Below, piece after piece: positions 1 to 36,539 of a stretch of DNA of 36,539 nt. Position 1 is the first letter of the stretch; each line of letters opens with the position of its first letter. This stretch comes from Thermovibrio sp. (lineage in GTDB: Bacteria > Aquificota > Aquificia > Desulfurobacteriales > Desulfurobacteriaceae): assembly GCA_015490195.1 (NCBI GenBank), contig WFYG01000011.1, positions 1-36,539 on the forward strand, given 5' to 3'. The position numbers were made by a program, and so were the translations under genes. The notes below the pieces were generated by a model. It saw nothing but the letters and a program-made list of their open reading frames with translations. It was not told where the DNA came from and ran no database searches.

Positions 1-149
1 AAGGTGTAGAGATGGTAATGCCTGGAGACAACGTGACATTTGAGGTAGAGCTCCTTAAGCCAGTAGCAATAGAAGAAGGACTCAGGTTTGCCATTCGTGA
101 AGGTGGAAGGACAGTAGGAGCTGGCGTTGTTACTGAAATTCTTGACTAA
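1..149 (+). CDS. tuf: Elongation factor Tu, C-terminal end (partial)
   Basis: This is the last 48 codons of elongation factor Tu, the GTPase that delivers aminoacyl-tRNA to the ribosome; the gene begins before the window. The reading frame starts at base 3 and ends with TAA at 147-149. The translation contains [18 protein letters not shown], the near-invariant end of domain III, preceded by a [10 protein letters not shown] segment. It is followed after 16 bases by rpsJ, the usual junction between the str operon (rpsL-rpsG-fusA-tuf) and the S10 operon, so transcription probably continues into rpsJ. No promoter or terminator is visible in the short gap. Confidence 0.97.
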
Positions 150-165
150 TTAGAGAGGGGTAGTT

Positions 166-477
166 ATGGCTCAGGACCGCATCAGGATAAAGTTAACAGC
201 CTACGACCACAGGCTTCTTGATAGATCCGTTCAAGAGATAATTGACACAGTTAAGAGGACCGGCGCTATCGTCGCCGGTCCTATACCGCTTCCTACAAAG
301 CGTTCCTGGTGGAGCGTTATCAGGTCTCCACACAAGTATAAGTATTCACAGGAGCAGTTTGAGATAAGGAAGCACAGAAGGCTTCTTGACATAAAGAATC
401 CTAAACCTCAAACCGTGGAAGCTTTGATGGACCTGAAGCTTCCCGCCGGTGTTGATGTAGAGATAAAGCTTGATTAA
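166..477 (+). CDS. rpsJ: 30S ribosomal protein S10
   Basis: S10 (NusE) is a 30S head protein and also the NusB partner in transcription antitermination. At 103 residues it has the usual length. The opening [21 protein letters not shown], the GPIPLPT turn and the closing [11 protein letters not shown] are diagnostic. ATG at 166 follows a GAGAGGGG ribosome binding site. It is the first gene of the S10 block, only 16 bases after tuf, so there is no room for the long S10 leader through which L4 regulates this operon in Escherichia coli. Confidence 0.98.
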
Positions 478-492
478 TAAAGAGGTGAAGTG

Positions 493-1116
493 ATGAAAGG
501 CATACTGGGAAGAAAGGTTGGAATGACTCAGATTTTTACAGAGGATGGAAAGGCAATAGCCGTTACTGTTATAGAGGCAGGTCCGTGTACAGTTGTCCAG
601 AAAAGAACTCCAGAGCGTGACGGTTATTCTGCTCTCCAGCTCGGTTTTATGGAGAAGACAAAACACGAGAGTAAGTTTCCTAAACCTCTCCTTGGCCACT
701 TTAAGAAGGCTGGTATAAAGCCTACAAGGTGGCTGAAAGAGGTAAAGTTTGACAACGTGGATGAGTACGCCGTTGGGGATAAGATAACCGTTGAGATCTT
801 CAAGCCAGGTGAGAAGGTTGATATTACTGGAACTTCAAAGGGAAGGGGATTTGCAGGCTACCATAAACGCCACGGTTTCGGAGGCGGTAGAAGGTCCCAC
901 GGTTCAGACTTCCACGAGGGACCCGGTTCTATTGGTGCCTGTGCAGACCCGGGAAGGGTTCACAAGGGTAAGAGGATGGCAGGACACTACGGTAACGAGA
1001 CAGTTACCGTTAAGAACCTTGAAATCGTTGATGTTATTCCTGAGAAGAACCTTCTTCTTGTAAAGGGTGCTGTTCCCGGACACAAAGGTGGACTCGTAAT
1101 AGTCAAAGGAAAGTAA
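493..1116 (+). CDS. rplC: 50S ribosomal protein L3
   Basis: L3 is an early-assembly 50S protein that reaches towards the peptidyl-transferase centre. The 207-residue product begins [15 protein letters not shown] and carries the conserved central segment [13 protein letters not shown] followed by GPGSIGA. ATG 493 is preferred over the in-frame GTG at 490 because the AGAGGTG site at 481-487 is then 5 bases away instead of 2. The residue matching the methylated Gln150 of E. coli L3 is Ala here (GSIGA), as in many bacteria, so that modification cannot occur. Confidence 0.97.
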
Positions 1117-1126
1117 GGGGTGAAAG

Positions 1127-1753
1127 ATGGAGATTAAGGTAGTTAACCCTCAAAATCAGGAAGTTGGAACTGTAGAGATTAAGGAAGAGATAGCAAAGGC
1201 TCCAATAAAGCAGCACGCCGTTTGGGAAACTGTTAAGTGGCAGCTTGCAAAGCGCAGGCGTGGAACCCACTCAACCAAAACCCGCGGTGAAGTAAGGGGC
1301 GGTGGAAGAAAGCCCTGGCCGCAGAAACACACAGGTAGAGCCCGTCAGGGTTCTATCAGAGCTCCCCAGTGGGTCGGCGGCGGTGTAGTCCACGGTCCAA
1401 AGCCGAGGGACTACTCCTACAACCTTCCTAAAAAGGTAAGAAAGGTTGCCCTCAAAAGCGTTATTTCCGGAAGGATTCAAGAGGGTAACTTTATCGTTGT
1501 TGAGGACTTCTCCTTTGAGAAGCCCAAGACAAAGCAGGCAGTTGAATTCCTGAAGAACCTTGGACTTGAGAACGAGAAGGTTCTCCTTGTTGTTCCGTCA
1601 GATCTTGATGAGAACACATACCTCTCTTTCAGGAACCTTCCTAACGTTAAGGTTCTCCCGATAGAGGGGCTCAACGTTTACGACGTTCTCTGCTACAACA
1701 AGTGTGTCTTCTTTAAGTCAACTCTACCCAAGTTAGAGGAGAGGTTATCATGA
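1127..1753 (+). CDS. rplD: 50S ribosomal protein L4
   Basis: L4 lines the nascent-peptide exit tunnel and is an assembly initiator. The 208-residue protein has the long basic loop typical of the family: KTRGEVRGGGRKPWPQKHTG and then GSIRAPQWVGGG, followed by the Rossmann-like globular half. It starts at ATG 1127 behind AAGGGGTGA and ends with a TGA that shares four bases (ATGA) with the rplW start, which implies translational coupling. In E. coli L4 represses its own operon; no leader structure for that is visible here. Confidence 0.97.
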   Translation: MEIKVVNPQNQEVGTVEIKEEIAKAPIKQHAVWETVKWQLAKRRRGTHSTKTRGEVRGGGRKPWPQKHTGRARQGSIRAPQWVGGGVVHGPKPRDYSYNLPKKVRKVALKSVISGRIQEGNFIVVEDFSFEKPKTKQAVEFLKNLGLENEKVLLVVPSDLDENTYLSFRNLPNVKVLPIEGLNVYDVLCYNKCVFFKSTLPKLEERLS

Positions 1754-2073
1754 GAACTCCCTATGATATAATCCTGCGCCCTATCGTTACCGAAAAGAGC
1801 GTAAGGCTTGCAAACCTTGAGGTTAAAAGCTCTAAAACGAAGGAGCCTAAGAAGATTACAAAGGTTACCTTTGAAGTGGCTATGGACGCCACAAAGCCCG
1901 AGATAAAGGAAGCCGTTGAGAAGATTTTTGGCGTAAAGGTTGAAAAGGTCAACACTATGATAGTTAAGGGCAAGAGGAAAGGAATCAGGTTCTTAAGGGG
2001 TAAAAAGAAGGACTGGAAGAAGGCTATTGTTACCCTCAAGCCCGGCTATGAGATTGACCTTGAGAAACTCTAA
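1750..2073 (+). CDS. rplW: 50S ribosomal protein L23
   Basis: L23 sits at the exit-tunnel rim and docks signal recognition particle and trigger factor. The 107-residue product shows YDIILRPIVTEKS at the N-terminus and the beta-hairpin segment KVEKVNTMIVKGKRKG. A Lys-rich insertion (VKSSKTKEPKKITK, about residues 25-38) lengthens the first loop compared with the roughly 95-residue form of many bacteria. The start overlaps the L4 stop by 4 bases. Its SRP partner protein gene, ffh, is also in this window at 24175. Confidence 0.96.
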   Translation: MRTPYDIILRPIVTEKSVRLANLEVKSSKTKEPKKITKVTFEVAMDATKPEIKEAVEKIFGVKVEKVNTMIVKGKRKGIRFLRGKKKDWKKAIVTLKPGYEIDLEKL

Positions 2074-2089
2074 GTGAAGGGGTTAGAAA

Positions 2090-2917
2090 ATGGGAATCAA
2101 GAGGTTTAAGCCATACACGCCGTCAAGGCGTTTTATGACCGTTTCAGACTTTGCCGAGATTACAAAGACTGAGCCTGAAAAGTCCCTTATAGTTGGTTTT
2201 GTTAGGGGAACAGGTAGGAACAACCAGGGTAGGATTACCTGCCGCCACAAAGGAGGCGGACACAAGCGCCGCTACAGGATAATTGACTTCAGGCGGGATA
2301 AAATCGGAGTTCCTGCCAGAGTTGCCGCTATTGAGTACGACCCCAACAGGTCTGCCCGTATTGCACTCCTCGTTTACGCTGACGGTGAGAAGAGGTACAT
2401 CATCTGGCCTGAAGGGTTAAAGGTTGGAGACACAGTTGTTGCAGGACCCGATGCTGAAATAAAGGTTGGAAACGCACTTCCTCTCAGGAATATTCCTGTA
2501 GGTACTATCGTCCATAACGTTGAACTTAAGCCTGGAAAGGGCGGTCAGCTTGCGAGGGCTGCAGGCTCATTTGCCCAGCTTATGGGTAAGGTTGGAGATT
2601 ACGCTCAGCTGAGGCTTCCATCTGGGGAACTCCGCCTTGTTCACCTTGACTGTATGGCAACTATCGGTCAGGTAGGAAACCTTGACCACGAGAACATCGT
2701 TATCGGTAAAGCAGGCCGTTCAAGGTGGTTAGGTATAAGGCCAACCGTTCGTGGAACTGCTATGAACCCAGTTGACCACCCCCACGGTGGTGGTGAAGGT
2801 AGAACGTTTGGTAAGCACCCTGTTACTCCTTGGGGTCAGCCAACCAAGGGATACAAGACAAGGCGTTCTAAGAAGTACTCAGACAGGTTTATCATTAAAC
2901 GCCGCAACCAGAAGTAG
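2090..2917 (+). CDS. rplB: 50S ribosomal protein L2
   Basis: L2 is a large primary rRNA-binding protein needed for subunit association and peptidyl-transferase integrity. Its 275 residues match the family length. The C-terminal motif [20 protein letters not shown] holds the conserved histidine (E. coli His229 equivalent) implicated in activity, and the central segment [17 protein letters not shown] is also diagnostic. ATG 2090 is 16 bases after rplW with AAGGGG as ribosome binding site. Confidence 0.98.
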
Positions 2918-2926
2918 GAGGTTTAA

Positions 2927-3205
2927 ATGGGACGTTCACTGAAGAAGGGGCCCTACGTTAACCCCAAGATACTCAAGAAAGTCCGTAAGATGAACGAAAC
3001 GGGAGAGAAGAAAGTTATTAAGGTCTGGGATAGGGCCTGCACAATTGTTCCTGAGTTTATAGGCCACACCTTTGCCGTTTACAACGGCCAGAAGTTCATT
3101 CCCGTTTACGTAACTGAGCAGATGGTTGGCCACAGGCTTGGAGAGTTCTCCCTCACAAGAACTTTCCGCGGTCATGCAGGTCAAAAAGTAGCCAAGAAGA
3201 AGTAA
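2927..3205 (+). CDS. rpsS: 30S ribosomal protein S19
   Basis: S19 is a 30S head protein that forms a heterodimer with S13 near the A site. The 92-residue sequence begins [19 protein letters not shown] and contains [23 protein letters not shown] plus [14 protein letters not shown], all classic S19 segments. Start ATG 2927 follows a TAGGAGGT site that includes the rplB stop codon, so the two genes are tightly coupled. Confidence 0.98.
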
Positions 3206-3218
3206 GGAGAGGTAGAAA

Positions 3219-3617
3219 ATGGCTGTTGAACAGAGAGAATACTACCAAGCAGGTGAAAGGGGTTTTGAAACTCCTACTGAGGCAAGGGCTATATGGAGAA
3301 GGGCAAGGATGTCGGCCTCTAAGGTGAGATTGGTTGTTGATCTCATCAGAGGTAAGCACGTTGACAATGCTCTTGCGATTCTCCAGAACAGCCCCAAAAA
3401 GGCTGCCCGTATGGTTGAGAAGGTTCTAAAGAGCGCAATTGCAAACGCTGAGCAGAAGGGCTTAGATCCTGAAGAGCTTATCGTTAAAAGGACTTACGTT
3501 GATGAAGGCCCTACAATGAAGAGGGTTAGGCCCAGGGCTATGGGAAGGGCCAATATCAGGCGCAGGAGAACCTGCCACATAACCGTTGTGGTGGGTAAAC
3601 CTGAGGAGAAAAAGTAA
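3219..3617 (+). CDS. rplV: 50S ribosomal protein L22
   Basis: L22 spans the 50S exit tunnel; its beta-hairpin tip contacts macrolides and nascent chains. The conserved core starts at about residue 25 ([21 protein letters not shown]) and includes the hairpin [24 protein letters not shown] near the C-terminus. The 132-residue protein carries about 23 extra N-terminal residues ([20 protein letters not shown]) compared with the 110-residue form. The upstream AGGAGAGGT supports the ATG at 3219, so the extension is probably translated. Confidence 0.96.
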
Positions 3618-3632
3618 TTTCGGAGGTAAACC

Positions 3633-4331
3633 TTGGGACAGAAAGTTCACCCAATAGGATTTAGACTGGGAATCACGAAGGACTGGGAGTCCAAGTGGGT
3701 TGTTAAGGAGAAGAAGAAGTTTGTTGACACGCTCCATGAAGACCTTAAAATTCGCAACCTCATAAAGCAGAAGTACTACCACGCCGGTATTGCCAGAATC
3801 GATATTGAAAGAACTCTTGACAAGATCAACATCAGGATCTGGGCTGCAAGACCTGGTCTTCTCATTGCAAGAAAGGGGGCAGAGGTTAAAGCCCTCAGGC
3901 GCTTCCTTGAAGACCTTACAGGAAAGAGCGTTTACATTAACATTGAGGAAGTTAAGTATCCCCAGCTCAACGCTCAGTTAGTTGCTGAGAACGTTGCATC
4001 ACAGCTAGAGCGCCGTGTGGCGTTCAGGCGTGCCATGAAGAGGGTTATTGCCGATGCTATGAAAGCTGGGGCTAAAGGTATTAAGGTTCAGTGTGCCGGA
4101 AGGCTCGGCGGTGCCGACATGGCGAGGAAGGAGTGGTATAGGGAAGGTCGTGTTCCGTTGCAGACCATTCGTGCCGACATAGATTATGGCACTGCTATTG
4201 CCAAGACCAAATACGGTGTTATTGGCGTTAAGGTCTGGATCTACAAGGGAGACGTTTACAAGGACGAGACTGAGGAACTCCTCAAGAAGATTGAGAAAGA
4301 AGTAAAACAAGAGATGGCGAGAGGTGAGTAA
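3633..4331 (+). CDS. rpsC: 30S ribosomal protein S3
   Basis: S3 is a 30S protein at the mRNA entry channel with helicase-related function. The 232-residue product starts [14 protein letters not shown], has the KH domain around residues 40-110 (including [16 protein letters not shown]) and the C-terminal domain with [23 protein letters not shown]. The start is TTG at 3633, set by the CGGAGGT site 5 bases earlier and by alignment of the invariant GQKVHP; no ATG could serve. It ends 2 bases before rplP. Confidence 0.97.
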
Positions 4332-4333
4332 CC

Positions 4334-4762
4334 ATGTTAATGCCAAGGAGAACCAAATACAGGAAGCAGCAGAGAGGAAGATTAAAGGGTAAGTCTTACA
4401 GGGGAAACAGGCTTGCCTTTGGTGATTACGGCATTCAAGCCCTTGAGCCTCACTACGTTACTACAAACCAGATTGAGGCTGCAAGGGTTGCAATGACAAG
4501 GACTATGAAGAGGGGCGGTAAGGTCTGGATAAGGATTTTCCCCGACAAACCTTACACCAAAAAGCCCCTTGAAACCCGTATGGGTAAAGGTAAGGGTAAC
4601 GTTGAGACCTGGGTGGCAAAAGTTCTTCCCGGCCGCATAATGTTTGAAATCGCCGGTGTTCCGGAAGACGTTGCAATGGAGGCCCTCAGGCTTGCCATCC
4701 ATAAACTCCCTATGAAGTGCAGAATCGTTAAGAGGGAAGAAACTCCAGCTGGTGAGGAGTAA
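4334..4762 (+). CDS. rplP: 50S ribosomal protein L16
   Basis: L16 organises the A-site region of 23S rRNA. The 142-residue protein opens [16 protein letters not shown] and contains [21 protein letters not shown] and RMGKGKGN, diagnostic of L16. Start ATG 4334 is favoured over ATG 4340 because the GAGGTGAG site inside the end of rpsC is then 5 bases away and MLMP is the common family start. It continues the S10 order with 3 bases to rpmC. Confidence 0.97.
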
Positions 4763-4765
4763 GAG

Positions 4766-4966
4766 ATGAAGAAATACACAGAGGAACTCAGGAAGAAGTC
4801 TAACGAGGAGCTCCTTAAATTGGTGGGAGAGCTCAAGGAGAAACTCCTTAAACTTCGTTTTAAAAACGCCTTTGGTCAGCTTGAGAACCCTATGGACATC
4901 AGGAAAACGAGACGTCAGATTGCCCGCATCCTTACAATCCTAAGAGAGCGTGGCGTAAAGGCTTAA
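4766..4966 (+). CDS. rpmC: 50S ribosomal protein L29
   Basis: L29 is a small two-helix protein beside L23 at the exit tunnel. The 66 residues include [29 protein letters not shown] followed by [23 protein letters not shown], the standard antiparallel helical pair and IRKxRRxIARI signature. It begins 3 bases after rplP, with the ribosome binding site (GGTGAGGAG) inside the rplP C-terminal codons. Confidence 0.97.
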
Positions 4967-4977
4967 CGGAGGAGACA

Positions 4978-5283
4978 ATGGCAGAAAGGGTTAACAGGAG
5001 AAAGGTAAGGGTTGGCGTAGTTGTAAGCGACAAGATGGACAAAACCGTTGTTGTCCGCGTTACAAGGGAGTTCCGCCATCCCGTTTACGGTAAGAGGGTT
5101 AAGCTTTCTAAAAAGTATATGGCACACGATGAAAACAACCAGTGTCAGGTTGGAGACGTTGTAAAGATTATGGAGACAAGACCCCTCTCCCGCCACAAGA
5201 GGTGGAGGGTGGTTGAAATTATTGAGAAGGCTAAGAAACTTGGAGAGGTTTCCGAGGAAACACCGGAAACCGCACAGGAGTAA
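4978..5283 (+). CDS. rpsQ: 30S ribosomal protein S17
   Basis: S17 is an OB-fold primary 16S rRNA-binding protein. The fold is seen in [43 protein letters not shown] and [23 protein letters not shown]. At 101 residues it carries roughly 20 extra acidic C-terminal residues ([13 protein letters not shown]) compared with the short bacterial form. ATG 4978 follows CGGAGGAG. Confidence 0.96.
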
Positions 5284-5305
5284 ATCCTTTTAAAGGAGTG
5301 TAGGG

Positions 5306-5674
5306 ATGATTCAGGTTCAAACATATCTCAACGTTGCAGATAACACTGGAGCAAAGAGAGTTCAGTGTATAAGAGTTCTTGGTGGTTCAAACAGGAAGTA
5401 CGCATCCCTTGGTGACCAAATAGTAGTTACAGTTAAGGATGCCGCTCCGAACGCAACCGCCAAGAAAGGAGAAGTTTACAGGGCTGTTGTTGTTAGAACT
5501 AAAAAAGAGGTTCGTCGCCCCGACGGGACCTACATAAAGTTTGACGACAACGCAGTTGTTCTCCTCAACAAGCAGGGTGAGCCTCTTGGAACCCGTATCC
5601 TGGGCCCCGTTGCCCGTGAGGCAAGGCAGAAAGGGTTTACGAAAGTCACAACCCTTGCTCCGGAAGTTATATAA
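5306..5674 (+). CDS. rplN: 50S ribosomal protein L14
   Basis: L14 bridges the 50S to helix 14 of 16S rRNA and binds the silencing factor RsfS. The 122-residue protein begins [27 protein letters not shown] and has the conserved [11 protein letters not shown] near the end. The 22-base spacer before it is one of the larger gaps in this block and includes a TTTTAAAGGAGT ribosome binding region. Length and sequence are entirely standard. Confidence 0.98.
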
Positions 5675-5686
5675 GGGAGGAATCTA

Positions 5687-6040
5687 ATGGCTAAGAAGAA
5701 GTTCAAGATAAAGGCTGGCGATAAAGTCGTTGTTATAGCCGGTAAAGACAAGGGTAAGGTAGGTAAAGTTCTTAGAGTCCTTCCCGAAGAAGAGAGAGTG
5801 ATTGTTGAGGGTGTGAGGCTCGTTAAGAAACACCTTCGCCCCAGTCAAAAATACCCCGAGGGGGGAATTATTGAGAAGGAAGCTCCCATTCACATAAGCA
5901 ACGTTATGCTGGTTGACCCGAAAACTGGAAAGCCCACAAGGGTTGGAATTAAGTTCGTTGACGGTAAAAAAGTTCGCTATGCCAAGCGTTCTGGTGAGAT
6001 CATTGACGAGATAAGCAAACCCCAGAAGGCGGGTCGGTAA
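5687..6040 (+). CDS. rplX: 50S ribosomal protein L24
   Basis: L24 is an assembly initiator of the 50S subunit. The N-terminal KOW motif is clear ([21 protein letters not shown], residues 8-28), followed by [13 protein letters not shown] and [18 protein letters not shown]. The length of 117 residues is in the normal range, with a short basic tail. ATG 5687 follows AGGGAGGA, 12 bases after rplN. Confidence 0.97.
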
Positions 6041-6061
6041 TCCGCTGACCAAGGAGGAGTG

Positions 6062-6619
6062 ATGGCTGAAGAGAAATACGTTCCAAGACTTAAGAAGAAG
6101 TATCAGGAAGAGGTTGTTCCTGCACTTATGAAGAAGTTTGGCTACAAGAACATTATGGAAGTTCCGAAAATTGAAAAGATTGTTGTTAACATGGGTGTCG
6201 GTGAGGCCGTTCAGAACATTAAAGAGCTTGAGAATGCTATGAACGACCTTGCCCTCATTACCGGTCAGAAGCCTTCCGTTAGGAGGGCAAAGAGGTCTGA
6301 GGCCGGGTTTAAACTCCGTAAGGGAATGCCCATCGGAGCTAAGGTTACTCTGAGAAGGGACAGGATGTGGGACTTCTTAGACAGGCTCATCTCTATGGCC
6401 CTTCCAAGGGTTAGGGACTTTAAAGGTCTCTCTCCTAAGTCCTTTGACGGAAGGGGTAACTACAACTTTGGCCTTGAAGAGCAGACTGTTTTCCCCGAGA
6501 TTGACTACGACAAGGTTGACAAGATCAGGGGAATGAACATTACTATCGTCACAACAGCTGAAACCGACGAGGAGGCTAAAGCCCTCCTTGAAGCTTTAGG
6601 ATTCCCATTCAGGAAGTAA
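6062..6619 (+). CDS. rplE: 50S ribosomal protein L5
   Basis: L5 binds 5S rRNA and forms the central protuberance. Diagnostic segments are [49 protein letters not shown] and [18 protein letters not shown]. The ATG at 6062 is chosen over the in-frame GTG at 6059 because the AAGGAGG site at 6051-6057 is then 4 bases away and L5 proteins usually begin close to this point. The product is 185 residues. Confidence 0.97.
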
Positions 6620-6632
6620 TCAGGAGGAGTAG

Positions 6633-6818
6633 ATGGCAAGGAAAGCACTGATAGTTAAGGCTCAGAAAGAGCCAAAGTATAAGGTGAGAAAGTACAACAG
6701 GTGTCCCCTGTGTGGACGCCCAAGGGGATACATAAGGGCCTTTGGAATGTGCAGGCTCTGTTTCAGGACACTTGCCCTTCAGGGTAAAATCCCCGGCGTT
6801 AGAAAGGCAAGCTGGTAA
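6633..6818 (+). CDS. rpsZ: 30S ribosomal protein S14, zinc-binding type Z
   Basis: S14 is a late-assembling 30S head protein. This is the short 61-residue type with a zinc ribbon: [20 protein letters not shown] supplies the two CxxC pairs (residues 24/27 and 40/43). The C-terminus [15 protein letters not shown] is invariant for the family. The zinc-containing form, not the longer zinc-free type, suggests no need for a zinc-sparing paralogue, though one could exist elsewhere. ATG 6633 follows CAGGAGG. Confidence 0.97.
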
Positions 6819-6844
6819 AAACTTGTAGGAGAGGTAAAAGAGCC

Positions 6845-7267
6845 ATGATGATGGACAGCGTTGCAGATTTCCTTACCCGTATAAGGAACGCTAACCTTGT
6901 TTACCACGAAACTGTTGATGCTCCCTACTCCAAGGTAAACGAGGCTATTGCGAAGATACTTAAGGAAGAAGGCTTCATTAAGGATTACGAGATAGTTGAG
7001 GAGCCCTTCAAGAGGGCTAAAAACCCTGAGAACAAGAAGAAAATCATCAGGATTCACATGAAGTACGGCCCCAACAAGGAGAGGGTCATCAACGAGATTA
7101 AGAGGGTTTCTAAGCCCGGTAGGCGTATCTACGTTGGTAAAGATGAGATTCCTCTTGTTAAGGCCGGTCTTGGAGTGGCTATCCTTTCTACAAACAAGGG
7201 GATTATCCCAGGCTACAAGGCCAGGAAACTCGGAGTTGGCGGAGAGGTTCTCTGCTACGTCTGGTAA
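6845..7267 (+). CDS. rpsH: 30S ribosomal protein S8
   Basis: S8 binds helix 21 of 16S rRNA and in E. coli represses the spc operon. The 140-residue protein starts with [15 protein letters not shown] and ends [22 protein letters not shown], the typical S8 C-terminus. There are three tandem ATG codons (6845, 6848, 6851); the AGGAGAGGT site at 6827-6835 is compatible with the first two. The central lysine-rich insert ([11 protein letters not shown]) is somewhat longer than in E. coli S8. Confidence 0.97.
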
Positions 7268-7288
7268 AACCACTAAAGGAGTGTGGAG

Positions 7289-7831
7289 ATGTCAAGGATA
7301 GGAAGGCTTCCGGTTGAGATACCACAGGGCGTAACTGTAGAGGTAAAGCCCGGGAACCACGTTATAGTTAAAGGCCCGAAGGGGCAGTTAGAGTTTACAT
7401 TCAACCCAAAGCTCACCATTAAGGTTGAGGACAACAAGGTTATAGTTGAGAGGCCCAACGATGAGAAGCAGATGAGAGCTCTTCACGGAACGACCAGAGC
7501 TCTCATCAACAACATGGTTATCGGCGTCTCAAAAGGATTTGAGAAAGTCCTTGAGGTGAAAGGTCTCGGTTACAGGGCATTTGTTAAGGGAGACACTTTA
7601 GAGCTCCACTTAGGTTTCTCCCACCCTGTCCTCTACAAGATTCCTGAGGGTATTCAGATAGAGGTTGACAGGGACAACAACATCTACGTCCGCGGAATTG
7701 ACAAGCAGAAGGTTGGCCAGGTTGCTGCTGAGATTCGCTCCTTCAGGCCGCCTGAGCCATACAAAGGTAAAGGTATCAGGTACAGGGGCGAGAAGATCAT
7801 CCTCAAAGCCGGTAAATCTGCTAAGAAGTAA
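7289..7831 (+). CDS. rplF: 50S ribosomal protein L6
   Basis: L6 is a two-domain 50S protein near the sarcin-ricin loop and factor-binding site. The N-terminus MSRIGRLPVEIPQGVTVEV and the C-terminal PEPYKGKGIRYRGEKI are diagnostic. ATG 7289 is chosen although GTG 7283 is in frame, because AAAGGAGTG at 7275-7283 is then correctly spaced (5 bases) and MSRIG is the family start. The product is 180 residues. Confidence 0.96.
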   Translation: MSRIGRLPVEIPQGVTVEVKPGNHVIVKGPKGQLEFTFNPKLTIKVEDNKVIVERPNDEKQMRALHGTTRALINNMVIGVSKGFEKVLEVKGLGYRAFVKGDTLELHLGFSHPVLYKIPEGIQIEVDRDNNIYVRGIDKQKVGQVAAEIRSFRPPEPYKGKGIRYRGEKIILKAGKSAKK

Positions 7832-7849
7832 CCTTAGAGGGGAGAGAAA

Positions 7850-8215
7850 ATGGCAAAGCTTACAAGGCGTGAAAGGATTGCTAAGAAGCATAGAAGGGTT
7901 AGGAAGAAAATATTTGGAACTCCTGAAAGGCCAAGGCTTGCAGTTTACAAGAGCCTTAAGCACATTTACGCTCAGATTATTGACGATACAAAAGGAGTTA
8001 CCCTCGTTTCCGCTTCAACTCTTGATAAGGAGCTCAGAGATAAGCTCCCCGAGCTTACAAAAACTGAAGAAGCAAGAGAAGTGGGTAAACTCATTGCTCA
8101 GCGTGCCCTTGAGAAGGGGATTAAGAAGGTTGTTTTTGACCGTGGCGGTTTTATCTACCACGGCCGTATAAAGGCTCTGGCAGAAGGTGCCAGAGAAGGC
8201 GGACTTGAATTTTAG
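7850..8215 (+). CDS. rplR: 50S ribosomal protein L18
   Basis: L18 binds 5S rRNA with L5. The 121-residue sequence has the basic N-terminus [38 protein letters not shown], and ends [26 protein letters not shown], the standard L18 C-terminus. ATG 7850 follows AGAGGGGAG; the gap after rplF is 18 bases. Confidence 0.97.
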
Positions 8216-8226
8216 GGAGGTAGTTG

Positions 8227-8784
8227 ATGGCTAAGAGAGTTAGACCTGAAGGGCTTGAGCTGAAAGAGAGGCTTGTCCATATCAACAGGAACGCTAAAGT
8301 TGTTACAGGTGGTAGGAAGTTCAGCTTTACAGCCTTTGTTGTAGTTGGAGACGGCAAGGGAGTTGTAGGTTTCGGTAGAGGTAAGGCTGCTGAGGTTCCA
8401 GACGCCATAAGGAAGGCTACTGAAGATGCCAAGAAGAACCTGATTAAGGTTCCCGTTGTTGACGGAACCATTCCCTATGAGGTTGAGGCGAAGTTTGGCG
8501 GTTCAAAGGTTATAATGAGGCCAGCTGCTCCTGGTACCGGAGTTATCGCATCTGCTCCTGTCCGTGCTGTTCTTGAGTCTGCAGGTGTTACAGACATCCT
8601 CACAAAGGTTATCGGCTCTACAAACCCCCACACAGTTGTAAGGGCTGTTCTTAAAGGACTTGAGCAGCTTAAAACTCCAGAGGAGTTTGCTAAGCTCCGC
8701 GGTGTTCCCGTTGAGGAGCTCCGCAAGCGCTGGAAGCTCCCGGGAAGGAGAATCACAAAAGAGGGTGAAATCGTCAGGAGGTAG
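8227..8784 (+). CDS. rpsE: 30S ribosomal protein S5
   Basis: S5 is a 30S protein involved in decoding fidelity and mRNA unwinding at the entry channel. The double-stranded-RNA-binding-like N-domain ([37 protein letters not shown]) is followed by the C-domain with [20 protein letters not shown] and [14 protein letters not shown] 8227 is preferred to TTG 8224 from spacing to AGGGAGGT at 8214-8221. The product is 185 residues, and its stop lies 2 bases before the rpmD ATG. Confidence 0.97.
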
Positions 8785-8786
8785 TG

Positions 8787-8972
8787 ATGGCAAAGGTTAA
8801 GATAACCCTCGTTAGAGGGCTTGCTGGAAAGAGCAAAAGGAAGAAAGCGACTCTGGCTGCCCTTGGCCTTCACAAGAGAGGCGCCACAACCGTTAAAGAG
8901 CTCAACCCTGCAATTGAAGGGATGATTGAGAAGGTTAAAGAACTCGTAAAAGTAGAACCTGTGGAGGAGTAA
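8787..8972 (+). CDS. rpmD: 50S ribosomal protein L30
   Basis: L30 is a small 50S protein. The 61-residue product shows [37 protein letters not shown], the L30 core. ATG 8787 lies 2 bases after the S5 stop, with CAGGAGG inside rpsE as ribosome binding site; the in-frame GTG at 8784 would overlap the S5 stop and is badly spaced. A GTGGAGGAG near the 3' end serves rplO, which begins 1 base after this gene's stop. Confidence 0.96.
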
Positions 8973-8973
8973 A

Positions 8974-9432
8974 ATGGGACTTGAGCTTCATAACTTAAAA
9001 CCAAACTCTGGAGCCGTTAGAGAGAAAAAGCGCGTAGGAAGAGGCCACGGCTCAGGCCACGGAAAGACCTCCGGTAGAGGTCAGAAAGGACAAACCGCCC
9101 GCTCCGGATGGAAGGGAGGAACGAGACCCGGATTTGAGGGTGGACAAACTCCCCTCTACATGAGGTTTCCAAAGAGGGGATTTTCAAACGCTCCCTTTAA
9201 GAAGGAGTACGCCGTAATAAACGTTGGAGACCTCAACGAAGCTTTTGAGGAGGGAACTGAAATTACGCCGGAGCTCCTCAGAGAAACTGGCCTTGTTAAG
9301 AGAAAGCTCCCGATTAAAATCCTGGGAGACGGCGAGCTTACAAAGAAGTTCGTTGTTAAGGCCCACAAGTTCTCAGCCTCTGCAAAGGAGAAGATTGAGG
9401 CTGCCGGTGGTTCCTGTGAGGAGATAAAGTAG
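8974..9432 (+). CDS. rplO: 50S ribosomal protein L15
   Basis: L15 is a 50S core protein. The glycine-rich N-terminal tail ([20 protein letters not shown], then [20 protein letters not shown]) is unmistakable, followed by the globular domain ending [23 protein letters not shown]. The length is 152 residues. It starts 1 base after rpmD and precedes secY as in the standard spc operon. Confidence 0.97.
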
Positions 9433-9442
9433 GGAGAGATAA

Positions 9443-10777
9443 ATGAACCTTGCAAAAATAGTTGCAAACGTTACTGAGGTTCCGGAGCTCCGAAAGAGAT
9501 TCCTCTTTACACTGGCCATCCTGGCCGTCTTCCGGCTGGGGGCCCACATTCCCGTTCCCGGCATAAACGTTCAGGCCTTAATTGAGTTTTTCCAGAGGGC
9601 TCAGGGAACAGTATTTGGAATGATGGACGTCTTCTCTGGTGGAGCCCTCAGGAAGCTCACAGTTTTTGCCCTTGGCGTAATGCCCTACATCAGTTCCGCA
9701 ATTATTATGCAGCTCCTTACCGTTGCAATTCCTTCTATAGAGAAACTTGCTAAAGAGGAGGGGGAGTACGGAAGAAAGAAGATTGCTCAGTATACAAGGT
9801 ACGGAGCAGTAATACTGGCCTTTATTCAGGCTTTGGGAATTGCCATAGGTCTTCAGAATCTAACCAGTCCCTCCGGGGTTCCAGTAGTTCCGAATCCTGG
9901 TTTAACCTTCCTCTTCGTTACGGTAACCACTCTAACTGCAGGTTCAACCTTTCTCATGTGGTTGGGTGAGAAGATAACTGAAAAAGGTGTAGGAAACGGA
10001 ATTTCGCTTCTTATCTTTGCCGGTATCGTATCCCGTATTCCCAACGCCGTTATAACAATGGTAACCATGTTGAAAAACGGAGATATGTCCCTCTTTAAGG
10101 CTATAGGCATAATAGCCATAATAGTTGCAATGATTGCAGCTATTGTTTATATCCAGGAGGCTGAAAGAAGAGTTCCTCTTCAGTACGCAAGAAGGGCAGT
10201 TGGAAGACAGGCGGTAGGAAGGTATACAAGCTACCTCCCTATAAAGCTCAACCCTGCCGGTGTTATGCCCATCATATTTGCAGCATCTGTTTTGATGTTT
10301 CCTGCTACAGTTGCAAGATTTGTCCATAATCCAATAGCCCAGTCCTTGTATGAAGCTCTTATGCCAGGTACTACCCTTTACATGGTGGTTTACGGAGCTC
10401 TCATCTTCTTCTTCACCTACTTCTACACTGCCATCATCTTCAATCCTGAAGAGATAGCCGAAAACCTTAACAAGGCCGGCGGGTTTATACCTGGGGTAAG
10501 AGCCGGAACAGACACGGCAAAATACCTTGACAGAATAGTTTCAAGATTGACATTTGCAGGTGCAGTCTTCCTCACTTTAGTTGCCATAATTCCGCTGATA
10601 ATCGTTCAGAAGATGCACCTTCCTTTCTACTTCGGAGGAACTGCCATTCTCATCGTTGTTGGCGTTGCTTTAGACACCCTCCGCAGGATAGAGGCCTTTG
10701 CCCTTACACTCTCTTACGAGAGCTTCTTCCGTAAAAGACAGAGGAGGTTCAGCTTAGGAGCTGGAGGTTCAAAATGA
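9443..10777 (+). CDS. secY: Protein translocase subunit SecY
   Basis: SecY is the ten-helix channel of the Sec translocon in the cytoplasmic membrane. The 444-residue protein shows the first helix (FLFTLAILAVFRLGAHIPVPGIN), the plug/TM2 region (FSGGALRKLTVFALGVMPYISSAII), GEKITEKGVGNGISLLIFAGI, and the cytoplasmic loop RRVPLQYARRAVGRQ. The loop AGGFIPGVRAGTDTAKYLDR precedes TM9. All are SecY signatures. It ends in an ATGA overlap with adk, indicating coupling inside the spc operon. Confidence 0.98.
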   Translation: MNLAKIVANVTEVPELRKRFLFTLAILAVFRLGAHIPVPGINVQALIEFFQRAQGTVFGMMDVFSGGALRKLTVFALGVMPYISSAIIMQLLTVAIPSIEKLAKEEGEYGRKKIAQYTRYGAVILAFIQALGIAIGLQNLTSPSGVPVVPNPGLTFLFVTVTTLTAGSTFLMWLGEKITEKGVGNGISLLIFAGIVSRIPNAVITMVTMLKNGDMSLFKAIGIIAIIVAMIAAIVYIQEAERRVPLQYARRAVGRQAVGRYTSYLPIKLNPAGVMPIIFAASVLMFPATVARFVHNPIAQSLYEALMPGTTLYMVVYGALIFFFTYFYTAIIFNPEEIAENLNKAGGFIPGVRAGTDTAKYLDRIVSRLTFAGAVFLTLVAIIPLIIVQKMHLPFYFGGTAILIVVGVALDTLRRIEAFALTLSYESFFRKRQRRFSLGAGGSK

Positions 10778-11337
10778 TAAAGGTCGTTTTTCTCGGTCCC
10801 CCAGGGGCAGGTAAAGGGACTCAGGCTGAAAGAATAGCCAAGAAGTACAACGTTCCTCATATATCAACCGGAGACATACTAAGAGAGGCTGTTAAAGAAG
10901 GAACGGAGCTCGGGAGAATAGCAAAATCTTACATGGATAAGGGAGAGCTCGTTCCAGACGAGATTATCATAGGCATCATAAAAGAAAGACTCTCCCAGCC
11001 AGATGTGAAGGAGAGGGGGTTCATTCTTGACGGTTTCCCAAGGACACTTGCTCAGGCAGAGGCTCTTGATAAGATGCTTGAGGAACTCTCCATGCCCCTT
11101 GACAGGGTCATCTACCTCAACGTTGACGACGAAGAGATAGTAAAGAGACTTCTTGCAAGAGGCAGGGCAGACGATACAGAGGAAGTTATAAGAAACCGTC
11201 TGAGAGTTTACAGAGAGCAGACGGCTCCCCTCATAGATTACTACTCAGAGAAATGTATCCTTGCTGAAGTTTACGGAGTTGGAGATATAGACGGAATAAC
11301 GAAGAAGATTGAGGAATTCCTTGGACTGGAAGGTTAA
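10774..11337 (+). CDS. adk: Adenylate kinase (short-LID type)
   Basis: Adenylate kinase interconverts ATP + AMP and 2 ADP in the cytoplasm. The P-loop GPPGAGKGT is at residues 8-16, STGDILREAV binds AMP, and GFILDGFPRTLAQAEAL is the family signature. The segment RLLARGRADDTEEVIRNRL shows a very short LID without the zinc-type cysteines, which accounts for the length of 187 residues. Its start overlaps secY by 4 bases, and map starts 3 bases after its stop. Confidence 0.97.
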   Translation: MIKVVFLGPPGAGKGTQAERIAKKYNVPHISTGDILREAVKEGTELGRIAKSYMDKGELVPDEIIIGIIKERLSQPDVKERGFILDGFPRTLAQAEALDKMLEELSMPLDRVIYLNVDDEEIVKRLLARGRADDTEEVIRNRLRVYREQTAPLIDYYSEKCILAEVYGVGDIDGITKKIEEFLGLEG

Positions 11338-11340
11338 GCC

Positions 11341-12111
11341 TTGAAAAAGACCAAACACGGCATAATCCTCAAATCTCCTGAAGAGATAGCTAAACTGCGA
11401 ACTGCTGCTGCAACAACGATGGAGATAATCCTTAAAGTTGCAGAGCAGGTTGCTCCGGGAATTACCGCCCTTGACATTGACAGGCTGGCAAGGAGCTACT
11501 GTAAAGAGTACGGAGTAAAGCCGGCATTCTTGGGTTACGGCGGTTTTCCCGGTGCTATCTGCGTTTCGGTTAACGAGGAGGTTGTACACGGTCTTCCTAC
11601 TAAAAGGAAAATTTTTAAAGAGGGAGACATTGTCTCCCTCGACTTTGGAGCTATAGTTGACGGCTGGATAGGTGACGTTGCCGTTACGGTACCCGTTGGA
11701 AAGATAAGTGAAACAGCTCAGAAACTTATAGATGTTACCAGAGAGGCACTCTACAGAGGCATTGAAGCCGCAAAGGTGGGGGGAAAACTTATAGACATCT
11801 CCCGTGCTATTCAGAAGTACGTAGAGTCTCACGGGTTTAACGTAACCAGAGGTTACGCAGGCCACGGAATCGGCCGGTCTCTTCACGAAGAGCCACAGAT
11901 AACTAACTACGTTTACAAAGGCTACCCCGACATAACCCTTGAGCCGGGAATGACCTTTGCCATTGAGCCTATGGTAAACGAGGGAACGGGTAGGGTTAAG
12001 GTGAAGAGAGACAGGTGGACAGTTGTAACAAAAGACGGTAAACTTTCTGCCCACTTTGAGCACGATATTGCCCTAACGGAGAACGGGACTATAATTATGT
12101 CCGCAATTTAG
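11341..12111 (+). CDS. map: Methionine aminopeptidase, type I
   Basis: This enzyme removes the initiator methionine from nascent proteins. The 256-residue M24A-fold protein has the dinuclear metal ligands in their usual motifs: DFGAIVDGWIGDVAVT (two Asp), GYAGHGIGRSLHEEPQI (His), TFAIEPM (Glu) and AHFEHDIALTE (Glu). CVSVNEEVVHGLP is the substrate-pocket segment. The start is TTG 11341, behind GGAAGG within the end of adk. The N-terminal zinc-finger extension of eukaryotic forms is absent. Confidence 0.96.
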   Translation: MKKTKHGIILKSPEEIAKLRTAAATTMEIILKVAEQVAPGITALDIDRLARSYCKEYGVKPAFLGYGGFPGAICVSVNEEVVHGLPTKRKIFKEGDIVSLDFGAIVDGWIGDVAVTVPVGKISETAQKLIDVTREALYRGIEAAKVGGKLIDISRAIQKYVESHGFNVTRGYAGHGIGRSLHEEPQITNYVYKGYPDITLEPGMTFAIEPMVNEGTGRVKVKRDRWTVVTKDGKLSAHFEHDIALTENGTIIMSAI

Positions 12112-12138
12112 CGCTAACGTTTTTAATCAGGAGAAGTA

Positions 12139-12357
12139 ATGGCTAAGGAGAAAGGAATTCAGGTAGAGGGTAAGGTAGTAGAGGCTTTACCCAACGCCTA
12201 CTTTAAGGTTGAACTTGATAACGGGCATCAGGTTCTTGCCCACGCTTCAGGAAAGATGAGGGTCCACTTTATAAGAATTCTGCCAGGCGACCGTGTGGTC
12301 GTTGAGCTGAGTCCCTACGACTTAACGAGGGGAAGAATTATCTACAGAAAAGGATAA
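12139..12357 (+). CDS. infA: Translation initiation factor IF-1
   Basis: IF-1 is a small OB-fold factor that occupies the 30S A site during initiation. The 72-residue sequence contains [33 protein letters not shown] and [25 protein letters not shown], almost identical in pattern to other IF-1 proteins. ATG 12139 follows CAGGAGAAG. The 27-base spacer from map contains the perfect palindrome TTAGCGCTAA at 12108-12117, overlapping the map stop. Confidence 0.98.
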
Positions 12358-12413
12358 ACCGTCCCTTCAGATACCGCGGCTAACGGCACGAAACACTAAA
12401 GGAGAGGTTTGAG

Positions 12414-12530
12414 ATGAAGGTAAGACCATCTGTCAAGAAGATCTGTCCAAAGTGTAAGATCATCAGACGCAAAGGCGTTGTGAGGGTTATCTGCGAAAAC
12501 CCAAAGCACAAACAGAGACAAGGTAAGTAA
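12414..12530 (+). CDS. rpmJ: 50S ribosomal protein L36, zinc-binding form
   Basis: L36 is the smallest 50S protein. This 38-residue gene reads [19 protein letters not shown] and continues [18 protein letters not shown]. Cys11, Cys14, Cys27 and His32 form the zinc site, so this is the zinc-containing version. ATG 12414 is preceded by AAAGGAGAGG. The 56-base spacer upstream is the longest in this part of the operon and has an unusual rRNA-like sequence, described in the findings. rpsM starts 11 bases downstream. Confidence 0.97.
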
Positions 12531-12541
12531 GGAGGAAAGCT

Positions 12542-12922
12542 GTGGCGAGGATAGCTGGAGTTGACATTCCAGACAACAAGAAGGTTCCCTACTCCCTTGC
12601 CTACATCTACGGTATAGGGATTAAGAGCGGTTTTAAAATTTGCGAAAAGGCCGGGGTTGACCCTGAGAAAAGGGTAAAGGACCTTACAGAGGAAGAAATT
12701 GCGAAGATAAGGAAAATTATTGAGAACGAGTACAAAGTTGAAGGTGATCTCAGAAAAGAGATTGCAATGAACATTAAACGCCTTATTGAGATCGGCTGTT
12801 ACAGGGGTGTTCGCCATAGGCTCGGTCTTCCCGTTCGTGGTCAGAGGACCAGAACGAACGCCAGAACCCGTAAGGGACCAAGGAAGACTGTTGCAGGTAA
12901 GAAAAAGGCGCCTAAGAAGTAA
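12542..12922 (+). CDS. rpsM: 30S ribosomal protein S13
   Basis: S13 is a 30S head protein that contacts the P-site tRNA and the 50S subunit. The 126-residue product opens [26 protein letters not shown] and ends with the conserved basic tail ([23 protein letters not shown]). The start codon is GTG at 12542, 5 bases after AGGAGG; the alignment of [10 protein letters not shown] leaves no alternative. Confidence 0.97.
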
Positions 12923-12938
12923 TTGAAGGAGGTAATTG

Positions 12939-13331
12939 ATGGCCAGGCCTAAGAGGGGCACTAAAAAGAAACAAAAAAGGACTGTCGGTTTTGCTATAGC
13001 TCACATTCAGACTTCCTTTAACAACACCATCGTTACTTTTACCGATAAGGAAGGAAATACCCTTTGCTGGGAAAGCGGCGGAACTGTTGGTTTTAAAGGA
13101 ACAAGGAAGAGTACTCCTTACGCAGCACAGCTTGCAGCTACTAAGGCTGCCCAGAGGGCTATGAAGGAGTTTGGTGTTAAAGACGTTGAGATAAGGATCA
13201 AAGGAAACGGTGGTGGAAGGGAAACCGCCATTAAAGCTATAGCTGCAGCTGGTCTTAACGTTAAGGTTATTCGTGATGTTACTCCTATTCCCCACGACGG
13301 TTGCAGACCACCAAAGAGAAGAAGGGTTTAA
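12939..13331 (+). CDS. rpsK: 30S ribosomal protein S11
   Basis: S11 forms part of the 30S platform near the E site. The 130-residue protein has [18 protein letters not shown], the middle segment [17 protein letters not shown] and the invariant C-terminus [21 protein letters not shown] 12939 is preferred over TTG 12936 from spacing to GAAGGAGGT. It continues the alpha-operon order with 12 bases to rpsD. Confidence 0.97.
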
Positions 13332-13343
13332 CGGAGGTAGTAG

Positions 13344-13970
13344 ATGGGTAGGTATACAGGGCCAAAGTGGCGTATTGCAAGAAGACTGGGCGTTAACATA
13401 TACGTTGGAGAGGAGAAGTCTCAAAAGGGTAAATCTGTTCTTGATAGAAGGCCTTACGCTCCCGGTCAGCACGGCCGTTCCCGCAGGAAGATCTCCTACT
13501 ACGGCCGTCAGCTTATGGAAAAGCAGAAGGTTAAGTACTACTACGGTGTAAGAGAAGGTCAGTTCAGGCGCTTCTACGAAATGGCCGAACGTATGAGGGG
13601 ACAGACAGGTGAAAACCTTCTCAAGCTCCTTGAGAGCAGACTTGACAACGTTGTCTACAGGCTTGGGTTTGGTAAGTCCCATAGACACGCAAGACAGTTA
13701 GTTGTCCACGGCCACATCCTTGTAAACGGAAAGAAGGTTGACAGGCCTTCTTACCTTGTTAAGCCTGGAGATGTTATTGAAGTTAAAGAAAAGAGTAGAG
13801 ATATTCCACAGATTAAAGAGGGGATAGAACTTGCTCAGAGAAGGGGAATTCCTTCCTGGCTTGAGCTTGACGCTGAGAACTTTAAGGGAGTTGTGAAGGC
13901 TGAGCCAACACGTGAAGAGATTGAAATTCCTATTGAGGAGCACCTGATCGTAGAGCTCTACTCTAAGTAA
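13344..13970 (+). CDS. rpsD: 30S ribosomal protein S4
   Basis: S4 nucleates assembly of the 30S 5' domain, binding the five-helix junction that includes helix 18, and represses the alpha operon in E. coli. The 208 residues include [35 protein letters not shown], and the S4 RNA-binding domain from about residue 96 ([31 protein letters not shown]). The N-terminus lacks the zinc-binding cysteines of some homologues. Whether autoregulation exists here is unknown; the rpmJ leader would be the place to look. Confidence 0.97.
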
Positions 13971-13996
13971 TAGCTAACGCTTTGCGGAGGAAAATA

Positions 13997-14947
13997 ATGG
14001 TTGAGTTTATAACTCCCGATAAGTTTAAGTGGGAGGAGCACACAAACACTTACGGTCGTTTTGTTGTAGAGCCTCTTGAGAAAGGATACGGTATTACCAT
14101 AGGAAACGCTTTAAGGAGAGTACTCCTCTCCTCAATTGAAGGGGCTGCTCCAACGGCCGTGAAGTTTGAGGGGGCTTACCACGAGTTCACAACTCTTCCA
14201 GGCGTTGTTGAGGACGTTACTGAGATCGTTTTAAACATAAAGAAGCTCAGGTTTGTTCTACACGGGGATGGCCCTGTATTTATAGAGCTGAAGAAAAAAG
14301 GGCCGGGAAAGGTTTACGCTAAGGATTTTACACTCCCTTCTCAGGTGGAGCTCCTCACACCTGATCAGGAGATAGCTACTCTTGACAACGAGAACTCTGA
14401 GATAGAGATACACCTGAGGATTGATAGAGGTAAGGGTTTCGTTCTTTCAGAGGACATTCAGGAAATATTTGAGATAACTACTCTTGGCTGGATACCTCTT
14501 GACGCTGACTTCTCTCCTATAAAGAAGGTTACCTATAAAGTTGAGGATACGAGGGTAGGGAGAAGAACAGACTACAACAAACTTACCTTTGAGATCTGGA
14601 CAGACGGTAGTATTTCCCCAAAGGATGCTCTTGTCAGGGCTTCTAACATCCTGATAGACCACTTCCTCCTTGTTAGAGATAAGCTCGTTGAGGCTCTCTT
14701 TGCTACTGAAGAAGTTCAGGAAAAGACAGAGTCTGCTGAAATCTTTTCTCAAACTCTGGAAGAAGCCGGTTTAACGGGAAGGGCTCTTAAGGTTCTTAAG
14801 GAGCACGGAATAGAGACAGTAGGGGATCTGATTAAGCTTTCAAAGAAAGATCTTGAGAGCCTCAAAGGACTTGGGAAGAAGTCCCTTGCAGATATAGAGA
14901 AGTTCCTATCTTCTCTCGGACTTGAGCTTGGAGGTAAGGAAGAATGA
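13997..14947 (+). CDS. rpoA: DNA-directed RNA polymerase subunit alpha
   Basis: The alpha subunit dimerises to scaffold RNA polymerase. The N-terminal domain shows GYGITIGNALRRVLLSSIEGAAPTAVKFE and VVEDVTEIVLNIKKL. The C-terminal domain (about residues 250-310) holds LTGRALKVLKEHGIETVGDLIKLS and LKGLGKKSLADIEKFL, retaining the arginine that matches the UP-element contact residue R265. ATG 13997, 6 bases after GCGGAGG, is chosen over an in-frame TTG at 13982 that would lie upstream of that site. The product is 316 residues and its stop overlaps rplQ by 4 bases. Confidence 0.98.
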   Translation: MVEFITPDKFKWEEHTNTYGRFVVEPLEKGYGITIGNALRRVLLSSIEGAAPTAVKFEGAYHEFTTLPGVVEDVTEIVLNIKKLRFVLHGDGPVFIELKKKGPGKVYAKDFTLPSQVELLTPDQEIATLDNENSEIEIHLRIDRGKGFVLSEDIQEIFEITTLGWIPLDADFSPIKKVTYKVEDTRVGRRTDYNKLTFEIWTDGSISPKDALVRASNILIDHFLLVRDKLVEALFATEEVQEKTESAEIFSQTLEEAGLTGRALKVLKEHGIETVGDLIKLSKKDLESLKGLGKKSLADIEKFLSSLGLELGGKEE

Positions 14948-15336
14948 GACATAGAGTAAAGGGAAAGAAGCTTGGAAGACCCACTGAACACAGGTTATTG
15001 ATGCTCAGGAACCTTGTAACCGATCTCATGGAGCACGGCAAAGTTGTTACAACAGTTGCAAGGGCTAAAGAGCTCCGTCGTATGGCCGACAGACTGATAA
15101 CAAAGGCCAAGCAGGAGGATAAAGTAAAAGCCATCAGAGAAGTTCTTGCAGTCGTAACCAGGAAAGACGTTGCTTACAAAGTGGTAAACGAGATAGCTCC
15201 AAAGTACAAAGAGAGGAACGGTGGTTACACAAGGCTTCTCCACTACGATTTTAGAAGGGGAGACGCTGCACCAACTGCGATAGTTATGTTAGTAGAAACG
15301 GAAGAGGAGAAGCAGGAAGAATCTAAAGAGGAGTAA
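14944..15336 (+). CDS. rplQ: 50S ribosomal protein L17
   Basis: L17 is a 50S protein near the exit tunnel. The 130-residue sequence begins MRHRVKGKKLGRPTEHRLLMLRNLVTDLMEHGKVVTT and includes GGYTRLLHYDFRRGDAAPTAIVMLVE, the L17 signature, plus an acidic Glu-rich tail. It starts in an ATGA overlap with rpoA and is the last gene of the super-operon, followed 22 bases later by an intrinsic terminator. Confidence 0.98.
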   Translation: MRHRVKGKKLGRPTEHRLLMLRNLVTDLMEHGKVVTTVARAKELRRMADRLITKAKQEDKVKAIREVLAVVTRKDVAYKVVNEIAPKYKERNGGYTRLLHYDFRRGDAAPTAIVMLVETEEEKQEESKEE

Positions 15337-15358
15337 TTAACTCTAAGGTAAACAGAGT

Positions 15359-15383
15359 AAAGCCCCCGTTTGGGGGCTTTTTT
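15359..15383 (+). terminator. Intrinsic terminator of the ribosomal super-operon
   Basis: AAAGCCCCC and GGGGGCTTT form a 9-bp stem around a GTTT loop, followed by a T-run, a classic intrinsic terminator. A weaker inverted repeat (ACTCT/AGAGT, 15340-15358) lies directly before it. On the other strand the stem is followed by only three T, so termination of the convergent minCDE transcripts here would be weaker. Confidence 0.95.
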
Positions 15384-15400
15384 ATTTGGAAGGGAGTTGA

Positions 15401-15661
15401 TTAGCCGTTCTTTACGGGAACTTCAATCTCTATTTTACCTTTGGTGTTTTCACTTTCCGTTATGTGGATGTTTACTCCGCTTGTATCAATAAATGGGAAC
15501 TCTTCAAGAGCCTTGAGTATAGCCTCTTTTACTGCTTCTACAGCATTTGGTGGAAGACCAGCTCTGTCGTATTTCAATATTAGCTGAAGCCTCTTTTTAG
15601 CCACCTCTTTGGCGGGAGGCTTGCCGAAAGCACCTTTTAGCTTATCCATAAAACCCATCAT
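15401..15661 (-). CDS. minE: Cell division topological specificity factor MinE
   Basis: MinE stimulates MinD ATPase and drives the Min oscillation or gradient that places the division site. The 86-residue protein has the N-terminal membrane/MinD-binding segment with AKKRLQLILKYDRAGLPP, then a C-terminal dimerisation domain with IHITESENTKGKIEIEVPVK. The start overlaps the minD stop (ATGA); a second ATG follows at once. It is last in the order minC-minD-minE, convergent with rplQ. Confidence 0.95.
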   Translation of the reverse strand: MMGFMDKLKGAFGKPPAKEVAKKRLQLILKYDRAGLPPNAVEAVKEAILKALEEFPFIDTSGVNIHITESENTKGKIEIEVPVKNG

Positions 15662-16455
15662 TCACTCCCGAAGAGTTTTTTCAGTTTGTCCAGAAAGCTC
15701 TCAGAGTAGCTCCACCTGGGGATGGGAACATCCTTTCCTAACAGCCTTTCCGCAATATTCCTGAGCTCTTTTCCAGCTATTGACTCTTCAAAGAGAACTG
15801 CCGGCTCACCTCTGTTTATGTACGAGACCATGTTTCTGTCTTCTGGAACGACGCCTAAAAGGTCAAGGTTGAGAACCTGTAGGACGTCTTCCACGTCTAA
15901 CATGTCTCCTCTTGCAACCTTTTTGGGATCCAGTCTGTTGATTACAAGCTTCGGTTCCGGTTTCTGCATGGCTTCACAGAGGCCCACAACCCTGTCGGCA
16001 TCTCTGATTGACGCCATTTCTGGGTTTGCAACAACTATTATTGTGTCTGCAGGGGTAACGGCCGTTTTGAATCCCTCTTCAATTCCTGCCGGGGAATCAA
16101 TAAAGATAAAGTCAAACTTGTCTCTGAGCTCTTCAACAATTTTTACTAAGTCTTCTGGCTTTACTGCGCTCTTATCCTTCGTTTGGGCTGCTGGAAGAAG
16201 GTAAAGGTTTTTGGTTTTTTTGTCCTTTACCAGTGCCTTTTCGGGAGGGACAACTCCCTCTACCACGTGGACGATGTCGTAAACGATCCTATTCTCAAGC
16301 CCTAGAACTAAGTCAAGGTTTCTCAGTCCAATGTCGGCATCAATTGCCACCACTTTGTATCCTTTCATAGCAAGGGCTGTGGCTATGTTTGCCGTTACTG
16401 TACTTTTTCCAACTCCTCCCTTTCCCGATGTGATACAGATTACCTTATCTGCCAT
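15658..16455 (-). CDS. minD: Septum site-determining ATPase MinD
   Basis: MinD is a membrane-associated ParA-family ATPase that recruits MinC and is released by MinE. The 265-residue product has the deviant Walker A motif ITSGKGGVGKST near the N-terminus, VVAIDADIGLRNLDLVLGLENRIVYD, IFIDSPAGIE and VINRLDP. The C-terminal amphipathic membrane-targeting helix is visible as SESFLDKLKKLFG. It starts at ATG 16455, overlapping the minC stop by one base (TAATG). Confidence 0.97.
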   Translation of the reverse strand: MADKVICITSGKGGVGKSTVTANIATALAMKGYKVVAIDADIGLRNLDLVLGLENRIVYDIVHVVEGVVPPEKALVKDKKTKNLYLLPAAQTKDKSAVKPEDLVKIVEELRDKFDFIFIDSPAGIEEGFKTAVTPADTIIVVANPEMASIRDADRVVGLCEAMQKPEPKLVINRLDPKKVARGDMLDVEDVLQVLNLDLLGVVPEDRNMVSYINRGEPAVLFEESIAGKELRNIAERLLGKDVPIPRWSYSESFLDKLKKLFGSE

Positions 16456-17105
16456 TAACTTCTCCCCATTTTGTGTTCAACTTTTATTTTCCCATCTTTA
16501 ACTCTTATTTTAAAATTGATGTAGGATTCCTTCCTCTCAAATGGAACCTGTTTTCCGCATACCTCAATTATGGGAGCCTGAAAATAAAGGGCTCTCACTT
16601 CACACTCACTCTTCCCTATCCCGGCCCTCACAAACCCCATAAGGTTTCCCATAACGTAAACGTTCCCCCCCGCTTCAACTTCAGCTCCGGGATTGACATC
16701 CCCCATAATTACTATGTCTCCCGTTGATGTTATTTTATCTCCTGATCTAAGGGTTTTCTTAAAGAACTTTATTTCTTCGTTATCGGCTCTTTCTTTTATT
16801 CTTTCAACTTCCATAGTTGACAGGTCACACGGAACTCCAAGTCTTATGCAGAGCTCCCTGTTTTCCTTAACGTTCGTTTTAATCCCGCAGAATGTGAGCT
16901 CCTCAACTGTGTTGAAGTAGTTGATAAGCTCTTCAATCTCTTCAGAGGTTAGGGGTCTGTCCTCAACGGAGAGGATGAAACGGGAACCCTTCAGGAGTTG
17001 CCGTTTTTCGGCTATGAACCTCTTAATTTCGTTCAGGTTAAAGTTTGAGCTGTTTGTAAGGAGTTCTATTGCTATTACGTTTGTTCCCCTTAGCTTAAAA
17101 TCCAT
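16455..17105 (-). CDS. minC: Septum site-determining protein MinC
   Basis: MinC inhibits FtsZ assembly away from midcell. The C-terminal half has the beta-helix repeats typical of MinC (RSGDKITSTGDIVIMGDVNPGAEVEAGGNVYVMGNLMGFVRAG); the N-terminal domain is more divergent. The start is placed at the internal ATG 17105, giving 216 residues, because it has a GAGAGGTG ribosome binding site 5 bases upstream. A longer in-frame start at 17171 would overlap the divergent speB gene and has no such site. It is the first gene of the minCDE operon. Confidence 0.92.
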   Translation of the reverse strand: MDFKLRGTNVIAIELLTNSSNFNLNEIKRFIAEKRQLLKGSRFILSVEDRPLTSEEIEELINYFNTVEELTFCGIKTNVKENRELCIRLGVPCDLSTMEVERIKERADNEEIKFFKKTLRSGDKITSTGDIVIMGDVNPGAEVEAGGNVYVMGNLMGFVRAGIGKSECEVRALYFQAPIIEVCGKQVPFERKESYINFKIRVKDGKIKVEHKMGRS

Positions 17106-17127
17106 TCTACACCTCTCTAACGGTGTA

Positions 17128-17156
17128 AATTCTAACAGGATTGGGGGAAACAATGA
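17128..17156 (-). promoter_or_regulatory. Possible minC promoter
   Basis: On the minus strand, TAGAAT (17133-17128) matches the -10 consensus at 5 of 6 positions, with TTCATT (17156-17151) 17 bases upstream as a poor -35. This would start the minCDE RNA about 16 bases before the minC ATG and lies across the start of speB. Evidence is only motif matching. Confidence 0.35.
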
Positions 17157-17956
17157 AGTTTCTATCTGCAAGCAGTGAGGGGAAGGTTACAGTTTTTGGA
17201 GTTCCTTATGATTCAACAACCTGTTTCAGGCCGGGAGCCCGTTTTGGCCCCGACGGTATCAGGTTTTTCTCTGAGAACCTGGAGGAGTACAGCCTCTCGC
17301 TTGGAAAATCTCTTGAAGAGGTTGATTTTTGCGACGCTGGAAATCTTGAGGTTTCGGCAGATCCCAAAGGTATGGTTGAATCTGTTTACTCTTTTGTGAA
17401 GAAGGTTGAGGTTCCGGTTCTCCTTGGTGGAGAGCATTCTGTGACTTACCCGGTTGTAAGGGCACTCTCTGAAAGGTATACCAATTTGACCGTTGTCCAC
17501 TTTGACGCCCACGCAGACCTGAGGGATAGCTACTCGGGCACTCCCTACTCTCACGCCTGCGTTATGAAGAGGGTTCTGGATTTGGGAGTTCCAGTTGTTC
17601 AGGTAGGTATAAGGAGTGCAACTAAAGAGGAGGCGGAGCTCCGCCAGAAGAACCCCAACATAACGGTTGTTGACTCCCTTTCCGAGCTTCTCTTTCTCCT
17701 TCCACGGATAAATACTCCCCTCTACTTCTCCATTGATATTGACTTCTTTGACCCTGCCTTTGCTCCCGGAACCGGAACTCCGGAGCCTCCCGGAGCATCT
17801 CCGGTTGAATTCTTTGACCTTATCTATAAATTACCAGCCGTCAGCGTAGTGGGCTTTGACGTTGTTGAGGTCTCTCCCCCTTACGACCCCAGCGGCATTA
17901 CCCAGATGCTTGCGGCGAAGATTGTAAGGGAGCTCTTAATAAAGTTCTGGGGGTGA
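17153..17956 (+). CDS. speB: Agmatinase-family ureohydrolase (probable aminopropylagmatine ureohydrolase)
   Basis: This is an arginase/agmatinase-family dimanganese hydrolase of 267 residues. Metal ligands are in place: GGEHS (His95), HFDAHADLRD (Asp118, His120, Asp122) and SIDIDFFDPAFAPGTGTPEPPG (Asp195, Asp197), with a late Glu in VVEVSPPYD. It releases urea from agmatine or, as in Thermus thermophilus, from N1-aminopropylagmatine to give spermidine. The second reaction is favoured by its operon with an aminopropyltransferase and bpsA, but sequence alone cannot fix the substrate. ATG 17153 is chosen over TTG 17141 from spacing to a GGGGG site. It overlaps the speE ribosome binding site. Confidence 0.9.
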   Translation: MKFLSASSEGKVTVFGVPYDSTTCFRPGARFGPDGIRFFSENLEEYSLSLGKSLEEVDFCDAGNLEVSADPKGMVESVYSFVKKVEVPVLLGGEHSVTYPVVRALSERYTNLTVVHFDAHADLRDSYSGTPYSHACVMKRVLDLGVPVVQVGIRSATKEEAELRQKNPNITVVDSLSELLFLLPRINTPLYFSIDIDFFDPAFAPGTGTPEPPGASPVEFFDLIYKLPAVSVVGFDVVEVSPPYDPSGITQMLAAKIVRELLIKFWG

Positions 17957-17958
17957 GA

Positions 17959-18822
17959 ATGCTCTGGTTTACCGAGTACTACTCTGGAGAGGGGATGGAG
18001 CTCTCCGGAACAGGCCTAACTGTTAAGGTGAAGTCTGCTATCAAGAAGAGAACGCCGTACCAGGAGCTCCTCCTCCTTGAGACAGAAGACTGGGGAAAAA
18101 TGCTTGTTCTGGACGGTGCCATTCAGACAACAGAGAGGGACGAGTTCATCTACCACGAAATGATAGTCCACCCTGCGGCCTTTACTTTTACCCGCCGGAT
18201 AGAGAGGGTACTTGTTATAGGAGGCGGAGACGGAGGAACCGTAAGAGAAGTTCTGAAGCACGAACCGAAACAGATAGATATGGTTGAGATAGACAGAGAT
18301 GTTGTTCGGTTTGCAGAGGAGCATCTACCCTCAATCTCCTGCGGCCTTAAAGATGAGAGAGTTAACCTGATATTTGGAGACGGAAGGGAGTTTGTAGAGA
18401 ATAAAGAGGGCGTTTACGACCTCATAATCGTTGATTGTTCAGACCCGATTGGCCCGTCAAAGGTTCTCTATGAAGAAGATTTTTATAAAGATGCTGCAAA
18501 GGCGTTGAAGCCCGATGGTATTTTTGTTACACAGTCTGAATCTCCCTTTGCCCAGAGGAATGTTCACATTCAAGTTGTTAGGGAGCTCTCTAAAGTCTTC
18601 AAAATTGTTCGCCCGTACCTTGCCTTTATTCCTACCTACCCTTCCGGTATGTGGAGCTTTACAATAGCCTCAAACAGGTTAGATCCTTTAGGGGCTGCTC
18701 CTTCTGCTTTGGGAAAGCTTTACAGAGAGTTTGTTGAGAAAAACGGAGAGCTTAAATACTACAACCCGGAAGTCCACTACGGAGCTTTTGCAATACCAAA
18801 CTTTGTATACAGGGAGGAGTAA
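17959..18822 (+). CDS. speE: Spermidine synthase-family aminopropyltransferase
   Basis: The enzyme transfers an aminopropyl group from decarboxylated S-adenosylmethionine to an amine, releasing methylthioadenosine. The 287-residue protein has the family motifs GGGDGG (88-93), VEID (109-112), GDGREF (140-145) and the active-site DCSDPIGP (159-166), then LYEEDFY and an aromatic binding loop. The acceptor could be putrescine or agmatine; the neighbouring speB-type gene suggests the agmatine-first route of thermophiles (inference). ATG 17959 is 2 bases after the speB stop, with GGGGGTGA as ribosome binding site; GTG 17953 is an alternative. bpsA follows after 2 bases. Confidence 0.93.
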   Translation: MLWFTEYYSGEGMELSGTGLTVKVKSAIKKRTPYQELLLLETEDWGKMLVLDGAIQTTERDEFIYHEMIVHPAAFTFTRRIERVLVIGGGDGGTVREVLKHEPKQIDMVEIDRDVVRFAEEHLPSISCGLKDERVNLIFGDGREFVENKEGVYDLIIVDCSDPIGPSKVLYEEDFYKDAAKALKPDGIFVTQSESPFAQRNVHIQVVRELSKVFKIVRPYLAFIPTYPSGMWSFTIASNRLDPLGAAPSALGKLYREFVEKNGELKYYNPEVHYGAFAIPNFVYREE

Positions 18823-18824
18823 AA

Positions 18825-19880
18825 ATGGAAATACTTGAACAGATCGCAAGGGAAGCGGAGGCCAACACACAGGTTCCCGCCTACTCCAGAAGCGTTGAAA
18901 AGGTTATCGCCGCTGTAATGTCCTCTCCTAATTTCTGGAAGATTGTTGACCTCTCAGACGAGCCCCTTCCCTTAGTTGCTGAGATCCTAAAGCTTTTAAA
19001 CAAGCATGACCTTGTTACCTTTGAGGGAAACCAGATACTCCTTACAGAGGCTGGGGCTGAGCTTGCTAAAAAGCTCGGGATTGAACCTTTTGTCTCCCAC
19101 AGGTGTCCAACCTGTAAGGGAAGGGGAGTAATCATTGATGACTCTTTAAAGCCTGCTTTTGAGAAATTCTTAAAGATTCAGGAGAATAGACCTCCTGCAA
19201 TTCACCAGTACGACCAGGGGTACGTTACCCCAGAAAACACCTTTGCCCGAGTTGCTCTTGCCGACGACAGGGGAGACCTGAGGGGTAAAAAGGTAGTAGT
19301 TCTTGGAGACGACGATCTTATGAGCATTGCCCTTGCCCTCTCTGGCCTTCCTGCAAAGGTGACAATCCTTGAGATTGACGAGAGGCTTGTAAATTTCATT
19401 AAGAAAGTTTCCGATGAGTACAACCTGAACATAGATGCCAGGGTTCACGACCTCCGCCAGCCCCTTCCTGAAGACGTTGTTGGAGCCTACGATACCTTCT
19501 TTACAGATCCACCTGAAACAGTTGAGGCAATAAAGGCCTTTGTGGGAAGAGGAGTTGCAACGCTCAAAGGTCCAAGGTGTGCCGGTTATTTCGGAGTTAC
19601 CCGCAGGGAATCTTCAGTTGACAAGTGGAGGAGGATCCAGGAAGTTCTGATTGACATGGGACTTGTCATTACTGATCTGCTTCACAACTTCAACGAGTAC
19701 GTTAACTGGGACTACTACCAGGAGATGAGAGGCTGGCAGCTTACCCCTGTTAAGGAGCCTCCGAAAGAGATATGGTACAGGTCAACCCAGTTCAGGGTTG
19801 AAACGGTTAGAGGATTTAAGGGCTTCAATGAGCCAATTGTTGGAGACATCTACAACGACGCGGAGAGCTCCACAACCTAA
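18825..19880 (+). CDS. bpsA: N4-bis(aminopropyl)spermidine synthase (branched-chain polyamine synthase)
   Basis: This 351-residue protein matches the BpsA family (formerly DUF43), which adds two aminopropyl groups to the N4 of spermidine to make quaternary branched polyamines that stabilise nucleic acids at high temperature. An N-terminal winged-helix-like region (about 20-90) is followed by CPTCKGRG (Cys94, Cys97), then the methyltransferase-like domain with the catalytic acidic motif VLGDDDLMS (161-164), LEIDER (182-187) and FTDPPE. It is the third gene of the speB-speE-bpsA operon, ahead of an intrinsic terminator. The family is known from Thermococcus, Thermus and other thermophiles, so this strongly suggests a thermophilic host. 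Confidence 0.93.
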   Translation: MEILEQIAREAEANTQVPAYSRSVEKVIAAVMSSPNFWKIVDLSDEPLPLVAEILKLLNKHDLVTFEGNQILLTEAGAELAKKLGIEPFVSHRCPTCKGRGVIIDDSLKPAFEKFLKIQENRPPAIHQYDQGYVTPENTFARVALADDRGDLRGKKVVVLGDDDLMSIALALSGLPAKVTILEIDERLVNFIKKVSDEYNLNIDARVHDLRQPLPEDVVGAYDTFFTDPPETVEAIKAFVGRGVATLKGPRCAGYFGVTRRESSVDKWRRIQEVLIDMGLVITDLLHNFNEYVNWDYYQEMRGWQLTPVKEPPKEIWYRSTQFRVETVRGFKGFNEPIVGDIYNDAESSTT

Positions 19881-19882
19881 AC

Positions 19883-20824
19883 CTATTCGGCGGGCTTTCT
19901 GCCCGCCCTTTTTATCATCCAGTTAAAGAGTTTAACAACAAACGGTCCAATCAGATTTTGAACGACGCTGTAAAAAATAGCCGGAAGAGCGGCGAGAGCT
20001 CCCCAGTGAGAAACCGCCAGAACAGTTGCAAGGCCTGAGTTCTGCATTGCCGTTTCAATTGAAATCGTTATCCTCTCAACCTTTGGAACTCCCAAAAATC
20101 TTGGAATGACGTATCCTAACCAGAAACCAAAGAGAAGATGAAGAAGAGAACCCAAGAGTAAAAGCTCAAAGGTTTTAAACGGCAAGGAGAGACTCTTTCC
20201 CCTTCCGGCCGAAACGACAAAACCGACAATTAAGACAACGGCAACTGTTGAATAGGCAGGGAGGTAGGGTTTTATCCTTTTAACCCTTTCACCAAACCTG
20301 CTGTTTATCCAGACTCCTAGAACGACGGGAATAAGGGTTATCTGAACCATATCTAAGAACAGCTTGAACGCATCCACTTTAACAATCTTTCCGGCAAACA
20401 CCTTCGTAAGGATTGGTGTAAGAACCGGCGAAATTAAGGTGTTTATTCCTGAAAGGGCTAAGGAAAGGACAAGATTTGCTCCTGCCAGGAAGTTGTAGAC
20501 GTTTGAGACAACCCCTGTAGGACAGGAACCTGTTAGAACTTGGCCTGCTATAAAGACTTCAGGTAGTCCTCTGTAAAGTTCTGTTGCAATGAGCCAGCCT
20601 AAAATCGGCATTACAGTGTACTGGGTGACAAGACCGATTAGAACAATTTTAGGTTTTTCAGCAAGGGATTTAAAGTCTTTAAATTTTAGAGTCAGACCCA
20701 TTGACAGAATAACGGAACCGAGCAGTGGTTTGATGACCGGTTTAAGTGGAAGAAATAAGTTGGGAAACGCGAGACTAACAGGTGTAATAATTAATACCCA
20801 CAGCCAGAGCAGAGAGCTTATCAC
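19883..20824 (-). CDS. Bile acid:sodium symporter (BASS) family transporter
   Basis: This is a 313-residue integral membrane protein with eight to ten hydrophobic segments. It matches the BASS/SBF fold: LLGSVILSMGLTLKFKDF near the N-terminus, GSCPTGVVSNVYNFLAGANLVLSLALSGINTLISP (the first discontinuous helix and Na-site region), and ISIETAMQNSGLATVLAV (the second). Family members carry organic anions such as pantoate, pyruvate or sulfur compounds with sodium; the substrate is not predictable here. The start is GTG 20824, 8 bases after GGAGG. It is convergent with bpsA, and its last codons double as that operon's terminator. Confidence 0.88.
   Translation of the reverse strand: MISSLLWLWVLIITPVSLAFPNLFLPLKPVIKPLLGSVILSMGLTLKFKDFKSLAEKPKIVLIGLVTQYTVMPILGWLIATELYRGLPEVFIAGQVLTGSCPTGVVSNVYNFLAGANLVLSLALSGINTLISPVLTPILTKVFAGKIVKVDAFKLFLDMVQITLIPVVLGVWINSRFGERVKRIKPYLPAYSTVAVVLIVGFVVSAGRGKSLSLPFKTFELLLLGSLLHLLFGFWLGYVIPRFLGVPKVERITISIETAMQNSGLATVLAVSHWGALAALPAIFYSVVQNLIGPFVVKLFNWMIKRAGRKPAE
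19889..19913 (+). terminator. Intrinsic terminator of the polyamine operon
   Basis: GGCGGGC and GCCCGCC form a 7-bp GC-only stem around a TTTCT loop, followed by CTTTTT. It starts 9 bases after the bpsA stop. The whole hairpin lies inside the 3' coding end of the convergent transporter gene, where it encodes the residues AGRKPA. Confidence 0.93.
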
Positions 20825-20967
20825 CTTTAGAGCCTCCGTAGAGTAGACTTCTGGCCAGTTTCCGGGTTTTAGAGAGGTGTGTGTTGTCTTTTCTGATGGC
20901 TCTGTAAATTTTATAAGATTTAGGAGCAGCTTTTAAACGTCGTTAACTTCTGTTAAGGAGTTGAAAA

Positions 20968-21318
20968 ATGCCTAGATTGTTGTTCTCTTTTCTTCTGGTT
21001 TTAACCTTGATTCATGGTTCTTTCGGAGCAACTCTCTCTTCTCCTTCAGGAATGCAAGCTCCTTCTTCCTCTGCTCCACTCTCTTCAGCTATGCCGTCTG
21101 AGGGGCTTCCTTCTGAAGGATATCCTCTGTGGACTCCCTGTAAAGACTGTAAACATGTTTGGTACCTGACCTGCAGAACCCCGGGTAAACACGGATGTAT
21201 CGTTAACGGTAAAGAGGTACAGTGGAGTGAGTTTGTAAAAAGGGTTAACAGTAATGCTGAGGTTGTTACCATAGAGAAACTGAGGGATGGAACCGTTATT
21301 GTATGGTTCAAGTGGTAG
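20968..21318 (+). CDS. Small secreted protein with four cysteines, unknown function
   Basis: I do not recognise this 116-residue protein. Residues 1-20 form a clear Sec signal peptide (short basic start, LLFSFLLVLTL core, cleavage near SFG/A). Residues 21-55 are a Ser/Pro-rich linker containing the small repeat PSEG(L/Y)P. The C-terminal domain has Cys58, Cys61, Cys69 and Cys77 in a CKDCKH-x5-C-x7-C arrangement and ends in Trp-rich strands (TVIVWFKW). It is not a lipoprotein, as no lipobox is present. The cysteines could bind metal or form disulfides outside the membrane. ATG 20968 is 7 bases after AAGGAG. The gene stands alone, with its 3' end 9 bases from the end of ssrA. Confidence 0.75.
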   Translation: MPRLLFSFLLVLTLIHGSFGATLSSPSGMQAPSSSAPLSSAMPSEGLPSEGYPLWTPCKDCKHVWYLTCRTPGKHGCIVNGKEVQWSEFVKRVNSNAEVVTIEKLRDGTVIVWFKW

Positions 21319-21327
21319 TTGTTAATT

Positions 21328-21681
21328 TGGTGGAGGTGGCGGGATTCGAACCCGCGTCCGGAGATGCGGCCCGAGTAGCTTCTACAGGCTTAGCCTGTGT
21401 TTTACTGTCTCGCTCCGGGGTTAGCCCACAGGCAGGCGCCCCGGAGCCAGCCCTCTCTCTTCTCGGGAGCTCCCCCGAGGGCGAGGGGAGTTCCCCAGCC
21501 CGTCTCTCTGTCGCCCTACCCGGAGCCGACGGGCGGAGCTCCGGGGGACGTCGCTGCGCTTAGTTAGGCAGCGAGAGCGAGTTCTTCGTTGGCAACTATT
21601 TTGGGTGCCTTTTTTACGAGGTTGGCTCCTCGGCCTGCCACTACCCGAGCCTCTGCATCCCCGTCGAAACCGTTCACCCCC
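21328..21681 (-). ncRNA. ssrA: Transfer-messenger RNA (tmRNA)
   Basis: tmRNA with SmpB rescues stalled ribosomes and tags incomplete proteins. Reading the minus strand, the 5' end GGGGGTG pairs with CACCTCC just before the encoded CCA at 21330-21328, forming the tRNA-like acceptor. GGTTCGAATCC is the T-arm. The tag frame (21608-21564) reads APKIVANEELALAA and stops at TAA, preserving the ALAA degradation signal. The middle contains GC-rich pseudoknot segments. Alanine charging is expected. The 354-base length is normal for a single-piece tmRNA. Confidence 0.96.
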
Positions 21682-21702
21682 GTATTCTGCTGTCGTTTAA
21701 TA

Positions 21703-21730
21703 AATATATACAGGCACAAAATTTGTGCAA
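21703..21730 (-). promoter_or_regulatory. Probable ssrA promoter
   Basis: On the minus strand TTGCAC (21730-21725, -35) and TATATT (21708-21703, -10) are separated by 16 bases. A start about 7 bases further would leave a short leader before the mature tmRNA end at 21681, to be removed by RNase P. The -35 box is embedded in an inverted repeat, GCACAAA/TTTGTGC (21714-21728). Confidence 0.65.
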
Positions 21731-21750
21731 GTTCCGAAAAGGACTGAACT

Positions 21751-22623
21751 TCAAAGTTTAAACAGCCATTCTTTCCAGTTCATCCCTGCTTTACCCTTTC
21801 TCCTGTAGCGTTCCATCAGTTTTGGACACGGGCAGTTTCTTCCGTACCAGTTAAGCTTTTCTGTAACCTTTAAAACGATCTCCGGAAAAAGAGAGACGGC
21901 TCTATCAACCCTTTCCTTCTCTTCTTCCTTAAGCATTCCTTCAAAGAGAACTCCCTCTTTAAATACGTTCTCCACTATTCCCTCTGCGTAGTTTGTTACG
22001 TAGCAAAGGGTTCCGTAGCAAATTTCAAGTTCTCTTGCAAGGAACACCTCCGGAACAAGGGTCATTCCGACAAGGTCGGCTCCTAACCTTTCCAGTGCCT
22101 TTATTTCGGCCTTTGTTTCAAGTCTTGGGCCTTCCGTGCAGGCGTAAACGCCACCGGCGTGGAATCTCTCTCTTAACTCTGTTAGCGTCTCTTTAAGGGC
22201 ACTTCTAATTCCCGGGCAGAATAGAGGGTTCTGCCTTACAAACCCAAGGCCTCCGTTTTCAAAGAAGGTTTCCTTCCTTCCTCTTGTGAAGTCTAAAACG
22301 TCGTCTGGAATCACGAAATCCCCTGGTTTAAACTCTTTTCTAAGTGATCCCGGTCCCGTCCACGAGACGATTATCTCTACTCCTAACTCTTTTGCTGAGT
22401 AGATGTTTGCCCTGTAGTTAACGAACGGAGCTGTAACGTCGTAATCCCTCTCCCCGTGACGTGAGAGGAAGAGATACTCAAATCCGTTGGGGTGTTTAAT
22501 TCGGTAGATAGGATTTGAGAGACCGAAAGGAGAGCTTATCCGTTTAACCTCTAAAACTCTGCCGAACTTCTCCTTTTCCAGCGTGTAGGCCCCGCTTCCT
22601 CCAATAACGAGAACTTTAGCCAC
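21751..22623 (-). CDS. mtnP: Methylthioadenosine/purine nucleoside phosphorylase family protein
   Basis: This is a 290-residue PNP/MTAP-family phosphorylase, cleaving a nucleoside (probably 5'-methylthioadenosine or the inosine form) with phosphate. Motifs are VIGGSGAY at the start, [23 protein letters not shown] (phosphate and ribose site), [36 protein letters not shown] (base and 2'-OH site) and YVTNYAEG. The family signature often has RFET; RLET here is a small variation. MTA is made by both aminopropyltransferases in this window, which gives it a logical substrate. A CPCP motif near the C-terminus may be structural. The start is GTG 22623 after AAGGAG; it overlaps queF by 8 bases. Confidence 0.82.
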
Positions 22624-23107
22624 GGTTTCTCCTTATATCTGGAAGGGTTATTCTGTGAAGCTTAAATCTTTCTCTTGCTAATTCCTCTACCCAGCTGAGT
22701 TTTTTGTAACGCTGAACAAACGGGTCGATAGATATGCCACCTCTGGGATTGAACTCTCCATAAACTTCCAAGTAGAAAGGTTCAAGGAGGTTGAAAAGGT
22801 CGTCGGCAATCTGATTTACGGTGTCTTCGTGGAATCCTCTGGCGTTTCTAAAGGAGAATAGGTAGAGCTTTAAGGATTTGCTCTCAACCAGCCACTTGTC
22901 GGGTATGTACTGTATGTAGATGATTGCAAAGTCGGGCTGTCCTGTTATGGGGCATAGTGTTGTGAACTCTGGGCAGTTAAACGATACCCAGTAGAGTCTG
23001 TCGGGGAATTTGTTGGGGAACTTTTCAAGAACTTCTGGGCTGTAATTGTAAGTGTACTCGGTCTTTTTACCGAGTTTGGTTACGTTTCCGAACTCTTTTC
23101 TTTCCAA
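22616..23107 (-). CDS. queF: NADPH-dependent 7-cyano-7-deazaguanine reductase QueF
   Basis: QueF reduces preQ0 to preQ1 in queuosine biosynthesis, using its T-fold. The 163-residue length is that of the single-domain (unimodular) type. The catalytic segment [15 protein letters not shown] carries the nucleophilic Cys52 and the proton donor Asp59; [14 protein letters not shown] is the substrate/NADPH region and FHEDTVNQI follows. The start is TTG 23107, 7 bases after an AAGGAGCT site; no ATG fits. It forms a two-gene unit with mtnP, overlapping by 8 bases. No preQ1 riboswitch was recognisable upstream. Confidence 0.93.
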
Positions 23108-23183
23108 GGTGGGAGCTCCTTCCAGCAGACCTGTTTTTTGTTGAATTTTAACATCTGAAGCACGATTCAGAATTTGGAAAGAG

Positions 23184-23220
23184 GGGGCAGCTTATGGCTG
23201 CCCCTTTCTCCATAAAGGGG
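23184..23220 (-). terminator. Overlapping hairpins after tRNA-Glu (possible terminator or attenuator)
   Basis: Two stems share the same four G residues on the minus strand. CCCCTTT/AAAGGGG (23220-23201, loop ATGGAG) and GGGGCAGC/GCTGCCCC (23204-23184, loop CATAA) cannot form together. The second is followed by CTCTTTCC, a poor U-run, so it is at best a weak intrinsic terminator for tRNA-Glu transcription before queF. Confidence 0.5.
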
Positions 23221-23240
23221 AGGGAGGGGGAAAAGGGGGG
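23217..23240 (+). other. G-quadruplex-type G-run cluster
   Basis: Four G-runs of 4, 3, 5 and 6 bases are separated by loops of 1, 1 and 4 A. This satisfies the simple G-quadruplex pattern on the plus strand; the minus-strand transcript is correspondingly C-rich. It lies between tRNA-Glu and queF, next to the overlapping hairpins. Confidence 0.6.
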
Positions 23241-23283
23241 ATTATGATTGCAATCCACCCTAGTCTACTAAATAAGGTAAAAT

Positions 23284-23361
<78 letters not shown>

Positions 23362-23379
23362 GTTGTTTGCGTATCAGAA

Positions 23380-23408
23380 AATATAGGAAATAGGTGTAGT
23401 TGTGTCAA
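23380..23408 (-). promoter_or_regulatory. Promoter of tRNA-Glu
   Basis: On the minus strand TTGACA (23408-23403) is a perfect -35 and TATATT (23385-23380) a 5/6 -10, separated by the optimal 17 bases. The predicted start gives a leader of roughly 10-13 bases before the mature tRNA. The -35 overlaps that of the opposite-facing promoter. Confidence 0.85.
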
Positions 23409-23427
23409 CCTATCTCAGGATTATATT
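23400..23427 (+). promoter_or_regulatory. Probable promoter of the MBL hydrolase-ffh-rpsP-khpA operon
   Basis: TTGTGT (23400-23405) and TATATT (23422-23427) are separated by 16 bases and lead to a short leader ending in AAGGAGG before the ATG at 23455. The -35 shares bases 23403-23405 with the divergent tRNA-Glu promoter, so both may not be occupied at once. Confidence 0.6.
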
Positions 23428-23454
23428 GGTTGAAAGAAAATAAGGAGGGATGTG

Positions 23455-24174
23455 ATGGAGCAGCTGGTTATTCTTTACGACAACAGGGCTGTAGAGGGAT
23501 TTAAGGCTGACTGGGGTTTTTCTCTGCTGGTAGAACTTGAGGAAGAGAGTATCCTGTTTGATACGGGAGCAAAGCCTGAGGTTTTAAAACACAACATGGA
23601 GGCTGCTGGCGTTGATCCAGCTGAGATAGGTAGAGTTTTTATATCCCACAACCATTGGGACCATACAGGAGGACTTCCCTCTATTATAGAGGTTAACAGG
23701 GAGTTTGAACTCTACATTCCAGAGACTGACTGTTATAAGATTGAGGAGGAGCTCCCCGAATCTGTAATCTGCGTTCCCGTGGTTGCACCCACTTACATTA
23801 CAGAGAGAGCTCTCTCCACCGGCGTTATGCCTACCGGAATGGAAGAACCGGCAGAGGAACAATCTCTCATTGTTTTTTCCCAGATGGGAGCAGTTCTCAT
23901 AACGGGTTGTTCTCATCCTGATATAGTTGACATAGCTAAAAAAGCCGTTTCCCTGATAGGGGAGGAACTTTTCCTCACAGTTGGCGGTTTTCACCTTTAC
24001 AATTTTTCGGACGAAGAGATAAAAGAGGTTTCAGAAGAGCTTAAAAAGTTTACCCGCTTTATAGCTCCTTGCCACTGTACAGGAGAGAGAGGTATAGAAA
24101 TATTTAAAGAAAACTGGGGAGACCGGTTTGTAGAGGCTATGGCAGGAGTGGAAATCCCCTTAACGGAGGAGTAG
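23455..24174 (+). CDS. Metallo-beta-lactamase-fold hydrolase (COG1237-like)
   Basis: This 239-residue protein has the MBL-fold metal motif SHNHWDHTGG (His65, His67, Asp69, His70), with LFDTGA before it, TGCSHPD in the middle and a late GGFHLY and PCHCTG. The TGCSHP/CHCTG pattern resembles the COG1237 group, related to dihydropterin-ribofuranosylaminobenzene phosphate synthase-type enzymes. The actual substrate is unknown and I would not assign one. ATG 23455 (6 bases after AAGGAGG) is preferred to GTG 23452. It ends immediately before the ffh ATG with no gap, so the two are co-expressed, an unusual partner for SRP. Confidence 0.8.
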   Translation: MEQLVILYDNRAVEGFKADWGFSLLVELEEESILFDTGAKPEVLKHNMEAAGVDPAEIGRVFISHNHWDHTGGLPSIIEVNREFELYIPETDCYKIEEELPESVICVPVVAPTYITERALSTGVMPTGMEEPAEEQSLIVFSQMGAVLITGCSHPDIVDIAKKAVSLIGEELFLTVGGFHLYNFSDEEIKEVSEELKKFTRFIAPCHCTGERGIEIFKENWGDRFVEAMAGVEIPLTEE

Positions 24175-25527
24175 ATGTTTGATGCCCTTGCAGAGAGGAT
24201 ACAGTCAACCCTTGAGAAGCTCGGAAAAAAGGGAAGAATAGACCAAGAGACTCTAGAGAAAGGTCTTAGAGAGATAAAACTTGCACTCTTAGAAGCTGAT
24301 GTAAACTATAAGGTGGTTTCTCAGTTCATTAAAGACGTTAAAGAGAAAGCTCTGGGAGCAGAGGTAGTTAGAGGGGTAAATCCCGCTCAGCAGCTTGTAA
24401 AGATAGTTTACGACGAACTTGTTGAAGCCTTAGGAGGGGAAGAGGCAAAACTTAACCTTAAGGGTAAGCCTGCCGTAATACTTCTAATCGGTCTTCAGGG
24501 TTCAGGTAAGACAACAACTGTTGCAAAGCTTGCAAATTACCTGAAAAAACAGGGAAAAAAGGTTCTTCTCACCTCTGCCGACGTTTACAGGCCAGCCGCA
24601 ATGCTTCAACTTAAAAAACTTGGAGACAAAATAGGCGTTCCTGTTTTCCTAGAAGAAGAGGAGAAAGACGCCGTAAAGATAGCTAAAGATGCCCTTGAGA
24701 AGGCGAAGTCTGAGGGTTACGATGTTCTAATCATAGACACAGCCGGAAGGCTCCACATAGACGAGGAGCTCCTTGAAGAAGCCAGAAAGATAAGAGAGGC
24801 TACAAACCCCGACGAAGTCCTCTTCGTTATAGACGCAATGACAGGTCAGGAAGCTGTAAACATAGCCAGAGCCTTCAACGAAGCTGTTGGAATGACCGGA
24901 ATTGTTCTCACAAAGATGGATTCAGACTCAAGGGGAGGTGTAGCCCTATCTGTTAAAGGCGTTACCGGAAAACCCATAAAGTTTGCCGGCGTTGGAGAGA
25001 AGATAGAAGACTTCCAGCCTTTCTATCCCGACAGAGTTGCTTCCCGGATACTTGGAATGGGAGACGTGGTCTCCCTGGTTGAAAAAGCCCAGCAGGTAAT
25101 AGACGAGAGAGAAGCCCTCTCAATGCAGGAGAAACTCCTCTCTGGGGAGTTTACACTTGAAGACTTTCGCCAGCAGCTCAGGATGATTCAGAGGCTGGGA
25201 CCCATACAGCAGATTATCAGGATGATTCCCGGGCTTGGAAGCCAGAAAGTTCTGAAACAGCTTCAGGACGTTATAGACGACAAGAAACTCAAGAGGATAG
25301 AGGCGATAATTAATTCAATGACTCCAGAGGAGAGGAGAAACCACGCCATAATAAATGCAAGCAGGAAGAGGAGGATTGCAAAGGGAAGCGGAACCTCCGT
25401 TAAAGAGGTTGATGCCCTCATAAAGCAATTTGTTCAGATGAAGATGGCAATGAAGCAGATGAGGAAGATGCAGAAGAAAATGGCAAAGAAGGGTGGACGG
25501 TTCCCATTCTCGTTTCCTTTTATGTAG
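24175..25527 (+). CDS. ffh: Signal recognition particle protein Ffh (SRP54)
   Basis: Ffh binds 4.5S RNA and signal sequences and targets membrane proteins to FtsY and SecYEG. The 450-residue product shows the N domain (1-95), the G domain with GLQGSGKTT (106-114), SADVYRPAAMLQL, DTAGRLHID and TKMDSDSRGG, and the M domain with MIPGLGS and the RNA-binding SRKRRIAKGSG. The C-terminal tail is Met- and Lys-rich (QMKMAMKQMRKMQKKMAKK), the signal-sequence groove. ATG 24175 directly abuts the preceding gene's TAG. SecY and L23, which it works with, are also in this window. Confidence 0.98.
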   Translation: MFDALAERIQSTLEKLGKKGRIDQETLEKGLREIKLALLEADVNYKVVSQFIKDVKEKALGAEVVRGVNPAQQLVKIVYDELVEALGGEEAKLNLKGKPAVILLIGLQGSGKTTTVAKLANYLKKQGKKVLLTSADVYRPAAMLQLKKLGDKIGVPVFLEEEEKDAVKIAKDALEKAKSEGYDVLIIDTAGRLHIDEELLEEARKIREATNPDEVLFVIDAMTGQEAVNIARAFNEAVGMTGIVLTKMDSDSRGGVALSVKGVTGKPIKFAGVGEKIEDFQPFYPDRVASRILGMGDVVSLVEKAQQVIDEREALSMQEKLLSGEFTLEDFRQQLRMIQRLGPIQQIIRMIPGLGSQKVLKQLQDVIDDKKLKRIEAIINSMTPEERRNHAIINASRKRRIAKGSGTSVKEVDALIKQFVQMKMAMKQMRKMQKKMAKKGGRFPFSFPFM

Positions 25528-25591
25528 AGGTTGAATAGCCACTCTTTTTGGCTAAAATTAGACCTCAAAACTTTTAGGTAGGAGGAGTGCC

Positions 25592-25822
25592 TTGGTTAAG
25601 ATAAGGCTGAAGAAGATGGGAAGGAAGAAGCTTCCCGTTTACAAGATTGTTGTAGCAGAGGCCATGTCTAAGAGGGACGGAAGAGCCGTTGATATTCTTG
25701 GAACCTACAACCCAAAGTCAAAAGAGCTTCAACTTGATGTTGAAAAGGTAAAGGAGTGGCTTGCAAAAGGTGCTGAGCCTACTCCAAGAGTGGCTTCACT
25801 GATAAAGAGAGCTTTACAGTAA
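25592..25822 (+). CDS. rpsP: 30S ribosomal protein S16
   Basis: S16 is an assembly protein of the 30S 5' domain. The 76 residues begin MVKIRLKKMGRKKLPVYKIVVAEA and contain RDGRAVDILGTYNP and WLAKGAEPTPRVASLIK, standard for S16. The start is TTG 25592 behind GTAGGAGGAG. The 64-base spacer from ffh holds a two-tier hairpin (see findings). The ffh-rpsP-khpA order is common in bacteria. Confidence 0.97.
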   Translation: MVKIRLKKMGRKKLPVYKIVVAEAMSKRDGRAVDILGTYNPKSKELQLDVEKVKEWLAKGAEPTPRVASLIKRALQ

Positions 25823-25833
25823 GGAGGTGAGAG

Positions 25834-26073
25834 ATGTCTGCTCTAAAGGAGATAGTTGAGTGCGTCGCAAAGAGACTTGTAGACAACCCCGATGCGGTAT
25901 CTGTAAATGAGACGGTAGGTGAGAGGACTGTTGTTATTGAACTTAAGGTTGCTCCCAGCGACCTTGGTAAGGTTATAGGTAAACAGGGAAGGACTGCTAA
26001 AGCTCTCAGGACAATTCTTTCTGCTGCTGCTGCGAAGCAGGGTAAGAAAGCTGTTCTTGAGATAATAGAGTAG
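25834..26073 (+). CDS. khpA: KH-domain RNA-binding protein KhpA
   Basis: KhpA is a single-KH-domain protein that forms an RNA-binding pair with KhpB (Jag/EloR) in many bacteria. The 79-residue sequence contains the GxxG loop as [19 protein letters not shown] (residues about 44-62). It sits 11 bases after rpsP with AAGGAGGTGAG. In many genomes rimM, trmD and rplS would follow; here the operon ends at a hairpin that includes the khpA stop codon. Confidence 0.94.
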
Positions 26074-26089
26074 CGGCTAAGCCGCTACT
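26069..26089. terminator. Bidirectional hairpin between convergent genes
   Basis: AGTAGCGGC and GCCGCTACT form a perfect 9-bp stem with a TAA loop. The khpA stop (26071-26073, +) and the stop of the convergent gene (26087-26085, -) lie at symmetrical places in the two arms. The plus side is followed by CCTTTAAGCTTTCT and the minus side by CTATTATC, so U-runs are weak on both sides. Confidence 0.7.
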
Positions 26090-26660
26090 CCTTTAAGCTT
26101 TCTATAAGTCTTTTGAAAACTTCGTCAGACGAGCTGTCCTTTTCAATAAAGAAGTATTCTAACTTGAAGTTTATGAGAACATTTCGGCTGCTGTAAGTTT
26201 TGGCTTTCAGGTTTAACAGCATAAAATTAAGCCTCTGTTCTACCGCTTCTATGTCGTTTCTGTTTTTCAGGGGAAAGATTATTCCTATTATCTCTTCGTC
26301 TATTTTGAAAAGGAGATCGCTCGGTCTTACGTGCCTGTCTATGTAAGTTGCTATGTAGTTAACTATTGAGTGTCTGTCGTTATGGTCTATTTCTCCTACT
26401 ACAGAGATTTTGATCCCAACGCAGGCAAGGGTTTCCTCACCTGCAAACTTCATTCTATCTATGAGTCTCTGGATTCTCTCCTTTACGAACCTTGCTCTGG
26501 GTATAAAGGCTTCTTTGTCTATCAGGTTTTTGTACTCATCAAGCTCTTTTTCAAGGAGTTCCAGGACGTATTCTACGCTCTCAAGTTGTTGAAGGCTTTC
26601 TCTTATGAGCCTTAAAGACTCTTTTATTTTTTCTATTCCTAAGCTGTCTTTTATTCTCAA
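26085..26660 (-). CDS. Degenerate GGDEF-domain-like protein
   Basis: This 191-residue protein has an N-terminal helical, probably coiled-coil, region (about 1-50: IKESLRLIRESLQQLESVEYVLELLEKELDEYK). The rest follows the layout of a GGDEF (diguanylate cyclase) domain: LIDKEAFIPRARFVKERIQRLI, GIKISVVGEIDHNDRHSIVNYIATYIDRHVRPSDLLFKIDEEIIGIIFP, then a helix. The catalytic GG(D/E)EF is replaced by KIDEE, so cyclase activity is unlikely. It could bind a nucleotide or act in protein contacts. The assignment rests on pattern only. TTG 26660 is the only reasonable start. It is last in the herA operon, 19 bases after talC. Confidence 0.55.
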   Translation of the reverse strand: MRIKDSLGIEKIKESLRLIRESLQQLESVEYVLELLEKELDEYKNLIDKEAFIPRARFVKERIQRLIDRMKFAGEETLACVGIKISVVGEIDHNDRHSIVNYIATYIDRHVRPSDLLFKIDEEIIGIIFPLKNRNDIEAVEQRLNFMLLNLKAKTYSSRNVLINFKLEYFFIEKDSSSDEVFKRLIESLKE

Positions 26661-26679
26661 TTCCCCACTCCAGAAAACT

Positions 26680-27345
26680 TTATTTCTTAAAAATTGTGTC
26701 CCTGTCGGGAACTTTTGCCCAGTCTTCTAAGAACCTTTCAATACCTATGTCTGTTAACGGGTGTTTTGCAAGCTGTTTTATTACTTTAAACGGAATTGTT
26801 GCTATGTGGGCTCCGATGAGGGCAGCCTGAAGAACGTGTTGGGGGTGTCTTACGCTTGCAACGATAATTTCTGTTTCAAACCCGTAATTCTCGTATATCT
26901 GAACCACCTGAGAGATGAGCTCCATGCCGTCGTGCCCTATGTCGTCAAGTCTTCCTACAAACGGAGAAACGTAAGTAGCTCCTGCCTTTGCAGCAAGTAG
27001 TGCCTGAAGGGGTGAAAATACGAGGGTTACGTTCGTTTTAATCCCCTCTGCTGAGAGAATTTTTACTGCTTTAAGGCCTTCTGTTGTCATCGGTATCTTT
27101 ATAACAACGTTATCTCCAAACTTTGCCAGCTGCCTGGCCTCGTCTACCATTCCTTGAGTGTCAAGGCTTACAACTTCCAGGCTAACAGGTCCCGGAACGG
27201 TTTCAACTATCTCCTTTGCTACTTCAAGGAATGGTCTTCCCGTCTTTGAAACCAGGGTTGGGTTTGTTGTTACCCCGTCAATAAGTCCCATCTCCATTGC
27301 CAATTTTATCTCATTTATGTCTGCAGTATCTATAAAGAATTTCAT
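26680..27345 (-). CDS. tal: Transaldolase, TalC/MipB type
   Basis: This small transaldolase/fructose-6-phosphate aldolase family protein (221 residues) has a TIM barrel with the Schiff-base lysine at Lys83 in NVVIKIPMT. Other signatures are [13 protein letters not shown] at the N-terminus, [47 protein letters not shown] and [13 protein letters not shown]. The pentose phosphate role as transaldolase is more likely than aldolase, but the subfamily cannot be fully separated here. ATG 27345 follows a strong AGGAGGTG. It lies 10 bases after the ydjM-like gene in the same operon. Confidence 0.92.
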
Positions 27346-27355
27346 CTTTCACCTC

Positions 27356-27823
27356 CTACTTCCAGAGTTTAAAAGAGCTGTAGTCCAGTTCTCCAGTTTT
27401 GACCTGATAGATTAGAGCAGTTAGCAGAAGTAGTATAACAAAGAGCTCCCCCAGCTTTCCCGTTTTAAAGAGTTTAAGTGAAAGTCTTGGGTAATACTTG
27501 TGTTTGTAGGGAATTCCGAGGGGAGTTAACGCATCAAGAATAAGATGGGAGCCGTACCCTACGGTGAACGAGAGGATGAGAACTCCCGCCTCACCGTTTA
27601 AAAAGTCTTTAACAGTAAGCGATAGGATAAACAGTAGAATAACTATAAGGGGATGGTGGGTTATTCCCCTGTGTGAGTTAAAGAGGGTTCTCTTGGGTGG
27701 AAAGGGTAGCCCCTTGCCGAGGTCAACGTCTGGAACGATACTTCCAACTGCTGCCGGCAGTACAGGGAGTTTCAAGTAAGAGGCAAGAACGATTCCTGCC
27801 AGTACGTGGGTTCCCGTCGTCAT
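27356..27823 (-). CDS. YdjM-like (DUF457) membrane-bound metal-dependent hydrolase family protein
   Basis: This 155-residue membrane protein resembles the YdjM/DUF457 family. Conserved polar motifs are GTHVLAGIVLASYL near the start, SIVPDVDLGKG, SHRGITHHPLIVILL and GYGSHLILDALTPLGIP. The His/Asp positions suggest a metal site at the membrane face, and there are about four hydrophobic segments. The biochemical role is not established for the family. It starts in an ATGA overlap with the MBL hydrolase gene. Confidence 0.8.
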   Translation of the reverse strand: MTTGTHVLAGIVLASYLKLPVLPAAVGSIVPDVDLGKGLPFPPKRTLFNSHRGITHHPLIVILLFILSLTVKDFLNGEAGVLILSFTVGYGSHLILDALTPLGIPYKHKYYPRLSLKLFKTGKLGELFVILLLLTALIYQVKTGELDYSSFKLWK

Positions 27824-28467
27824 CTCACAAGTTCCCTGATGAAGGGATTCTCTTTAAGTTCTCTCTCCAGCGTTGTTGGTTCTCCGTGCCCGGGAATCAC
27901 TTTTGCTCTGTGGTCTACCTCTTTTAAGACTTTAAAGATTGAGCTCTTTAGCTGCTGGAAGTTGCTCATAGGAAGGTCGTACCGACCTATGCTGTCTTTG
28001 AATATGAGGTCTCCTACAACTGCAATTCCCCCTTCAGGCGAGTAAATAACGATACTTCCGGGAGAGTGGCCGGGGGTGTGGAGAACCTTAAAGACGTGCT
28101 TTCCAAGGTTTAAGGTTTTCCTCTCCTCTACCGTTTCGTCCGGTTGGGGTGAGTACTCGGCTCCGGCAAGCTGGCCTATCTCGTTCTCCACCCAGAAGTT
28201 GAGGTTTTCTGCAGCCTTAGGGTGCATTACCAGTTTAGCTTCTGGGAACGCTAACTTTGCCCAGGCGTTTGCAGCTATATGGTCTGGATGTTCGTGGGTG
28301 TTAATTATATACTTTAGTTTAAGCTCTTTCCTTTCAACTTCGTCCTGTGCTTTCTCAACGGCTTCTCGGCTTCCTGGGTCAATGAGCATCGCCTCTTTTG
28401 TCTCCTCGTCCCAGATAAGAAGGGTGTTAACTATGAAAGGCCCGTTAGGTATAACAATAACTTTCAT
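27820..28467 (-). CDS. MBL-fold hydrolase, glyoxalase II-like
   Basis: This 215-residue metallo-beta-lactamase-fold protein has all metal motifs: INTHEHPDH (His58, His60, Asp62, His63), VLHTPGHSPGS, VVGDLIFKDSIGR and VIPGHGEPT. This pattern is that of the glyoxalase II-like group (YcbL type), which hydrolyses thioesters; the substrate is not predictable. It overlaps the NYN gene by one base (TAATG) and the ydjM-like gene by four. Confidence 0.87.
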   Translation of the reverse strand: MKVIVIPNGPFIVNTLLIWDEETKEAMLIDPGSREAVEKAQDEVERKELKLKYIINTHEHPDHIAANAWAKLAFPEAKLVMHPKAAENLNFWVENEIGQLAGAEYSPQPDETVEERKTLNLGKHVFKVLHTPGHSPGSIVIYSPEGGIAVVGDLIFKDSIGRYDLPMSNFQQLKSSIFKVLKEVDHRAKVIPGHGEPTTLERELKENPFIRELVR

Positions 28468-29012
28468 TATTCCCCCTCTAAGACGATAAAATCGGCAATA
28501 TCCTCTAAATTTATGTACTCATCTGCGGCTTGAATGACCTCTTTTGCTGTAATGTTTTTAAAAGAGATGACCTCTACTTTTATTCCCTTGGCCTTCAGGA
28601 AGTTTATTAGGTCAACGAAGTCTCCGTCTCCGCTCATGAGAACTACAACGTCAACTTTTCCGTTTTCTGCCATTGCTATTGCGTCTATGGCGATTCCCAT
28701 GTCCCAGTCGGCCTTGTACTCTACTCTGTCCCAGTTGTAGAACTTTTTAGGCTCTTTGATTTTCACCTCGTAGCCTATGTTTCTTAACACGTGGATGAAT
28801 CCATCCTGATTTACCTTTTCAAGGTTTACCAGGTAGACTATCGCTCTGTAGAGGCTTCTCCCTCTCACTCCTATTTCTAGAAGGTTTTTAAAGTCAACTT
28901 TCTTCTTAAGGGTGTTCTTTGCCCCGTAGTATAGGTTCTGCATGTCAACCAAAACGGCAACGTTCAGGTGTGCCTTATCCCTGTCTCTCTCCAGGAGCTC
29001 CTTCGCTTTCAA
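28467..29012 (-). CDS. NYN-domain (LabA/DUF88-like) putative nuclease
   Basis: This is a PIN-like NYN-domain protein of about 181 residues. Acidic catalytic-type residues are present in VAVLVDMQNLYYG, EYKADWDMGIAIDAIAMA and VVLMSGDGDFVDLINFLKAKG, so the active site looks intact; family members cut RNA or act in RNA quality control. The start is inferred as TTG 29012, 5 bases after GGAGG; an upstream in-frame ATG at 29054 would add 14 residues but has no good site. Either way the gene overlaps the end of the upstream transporter (by 38 or 80 bases). Confidence 0.82.
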   Translation of the reverse strand: MKAKELLERDRDKAHLNVAVLVDMQNLYYGAKNTLKKKVDFKNLLEIGVRGRSLYRAIVYLVNLEKVNQDGFIHVLRNIGYEVKIKEPKKFYNWDRVEYKADWDMGIAIDAIAMAENGKVDVVVLMSGDGDFVDLINFLKAKGIKVEVISFKNITAKEVIQAADEYINLEDIADFIVLEGE

Positions 29013-30255
29013 CTTTTCCTCCAATGTCGCAGGTGTACCTGTTCCAGACTGCAAGGGGCGGTTCGCAGAACGGTTCTTCTTTGAGTTTTTTAAGGAAATC
29101 AGGAAGTTTTTCCTCAGGTATGAGCTTCATCCCTATCCCGTAGGCCGACATTGCGTAGATTACACCCTTTCCCAGCGGGAGGTTGTTGACGGCTATGCAG
29201 TCAATACCTCTCTTTGCCAGAGTTTCTACCATCTCTATGCATTTTCCTAGTCTCAGTTTTAGAGCCGGGTTCTCTATTCTGGCAACTTCTTTAAACTCTT
29301 TTCCCTCTCTCTTCAGTATAAGTATTTCCGGGCACTCTGCGAACTTGTCGCAGACCCTCTCTCCGTTTACGGGAACTGCGTAGAGCTCCGCCTTTTTCTC
29401 CTCCGGCTCAAAGTGGATGATGAGCTTTTCTACAAAGGGTATCTCTCTTCTGACCACTGCCTCCACTTCGTGGACTATGTTGTGGGCTTTTTCAAGGTCG
29501 TTTGTTGCAACAGTTACCTCAGCTTCTATGAACTTGTAGCTGCCGGAGCTCCTTCCCGTAACGCTCTTTACCTCTGCGATGAGAGGGTGGGATTTGAGGA
29601 GCTCCTTTATCCTCTCTAGAGTCTCTTTGTCTATTGAGGCGTCCAGGAGAACTTTCAGTGCCTCAACCATTATCTCGTAGCCGGCGTGGAAGATGAGGAT
29701 AACGATGATAAGTACAGCAATCTTCTCAACTATCGGGTAGCCAAGATAGTTTCCGATGATACCGGCGAGTACGACGATTGCAGAGAACATGTCCGTTTTG
29801 ATGTGTTCTGAGTCGGCTATAAGGCTGGGGGAGTGGAGCTCCTCTCCCTTCTTCCTCTCAAACCGGGAGAAAAGATAAGTTACAACAATTGTAATAACAA
29901 CTGCCCCAACGGCTATTCCCAGGTGTTCAATTCTGTAAGACCTGTGTTCAAAGAATGTCTCTTTGGCTATCTCATAGCCTGCAAAGAAAATTGCGAAGGC
30001 ACTTGCAAGTGAGATAATGTTCTCCACCTTGTAGAGGCCGTAGGGAAACCCCTTAACCTTCATGTTAGCGATTACGATGCCGGCGTAGACGGAAAGCGCC
30101 GCTGCTAGGTCTGCTACGGAGTGGATACCGTCTGCGATTAATGCCTTTGAGCCTGAGAGGAAACCGGCAACGAGCTTCAGAACGGAAAGAAAAAGGTTAA
30201 CTAAAATTGAGTATAGAGCTATCTTTCTCTTTTCAGCTGCTACGTTTACTTCCAT
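28975..30255 (-). CDS. Cation diffusion facilitator fused to a NifX-like (dinitrogenase cofactor-type) domain
   Basis: This 426-residue protein joins two modules. Residues 1-210 are a CDF metal exporter with six predicted helices and both metal-site motifs (DGIHSVAD with His45/Asp49, and DSEHIKTD with His151/Asp155). A cytoplasmic ferredoxin-like domain follows (about 210-290). Residues about 300-405 resemble the NifX/NifB-type dinitrogenase iron-molybdenum cofactor domain (LYAVPVNGERVCDKFAECPEILIL, then GKCIEMVETLAKRGIDCIAVNNLPLGKGVIYAMSAYGI). The tail adds Cys residues (EPFCEPP, RYTCDIGG). It probably exports a divalent metal such as Fe, Zn or Mn, with the added domain sensing metal or clusters (inference). 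ATG 30255 is directly after herA. Confidence 0.86.
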   Translation of the reverse strand: MEVNVAAEKRKIALYSILVNLFLSVLKLVAGFLSGSKALIADGIHSVADLAAALSVYAGIVIANMKVKGFPYGLYKVENIISLASAFAIFFAGYEIAKETFFEHRSYRIEHLGIAVGAVVITIVVTYLFSRFERKKGEELHSPSLIADSEHIKTDMFSAIVVLAGIIGNYLGYPIVEKIAVLIIVILIFHAGYEIMVEALKVLLDASIDKETLERIKELLKSHPLIAEVKSVTGRSSGSYKFIEAEVTVATNDLEKAHNIVHEVEAVVRREIPFVEKLIIHFEPEEKKAELYAVPVNGERVCDKFAECPEILILKREGKEFKEVARIENPALKLRLGKCIEMVETLAKRGIDCIAVNNLPLGKGVIYAMSAYGIGMKLIPEEKLPDFLKKLKEEPFCEPPLAVWNRYTCDIGGKVESEGAPGERQG

Positions 30256-31776
30256 CTAAAACTCCGGGTCAAAGATGTCTTTAAGTTCTTTTGTCGTCTG
30301 CTGAAGTTTTTCCCTGTATTTTTTCCAGCTTTCAACGGCACTGATGTCGTTACCGCTCCTCTTTGCCTTTGCCAGTTTAACTTTAACAAGTGCAGGAACA
30401 GATATCATTTTACCCATTAGTAGGGCTTCTCCCACGTTCAATGAAGGGAGCTGATTAACCAGGTCTGCACTTAAAGACTCTGAAGCCTGCTGAACGTGTC
30501 TCTGGTCTCCCGGCTCAACAAGCTTTAGGATTACCATGTTGTTTGCCTGAGAGAGAGCGTTTGAGTCAAGGGCTTTCGGCCTTTGAGTGACTAAGCAAAG
30601 CCCCAATCCGAACTTCCTTCCTTCCCTTGCAATCCTTGAAATCCAGTACCTTGAGCGAGTGTTTACTGTTGAAGAGGCCAATATGTGGGCTTCTTCTAAA
30701 ACCATAAAAAGTGGAAACTCAAGCCCCCCTGTCTGTTCTCTAACGTTCTTTTTCCTTGCTTCAAGAACGTTCCTTAAAACGTGGCTGACGATGATGTCTG
30801 CAATCTTTTCATCAACGTGAGAAAGGTCTATAACGTTGAGCCTTCCGAACTCTATCTGTTCAACTATGGGGGACTGGTTCAGTGAGAAGAGTTCCCCGTA
30901 GGCCTCCTTCATATCCTCAACTTTGTTGAGAACTCCCGTTATTGATTTCCTATCGTCTTTATAAGCTTCGTCTTCAGCCCAACTTTGGAGGAGCCCCTCA
31001 AGGTGACCCCAGAACTGATCTGCCTGGATTTCTCCGTTTACAATACTTTCTACTGTCTCCTTAAAAGCCCTTCTTAGATATCTGTCCTGTATGTAGGCGC
31101 TATCGTCAACATTTGCAAAGAGCCTAAACTCGTGATAGCTGAGCCTTACAGGGTTCAGTGCAAGCTCAATCCTCTTAACGGCTGGTTTCCCTTCCTTTTC
31201 GTAGCCAAAGTTTACGTACTCACCGTGCATGTCAAAAACGAGGACGGTTCCGTCTTTCTCTAAGAGCCCTTCAAGGATAACAGAGACCGTATTTGACTTA
31301 CCACCTCCGGTTACCGCTAAAACTGCCAGGTGTCTGCTGACGATGCTGTCTATGTCTATGAAAACCGGAACGTCGGGTCTTGTCAGAAGGTGGCCTATGT
31401 GGATTTTTGTTCCGTCATCTTGACCGAAAACTTTTCTCAGTGTTTCTGCAGAGGCTTCGTAAAGGTAAGTTCCCGGCTCCGGAGGGACTCTTGGTATGAA
31501 CATGTTCCTGTTTGGGTCTCCTAGAATAGTCAGTTTTCCGTAGAAGAAAGATCTTCCTTTTGAAAACTTCCTTATCTTCTCGGCGTCTTCCGGGTCGATG
31601 GTATCGTCTAACGATCGGTTAAGTCTTTTAATCTCCTTAACCAGAGCTAGAACCCTGTAACCTTCGTACTCCAACTCCAGGTAGTCTCCCAGAGCTATCT
31701 TCTGGTTGCTTATAAATTCCGCTTCAGAGGTTGTAAGCTCTCCTACGCAAACTCCTACAGGTCTTCTCTCGCTCAA
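30256..31776 (-). CDS. herA: HerA-type DNA-translocating ATPase
   Basis: This 506-residue FtsK/HerA-superfamily hexameric ATPase has an N-terminal HAS-barrel-like region (1-100), Walker A VTGGGKSNTV (around 157-162), TVLVFDMHGEYVNF (His-Gly-Glu typical of HerA), Walker B FPLFMVLEEAHIL and ISRIAREGRKFGLGLCLVTQRP with an arginine-finger/sensor region. In archaea HerA pairs with NurA for DNA end resection; no NurA is in this window. Many bacterial HerA proteins also act in phage defence with other nucleases. TTG 31776 is 7 bases after AGGAGG. It heads a tightly packed seven-gene operon that includes an NYN protein. Confidence 0.92.
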   Translation of the reverse strand: MSERRPVGVCVGELTTSEAEFISNQKIALGDYLELEYEGYRVLALVKEIKRLNRSLDDTIDPEDAEKIRKFSKGRSFFYGKLTILGDPNRNMFIPRVPPEPGTYLYEASAETLRKVFGQDDGTKIHIGHLLTRPDVPVFIDIDSIVSRHLAVLAVTGGGKSNTVSVILEGLLEKDGTVLVFDMHGEYVNFGYEKEGKPAVKRIELALNPVRLSYHEFRLFANVDDSAYIQDRYLRRAFKETVESIVNGEIQADQFWGHLEGLLQSWAEDEAYKDDRKSITGVLNKVEDMKEAYGELFSLNQSPIVEQIEFGRLNVIDLSHVDEKIADIIVSHVLRNVLEARKKNVREQTGGLEFPLFMVLEEAHILASSTVNTRSRYWISRIAREGRKFGLGLCLVTQRPKALDSNALSQANNMVILKLVEPGDQRHVQQASESLSADLVNQLPSLNVGEALLMGKMISVPALVKVKLAKAKRSGNDISAVESWKKYREKLQQTTKELKDIFDPEF

Positions 31777-31849
31777 GTTCTGCCCTCCTGAGTTGGCTAG
31801 GGTTTAAATTATAGATTCTGCCTGTAATTAAAACCTGAAGGAGGGAGAA

Positions 31850-32164
31850 ATGTCGGTTCTTGTAGAGTTCGCAATGTTTCCTACTGATAAAGGAGAAAGC
31901 GTTAGCCGGTATGTTGCCAGAATAATAAAGATGATTGATGAAAGTGGAGTTCCCTACAAGCTTACTCCTATGGGAACAGTTTTTGAAACAGAAACTATGG
32001 ACGAAGCACTTAAGATTATAGGAGAGGCTTATAAGCAGCTTGAGCCAGATTGTAACAGGGTTTACTCCGTTGTTAAGTTTGACATCAGAAAGGGGAAGAG
32101 TAACAGGCTTGTTCAGAAGATTAAGTCTGTTGAAAACAAACTAGGTAGAGAGGTTAGCAAGTAG
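31850..32164 (+). CDS. MTH1187/YqgV-family thiamine-binding protein
   Basis: This 104-residue protein belongs to the DUF77/MTH1187 family, small ferredoxin-like tetramers reported to bind thiamine. Signatures are VEFAMFPTDKGESVSRYVARIIKMI, GVPYKLTPMGTVFET and YSVVKFDIRKGKSNRLVQKIKSVENKLG. ATG 31850 follows AGGAGGGAG. The start region is divergent from herA with a 73-base gap, in which no convincing promoter could be named. The last codons contain the -35 of the rnpB promoter. The protein encoded opposite, YjbQ, has also been linked to thiamine phosphate. Confidence 0.88.
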   Translation: MSVLVEFAMFPTDKGESVSRYVARIIKMIDESGVPYKLTPMGTVFETETMDEALKIIGEAYKQLEPDCNRVYSVVKFDIRKGKSNRLVQKIKSVENKLGREVSK

Positions 32165-32182
32165 CTGAAATTTGCCTATATT
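32154..32182 (+). promoter_or_regulatory. Probable rnpB promoter
   Basis: TTAGCA (32154-32159) and TATATT (32177-32182) are separated by exactly 17 bases. A start 7 bases later falls on 32190, the first base of the RNase P P1 helix. The -35 lies in the last codons of the preceding gene. Confidence 0.7.
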
Positions 32183-32189
32183 ATTCAGA

Positions 32190-32518
32190 CGGGAGCAGGA
32201 CGAGAGGCCGCTCGGGAGCTTGATACTCCCGGGAGGAAAGTCCGGGCTCCACAGGGCAGGGAGCCGGCGTTGAGCCGGGCAGGGGTGACCCTGCGGAAGG
32301 GCCACAGAGAGCAGACCGCCACCTACAAGGTGGTAAGGGTGAAAGGGTGGTGTAAGAGACCACCGCTCCGACCCGTAAGGGAAGGAGGCACGGTAACCCC
32401 CTCCCGGAGCAAGGCTAAATAGGCTGGCACTAGAGGGTGGCCCGCCCGATGCCAGCGGGTAAGCCGCAAGAGATAAATGGCCTCCTTAGAACAGAACCCG
32501 GCTTACGGACTGCTCCCG
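32190..32518 (+). ncRNA. rnpB: RNase P RNA, bacterial type A-like
   Basis: The catalytic RNA that matures tRNA 5' ends. CGGGAGCAG (32190-32198) pairs with CTGCTCCCG (32510-32518) as P1. The universal GAGGAAAGTCCGGGCTCCAC is present near the 5' end, and the matching AGAACCCGGCTTACGG near the 3' end. The P3 region (GGGAGCTTGATACTCCC) and GC-rich P12-type arm (CCACCTACAAGGTGG) are visible. It abuts the stop codon of the convergent yjbQ gene with no terminator between. Confidence 0.97.
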
Positions 32519-32519
32519 G

Positions 32520-32921
32520 TTATCCCTCTATCACCTTAACGTAAACCTTTCTGGTTCTTGGTCCGTCAAACTCACAGAAGTAGATTCCCTGCCAGGTTCC
32601 AAGTAGGAGTTTTCCTTCTTGAACTATTACTGTCTGGTTACACCCTATAAGGCTTGATTTTATGTGAGCTGCAGAGTTGCCCTCTGCGTGTTCGTAGAAC
32701 GGTTCTCTCCAGGGAATTAGCTTCTCTAAGCTGGATATTATGTCTTTTCTGACGGTAGGGTCTGCGTTTTCGTTTATAGTAACTCCTGCAGTTGTATGGG
32801 GAACGTATATTACGCAGATTCCCCTTTTTACTCCAGACTGAAGGACTATTGATTCAACCTGTCTCGTTATGTCAATAAACTGGTTTCTCCCGGTGGTTTT
32901 AAGTGTTATTTCGTAAATCAT
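32520..32921 (-). CDS. yjbQ: YjbQ-family (UPF0047) protein
   Basis: This 133-residue UPF0047 protein has the family metal/active-site pattern ICVIYVPHTTAGVTINENADPTVRKDI, EGNSAAHIKSSLIG and GTWQGIYFCEFDGPRTRKV. Proteins of this family have been linked to a weak thiamine-phosphate synthase activity, but a firm physiological role is not known. ATG 32921 follows GGAGGAG. It is the last gene of the operon that begins with the restriction genes, 17 bases after the metallopeptidase-like gene. Confidence 0.92.
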   Translation of the reverse strand: MIYEITLKTTGRNQFIDITRQVESIVLQSGVKRGICVIYVPHTTAGVTINENADPTVRKDIISSLEKLIPWREPFYEHAEGNSAAHIKSSLIGCNQTVIVQEGKLLLGTWQGIYFCEFDGPRTRKVYVKVIEG

Positions 32922-32938
32922 TACTCCTCCCTTAGTTT

Positions 32939-33205
32939 TTAGCTTTTCTCCAAATAGATTTTAACAAGGACTTTAAATAGTTTTGTATGTGTGGGATACC
33001 TCAGATGTAGGAGTTCGTGAATTATTACTTCCCTCCTAAACTCTTCATCCTTAGATAGGAGTTCCTCAGAAAAGCTAAGCCTCCCCTTAGATGAGCAGCT
33101 TGCCCACTTTCTCTTCATCCTCCTTATCTGAACCTCTTTAGGCTCAACCCCTACGATCAGAGCAAGCCTCTCAACTTCCCTTCTGAACTCCTCCTTAGAG
33201 ATCAT
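32939..33205 (-). CDS. Minimal YgjP-like (DUF45/M48-related) metallopeptidase
   Basis: This 88-residue protein contains only the core of the YgjP metal-dependent hydrolase family. RMKRKWASCSSKGRLSFSEELL matches the family segment before the active site, and IIHELLHLRYPTHTKLF gives HExxH plus a third His ligand five residues on. Full YgjP proteins are about 230 residues, so the N-terminal half is missing. Such genes often lie next to hsdR in type I restriction operons. Its start overlaps hsdR by 11 bases, which couples the two. Confidence 0.8.
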   Translation of the reverse strand: MISKEEFRREVERLALIVGVEPKEVQIRRMKRKWASCSSKGRLSFSEELLSKDEEFRREVIIHELLHLRYPTHTKLFKVLVKIYLEKS

Positions 33206-36095
33206 CCCTTTTTAAAACCTCCAGAGTTTTACTTAAAAGCTTAACAGCCTTTCTAACGTTGCCTTTAAAAAGATTGATCATTATAGGTGTAAGCTCAAAA
33301 TTTAACTGTTTAAACTCCTCACTGTTTTCTCTCCAAAGAGGATGCTGGTTAAACGCTTTTTCAATTTCTTTTGCTTCTGCTTCAGAAAGTTCACCTCCTT
33401 CCATCTTTACCGTCCAGTAGAGCGCAAAGGCCTCCTTTGAGATGCCTAAAGATTTGAACTCTTTCCTTGCCCTTAATATCTCTTCAGAGAGAGACTTCAG
33501 CACCTCAAGGGTCTCTTTAGTTCCCCTCTGTCTCTCCCTGTATTCCCTCGCAATCTTCTCAGCTCTCTCCCCGATTGATATCAGGTAGGGCTCATCTCTG
33601 AGGTTCTCCCTTACGGTTACCTCTATGCTCTTTATGAGGTTAAACACTTTTTCAATATCGGTTGCTTTGCTCTTTAGTAGCCTTTCAAGGGTTTTCTCAT
33701 CTATCTCAACAACCTCAAGGGAGTCTTTTATGTAGGCATCAACAGGAGCTCCCTCAATCAGCCTCTTTACCTTCTCGCTTAGTTCCCTTTCTAAGATCCT
33801 CTCTTCTGCGTTTTTCTCATCGTAAGCCTGTTTAAGGATGTTGAACATCCTCGTATATATGGCAAAGTCGTTTATGTAGGGTCTTAAAACAGGGTCGGGG
33901 GAAAGTATCTCGTATATCTCCTTAACTTCTCTGTAGAACTCATAGAACCTGTGCCTCCTTTCCTCGTCGCTGAAGCCGTTTAAAACGGCCTCAACTGCTT
34001 TATCCCTCTCCTTTCCTTCTACAACATTCAGGAAGTTCTCCCTTCCCTCTTCCATGAGGTCTTTAAAGTGCCCCTTTAAGGTTTCTAAGTCGTTTAAAAC
34101 TCCCTCAATGTCTGAACTGTCAAATGCGAGAGCCTTCTCAAGGTTTTTTAAAATACCGACAAAATCAATAATAAGCCCAGCCGGCTTTTTTCTTCCACTC
34201 TCGTCCTCATAAGGCCTGTTGACTCTTGCAATCGCCTGAAGAAGAACGTGGTCTCTCATAGGCTTGTCTAAGTACATCGCGTAGAGGATGGGAGCGTCAA
34301 AACCTGTAAGGAGCTTTTCGGTTACTATCAGTACCTTCGGGGTCTCCTCCTCTTTGAACCTCTTCCTTATGAGCTTCTCCTCTTCCTCCGTGTGGTGGAA
34401 CCTTTTGATGTGTTCAGGGTCGTTGTGGTTTTTACTTATGACAACCTCTGAGTATTCTGGTGGCAGATACCTGTCTAAGGCCTCCTTGTAGAGTGCACAG
34501 GCTTCCCTGTCAACAGCAACTAAAAAGGCCTTGTATCCCATAGGTTCAACGTTTTCCCTGAAGTGCCTGGCAACAAACTCGGCAACTGCATCAACCCTTT
34601 CTCTGTTCTTCAGGAAGTTCCTCAGGGTTACTGCCCTCTGAAGTATTCTGTTAAGGGTTTCTAAGTCGCTTATCCCTTCAGCCTCTTTAAGGTTTAAAAA
34701 CTCCTTTTCAAGGAGCTCCTTTTTCGGCAGAAATCGGTTTTCAGCGAGAGCGTAGTTAATCTTTAGAGTTGCCCCGTCCTCTATGGATTCTAAGATCGTG
34801 TACCTGTCAAGGTAGCCGTATGGAGGGTCGTCCACTCCAAATGTGAGAAAAGTCCCCTTTCCGTGCTTTGTTTTATCTCTTGGAGTTCCTGTAAACCCTA
34901 TTATTGTTGCGTTTGGAAGGGCGGCCATCATGTAATTTCCAAGATCCCCCTCCGTTGACCTGTGGGCCTCATCTATGAAGACAAAGATGTTCCTCCTTGT
35001 GTTTATCCTGGCCGGCATTCCCTGAAATTTGTGAATTGTTGAGACTATAAGCCCTCTGTAGTCTAAGGAGAGGAGCTCCCTCAGATCCCTCTTTGAGAGG
35101 GCAACCCTTACCTCCATCCCTAAGGAGGAGAGGTTTGAGAAGAGCTGCTGCTCAAGCTCGTTCCTGTCAACTAACATTATTACCGTTGGGTTTTCAAACT
35201 CGGGTTTTTCAAGGATTAACCTTGCTGCCGTTATCATCGTATAGGTCTTGCCGCTTCCCTGAGTGTGCCAGATAAGTCCCCTTCTCTTTTTCCTGTCCTT
35301 TGCCCTCTCAACGACCTTCTTAACAGCCCTCTGCTGGTGAGGCTTCAGTATTATCTTTGTTAGTCTGTCGTCCCTTTTCGGAAATAGGATGTAGTCTGTG
35401 ATTGTTTTAAGTATATTTCCCCTATTGAAAAAGCTCTTTATCAGCCCTTCAAAGTCGGGCCTCTCTCTGTTCTTCCACCTGTTCAGCCCCTTTGACGAGA
35501 GGTTCCAAGTTGGCCCGTAGTAGAACTCAATCAGGTGGGTAATTGAGAAGAGCTGAAGGAGTGATAGGGCTTCCGGGGTTTCCCTGTGGTACCTCTTTAT
35601 CTGCTCAAAGGCCTCAACGAGCCCGTCAATTTTATGGGCTGCTTTTGTCTCTATGAGGAGAATCGGAAAACCGTTTATGAAGAAAACAATGTCGTAGCGG
35701 TTTACGTTATTCCCGCTTACAAACTTAAACTCATCCGTTACGTGAAAGACGTTGTTATTTATGTTTTTATCGTCTAAGAGCTTTACGTTGACCTCCCTTT
35801 TCTCAGACTGGAGGAAGATTTGCTTTAGGCCTTTAAGAAACTCCCAGGCTGTTAAGTTCCCCTCAATGTTGGCCGGAACCCTCTCAACCCTTCTTAGAAC
35901 CTCCTGAGCTTCCTCATAGCCAACTTTTGGGTTTAGTTTCTGAATCTGGTTAAGGAAAACTTCTCTTAAAATAACGTTTCCCTCTCCTTCTCTCAGCCTG
36001 AGAGCTTCGTCGGGAGATAAATACTCCCAGCCAACCTCTGTTGAGTACTTTAAAATCCTCTCCTGAACGCTTCCTCTCTCATCTCCTAAACTCAC
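33195..36095 (-). CDS. hsdR: Type I restriction enzyme, R subunit
   Basis: HsdR is the ATP-driven translocase and endonuclease of type I restriction systems. The 966-residue product has a PD-(D/E)xK nuclease domain (NRYDIVFFINGFPILLIETKAA, about 131-152), helicase Walker A LIWHTQGSGKTYTM (about 275-288), the DEAH box FIDEAHRSTEGD, GFTGTPRD, and LLTGFDAPILYAMYLDKPMRDHVLLQAIARVNRP in the second RecA domain. A long helical C-terminus binds the methylase. GTG 36095 is the likely start. It is transcribed after hsdS and an MNT-type gene; hsdM must be beyond the right edge if the system is complete. Confidence 0.96.
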   Translation of the reverse strand: MSLGDERGSVQERILKYSTEVGWEYLSPDEALRLREGEGNVILREVFLNQIQKLNPKVGYEEAQEVLRRVERVPANIEGNLTAWEFLKGLKQIFLQSEKREVNVKLLDDKNINNNVFHVTDEFKFVSGNNVNRYDIVFFINGFPILLIETKAAHKIDGLVEAFEQIKRYHRETPEALSLLQLFSITHLIEFYYGPTWNLSSKGLNRWKNRERPDFEGLIKSFFNRGNILKTITDYILFPKRDDRLTKIILKPHQQRAVKKVVERAKDRKKRRGLIWHTQGSGKTYTMITAARLILEKPEFENPTVIMLVDRNELEQQLFSNLSSLGMEVRVALSKRDLRELLSLDYRGLIVSTIHKFQGMPARINTRRNIFVFIDEAHRSTEGDLGNYMMAALPNATIIGFTGTPRDKTKHGKGTFLTFGVDDPPYGYLDRYTILESIEDGATLKINYALAENRFLPKKELLEKEFLNLKEAEGISDLETLNRILQRAVTLRNFLKNRERVDAVAEFVARHFRENVEPMGYKAFLVAVDREACALYKEALDRYLPPEYSEVVISKNHNDPEHIKRFHHTEEEEKLIRKRFKEEETPKVLIVTEKLLTGFDAPILYAMYLDKPMRDHVLLQAIARVNRPYEDESGRKKPAGLIIDFVGILKNLEKALAFDSSDIEGVLNDLETLKGHFKDLMEEGRENFLNVVEGKERDKAVEAVLNGFSDEERRHRFYEFYREVKEIYEILSPDPVLRPYINDFAIYTRMFNILKQAYDEKNAEERILERELSEKVKRLIEGAPVDAYIKDSLEVVEIDEKTLERLLKSKATDIEKVFNLIKSIEVTVRENLRDEPYLISIGERAEKIAREYRERQRGTKETLEVLKSLSEEILRARKEFKSLGISKEAFALYWTVKMEGGELSEAEAKEIEKAFNQHPLWRENSEEFKQLNFELTPIMINLFKGNVRKAVKLLSKTLEVLKRDDL

Positions 36096-36159
36096 GGCTA
36101 TCCTCTTTTAACTTGTTAAATGCCTTCTTAAAGCTTTCAACTTTTTCCTTTAAAGCCAC
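36079..36159 (-). pseudogene. Truncated HEPN-type (HI0074-like) partner of the nucleotidyltransferase
   Basis: A 26-codon frame with GTG start at 36159, behind GGAAGGT, reads MALKEKVESFKKAFNKLKED then SREFRR and stops at 36079. The sequence resembles the first helix of HEPN proteins that act as partners of MNT nucleotidyltransferases. It is cut off after that helix and overlaps the first codons of hsdR. This similarity is by eye and the frame is very short, so a chance or unrelated leader peptide cannot be excluded. Confidence 0.4.
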
Positions 36160-36174
36160 CTAATACCTTCCCTT

Positions 36175-36411
36175 TTACGGTTTCCTTAAGTAAAGAGCTC
36201 CCTTAAGGTCAACAAGGTAAGGGAGAGAGCTCTCCCCAAGTATTACTAAATCCCTCCTTATATCAACTTCAGAGTCAACAGCTATGTCAACGTCTGAATA
36301 AGGGCTGTTATTCCTCCTTGAGCCAAAGAGGTAAACCTTAACGGGTTTTCCTTTGATAAACTCCTTTAAATCGTCAACTGTTTTCGGATTTTGCAGTATC
36401 CTTAAACTCAT
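36175..36411 (-). CDS. Minimal nucleotidyltransferase (MNT), probably 3'-altered
   Basis: This 78-residue protein has the MNT signature [22 protein letters not shown] (GSR then DxD), as in nucleotidyltransferases of HEPN/MNT toxin-antitoxin modules. In those systems MNT often adds nucleotides to its HEPN partner. The product is shorter than the usual 100 or so residues, and the frame ends soon after VDL. A one-base shift near 36200 would carry a family-like C-terminus to 36137, so a frameshift is possible. Its ATG overlaps the hsdS end by 38 bases, and the ribosome binding site AAGGA lies within hsdS. Confidence 0.75.
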
Positions 36412-36539
36412 TCAGGAATTCCTTACTTACTCTTAATTTTCCTGTCATCAGTTTGTTAAGCAACGTTTTAAAGAGCTCTTCTAAAACTTTTTTCTTTTTC
36501 TCCTCAGCCTCTATCCTTGAATCAACCTTATCCAGAATT
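36374..36539 (-). CDS. hsdS: Type I restriction specificity subunit, C-terminal end (partial)
   Basis: The last 54 codons of a specificity subunit run in from the right edge. The translation contains the standard HsdS C-terminal helix: [20 protein letters not shown], then [17 protein letters not shown]. The frame stops with TGA at 36376-36374, inside the MNT gene. The rest of hsdS, and presumably hsdM, lie beyond the window. HsdS recognises the DNA target; the recognition domains are not visible here. Confidence 0.9.

Follow-up and report, generated by a model that had tools for sequence, protein, structure and literature searches.

A 36,539-nucleotide stretch of Thermovibrio sp. DNA (hereafter called the window) carries three adjacent genes, speB, speE and bpsA, that very probably encode the last steps of branched-polyamine synthesis, in which spermidine is formed and then converted to a branched polyamine characteristic of thermophiles. 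The enzymes of this operon belong to known kinds. What our analysis adds is the lead that Aquificota may possess a lineage of arginine decarboxylases derived from SpeD. The operon would place branched-polyamine synthesis on a compact set of genes, conserved within a family of thermophilic bacteria that has cultured members; the closest named relatives of the organism are Desulfurobacteriaceae.

In the route that we propose, a bona fide SpeD encoded on contig C36 would supply decarboxylated AdoMet, and a second, SpeDA-like SpeD encoded on contig C28 would supply agmatine by decarboxylating arginine. SpeE would use decarboxylated AdoMet to aminopropylate either agmatine or putrescine, and SpeB would remove urea from N1-aminopropylagmatine or agmatine, such that spermidine would be reached by both orders of these steps. 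Finally, BpsA would add two more aminopropyl groups to N4 of spermidine to yield N4-bis(aminopropyl)spermidine.

A conserved three-gene cluster

All three genes are intact, reside on the same strand and are separated by gaps of 2 nucleotides, as judged by the open reading frames of the window (Table 1). The sequence-only reading had placed a ureohydrolase, an aminopropyltransferase and a branched polyamine synthase side by side at positions 17153-19880. The reading frames indeed occupy these positions and give profile matches above the cut-offs, and the three enzyme identities are well supported by Pfam and NCBIfam profiles and by alignment to solved chains.

Table 1. Features of the speB-speE-bpsA region, numbered by position in the window
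Feature	Position	Strand	Description
speB	17153..17956	+	ATG 17153, stop TGA 17954-17956; agmatinase-family ureohydrolase, 267 aa, by Pfam/NCBIfam profiles
speE	17959..18822	+	Aminopropyltransferase, 287 aa from ATG 17959 (289 aa if GTG 17953); stop TAA 18820-18822
bpsA	18825..19880	+	ATG 18825; 351 aa, predicted to synthesise the branched-chain polyamine N4-bis(aminopropyl)spermidine
speB/speE junction	17945..17961	+	SD-like GGGGGTGAG (17949-17957) inside the speB end; stop 17954-17956; ATG 17959
speE/bpsA junction	18812..18827	+	SD-like GGGAGGAG (18812-18819); stop 18820-18822; ATG 18825
Intrinsic-terminator-like hairpin	19889..19907	+	7 G-C pairs, 5-nt loop, then CTTTTT; directly 3' of bpsA

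We take the start of speE to be ATG 17959 rather than GTG 17953. An ATG located exactly 2 nucleotides past the speB stop codon is present at 11 of 17 compared junctions, and a GTG start that overlaps this stop codon is present at four, the window counted in; two of the junctions (L009 and L060) are probably from the same contig, each having 42,013 bases. Purine-rich runs that resemble GGGAGGAG also occur upstream of bpsA in relatives from the same family. Given the 2-nucleotide gaps and the SD-like GGGGGTGAG, translational coupling of the cluster is plausible.

The hairpin that follows bpsA sits within the 3' end of a convergent transporter gene, whose stop codon is at 19883. The region contains six terminator-like sites compared to 3.6 +/- 2.1 in shuffled sequences, and so the argument for this hairpin is its position and its all-GC stem, not the number of such sites. 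Furthermore, of the 13 genomes searched in the window's family (f1), 12 have speB, speE and bpsA collinear on a single contig within approximately 3 kb, and in the thirteenth (G002) speB runs off the contig end. The speE and bpsA genes also adjoin in genomes G015 and G018 of f3, another Aquificota family. From the gene spacing, the hairpin-plus-T site and the conserved order, we infer that the three genes form one transcript.

SpeB and SpeE

SpeB matches the Pfam Arginase family (PF00491) with 255.8 bits (E 6.8e-76) and is the sole match to this family in the genome; the Pfam cut-offs for Arginase, Spermine_synth and BpsA_C are 22-27 bits. It also scores 277 bits on the NCBIfam agmatinase model TIGR01230 (cut-off 174). 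The translation carries the sequences GGEHS, DAHADLRD and SIDIDFFDP, which we take to be metal-ligand motifs, and the predicted substrate of the enzyme is N1-aminopropylagmatine, agmatine or both.

SpeE gives the best match in the genome to Spermine_synth (PF01564; 209.8-210.8 bits), exceeds the cut-off of the NCBIfam speE model TIGR00417 (303 bits versus 250), and has both the tetramerisation domain and the GGGDGG core. Its best solved chains are 1iy9 and 1inl (the latter presumably from Thermotoga), both of which are labelled spermidine synthases. The protein is predicted to be a spermidine and/or N1-aminopropylagmatine synthase. A point against this reading is that its letters GGGDGG and the Glu of VEID resemble a pattern reported for bacterial spermine synthases (Li et al., 2024), although chain 1inl has the same letters. 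A second aminopropyltransferase-like gene, which adjoins a recombinase gene on C36, codes for a 246-aa SpeE-like protein that scores 93 bits on PF01564 and whose best NCBIfam match (PRK03612) reaches 166.8 bits compared to a cut-off of 472.

The order of the first two steps

We modestly favor an order wherein agmatine is aminopropylated before urea is removed. The same operon could also run by way of putrescine, with SpeB as an ordinary agmatinase and SpeE as an ordinary spermidine synthase, and this serious but less probable alternative agrees with a SpeB score above the agmatinase equivalog cut-off and with the labels of the best solved relatives of SpeE. However, in both Thermus and Thermococcus it is members of these enzyme families that catalyse the agmatine-first steps (PMC12979288), and SpeE from Bacillus subtilis itself produces N1-aminopropylagmatine (PMC11107197), and thus family matches of SpeB and SpeE do not discriminate between the two orders. 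The latter study, published in 2024, describes 17 of 18 bacterial spermidine synthases as also aminopropylating agmatine, with motifs that do not separate the two activities, and it provides no SpeE motif that distinguishes agmatine from putrescine use. We found no polyamine profile for the organism.

The Thermococcus kodakarensis pathway (PdaD, SpeE-like TK0147, SpeB-like TK0882 and BpsA TK1691) employs the same three downstream enzyme families. In that organism PdaD decarboxylates arginine (PMC12979288), whereas its family (PF01862) was not found here, and the TK numbers set the speE-like, speB-like and bpsA genes apart, whereas they form one cluster in the window. The chemistry favored above is also that proposed for the N1-aminopropylagmatine pathway of Thermus thermophilus (PMC12979288), whose BpsA (Tt-BpsA) is 43.9% identical to that of the window; the Thermus aminopropyltransferase is described as using spermidine too (PMC11107197).

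Decarboxylases elsewhere in the genome

The sequence-only reading had called the operon complete-looking and had named speA and speD as genes to look for elsewhere in the genome. Its view stands for the last three steps, whereas speD lies outside the cluster and no arginine decarboxylase of the searched families is assignable. Specifically, the bona fide SpeD on C36 scores 135 bits (136.5 bits on the NCBIfam model, cut-off 75.65). The PvlArgDC family (PF01862, PdaD family) has no match in 21 genomes. OKR_DC_1 (PF01276) is absent from the organism's own genome and is matched, weakly, in one of the 21 (G013), where the frame reads as an aminotransferase-type sugar enzyme. Neither of the two PF02784 genes in the organism's own genome is assignable as speA: one is LysA (525 bits), and the other, on contig C14, is LysA/FslC-like and scores 59 bits on the speA model compared to a cut-off of 624. 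Agmatine deiminase likewise has no match in this genome. With no gene of the searched families assignable as SpeA, PdaD, ornithine decarboxylase or agmatine deiminase, the diverged second SpeD becomes the candidate arginine decarboxylase.

A diverged second SpeD as candidate arginine decarboxylase

The evidence leans modestly toward the 175-aa second SpeD on C28 (positions 37641-38168 of that contig) being a pyruvoyl-dependent arginine decarboxylase that resembles SpeDA. For a count across 92 genomes of the phylum, second SpeDs were classed by bit score as type A (17 genomes) or type B (25 genomes). Sequences were read for 14 of the 17 type-A and nine of the 25 type-B proteins, along with a fifteenth type-A protein from a genome outside the 92 (G014); the f5 fragment L083 has no entry among them. 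The counterparts of the pyruvoyl Ser, the His and the Cys are retained in 15 of 15 type-A proteins (class 1b SpeD homologues). The counterparts of Phe49 and Pro51 are lost in all 15, and that of Pro71 is kept in all 15. Type-A proteins average 23% identity to bona fide SpeDs and fall just below the cut-off of the NCBIfam AdoMetDC model (70.8 bits versus 75.65), whereas one type-B protein exceeds it (88.3).

SpeB or AguA is present in 42 of 42 genomes with a diverged second SpeD and in three of 50 without one, a correlation over few lineages whose Fisher value is not a probability, since the 42 genomes represent about two lineages. This count leaves out an AguA match in G043 (26 bits over 41 positions). 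G027 (contamination 6), whose two SpeD matches reach 136 and 132 bits, was not scored as having a diverged one. According to Li et al., the presence of an agmatine-consuming partner predicts arginine rather than ornithine decarboxylase activity. These authors also describe one proline that separates AdoMetDC from arginine decarboxylase. Type A retains the proline of HTWPE, and if this is the same proline, then the criterion speaks against SpeDA. Our search of phage relatives of the second SpeD yielded one proven arginine decarboxylase, that of HTVC201P (PMC9992855); type A averages 19% identity to it, which is too distant for this protein to classify type A.

The genomic setting resembles that of SpeDA, the pyruvoyl arginine decarboxylases derived from AdoMetDC (Li et al., 2023): a second SpeD with retained pyruvoyl Ser, His and Cys accompanies a bona fide SpeD, the genome also encodes SpeE and SpeB, and neither SpeA nor SpeC can be assigned. 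The nearest described setting is that of Vampirovibrio, where two speD genes cluster with speE and speB (Li et al., 2023). Unlike SpeDA, the protein of f1 and its sister family f2 has approximately 37 additional residues ahead of the core, and unlike the arrangement in Vampirovibrio, the second SpeD in this genome is encoded on a different contig from speE and speB.

A rather unlikely reading is that the second SpeD has a regulatory role, is degenerate or serves as an AdoMet-specific isozyme, with agmatine being imported or made by another enzyme. The LysA/FslC-like protein on C14 might serve, since it is a PLP decarboxylase whose gene adjoins an ATP-grasp gene and a urea-transporter/M23 fusion. 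However, its low speA score argues against this role, the second SpeD keeps its catalytic Ser, His and Cys, and genomes G006, G013, G015 and G018 (98, 95, 99 and 99% complete) each have a single PF02784 match of LysA-like strength (209-230 bits), yet have BpsA and a second SpeD. It is quite improbable that the second SpeD instead acts on ornithine, as a decarboxylase of the SpeDC kind, and so yields putrescine in one step. Such SpeD-derived enzymes exist and are numerous (PMC10407285), and type A has diverged strongly from AdoMetDC, but the SpeB found in 17 of 17 type-A genomes would then be without agmatine, and the gene-content rule of Li et al. predicts an arginine decarboxylase.

If the C28 protein is an arginine decarboxylase, then arginine and AdoMet would both be decarboxylated by paralogous pyruvoyl enzymes within one pathway, the source of agmatine would be explained, and a new phylum would be added for AdoMetDC-derived arginine decarboxylases; Aquificota is not mentioned in the main text of the paper that defines these enzymes (zero occurrences of 'aquific'). 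More tentatively, the second SpeDs of f1 and f2, which carry the additional stretch ahead of the core, together with another type present in f3, could constitute undescribed AdoMetDC-derived arginine decarboxylase lineages that feed branched-polyamine synthesis in place of SpeA or PdaD. The phylum would then have three routes to spermidine, with type A plus SpeB, with type B plus AguA, or with neither and perhaps a PLP enzyme.

BpsA and its product

BpsA scores 347.4 bits on BpsA_C (cut-off 27) and matched no family in the NCBIfam search. Residues 6-351 align to 5xnc, the crystallised Thermococcus enzyme, with 53.9% identity (E 2.2e-123). The GDDD motif and the counterparts of Asp225, Glu259, Tyr290 and Tyr316, positioned by hand on this alignment, are retained; the roles of these active-site residues are described in PMC12979288. 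This identity and the retained residues make N4-bis(aminopropyl)spermidine the likely product, and the end product named in the sequence-only reading is well supported.

The same source describes five acidic C-terminal residues of Thermococcus BpsA as aminopropyl carriers. We matched these by motif because its numbering runs two below the count on the printed chain, and three of the five positions are acidic in the window (GDIYNDAESSTT) compared to Thermococcus (QELYDDEESSTT). The other two are Asn and Ala, identically so in those f1 sequences that extend as far as the C-terminus. These replacements might signal another or shorter branched product, such as N4-aminopropylspermidine, or another acceptor, which is very improbable given that the active-site acids and tyrosines are kept and that three carrier acids remain among the several described in Thermococcus (PMC12979288).

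The bpsA gene had also been put forward as a strong marker of thermophily. A 2026 review (PMC12979288) says this of bpsA orthologues, but a bare match to the family is no such marker, because distant relatives (24-31% identity) occur in six plasmid-collection records from Pseudomonas, Rhizobium, Sinorhizobium, Agrobacterium and Nonomuraea. A pattern search of viral contigs for BpsA relatives matched no stretch.

BpsA phylogeny

The BpsA proteins of f2, f3 and f4 belong to the same Pfam family and are 42-46% identical to that of the window (five proteins). Where the window protein has GDDD and YNDAESSTT, they have GEDD and YLDEEGSTT (four proteins read). The window protein is closer to the solved chains 5xnc (53.9%) and 2qm3 (53.5%) than to f2, f3 and f4 (41.9-45.8%). 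Despite this higher identity, we do not propose horizontal exchange of bpsA with Thermococcales, since a tree of only 17 sequences (IQ-TREE, LG+G4) lacks resolution at this point: f1 groups with other Aquificota with support of 46/66, and a grouping of f1 with Thermococcales is not rejected (AU 0.32). In contrast, a clade of f1 plus f2 is rejected (delta lnL 108, AU 1.8e-7), so bpsA was probably replaced in either f1 or f2. In the same tree, f2 joins f4 with support of 95/96.

The speB-speE-bpsA gene cluster

The sequence-only reading had proposed an operon of a ureohydrolase, an aminopropyltransferase and a branched polyamine synthase, and we find this operon to be real, conserved and correctly read, with parts that are ordinary. 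SpeB scores 255.8 bits with the Pfam Arginase model and 277 bits with NCBIfam agmatinase (cut-off 174), SpeE reaches 303 bits with NCBIfam speE (cut-off 250), and BpsA reaches 347 bits with Pfam BpsA_C (cut-off 27); an NCBIfam search with BpsA returned no family. Residues 6-351 of BpsA align with the solved Thermococcus chain 5xnc (E 2.2e-123, 53.9% identity). Of the residues named in a 2026 review (PMC12979288), the window protein and the Desulfurobacteriaceae relatives compared have the GDDD motif and equivalents of Asp225, Glu259, Tyr290 and Tyr316, except that BpsA of locus L010 ends before the two tyrosine positions. The C-terminal cluster of the window protein is GDIYNDAESSTT, with acids at three of five positions. 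Distant BpsA-family proteins (24-31% identity) occur in six plasmid-collection records (H84-H89) from Pseudomonas, Rhizobium, Sinorhizobium, Agrobacterium and Nonomuraea.

Features of the cluster, its surroundings and related loci (window positions unless a locus or contig is named)
Feature	Position	Strand or orientation	Remark
Small gene taken for minE		upstream of speB, divergent	
minD gene		upstream of speB, divergent	
minC-like gene		upstream of speB, divergent	84 bits, cut-off 95
speB, speE, bpsA	17153-19880	+	three intact genes, 2-nt gaps
Hairpin then T residues	19889-19907		closes the cluster
Bile-acid-symporter-family-like gene		downstream of bpsA, convergent	below cut-off
Methylthioadenosine-phosphorylase-like gene	21751-22623	-	TIGR01694 219 bits, cut-off 275
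queF	22616-23107		
MntA-like nucleotidyltransferase and HepT-like genes	L007:3569-4235		both below NCBIfam cut-off
IS110-like transposase gene	L014:2809-4086 (contig C36)		104 bits, cut-off 140
Second speD	L013:5642-6169 (contig C28)		
LysA/FslC-like gene and neighbours	L023:3133-7645 (contig C14)		
246-aa SpeE-like gene	L086:1728-2468 = C36:61727-62467		
Arginase-family gene of G019	L053:3672-4544		TIGR01230 (agmatinase) 148.7 of 174.3

A promoter scan, which says little for Aquificota, gave no sigma-70-like promoter upstream of speB. The start of speE varies among 17 Desulfurobacteriaceae junctions. A GTG overlapping the speB stop (17953 in the window) is found in four (the window, L006, L059 and L061), and an ATG lies exactly two bases past that stop in 11. 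In four others the distance between the stop and the nearest ATG is -1 to +3 bases, with a fitting or nearly fitting frame, and L008 and L062 have no clear start. We take ATG 17959 as the probable start in the window.

Methylthioadenosine (MTA) is the by-product of SpeE and BpsA, and the phosphorylase-like gene lies about 1.9 kb from bpsA. The next gene is queF. This neighbourhood is seen only in L004-L006 among the loci compared, several of which end too early to tell.

Conservation and lineages of the cluster

Profile matches to the three proteins are direct neighbours in 12 of 13 Desulfurobacteriaceae genomes; in the thirteenth (G002), speB reaches the contig end, speE and bpsA were not found, and the truncated SpeB is 92% identical to that of the window. 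The eight loci nearest by BpsA in the named collection come from Thermovibrio, Desulfurobacterium and Desulfurobacteriaceae MAGs. At family loci with all three genes, identity to the window is 84-97% for BpsA, 61-86% for SpeB and 60-93% for SpeE, and BpsA is thus the most conserved of the three. One uncultured Desulfurobacterium locus (L007) carries an MntA-like and a HepT-like gene between speE and bpsA.

Outside the family, genome G013 of the sister family in the same order has speB and speE about 2 kb apart on one contig and bpsA on another. In family f3 of the Aquificota, without SpeB, speE adjoins bpsA in G015 and G018 and is on a different contig in G016; in family f4 the two genes are apart. 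The window BpsA shares 42-46% identity with five BpsA proteins from the sister family, f3 and f4; comparisons of these five between families give 60-68%. Inheritance of bpsA within the order predicts a clade of Desulfurobacteriaceae and the sister family, and a topology test rejects that clade (AU 1.8e-7). The test does not separate a grouping of Desulfurobacteriaceae BpsA with other Aquificota from one with Thermococcales.

A diverged SpeD as candidate arginine decarboxylase

The interest of the finding lies in an unusual candidate arginine decarboxylase encoded outside the window. The sequence-only reading had named speA and speD as genes to be sought elsewhere in this genome (1.68 Mb in 46 contigs). 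A bona fide speD is indeed present on C36 (NCBIfam 136.5 bits, cut-off 75.65; 2iii match E 5e-49), just downstream of an IS110-like transposase gene, and no canonical arginine decarboxylase was recognised with PF02784, PF01276 or PF01862. PF01862 matches none of 21 genomes, PF01276 matches one that is not this genome, and PF02784 finds here only LysA and a LysA/FslC-like gene. The latter, a PLP decarboxylase gene on C14, stands together with genes for an ATP-grasp protein and for an M23 peptidase to which a urea-transporter domain is fused. PF04371 has no match in this genome, and the single arginase-family match is the operon speB.

The other of the two PF02675 (SpeD) matches, on C28, is a diverged 175-aa protein scoring 70.8 bits, below the NCBIfam cut-off; apart from this second SpeD, the families searched gave no recognisable source of agmatine or putrescine in this genome. 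Judged by translations, the gene of the second SpeD comes directly after one that reads as rplI, with rpsF- and ssb-like frames upstream, and faces an rsmI-like gene.

We aligned seven bona fide SpeDs, 15 diverged proteins of type A (Desulfurobacteriaceae and sister family), nine of type B (f3) and two phage proteins. No variation is seen at the positions matching the pyruvoyl Ser63, His68 and Cys83. The counterparts of Phe49, which we take from the Thermotoga structure to be the adenine stacking residue, and of Pro51 are kept in 7/7 bona fide SpeDs and lost in 15/15 type A and 9/9 type B proteins. All three groups retain the Pro71 counterpart, and both prolines differ in the protein of phage HTVC201P, a proven arginine decarboxylase. 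According to Li et al. 2023 (PMC10407285), one proline separates AdoMet decarboxylases from arginine decarboxylases; with the Pro51 counterpart lost and that of Pro71 retained, this criterion decides for neither activity in the second SpeD. The same source gives a gene-content rule for arginine decarboxylases (a second SpeD, no canonical SpeA/SpeC, and SpeB or AguA present), under which the second SpeD falls; 'Aquific' has no occurrence in its main text.

Gene content across 92 Aquificota genomes at least 90% complete is consistent with this assignment. Types A and B are here bit-score classes, with sequences read for 14 of 17 and 9 of 25 members. Type A occurs with SpeB, and AguA is absent, in all 16 Desulfurobacteriaceae and the one sister-family genome. 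Family f3 has type B in 25 of 26, AguA in 26 of 26 and SpeB in none; f4 has no diverged SpeD (0/43) and an arginase-family gene in two of 43; f5 lacks diverged SpeD, SpeB and AguA (0/6 each). An agmatine-consuming enzyme thus accompanies the diverged SpeD in 42/42 genomes, against 3/50 others. These genomes are related and the pattern reduces to few independent events, which means that the Fisher value (4.9e-23) is no probability. The 21-genome set includes three genomes of f4, each with a PF02784 protein of 193-196 bits; the two that were read (both 390 aa, with no NCBIfam model above its cut-off) we infer to be ornithine decarboxylases. G019, from f4, where a second SpeD was not found, has an arginase-family gene below every listed NCBIfam cut-off.

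Proposed route to branched polyamines

The second SpeD would convert arginine to agmatine, SpeE would combine agmatine with dcAdoMet to form N1-aminopropylagmatine, and SpeB would remove urea to yield spermidine, which BpsA would extend via N4-aminopropylspermidine to N4-bis(aminopropyl)spermidine. Alternatively, SpeB and SpeE might act in reverse order. Parts of Li et al. 2024 (PMC11107197) report that 17 of 18 spermidine synthases make N1-aminopropylagmatine and that no motif separates agmatine- from putrescine-using synthases, and the order is therefore unreadable from sequence. We lean to the agmatine-first order for two reasons: no gene could be assigned as an ornithine decarboxylase, and the 2026 review (PMC12979288) describes this route in Thermus and Thermococcus.

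Among the matches listed, no title or abstract pointed to a paper about Desulfurobacteriaceae polyamine genes or about an operon with this gene order. To judge by title, polyamine surveys by Hosoya et al. in 2004 and Hamana et al. in 1999 reportedly cover the order Aquificales and the genus Aquifex, respectively.

Other aminopropyltransferase-like genes

PF01564 has three matches in this genome: the operon speE (210.8 bits), a weak one of 18.6 bits, and one of 93 bits on C36. The C36 protein (246 aa, GGGDGL core) passes no NCBIfam cut-off, its best model being PRK03612 with 166.8 of 472 bits. It could be a second aminopropyltransferase, which leaves our weighing of the proposed route as it is. 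Its gene adjoins tyrosine-recombinase-like and transglycosylase-like genes, neighbours that would perhaps, even probably, place it on a mobile element. A different SpeE-like protein, a 520-aa membrane-fused aminopropyltransferase above cut-off, is encoded in genome G012.
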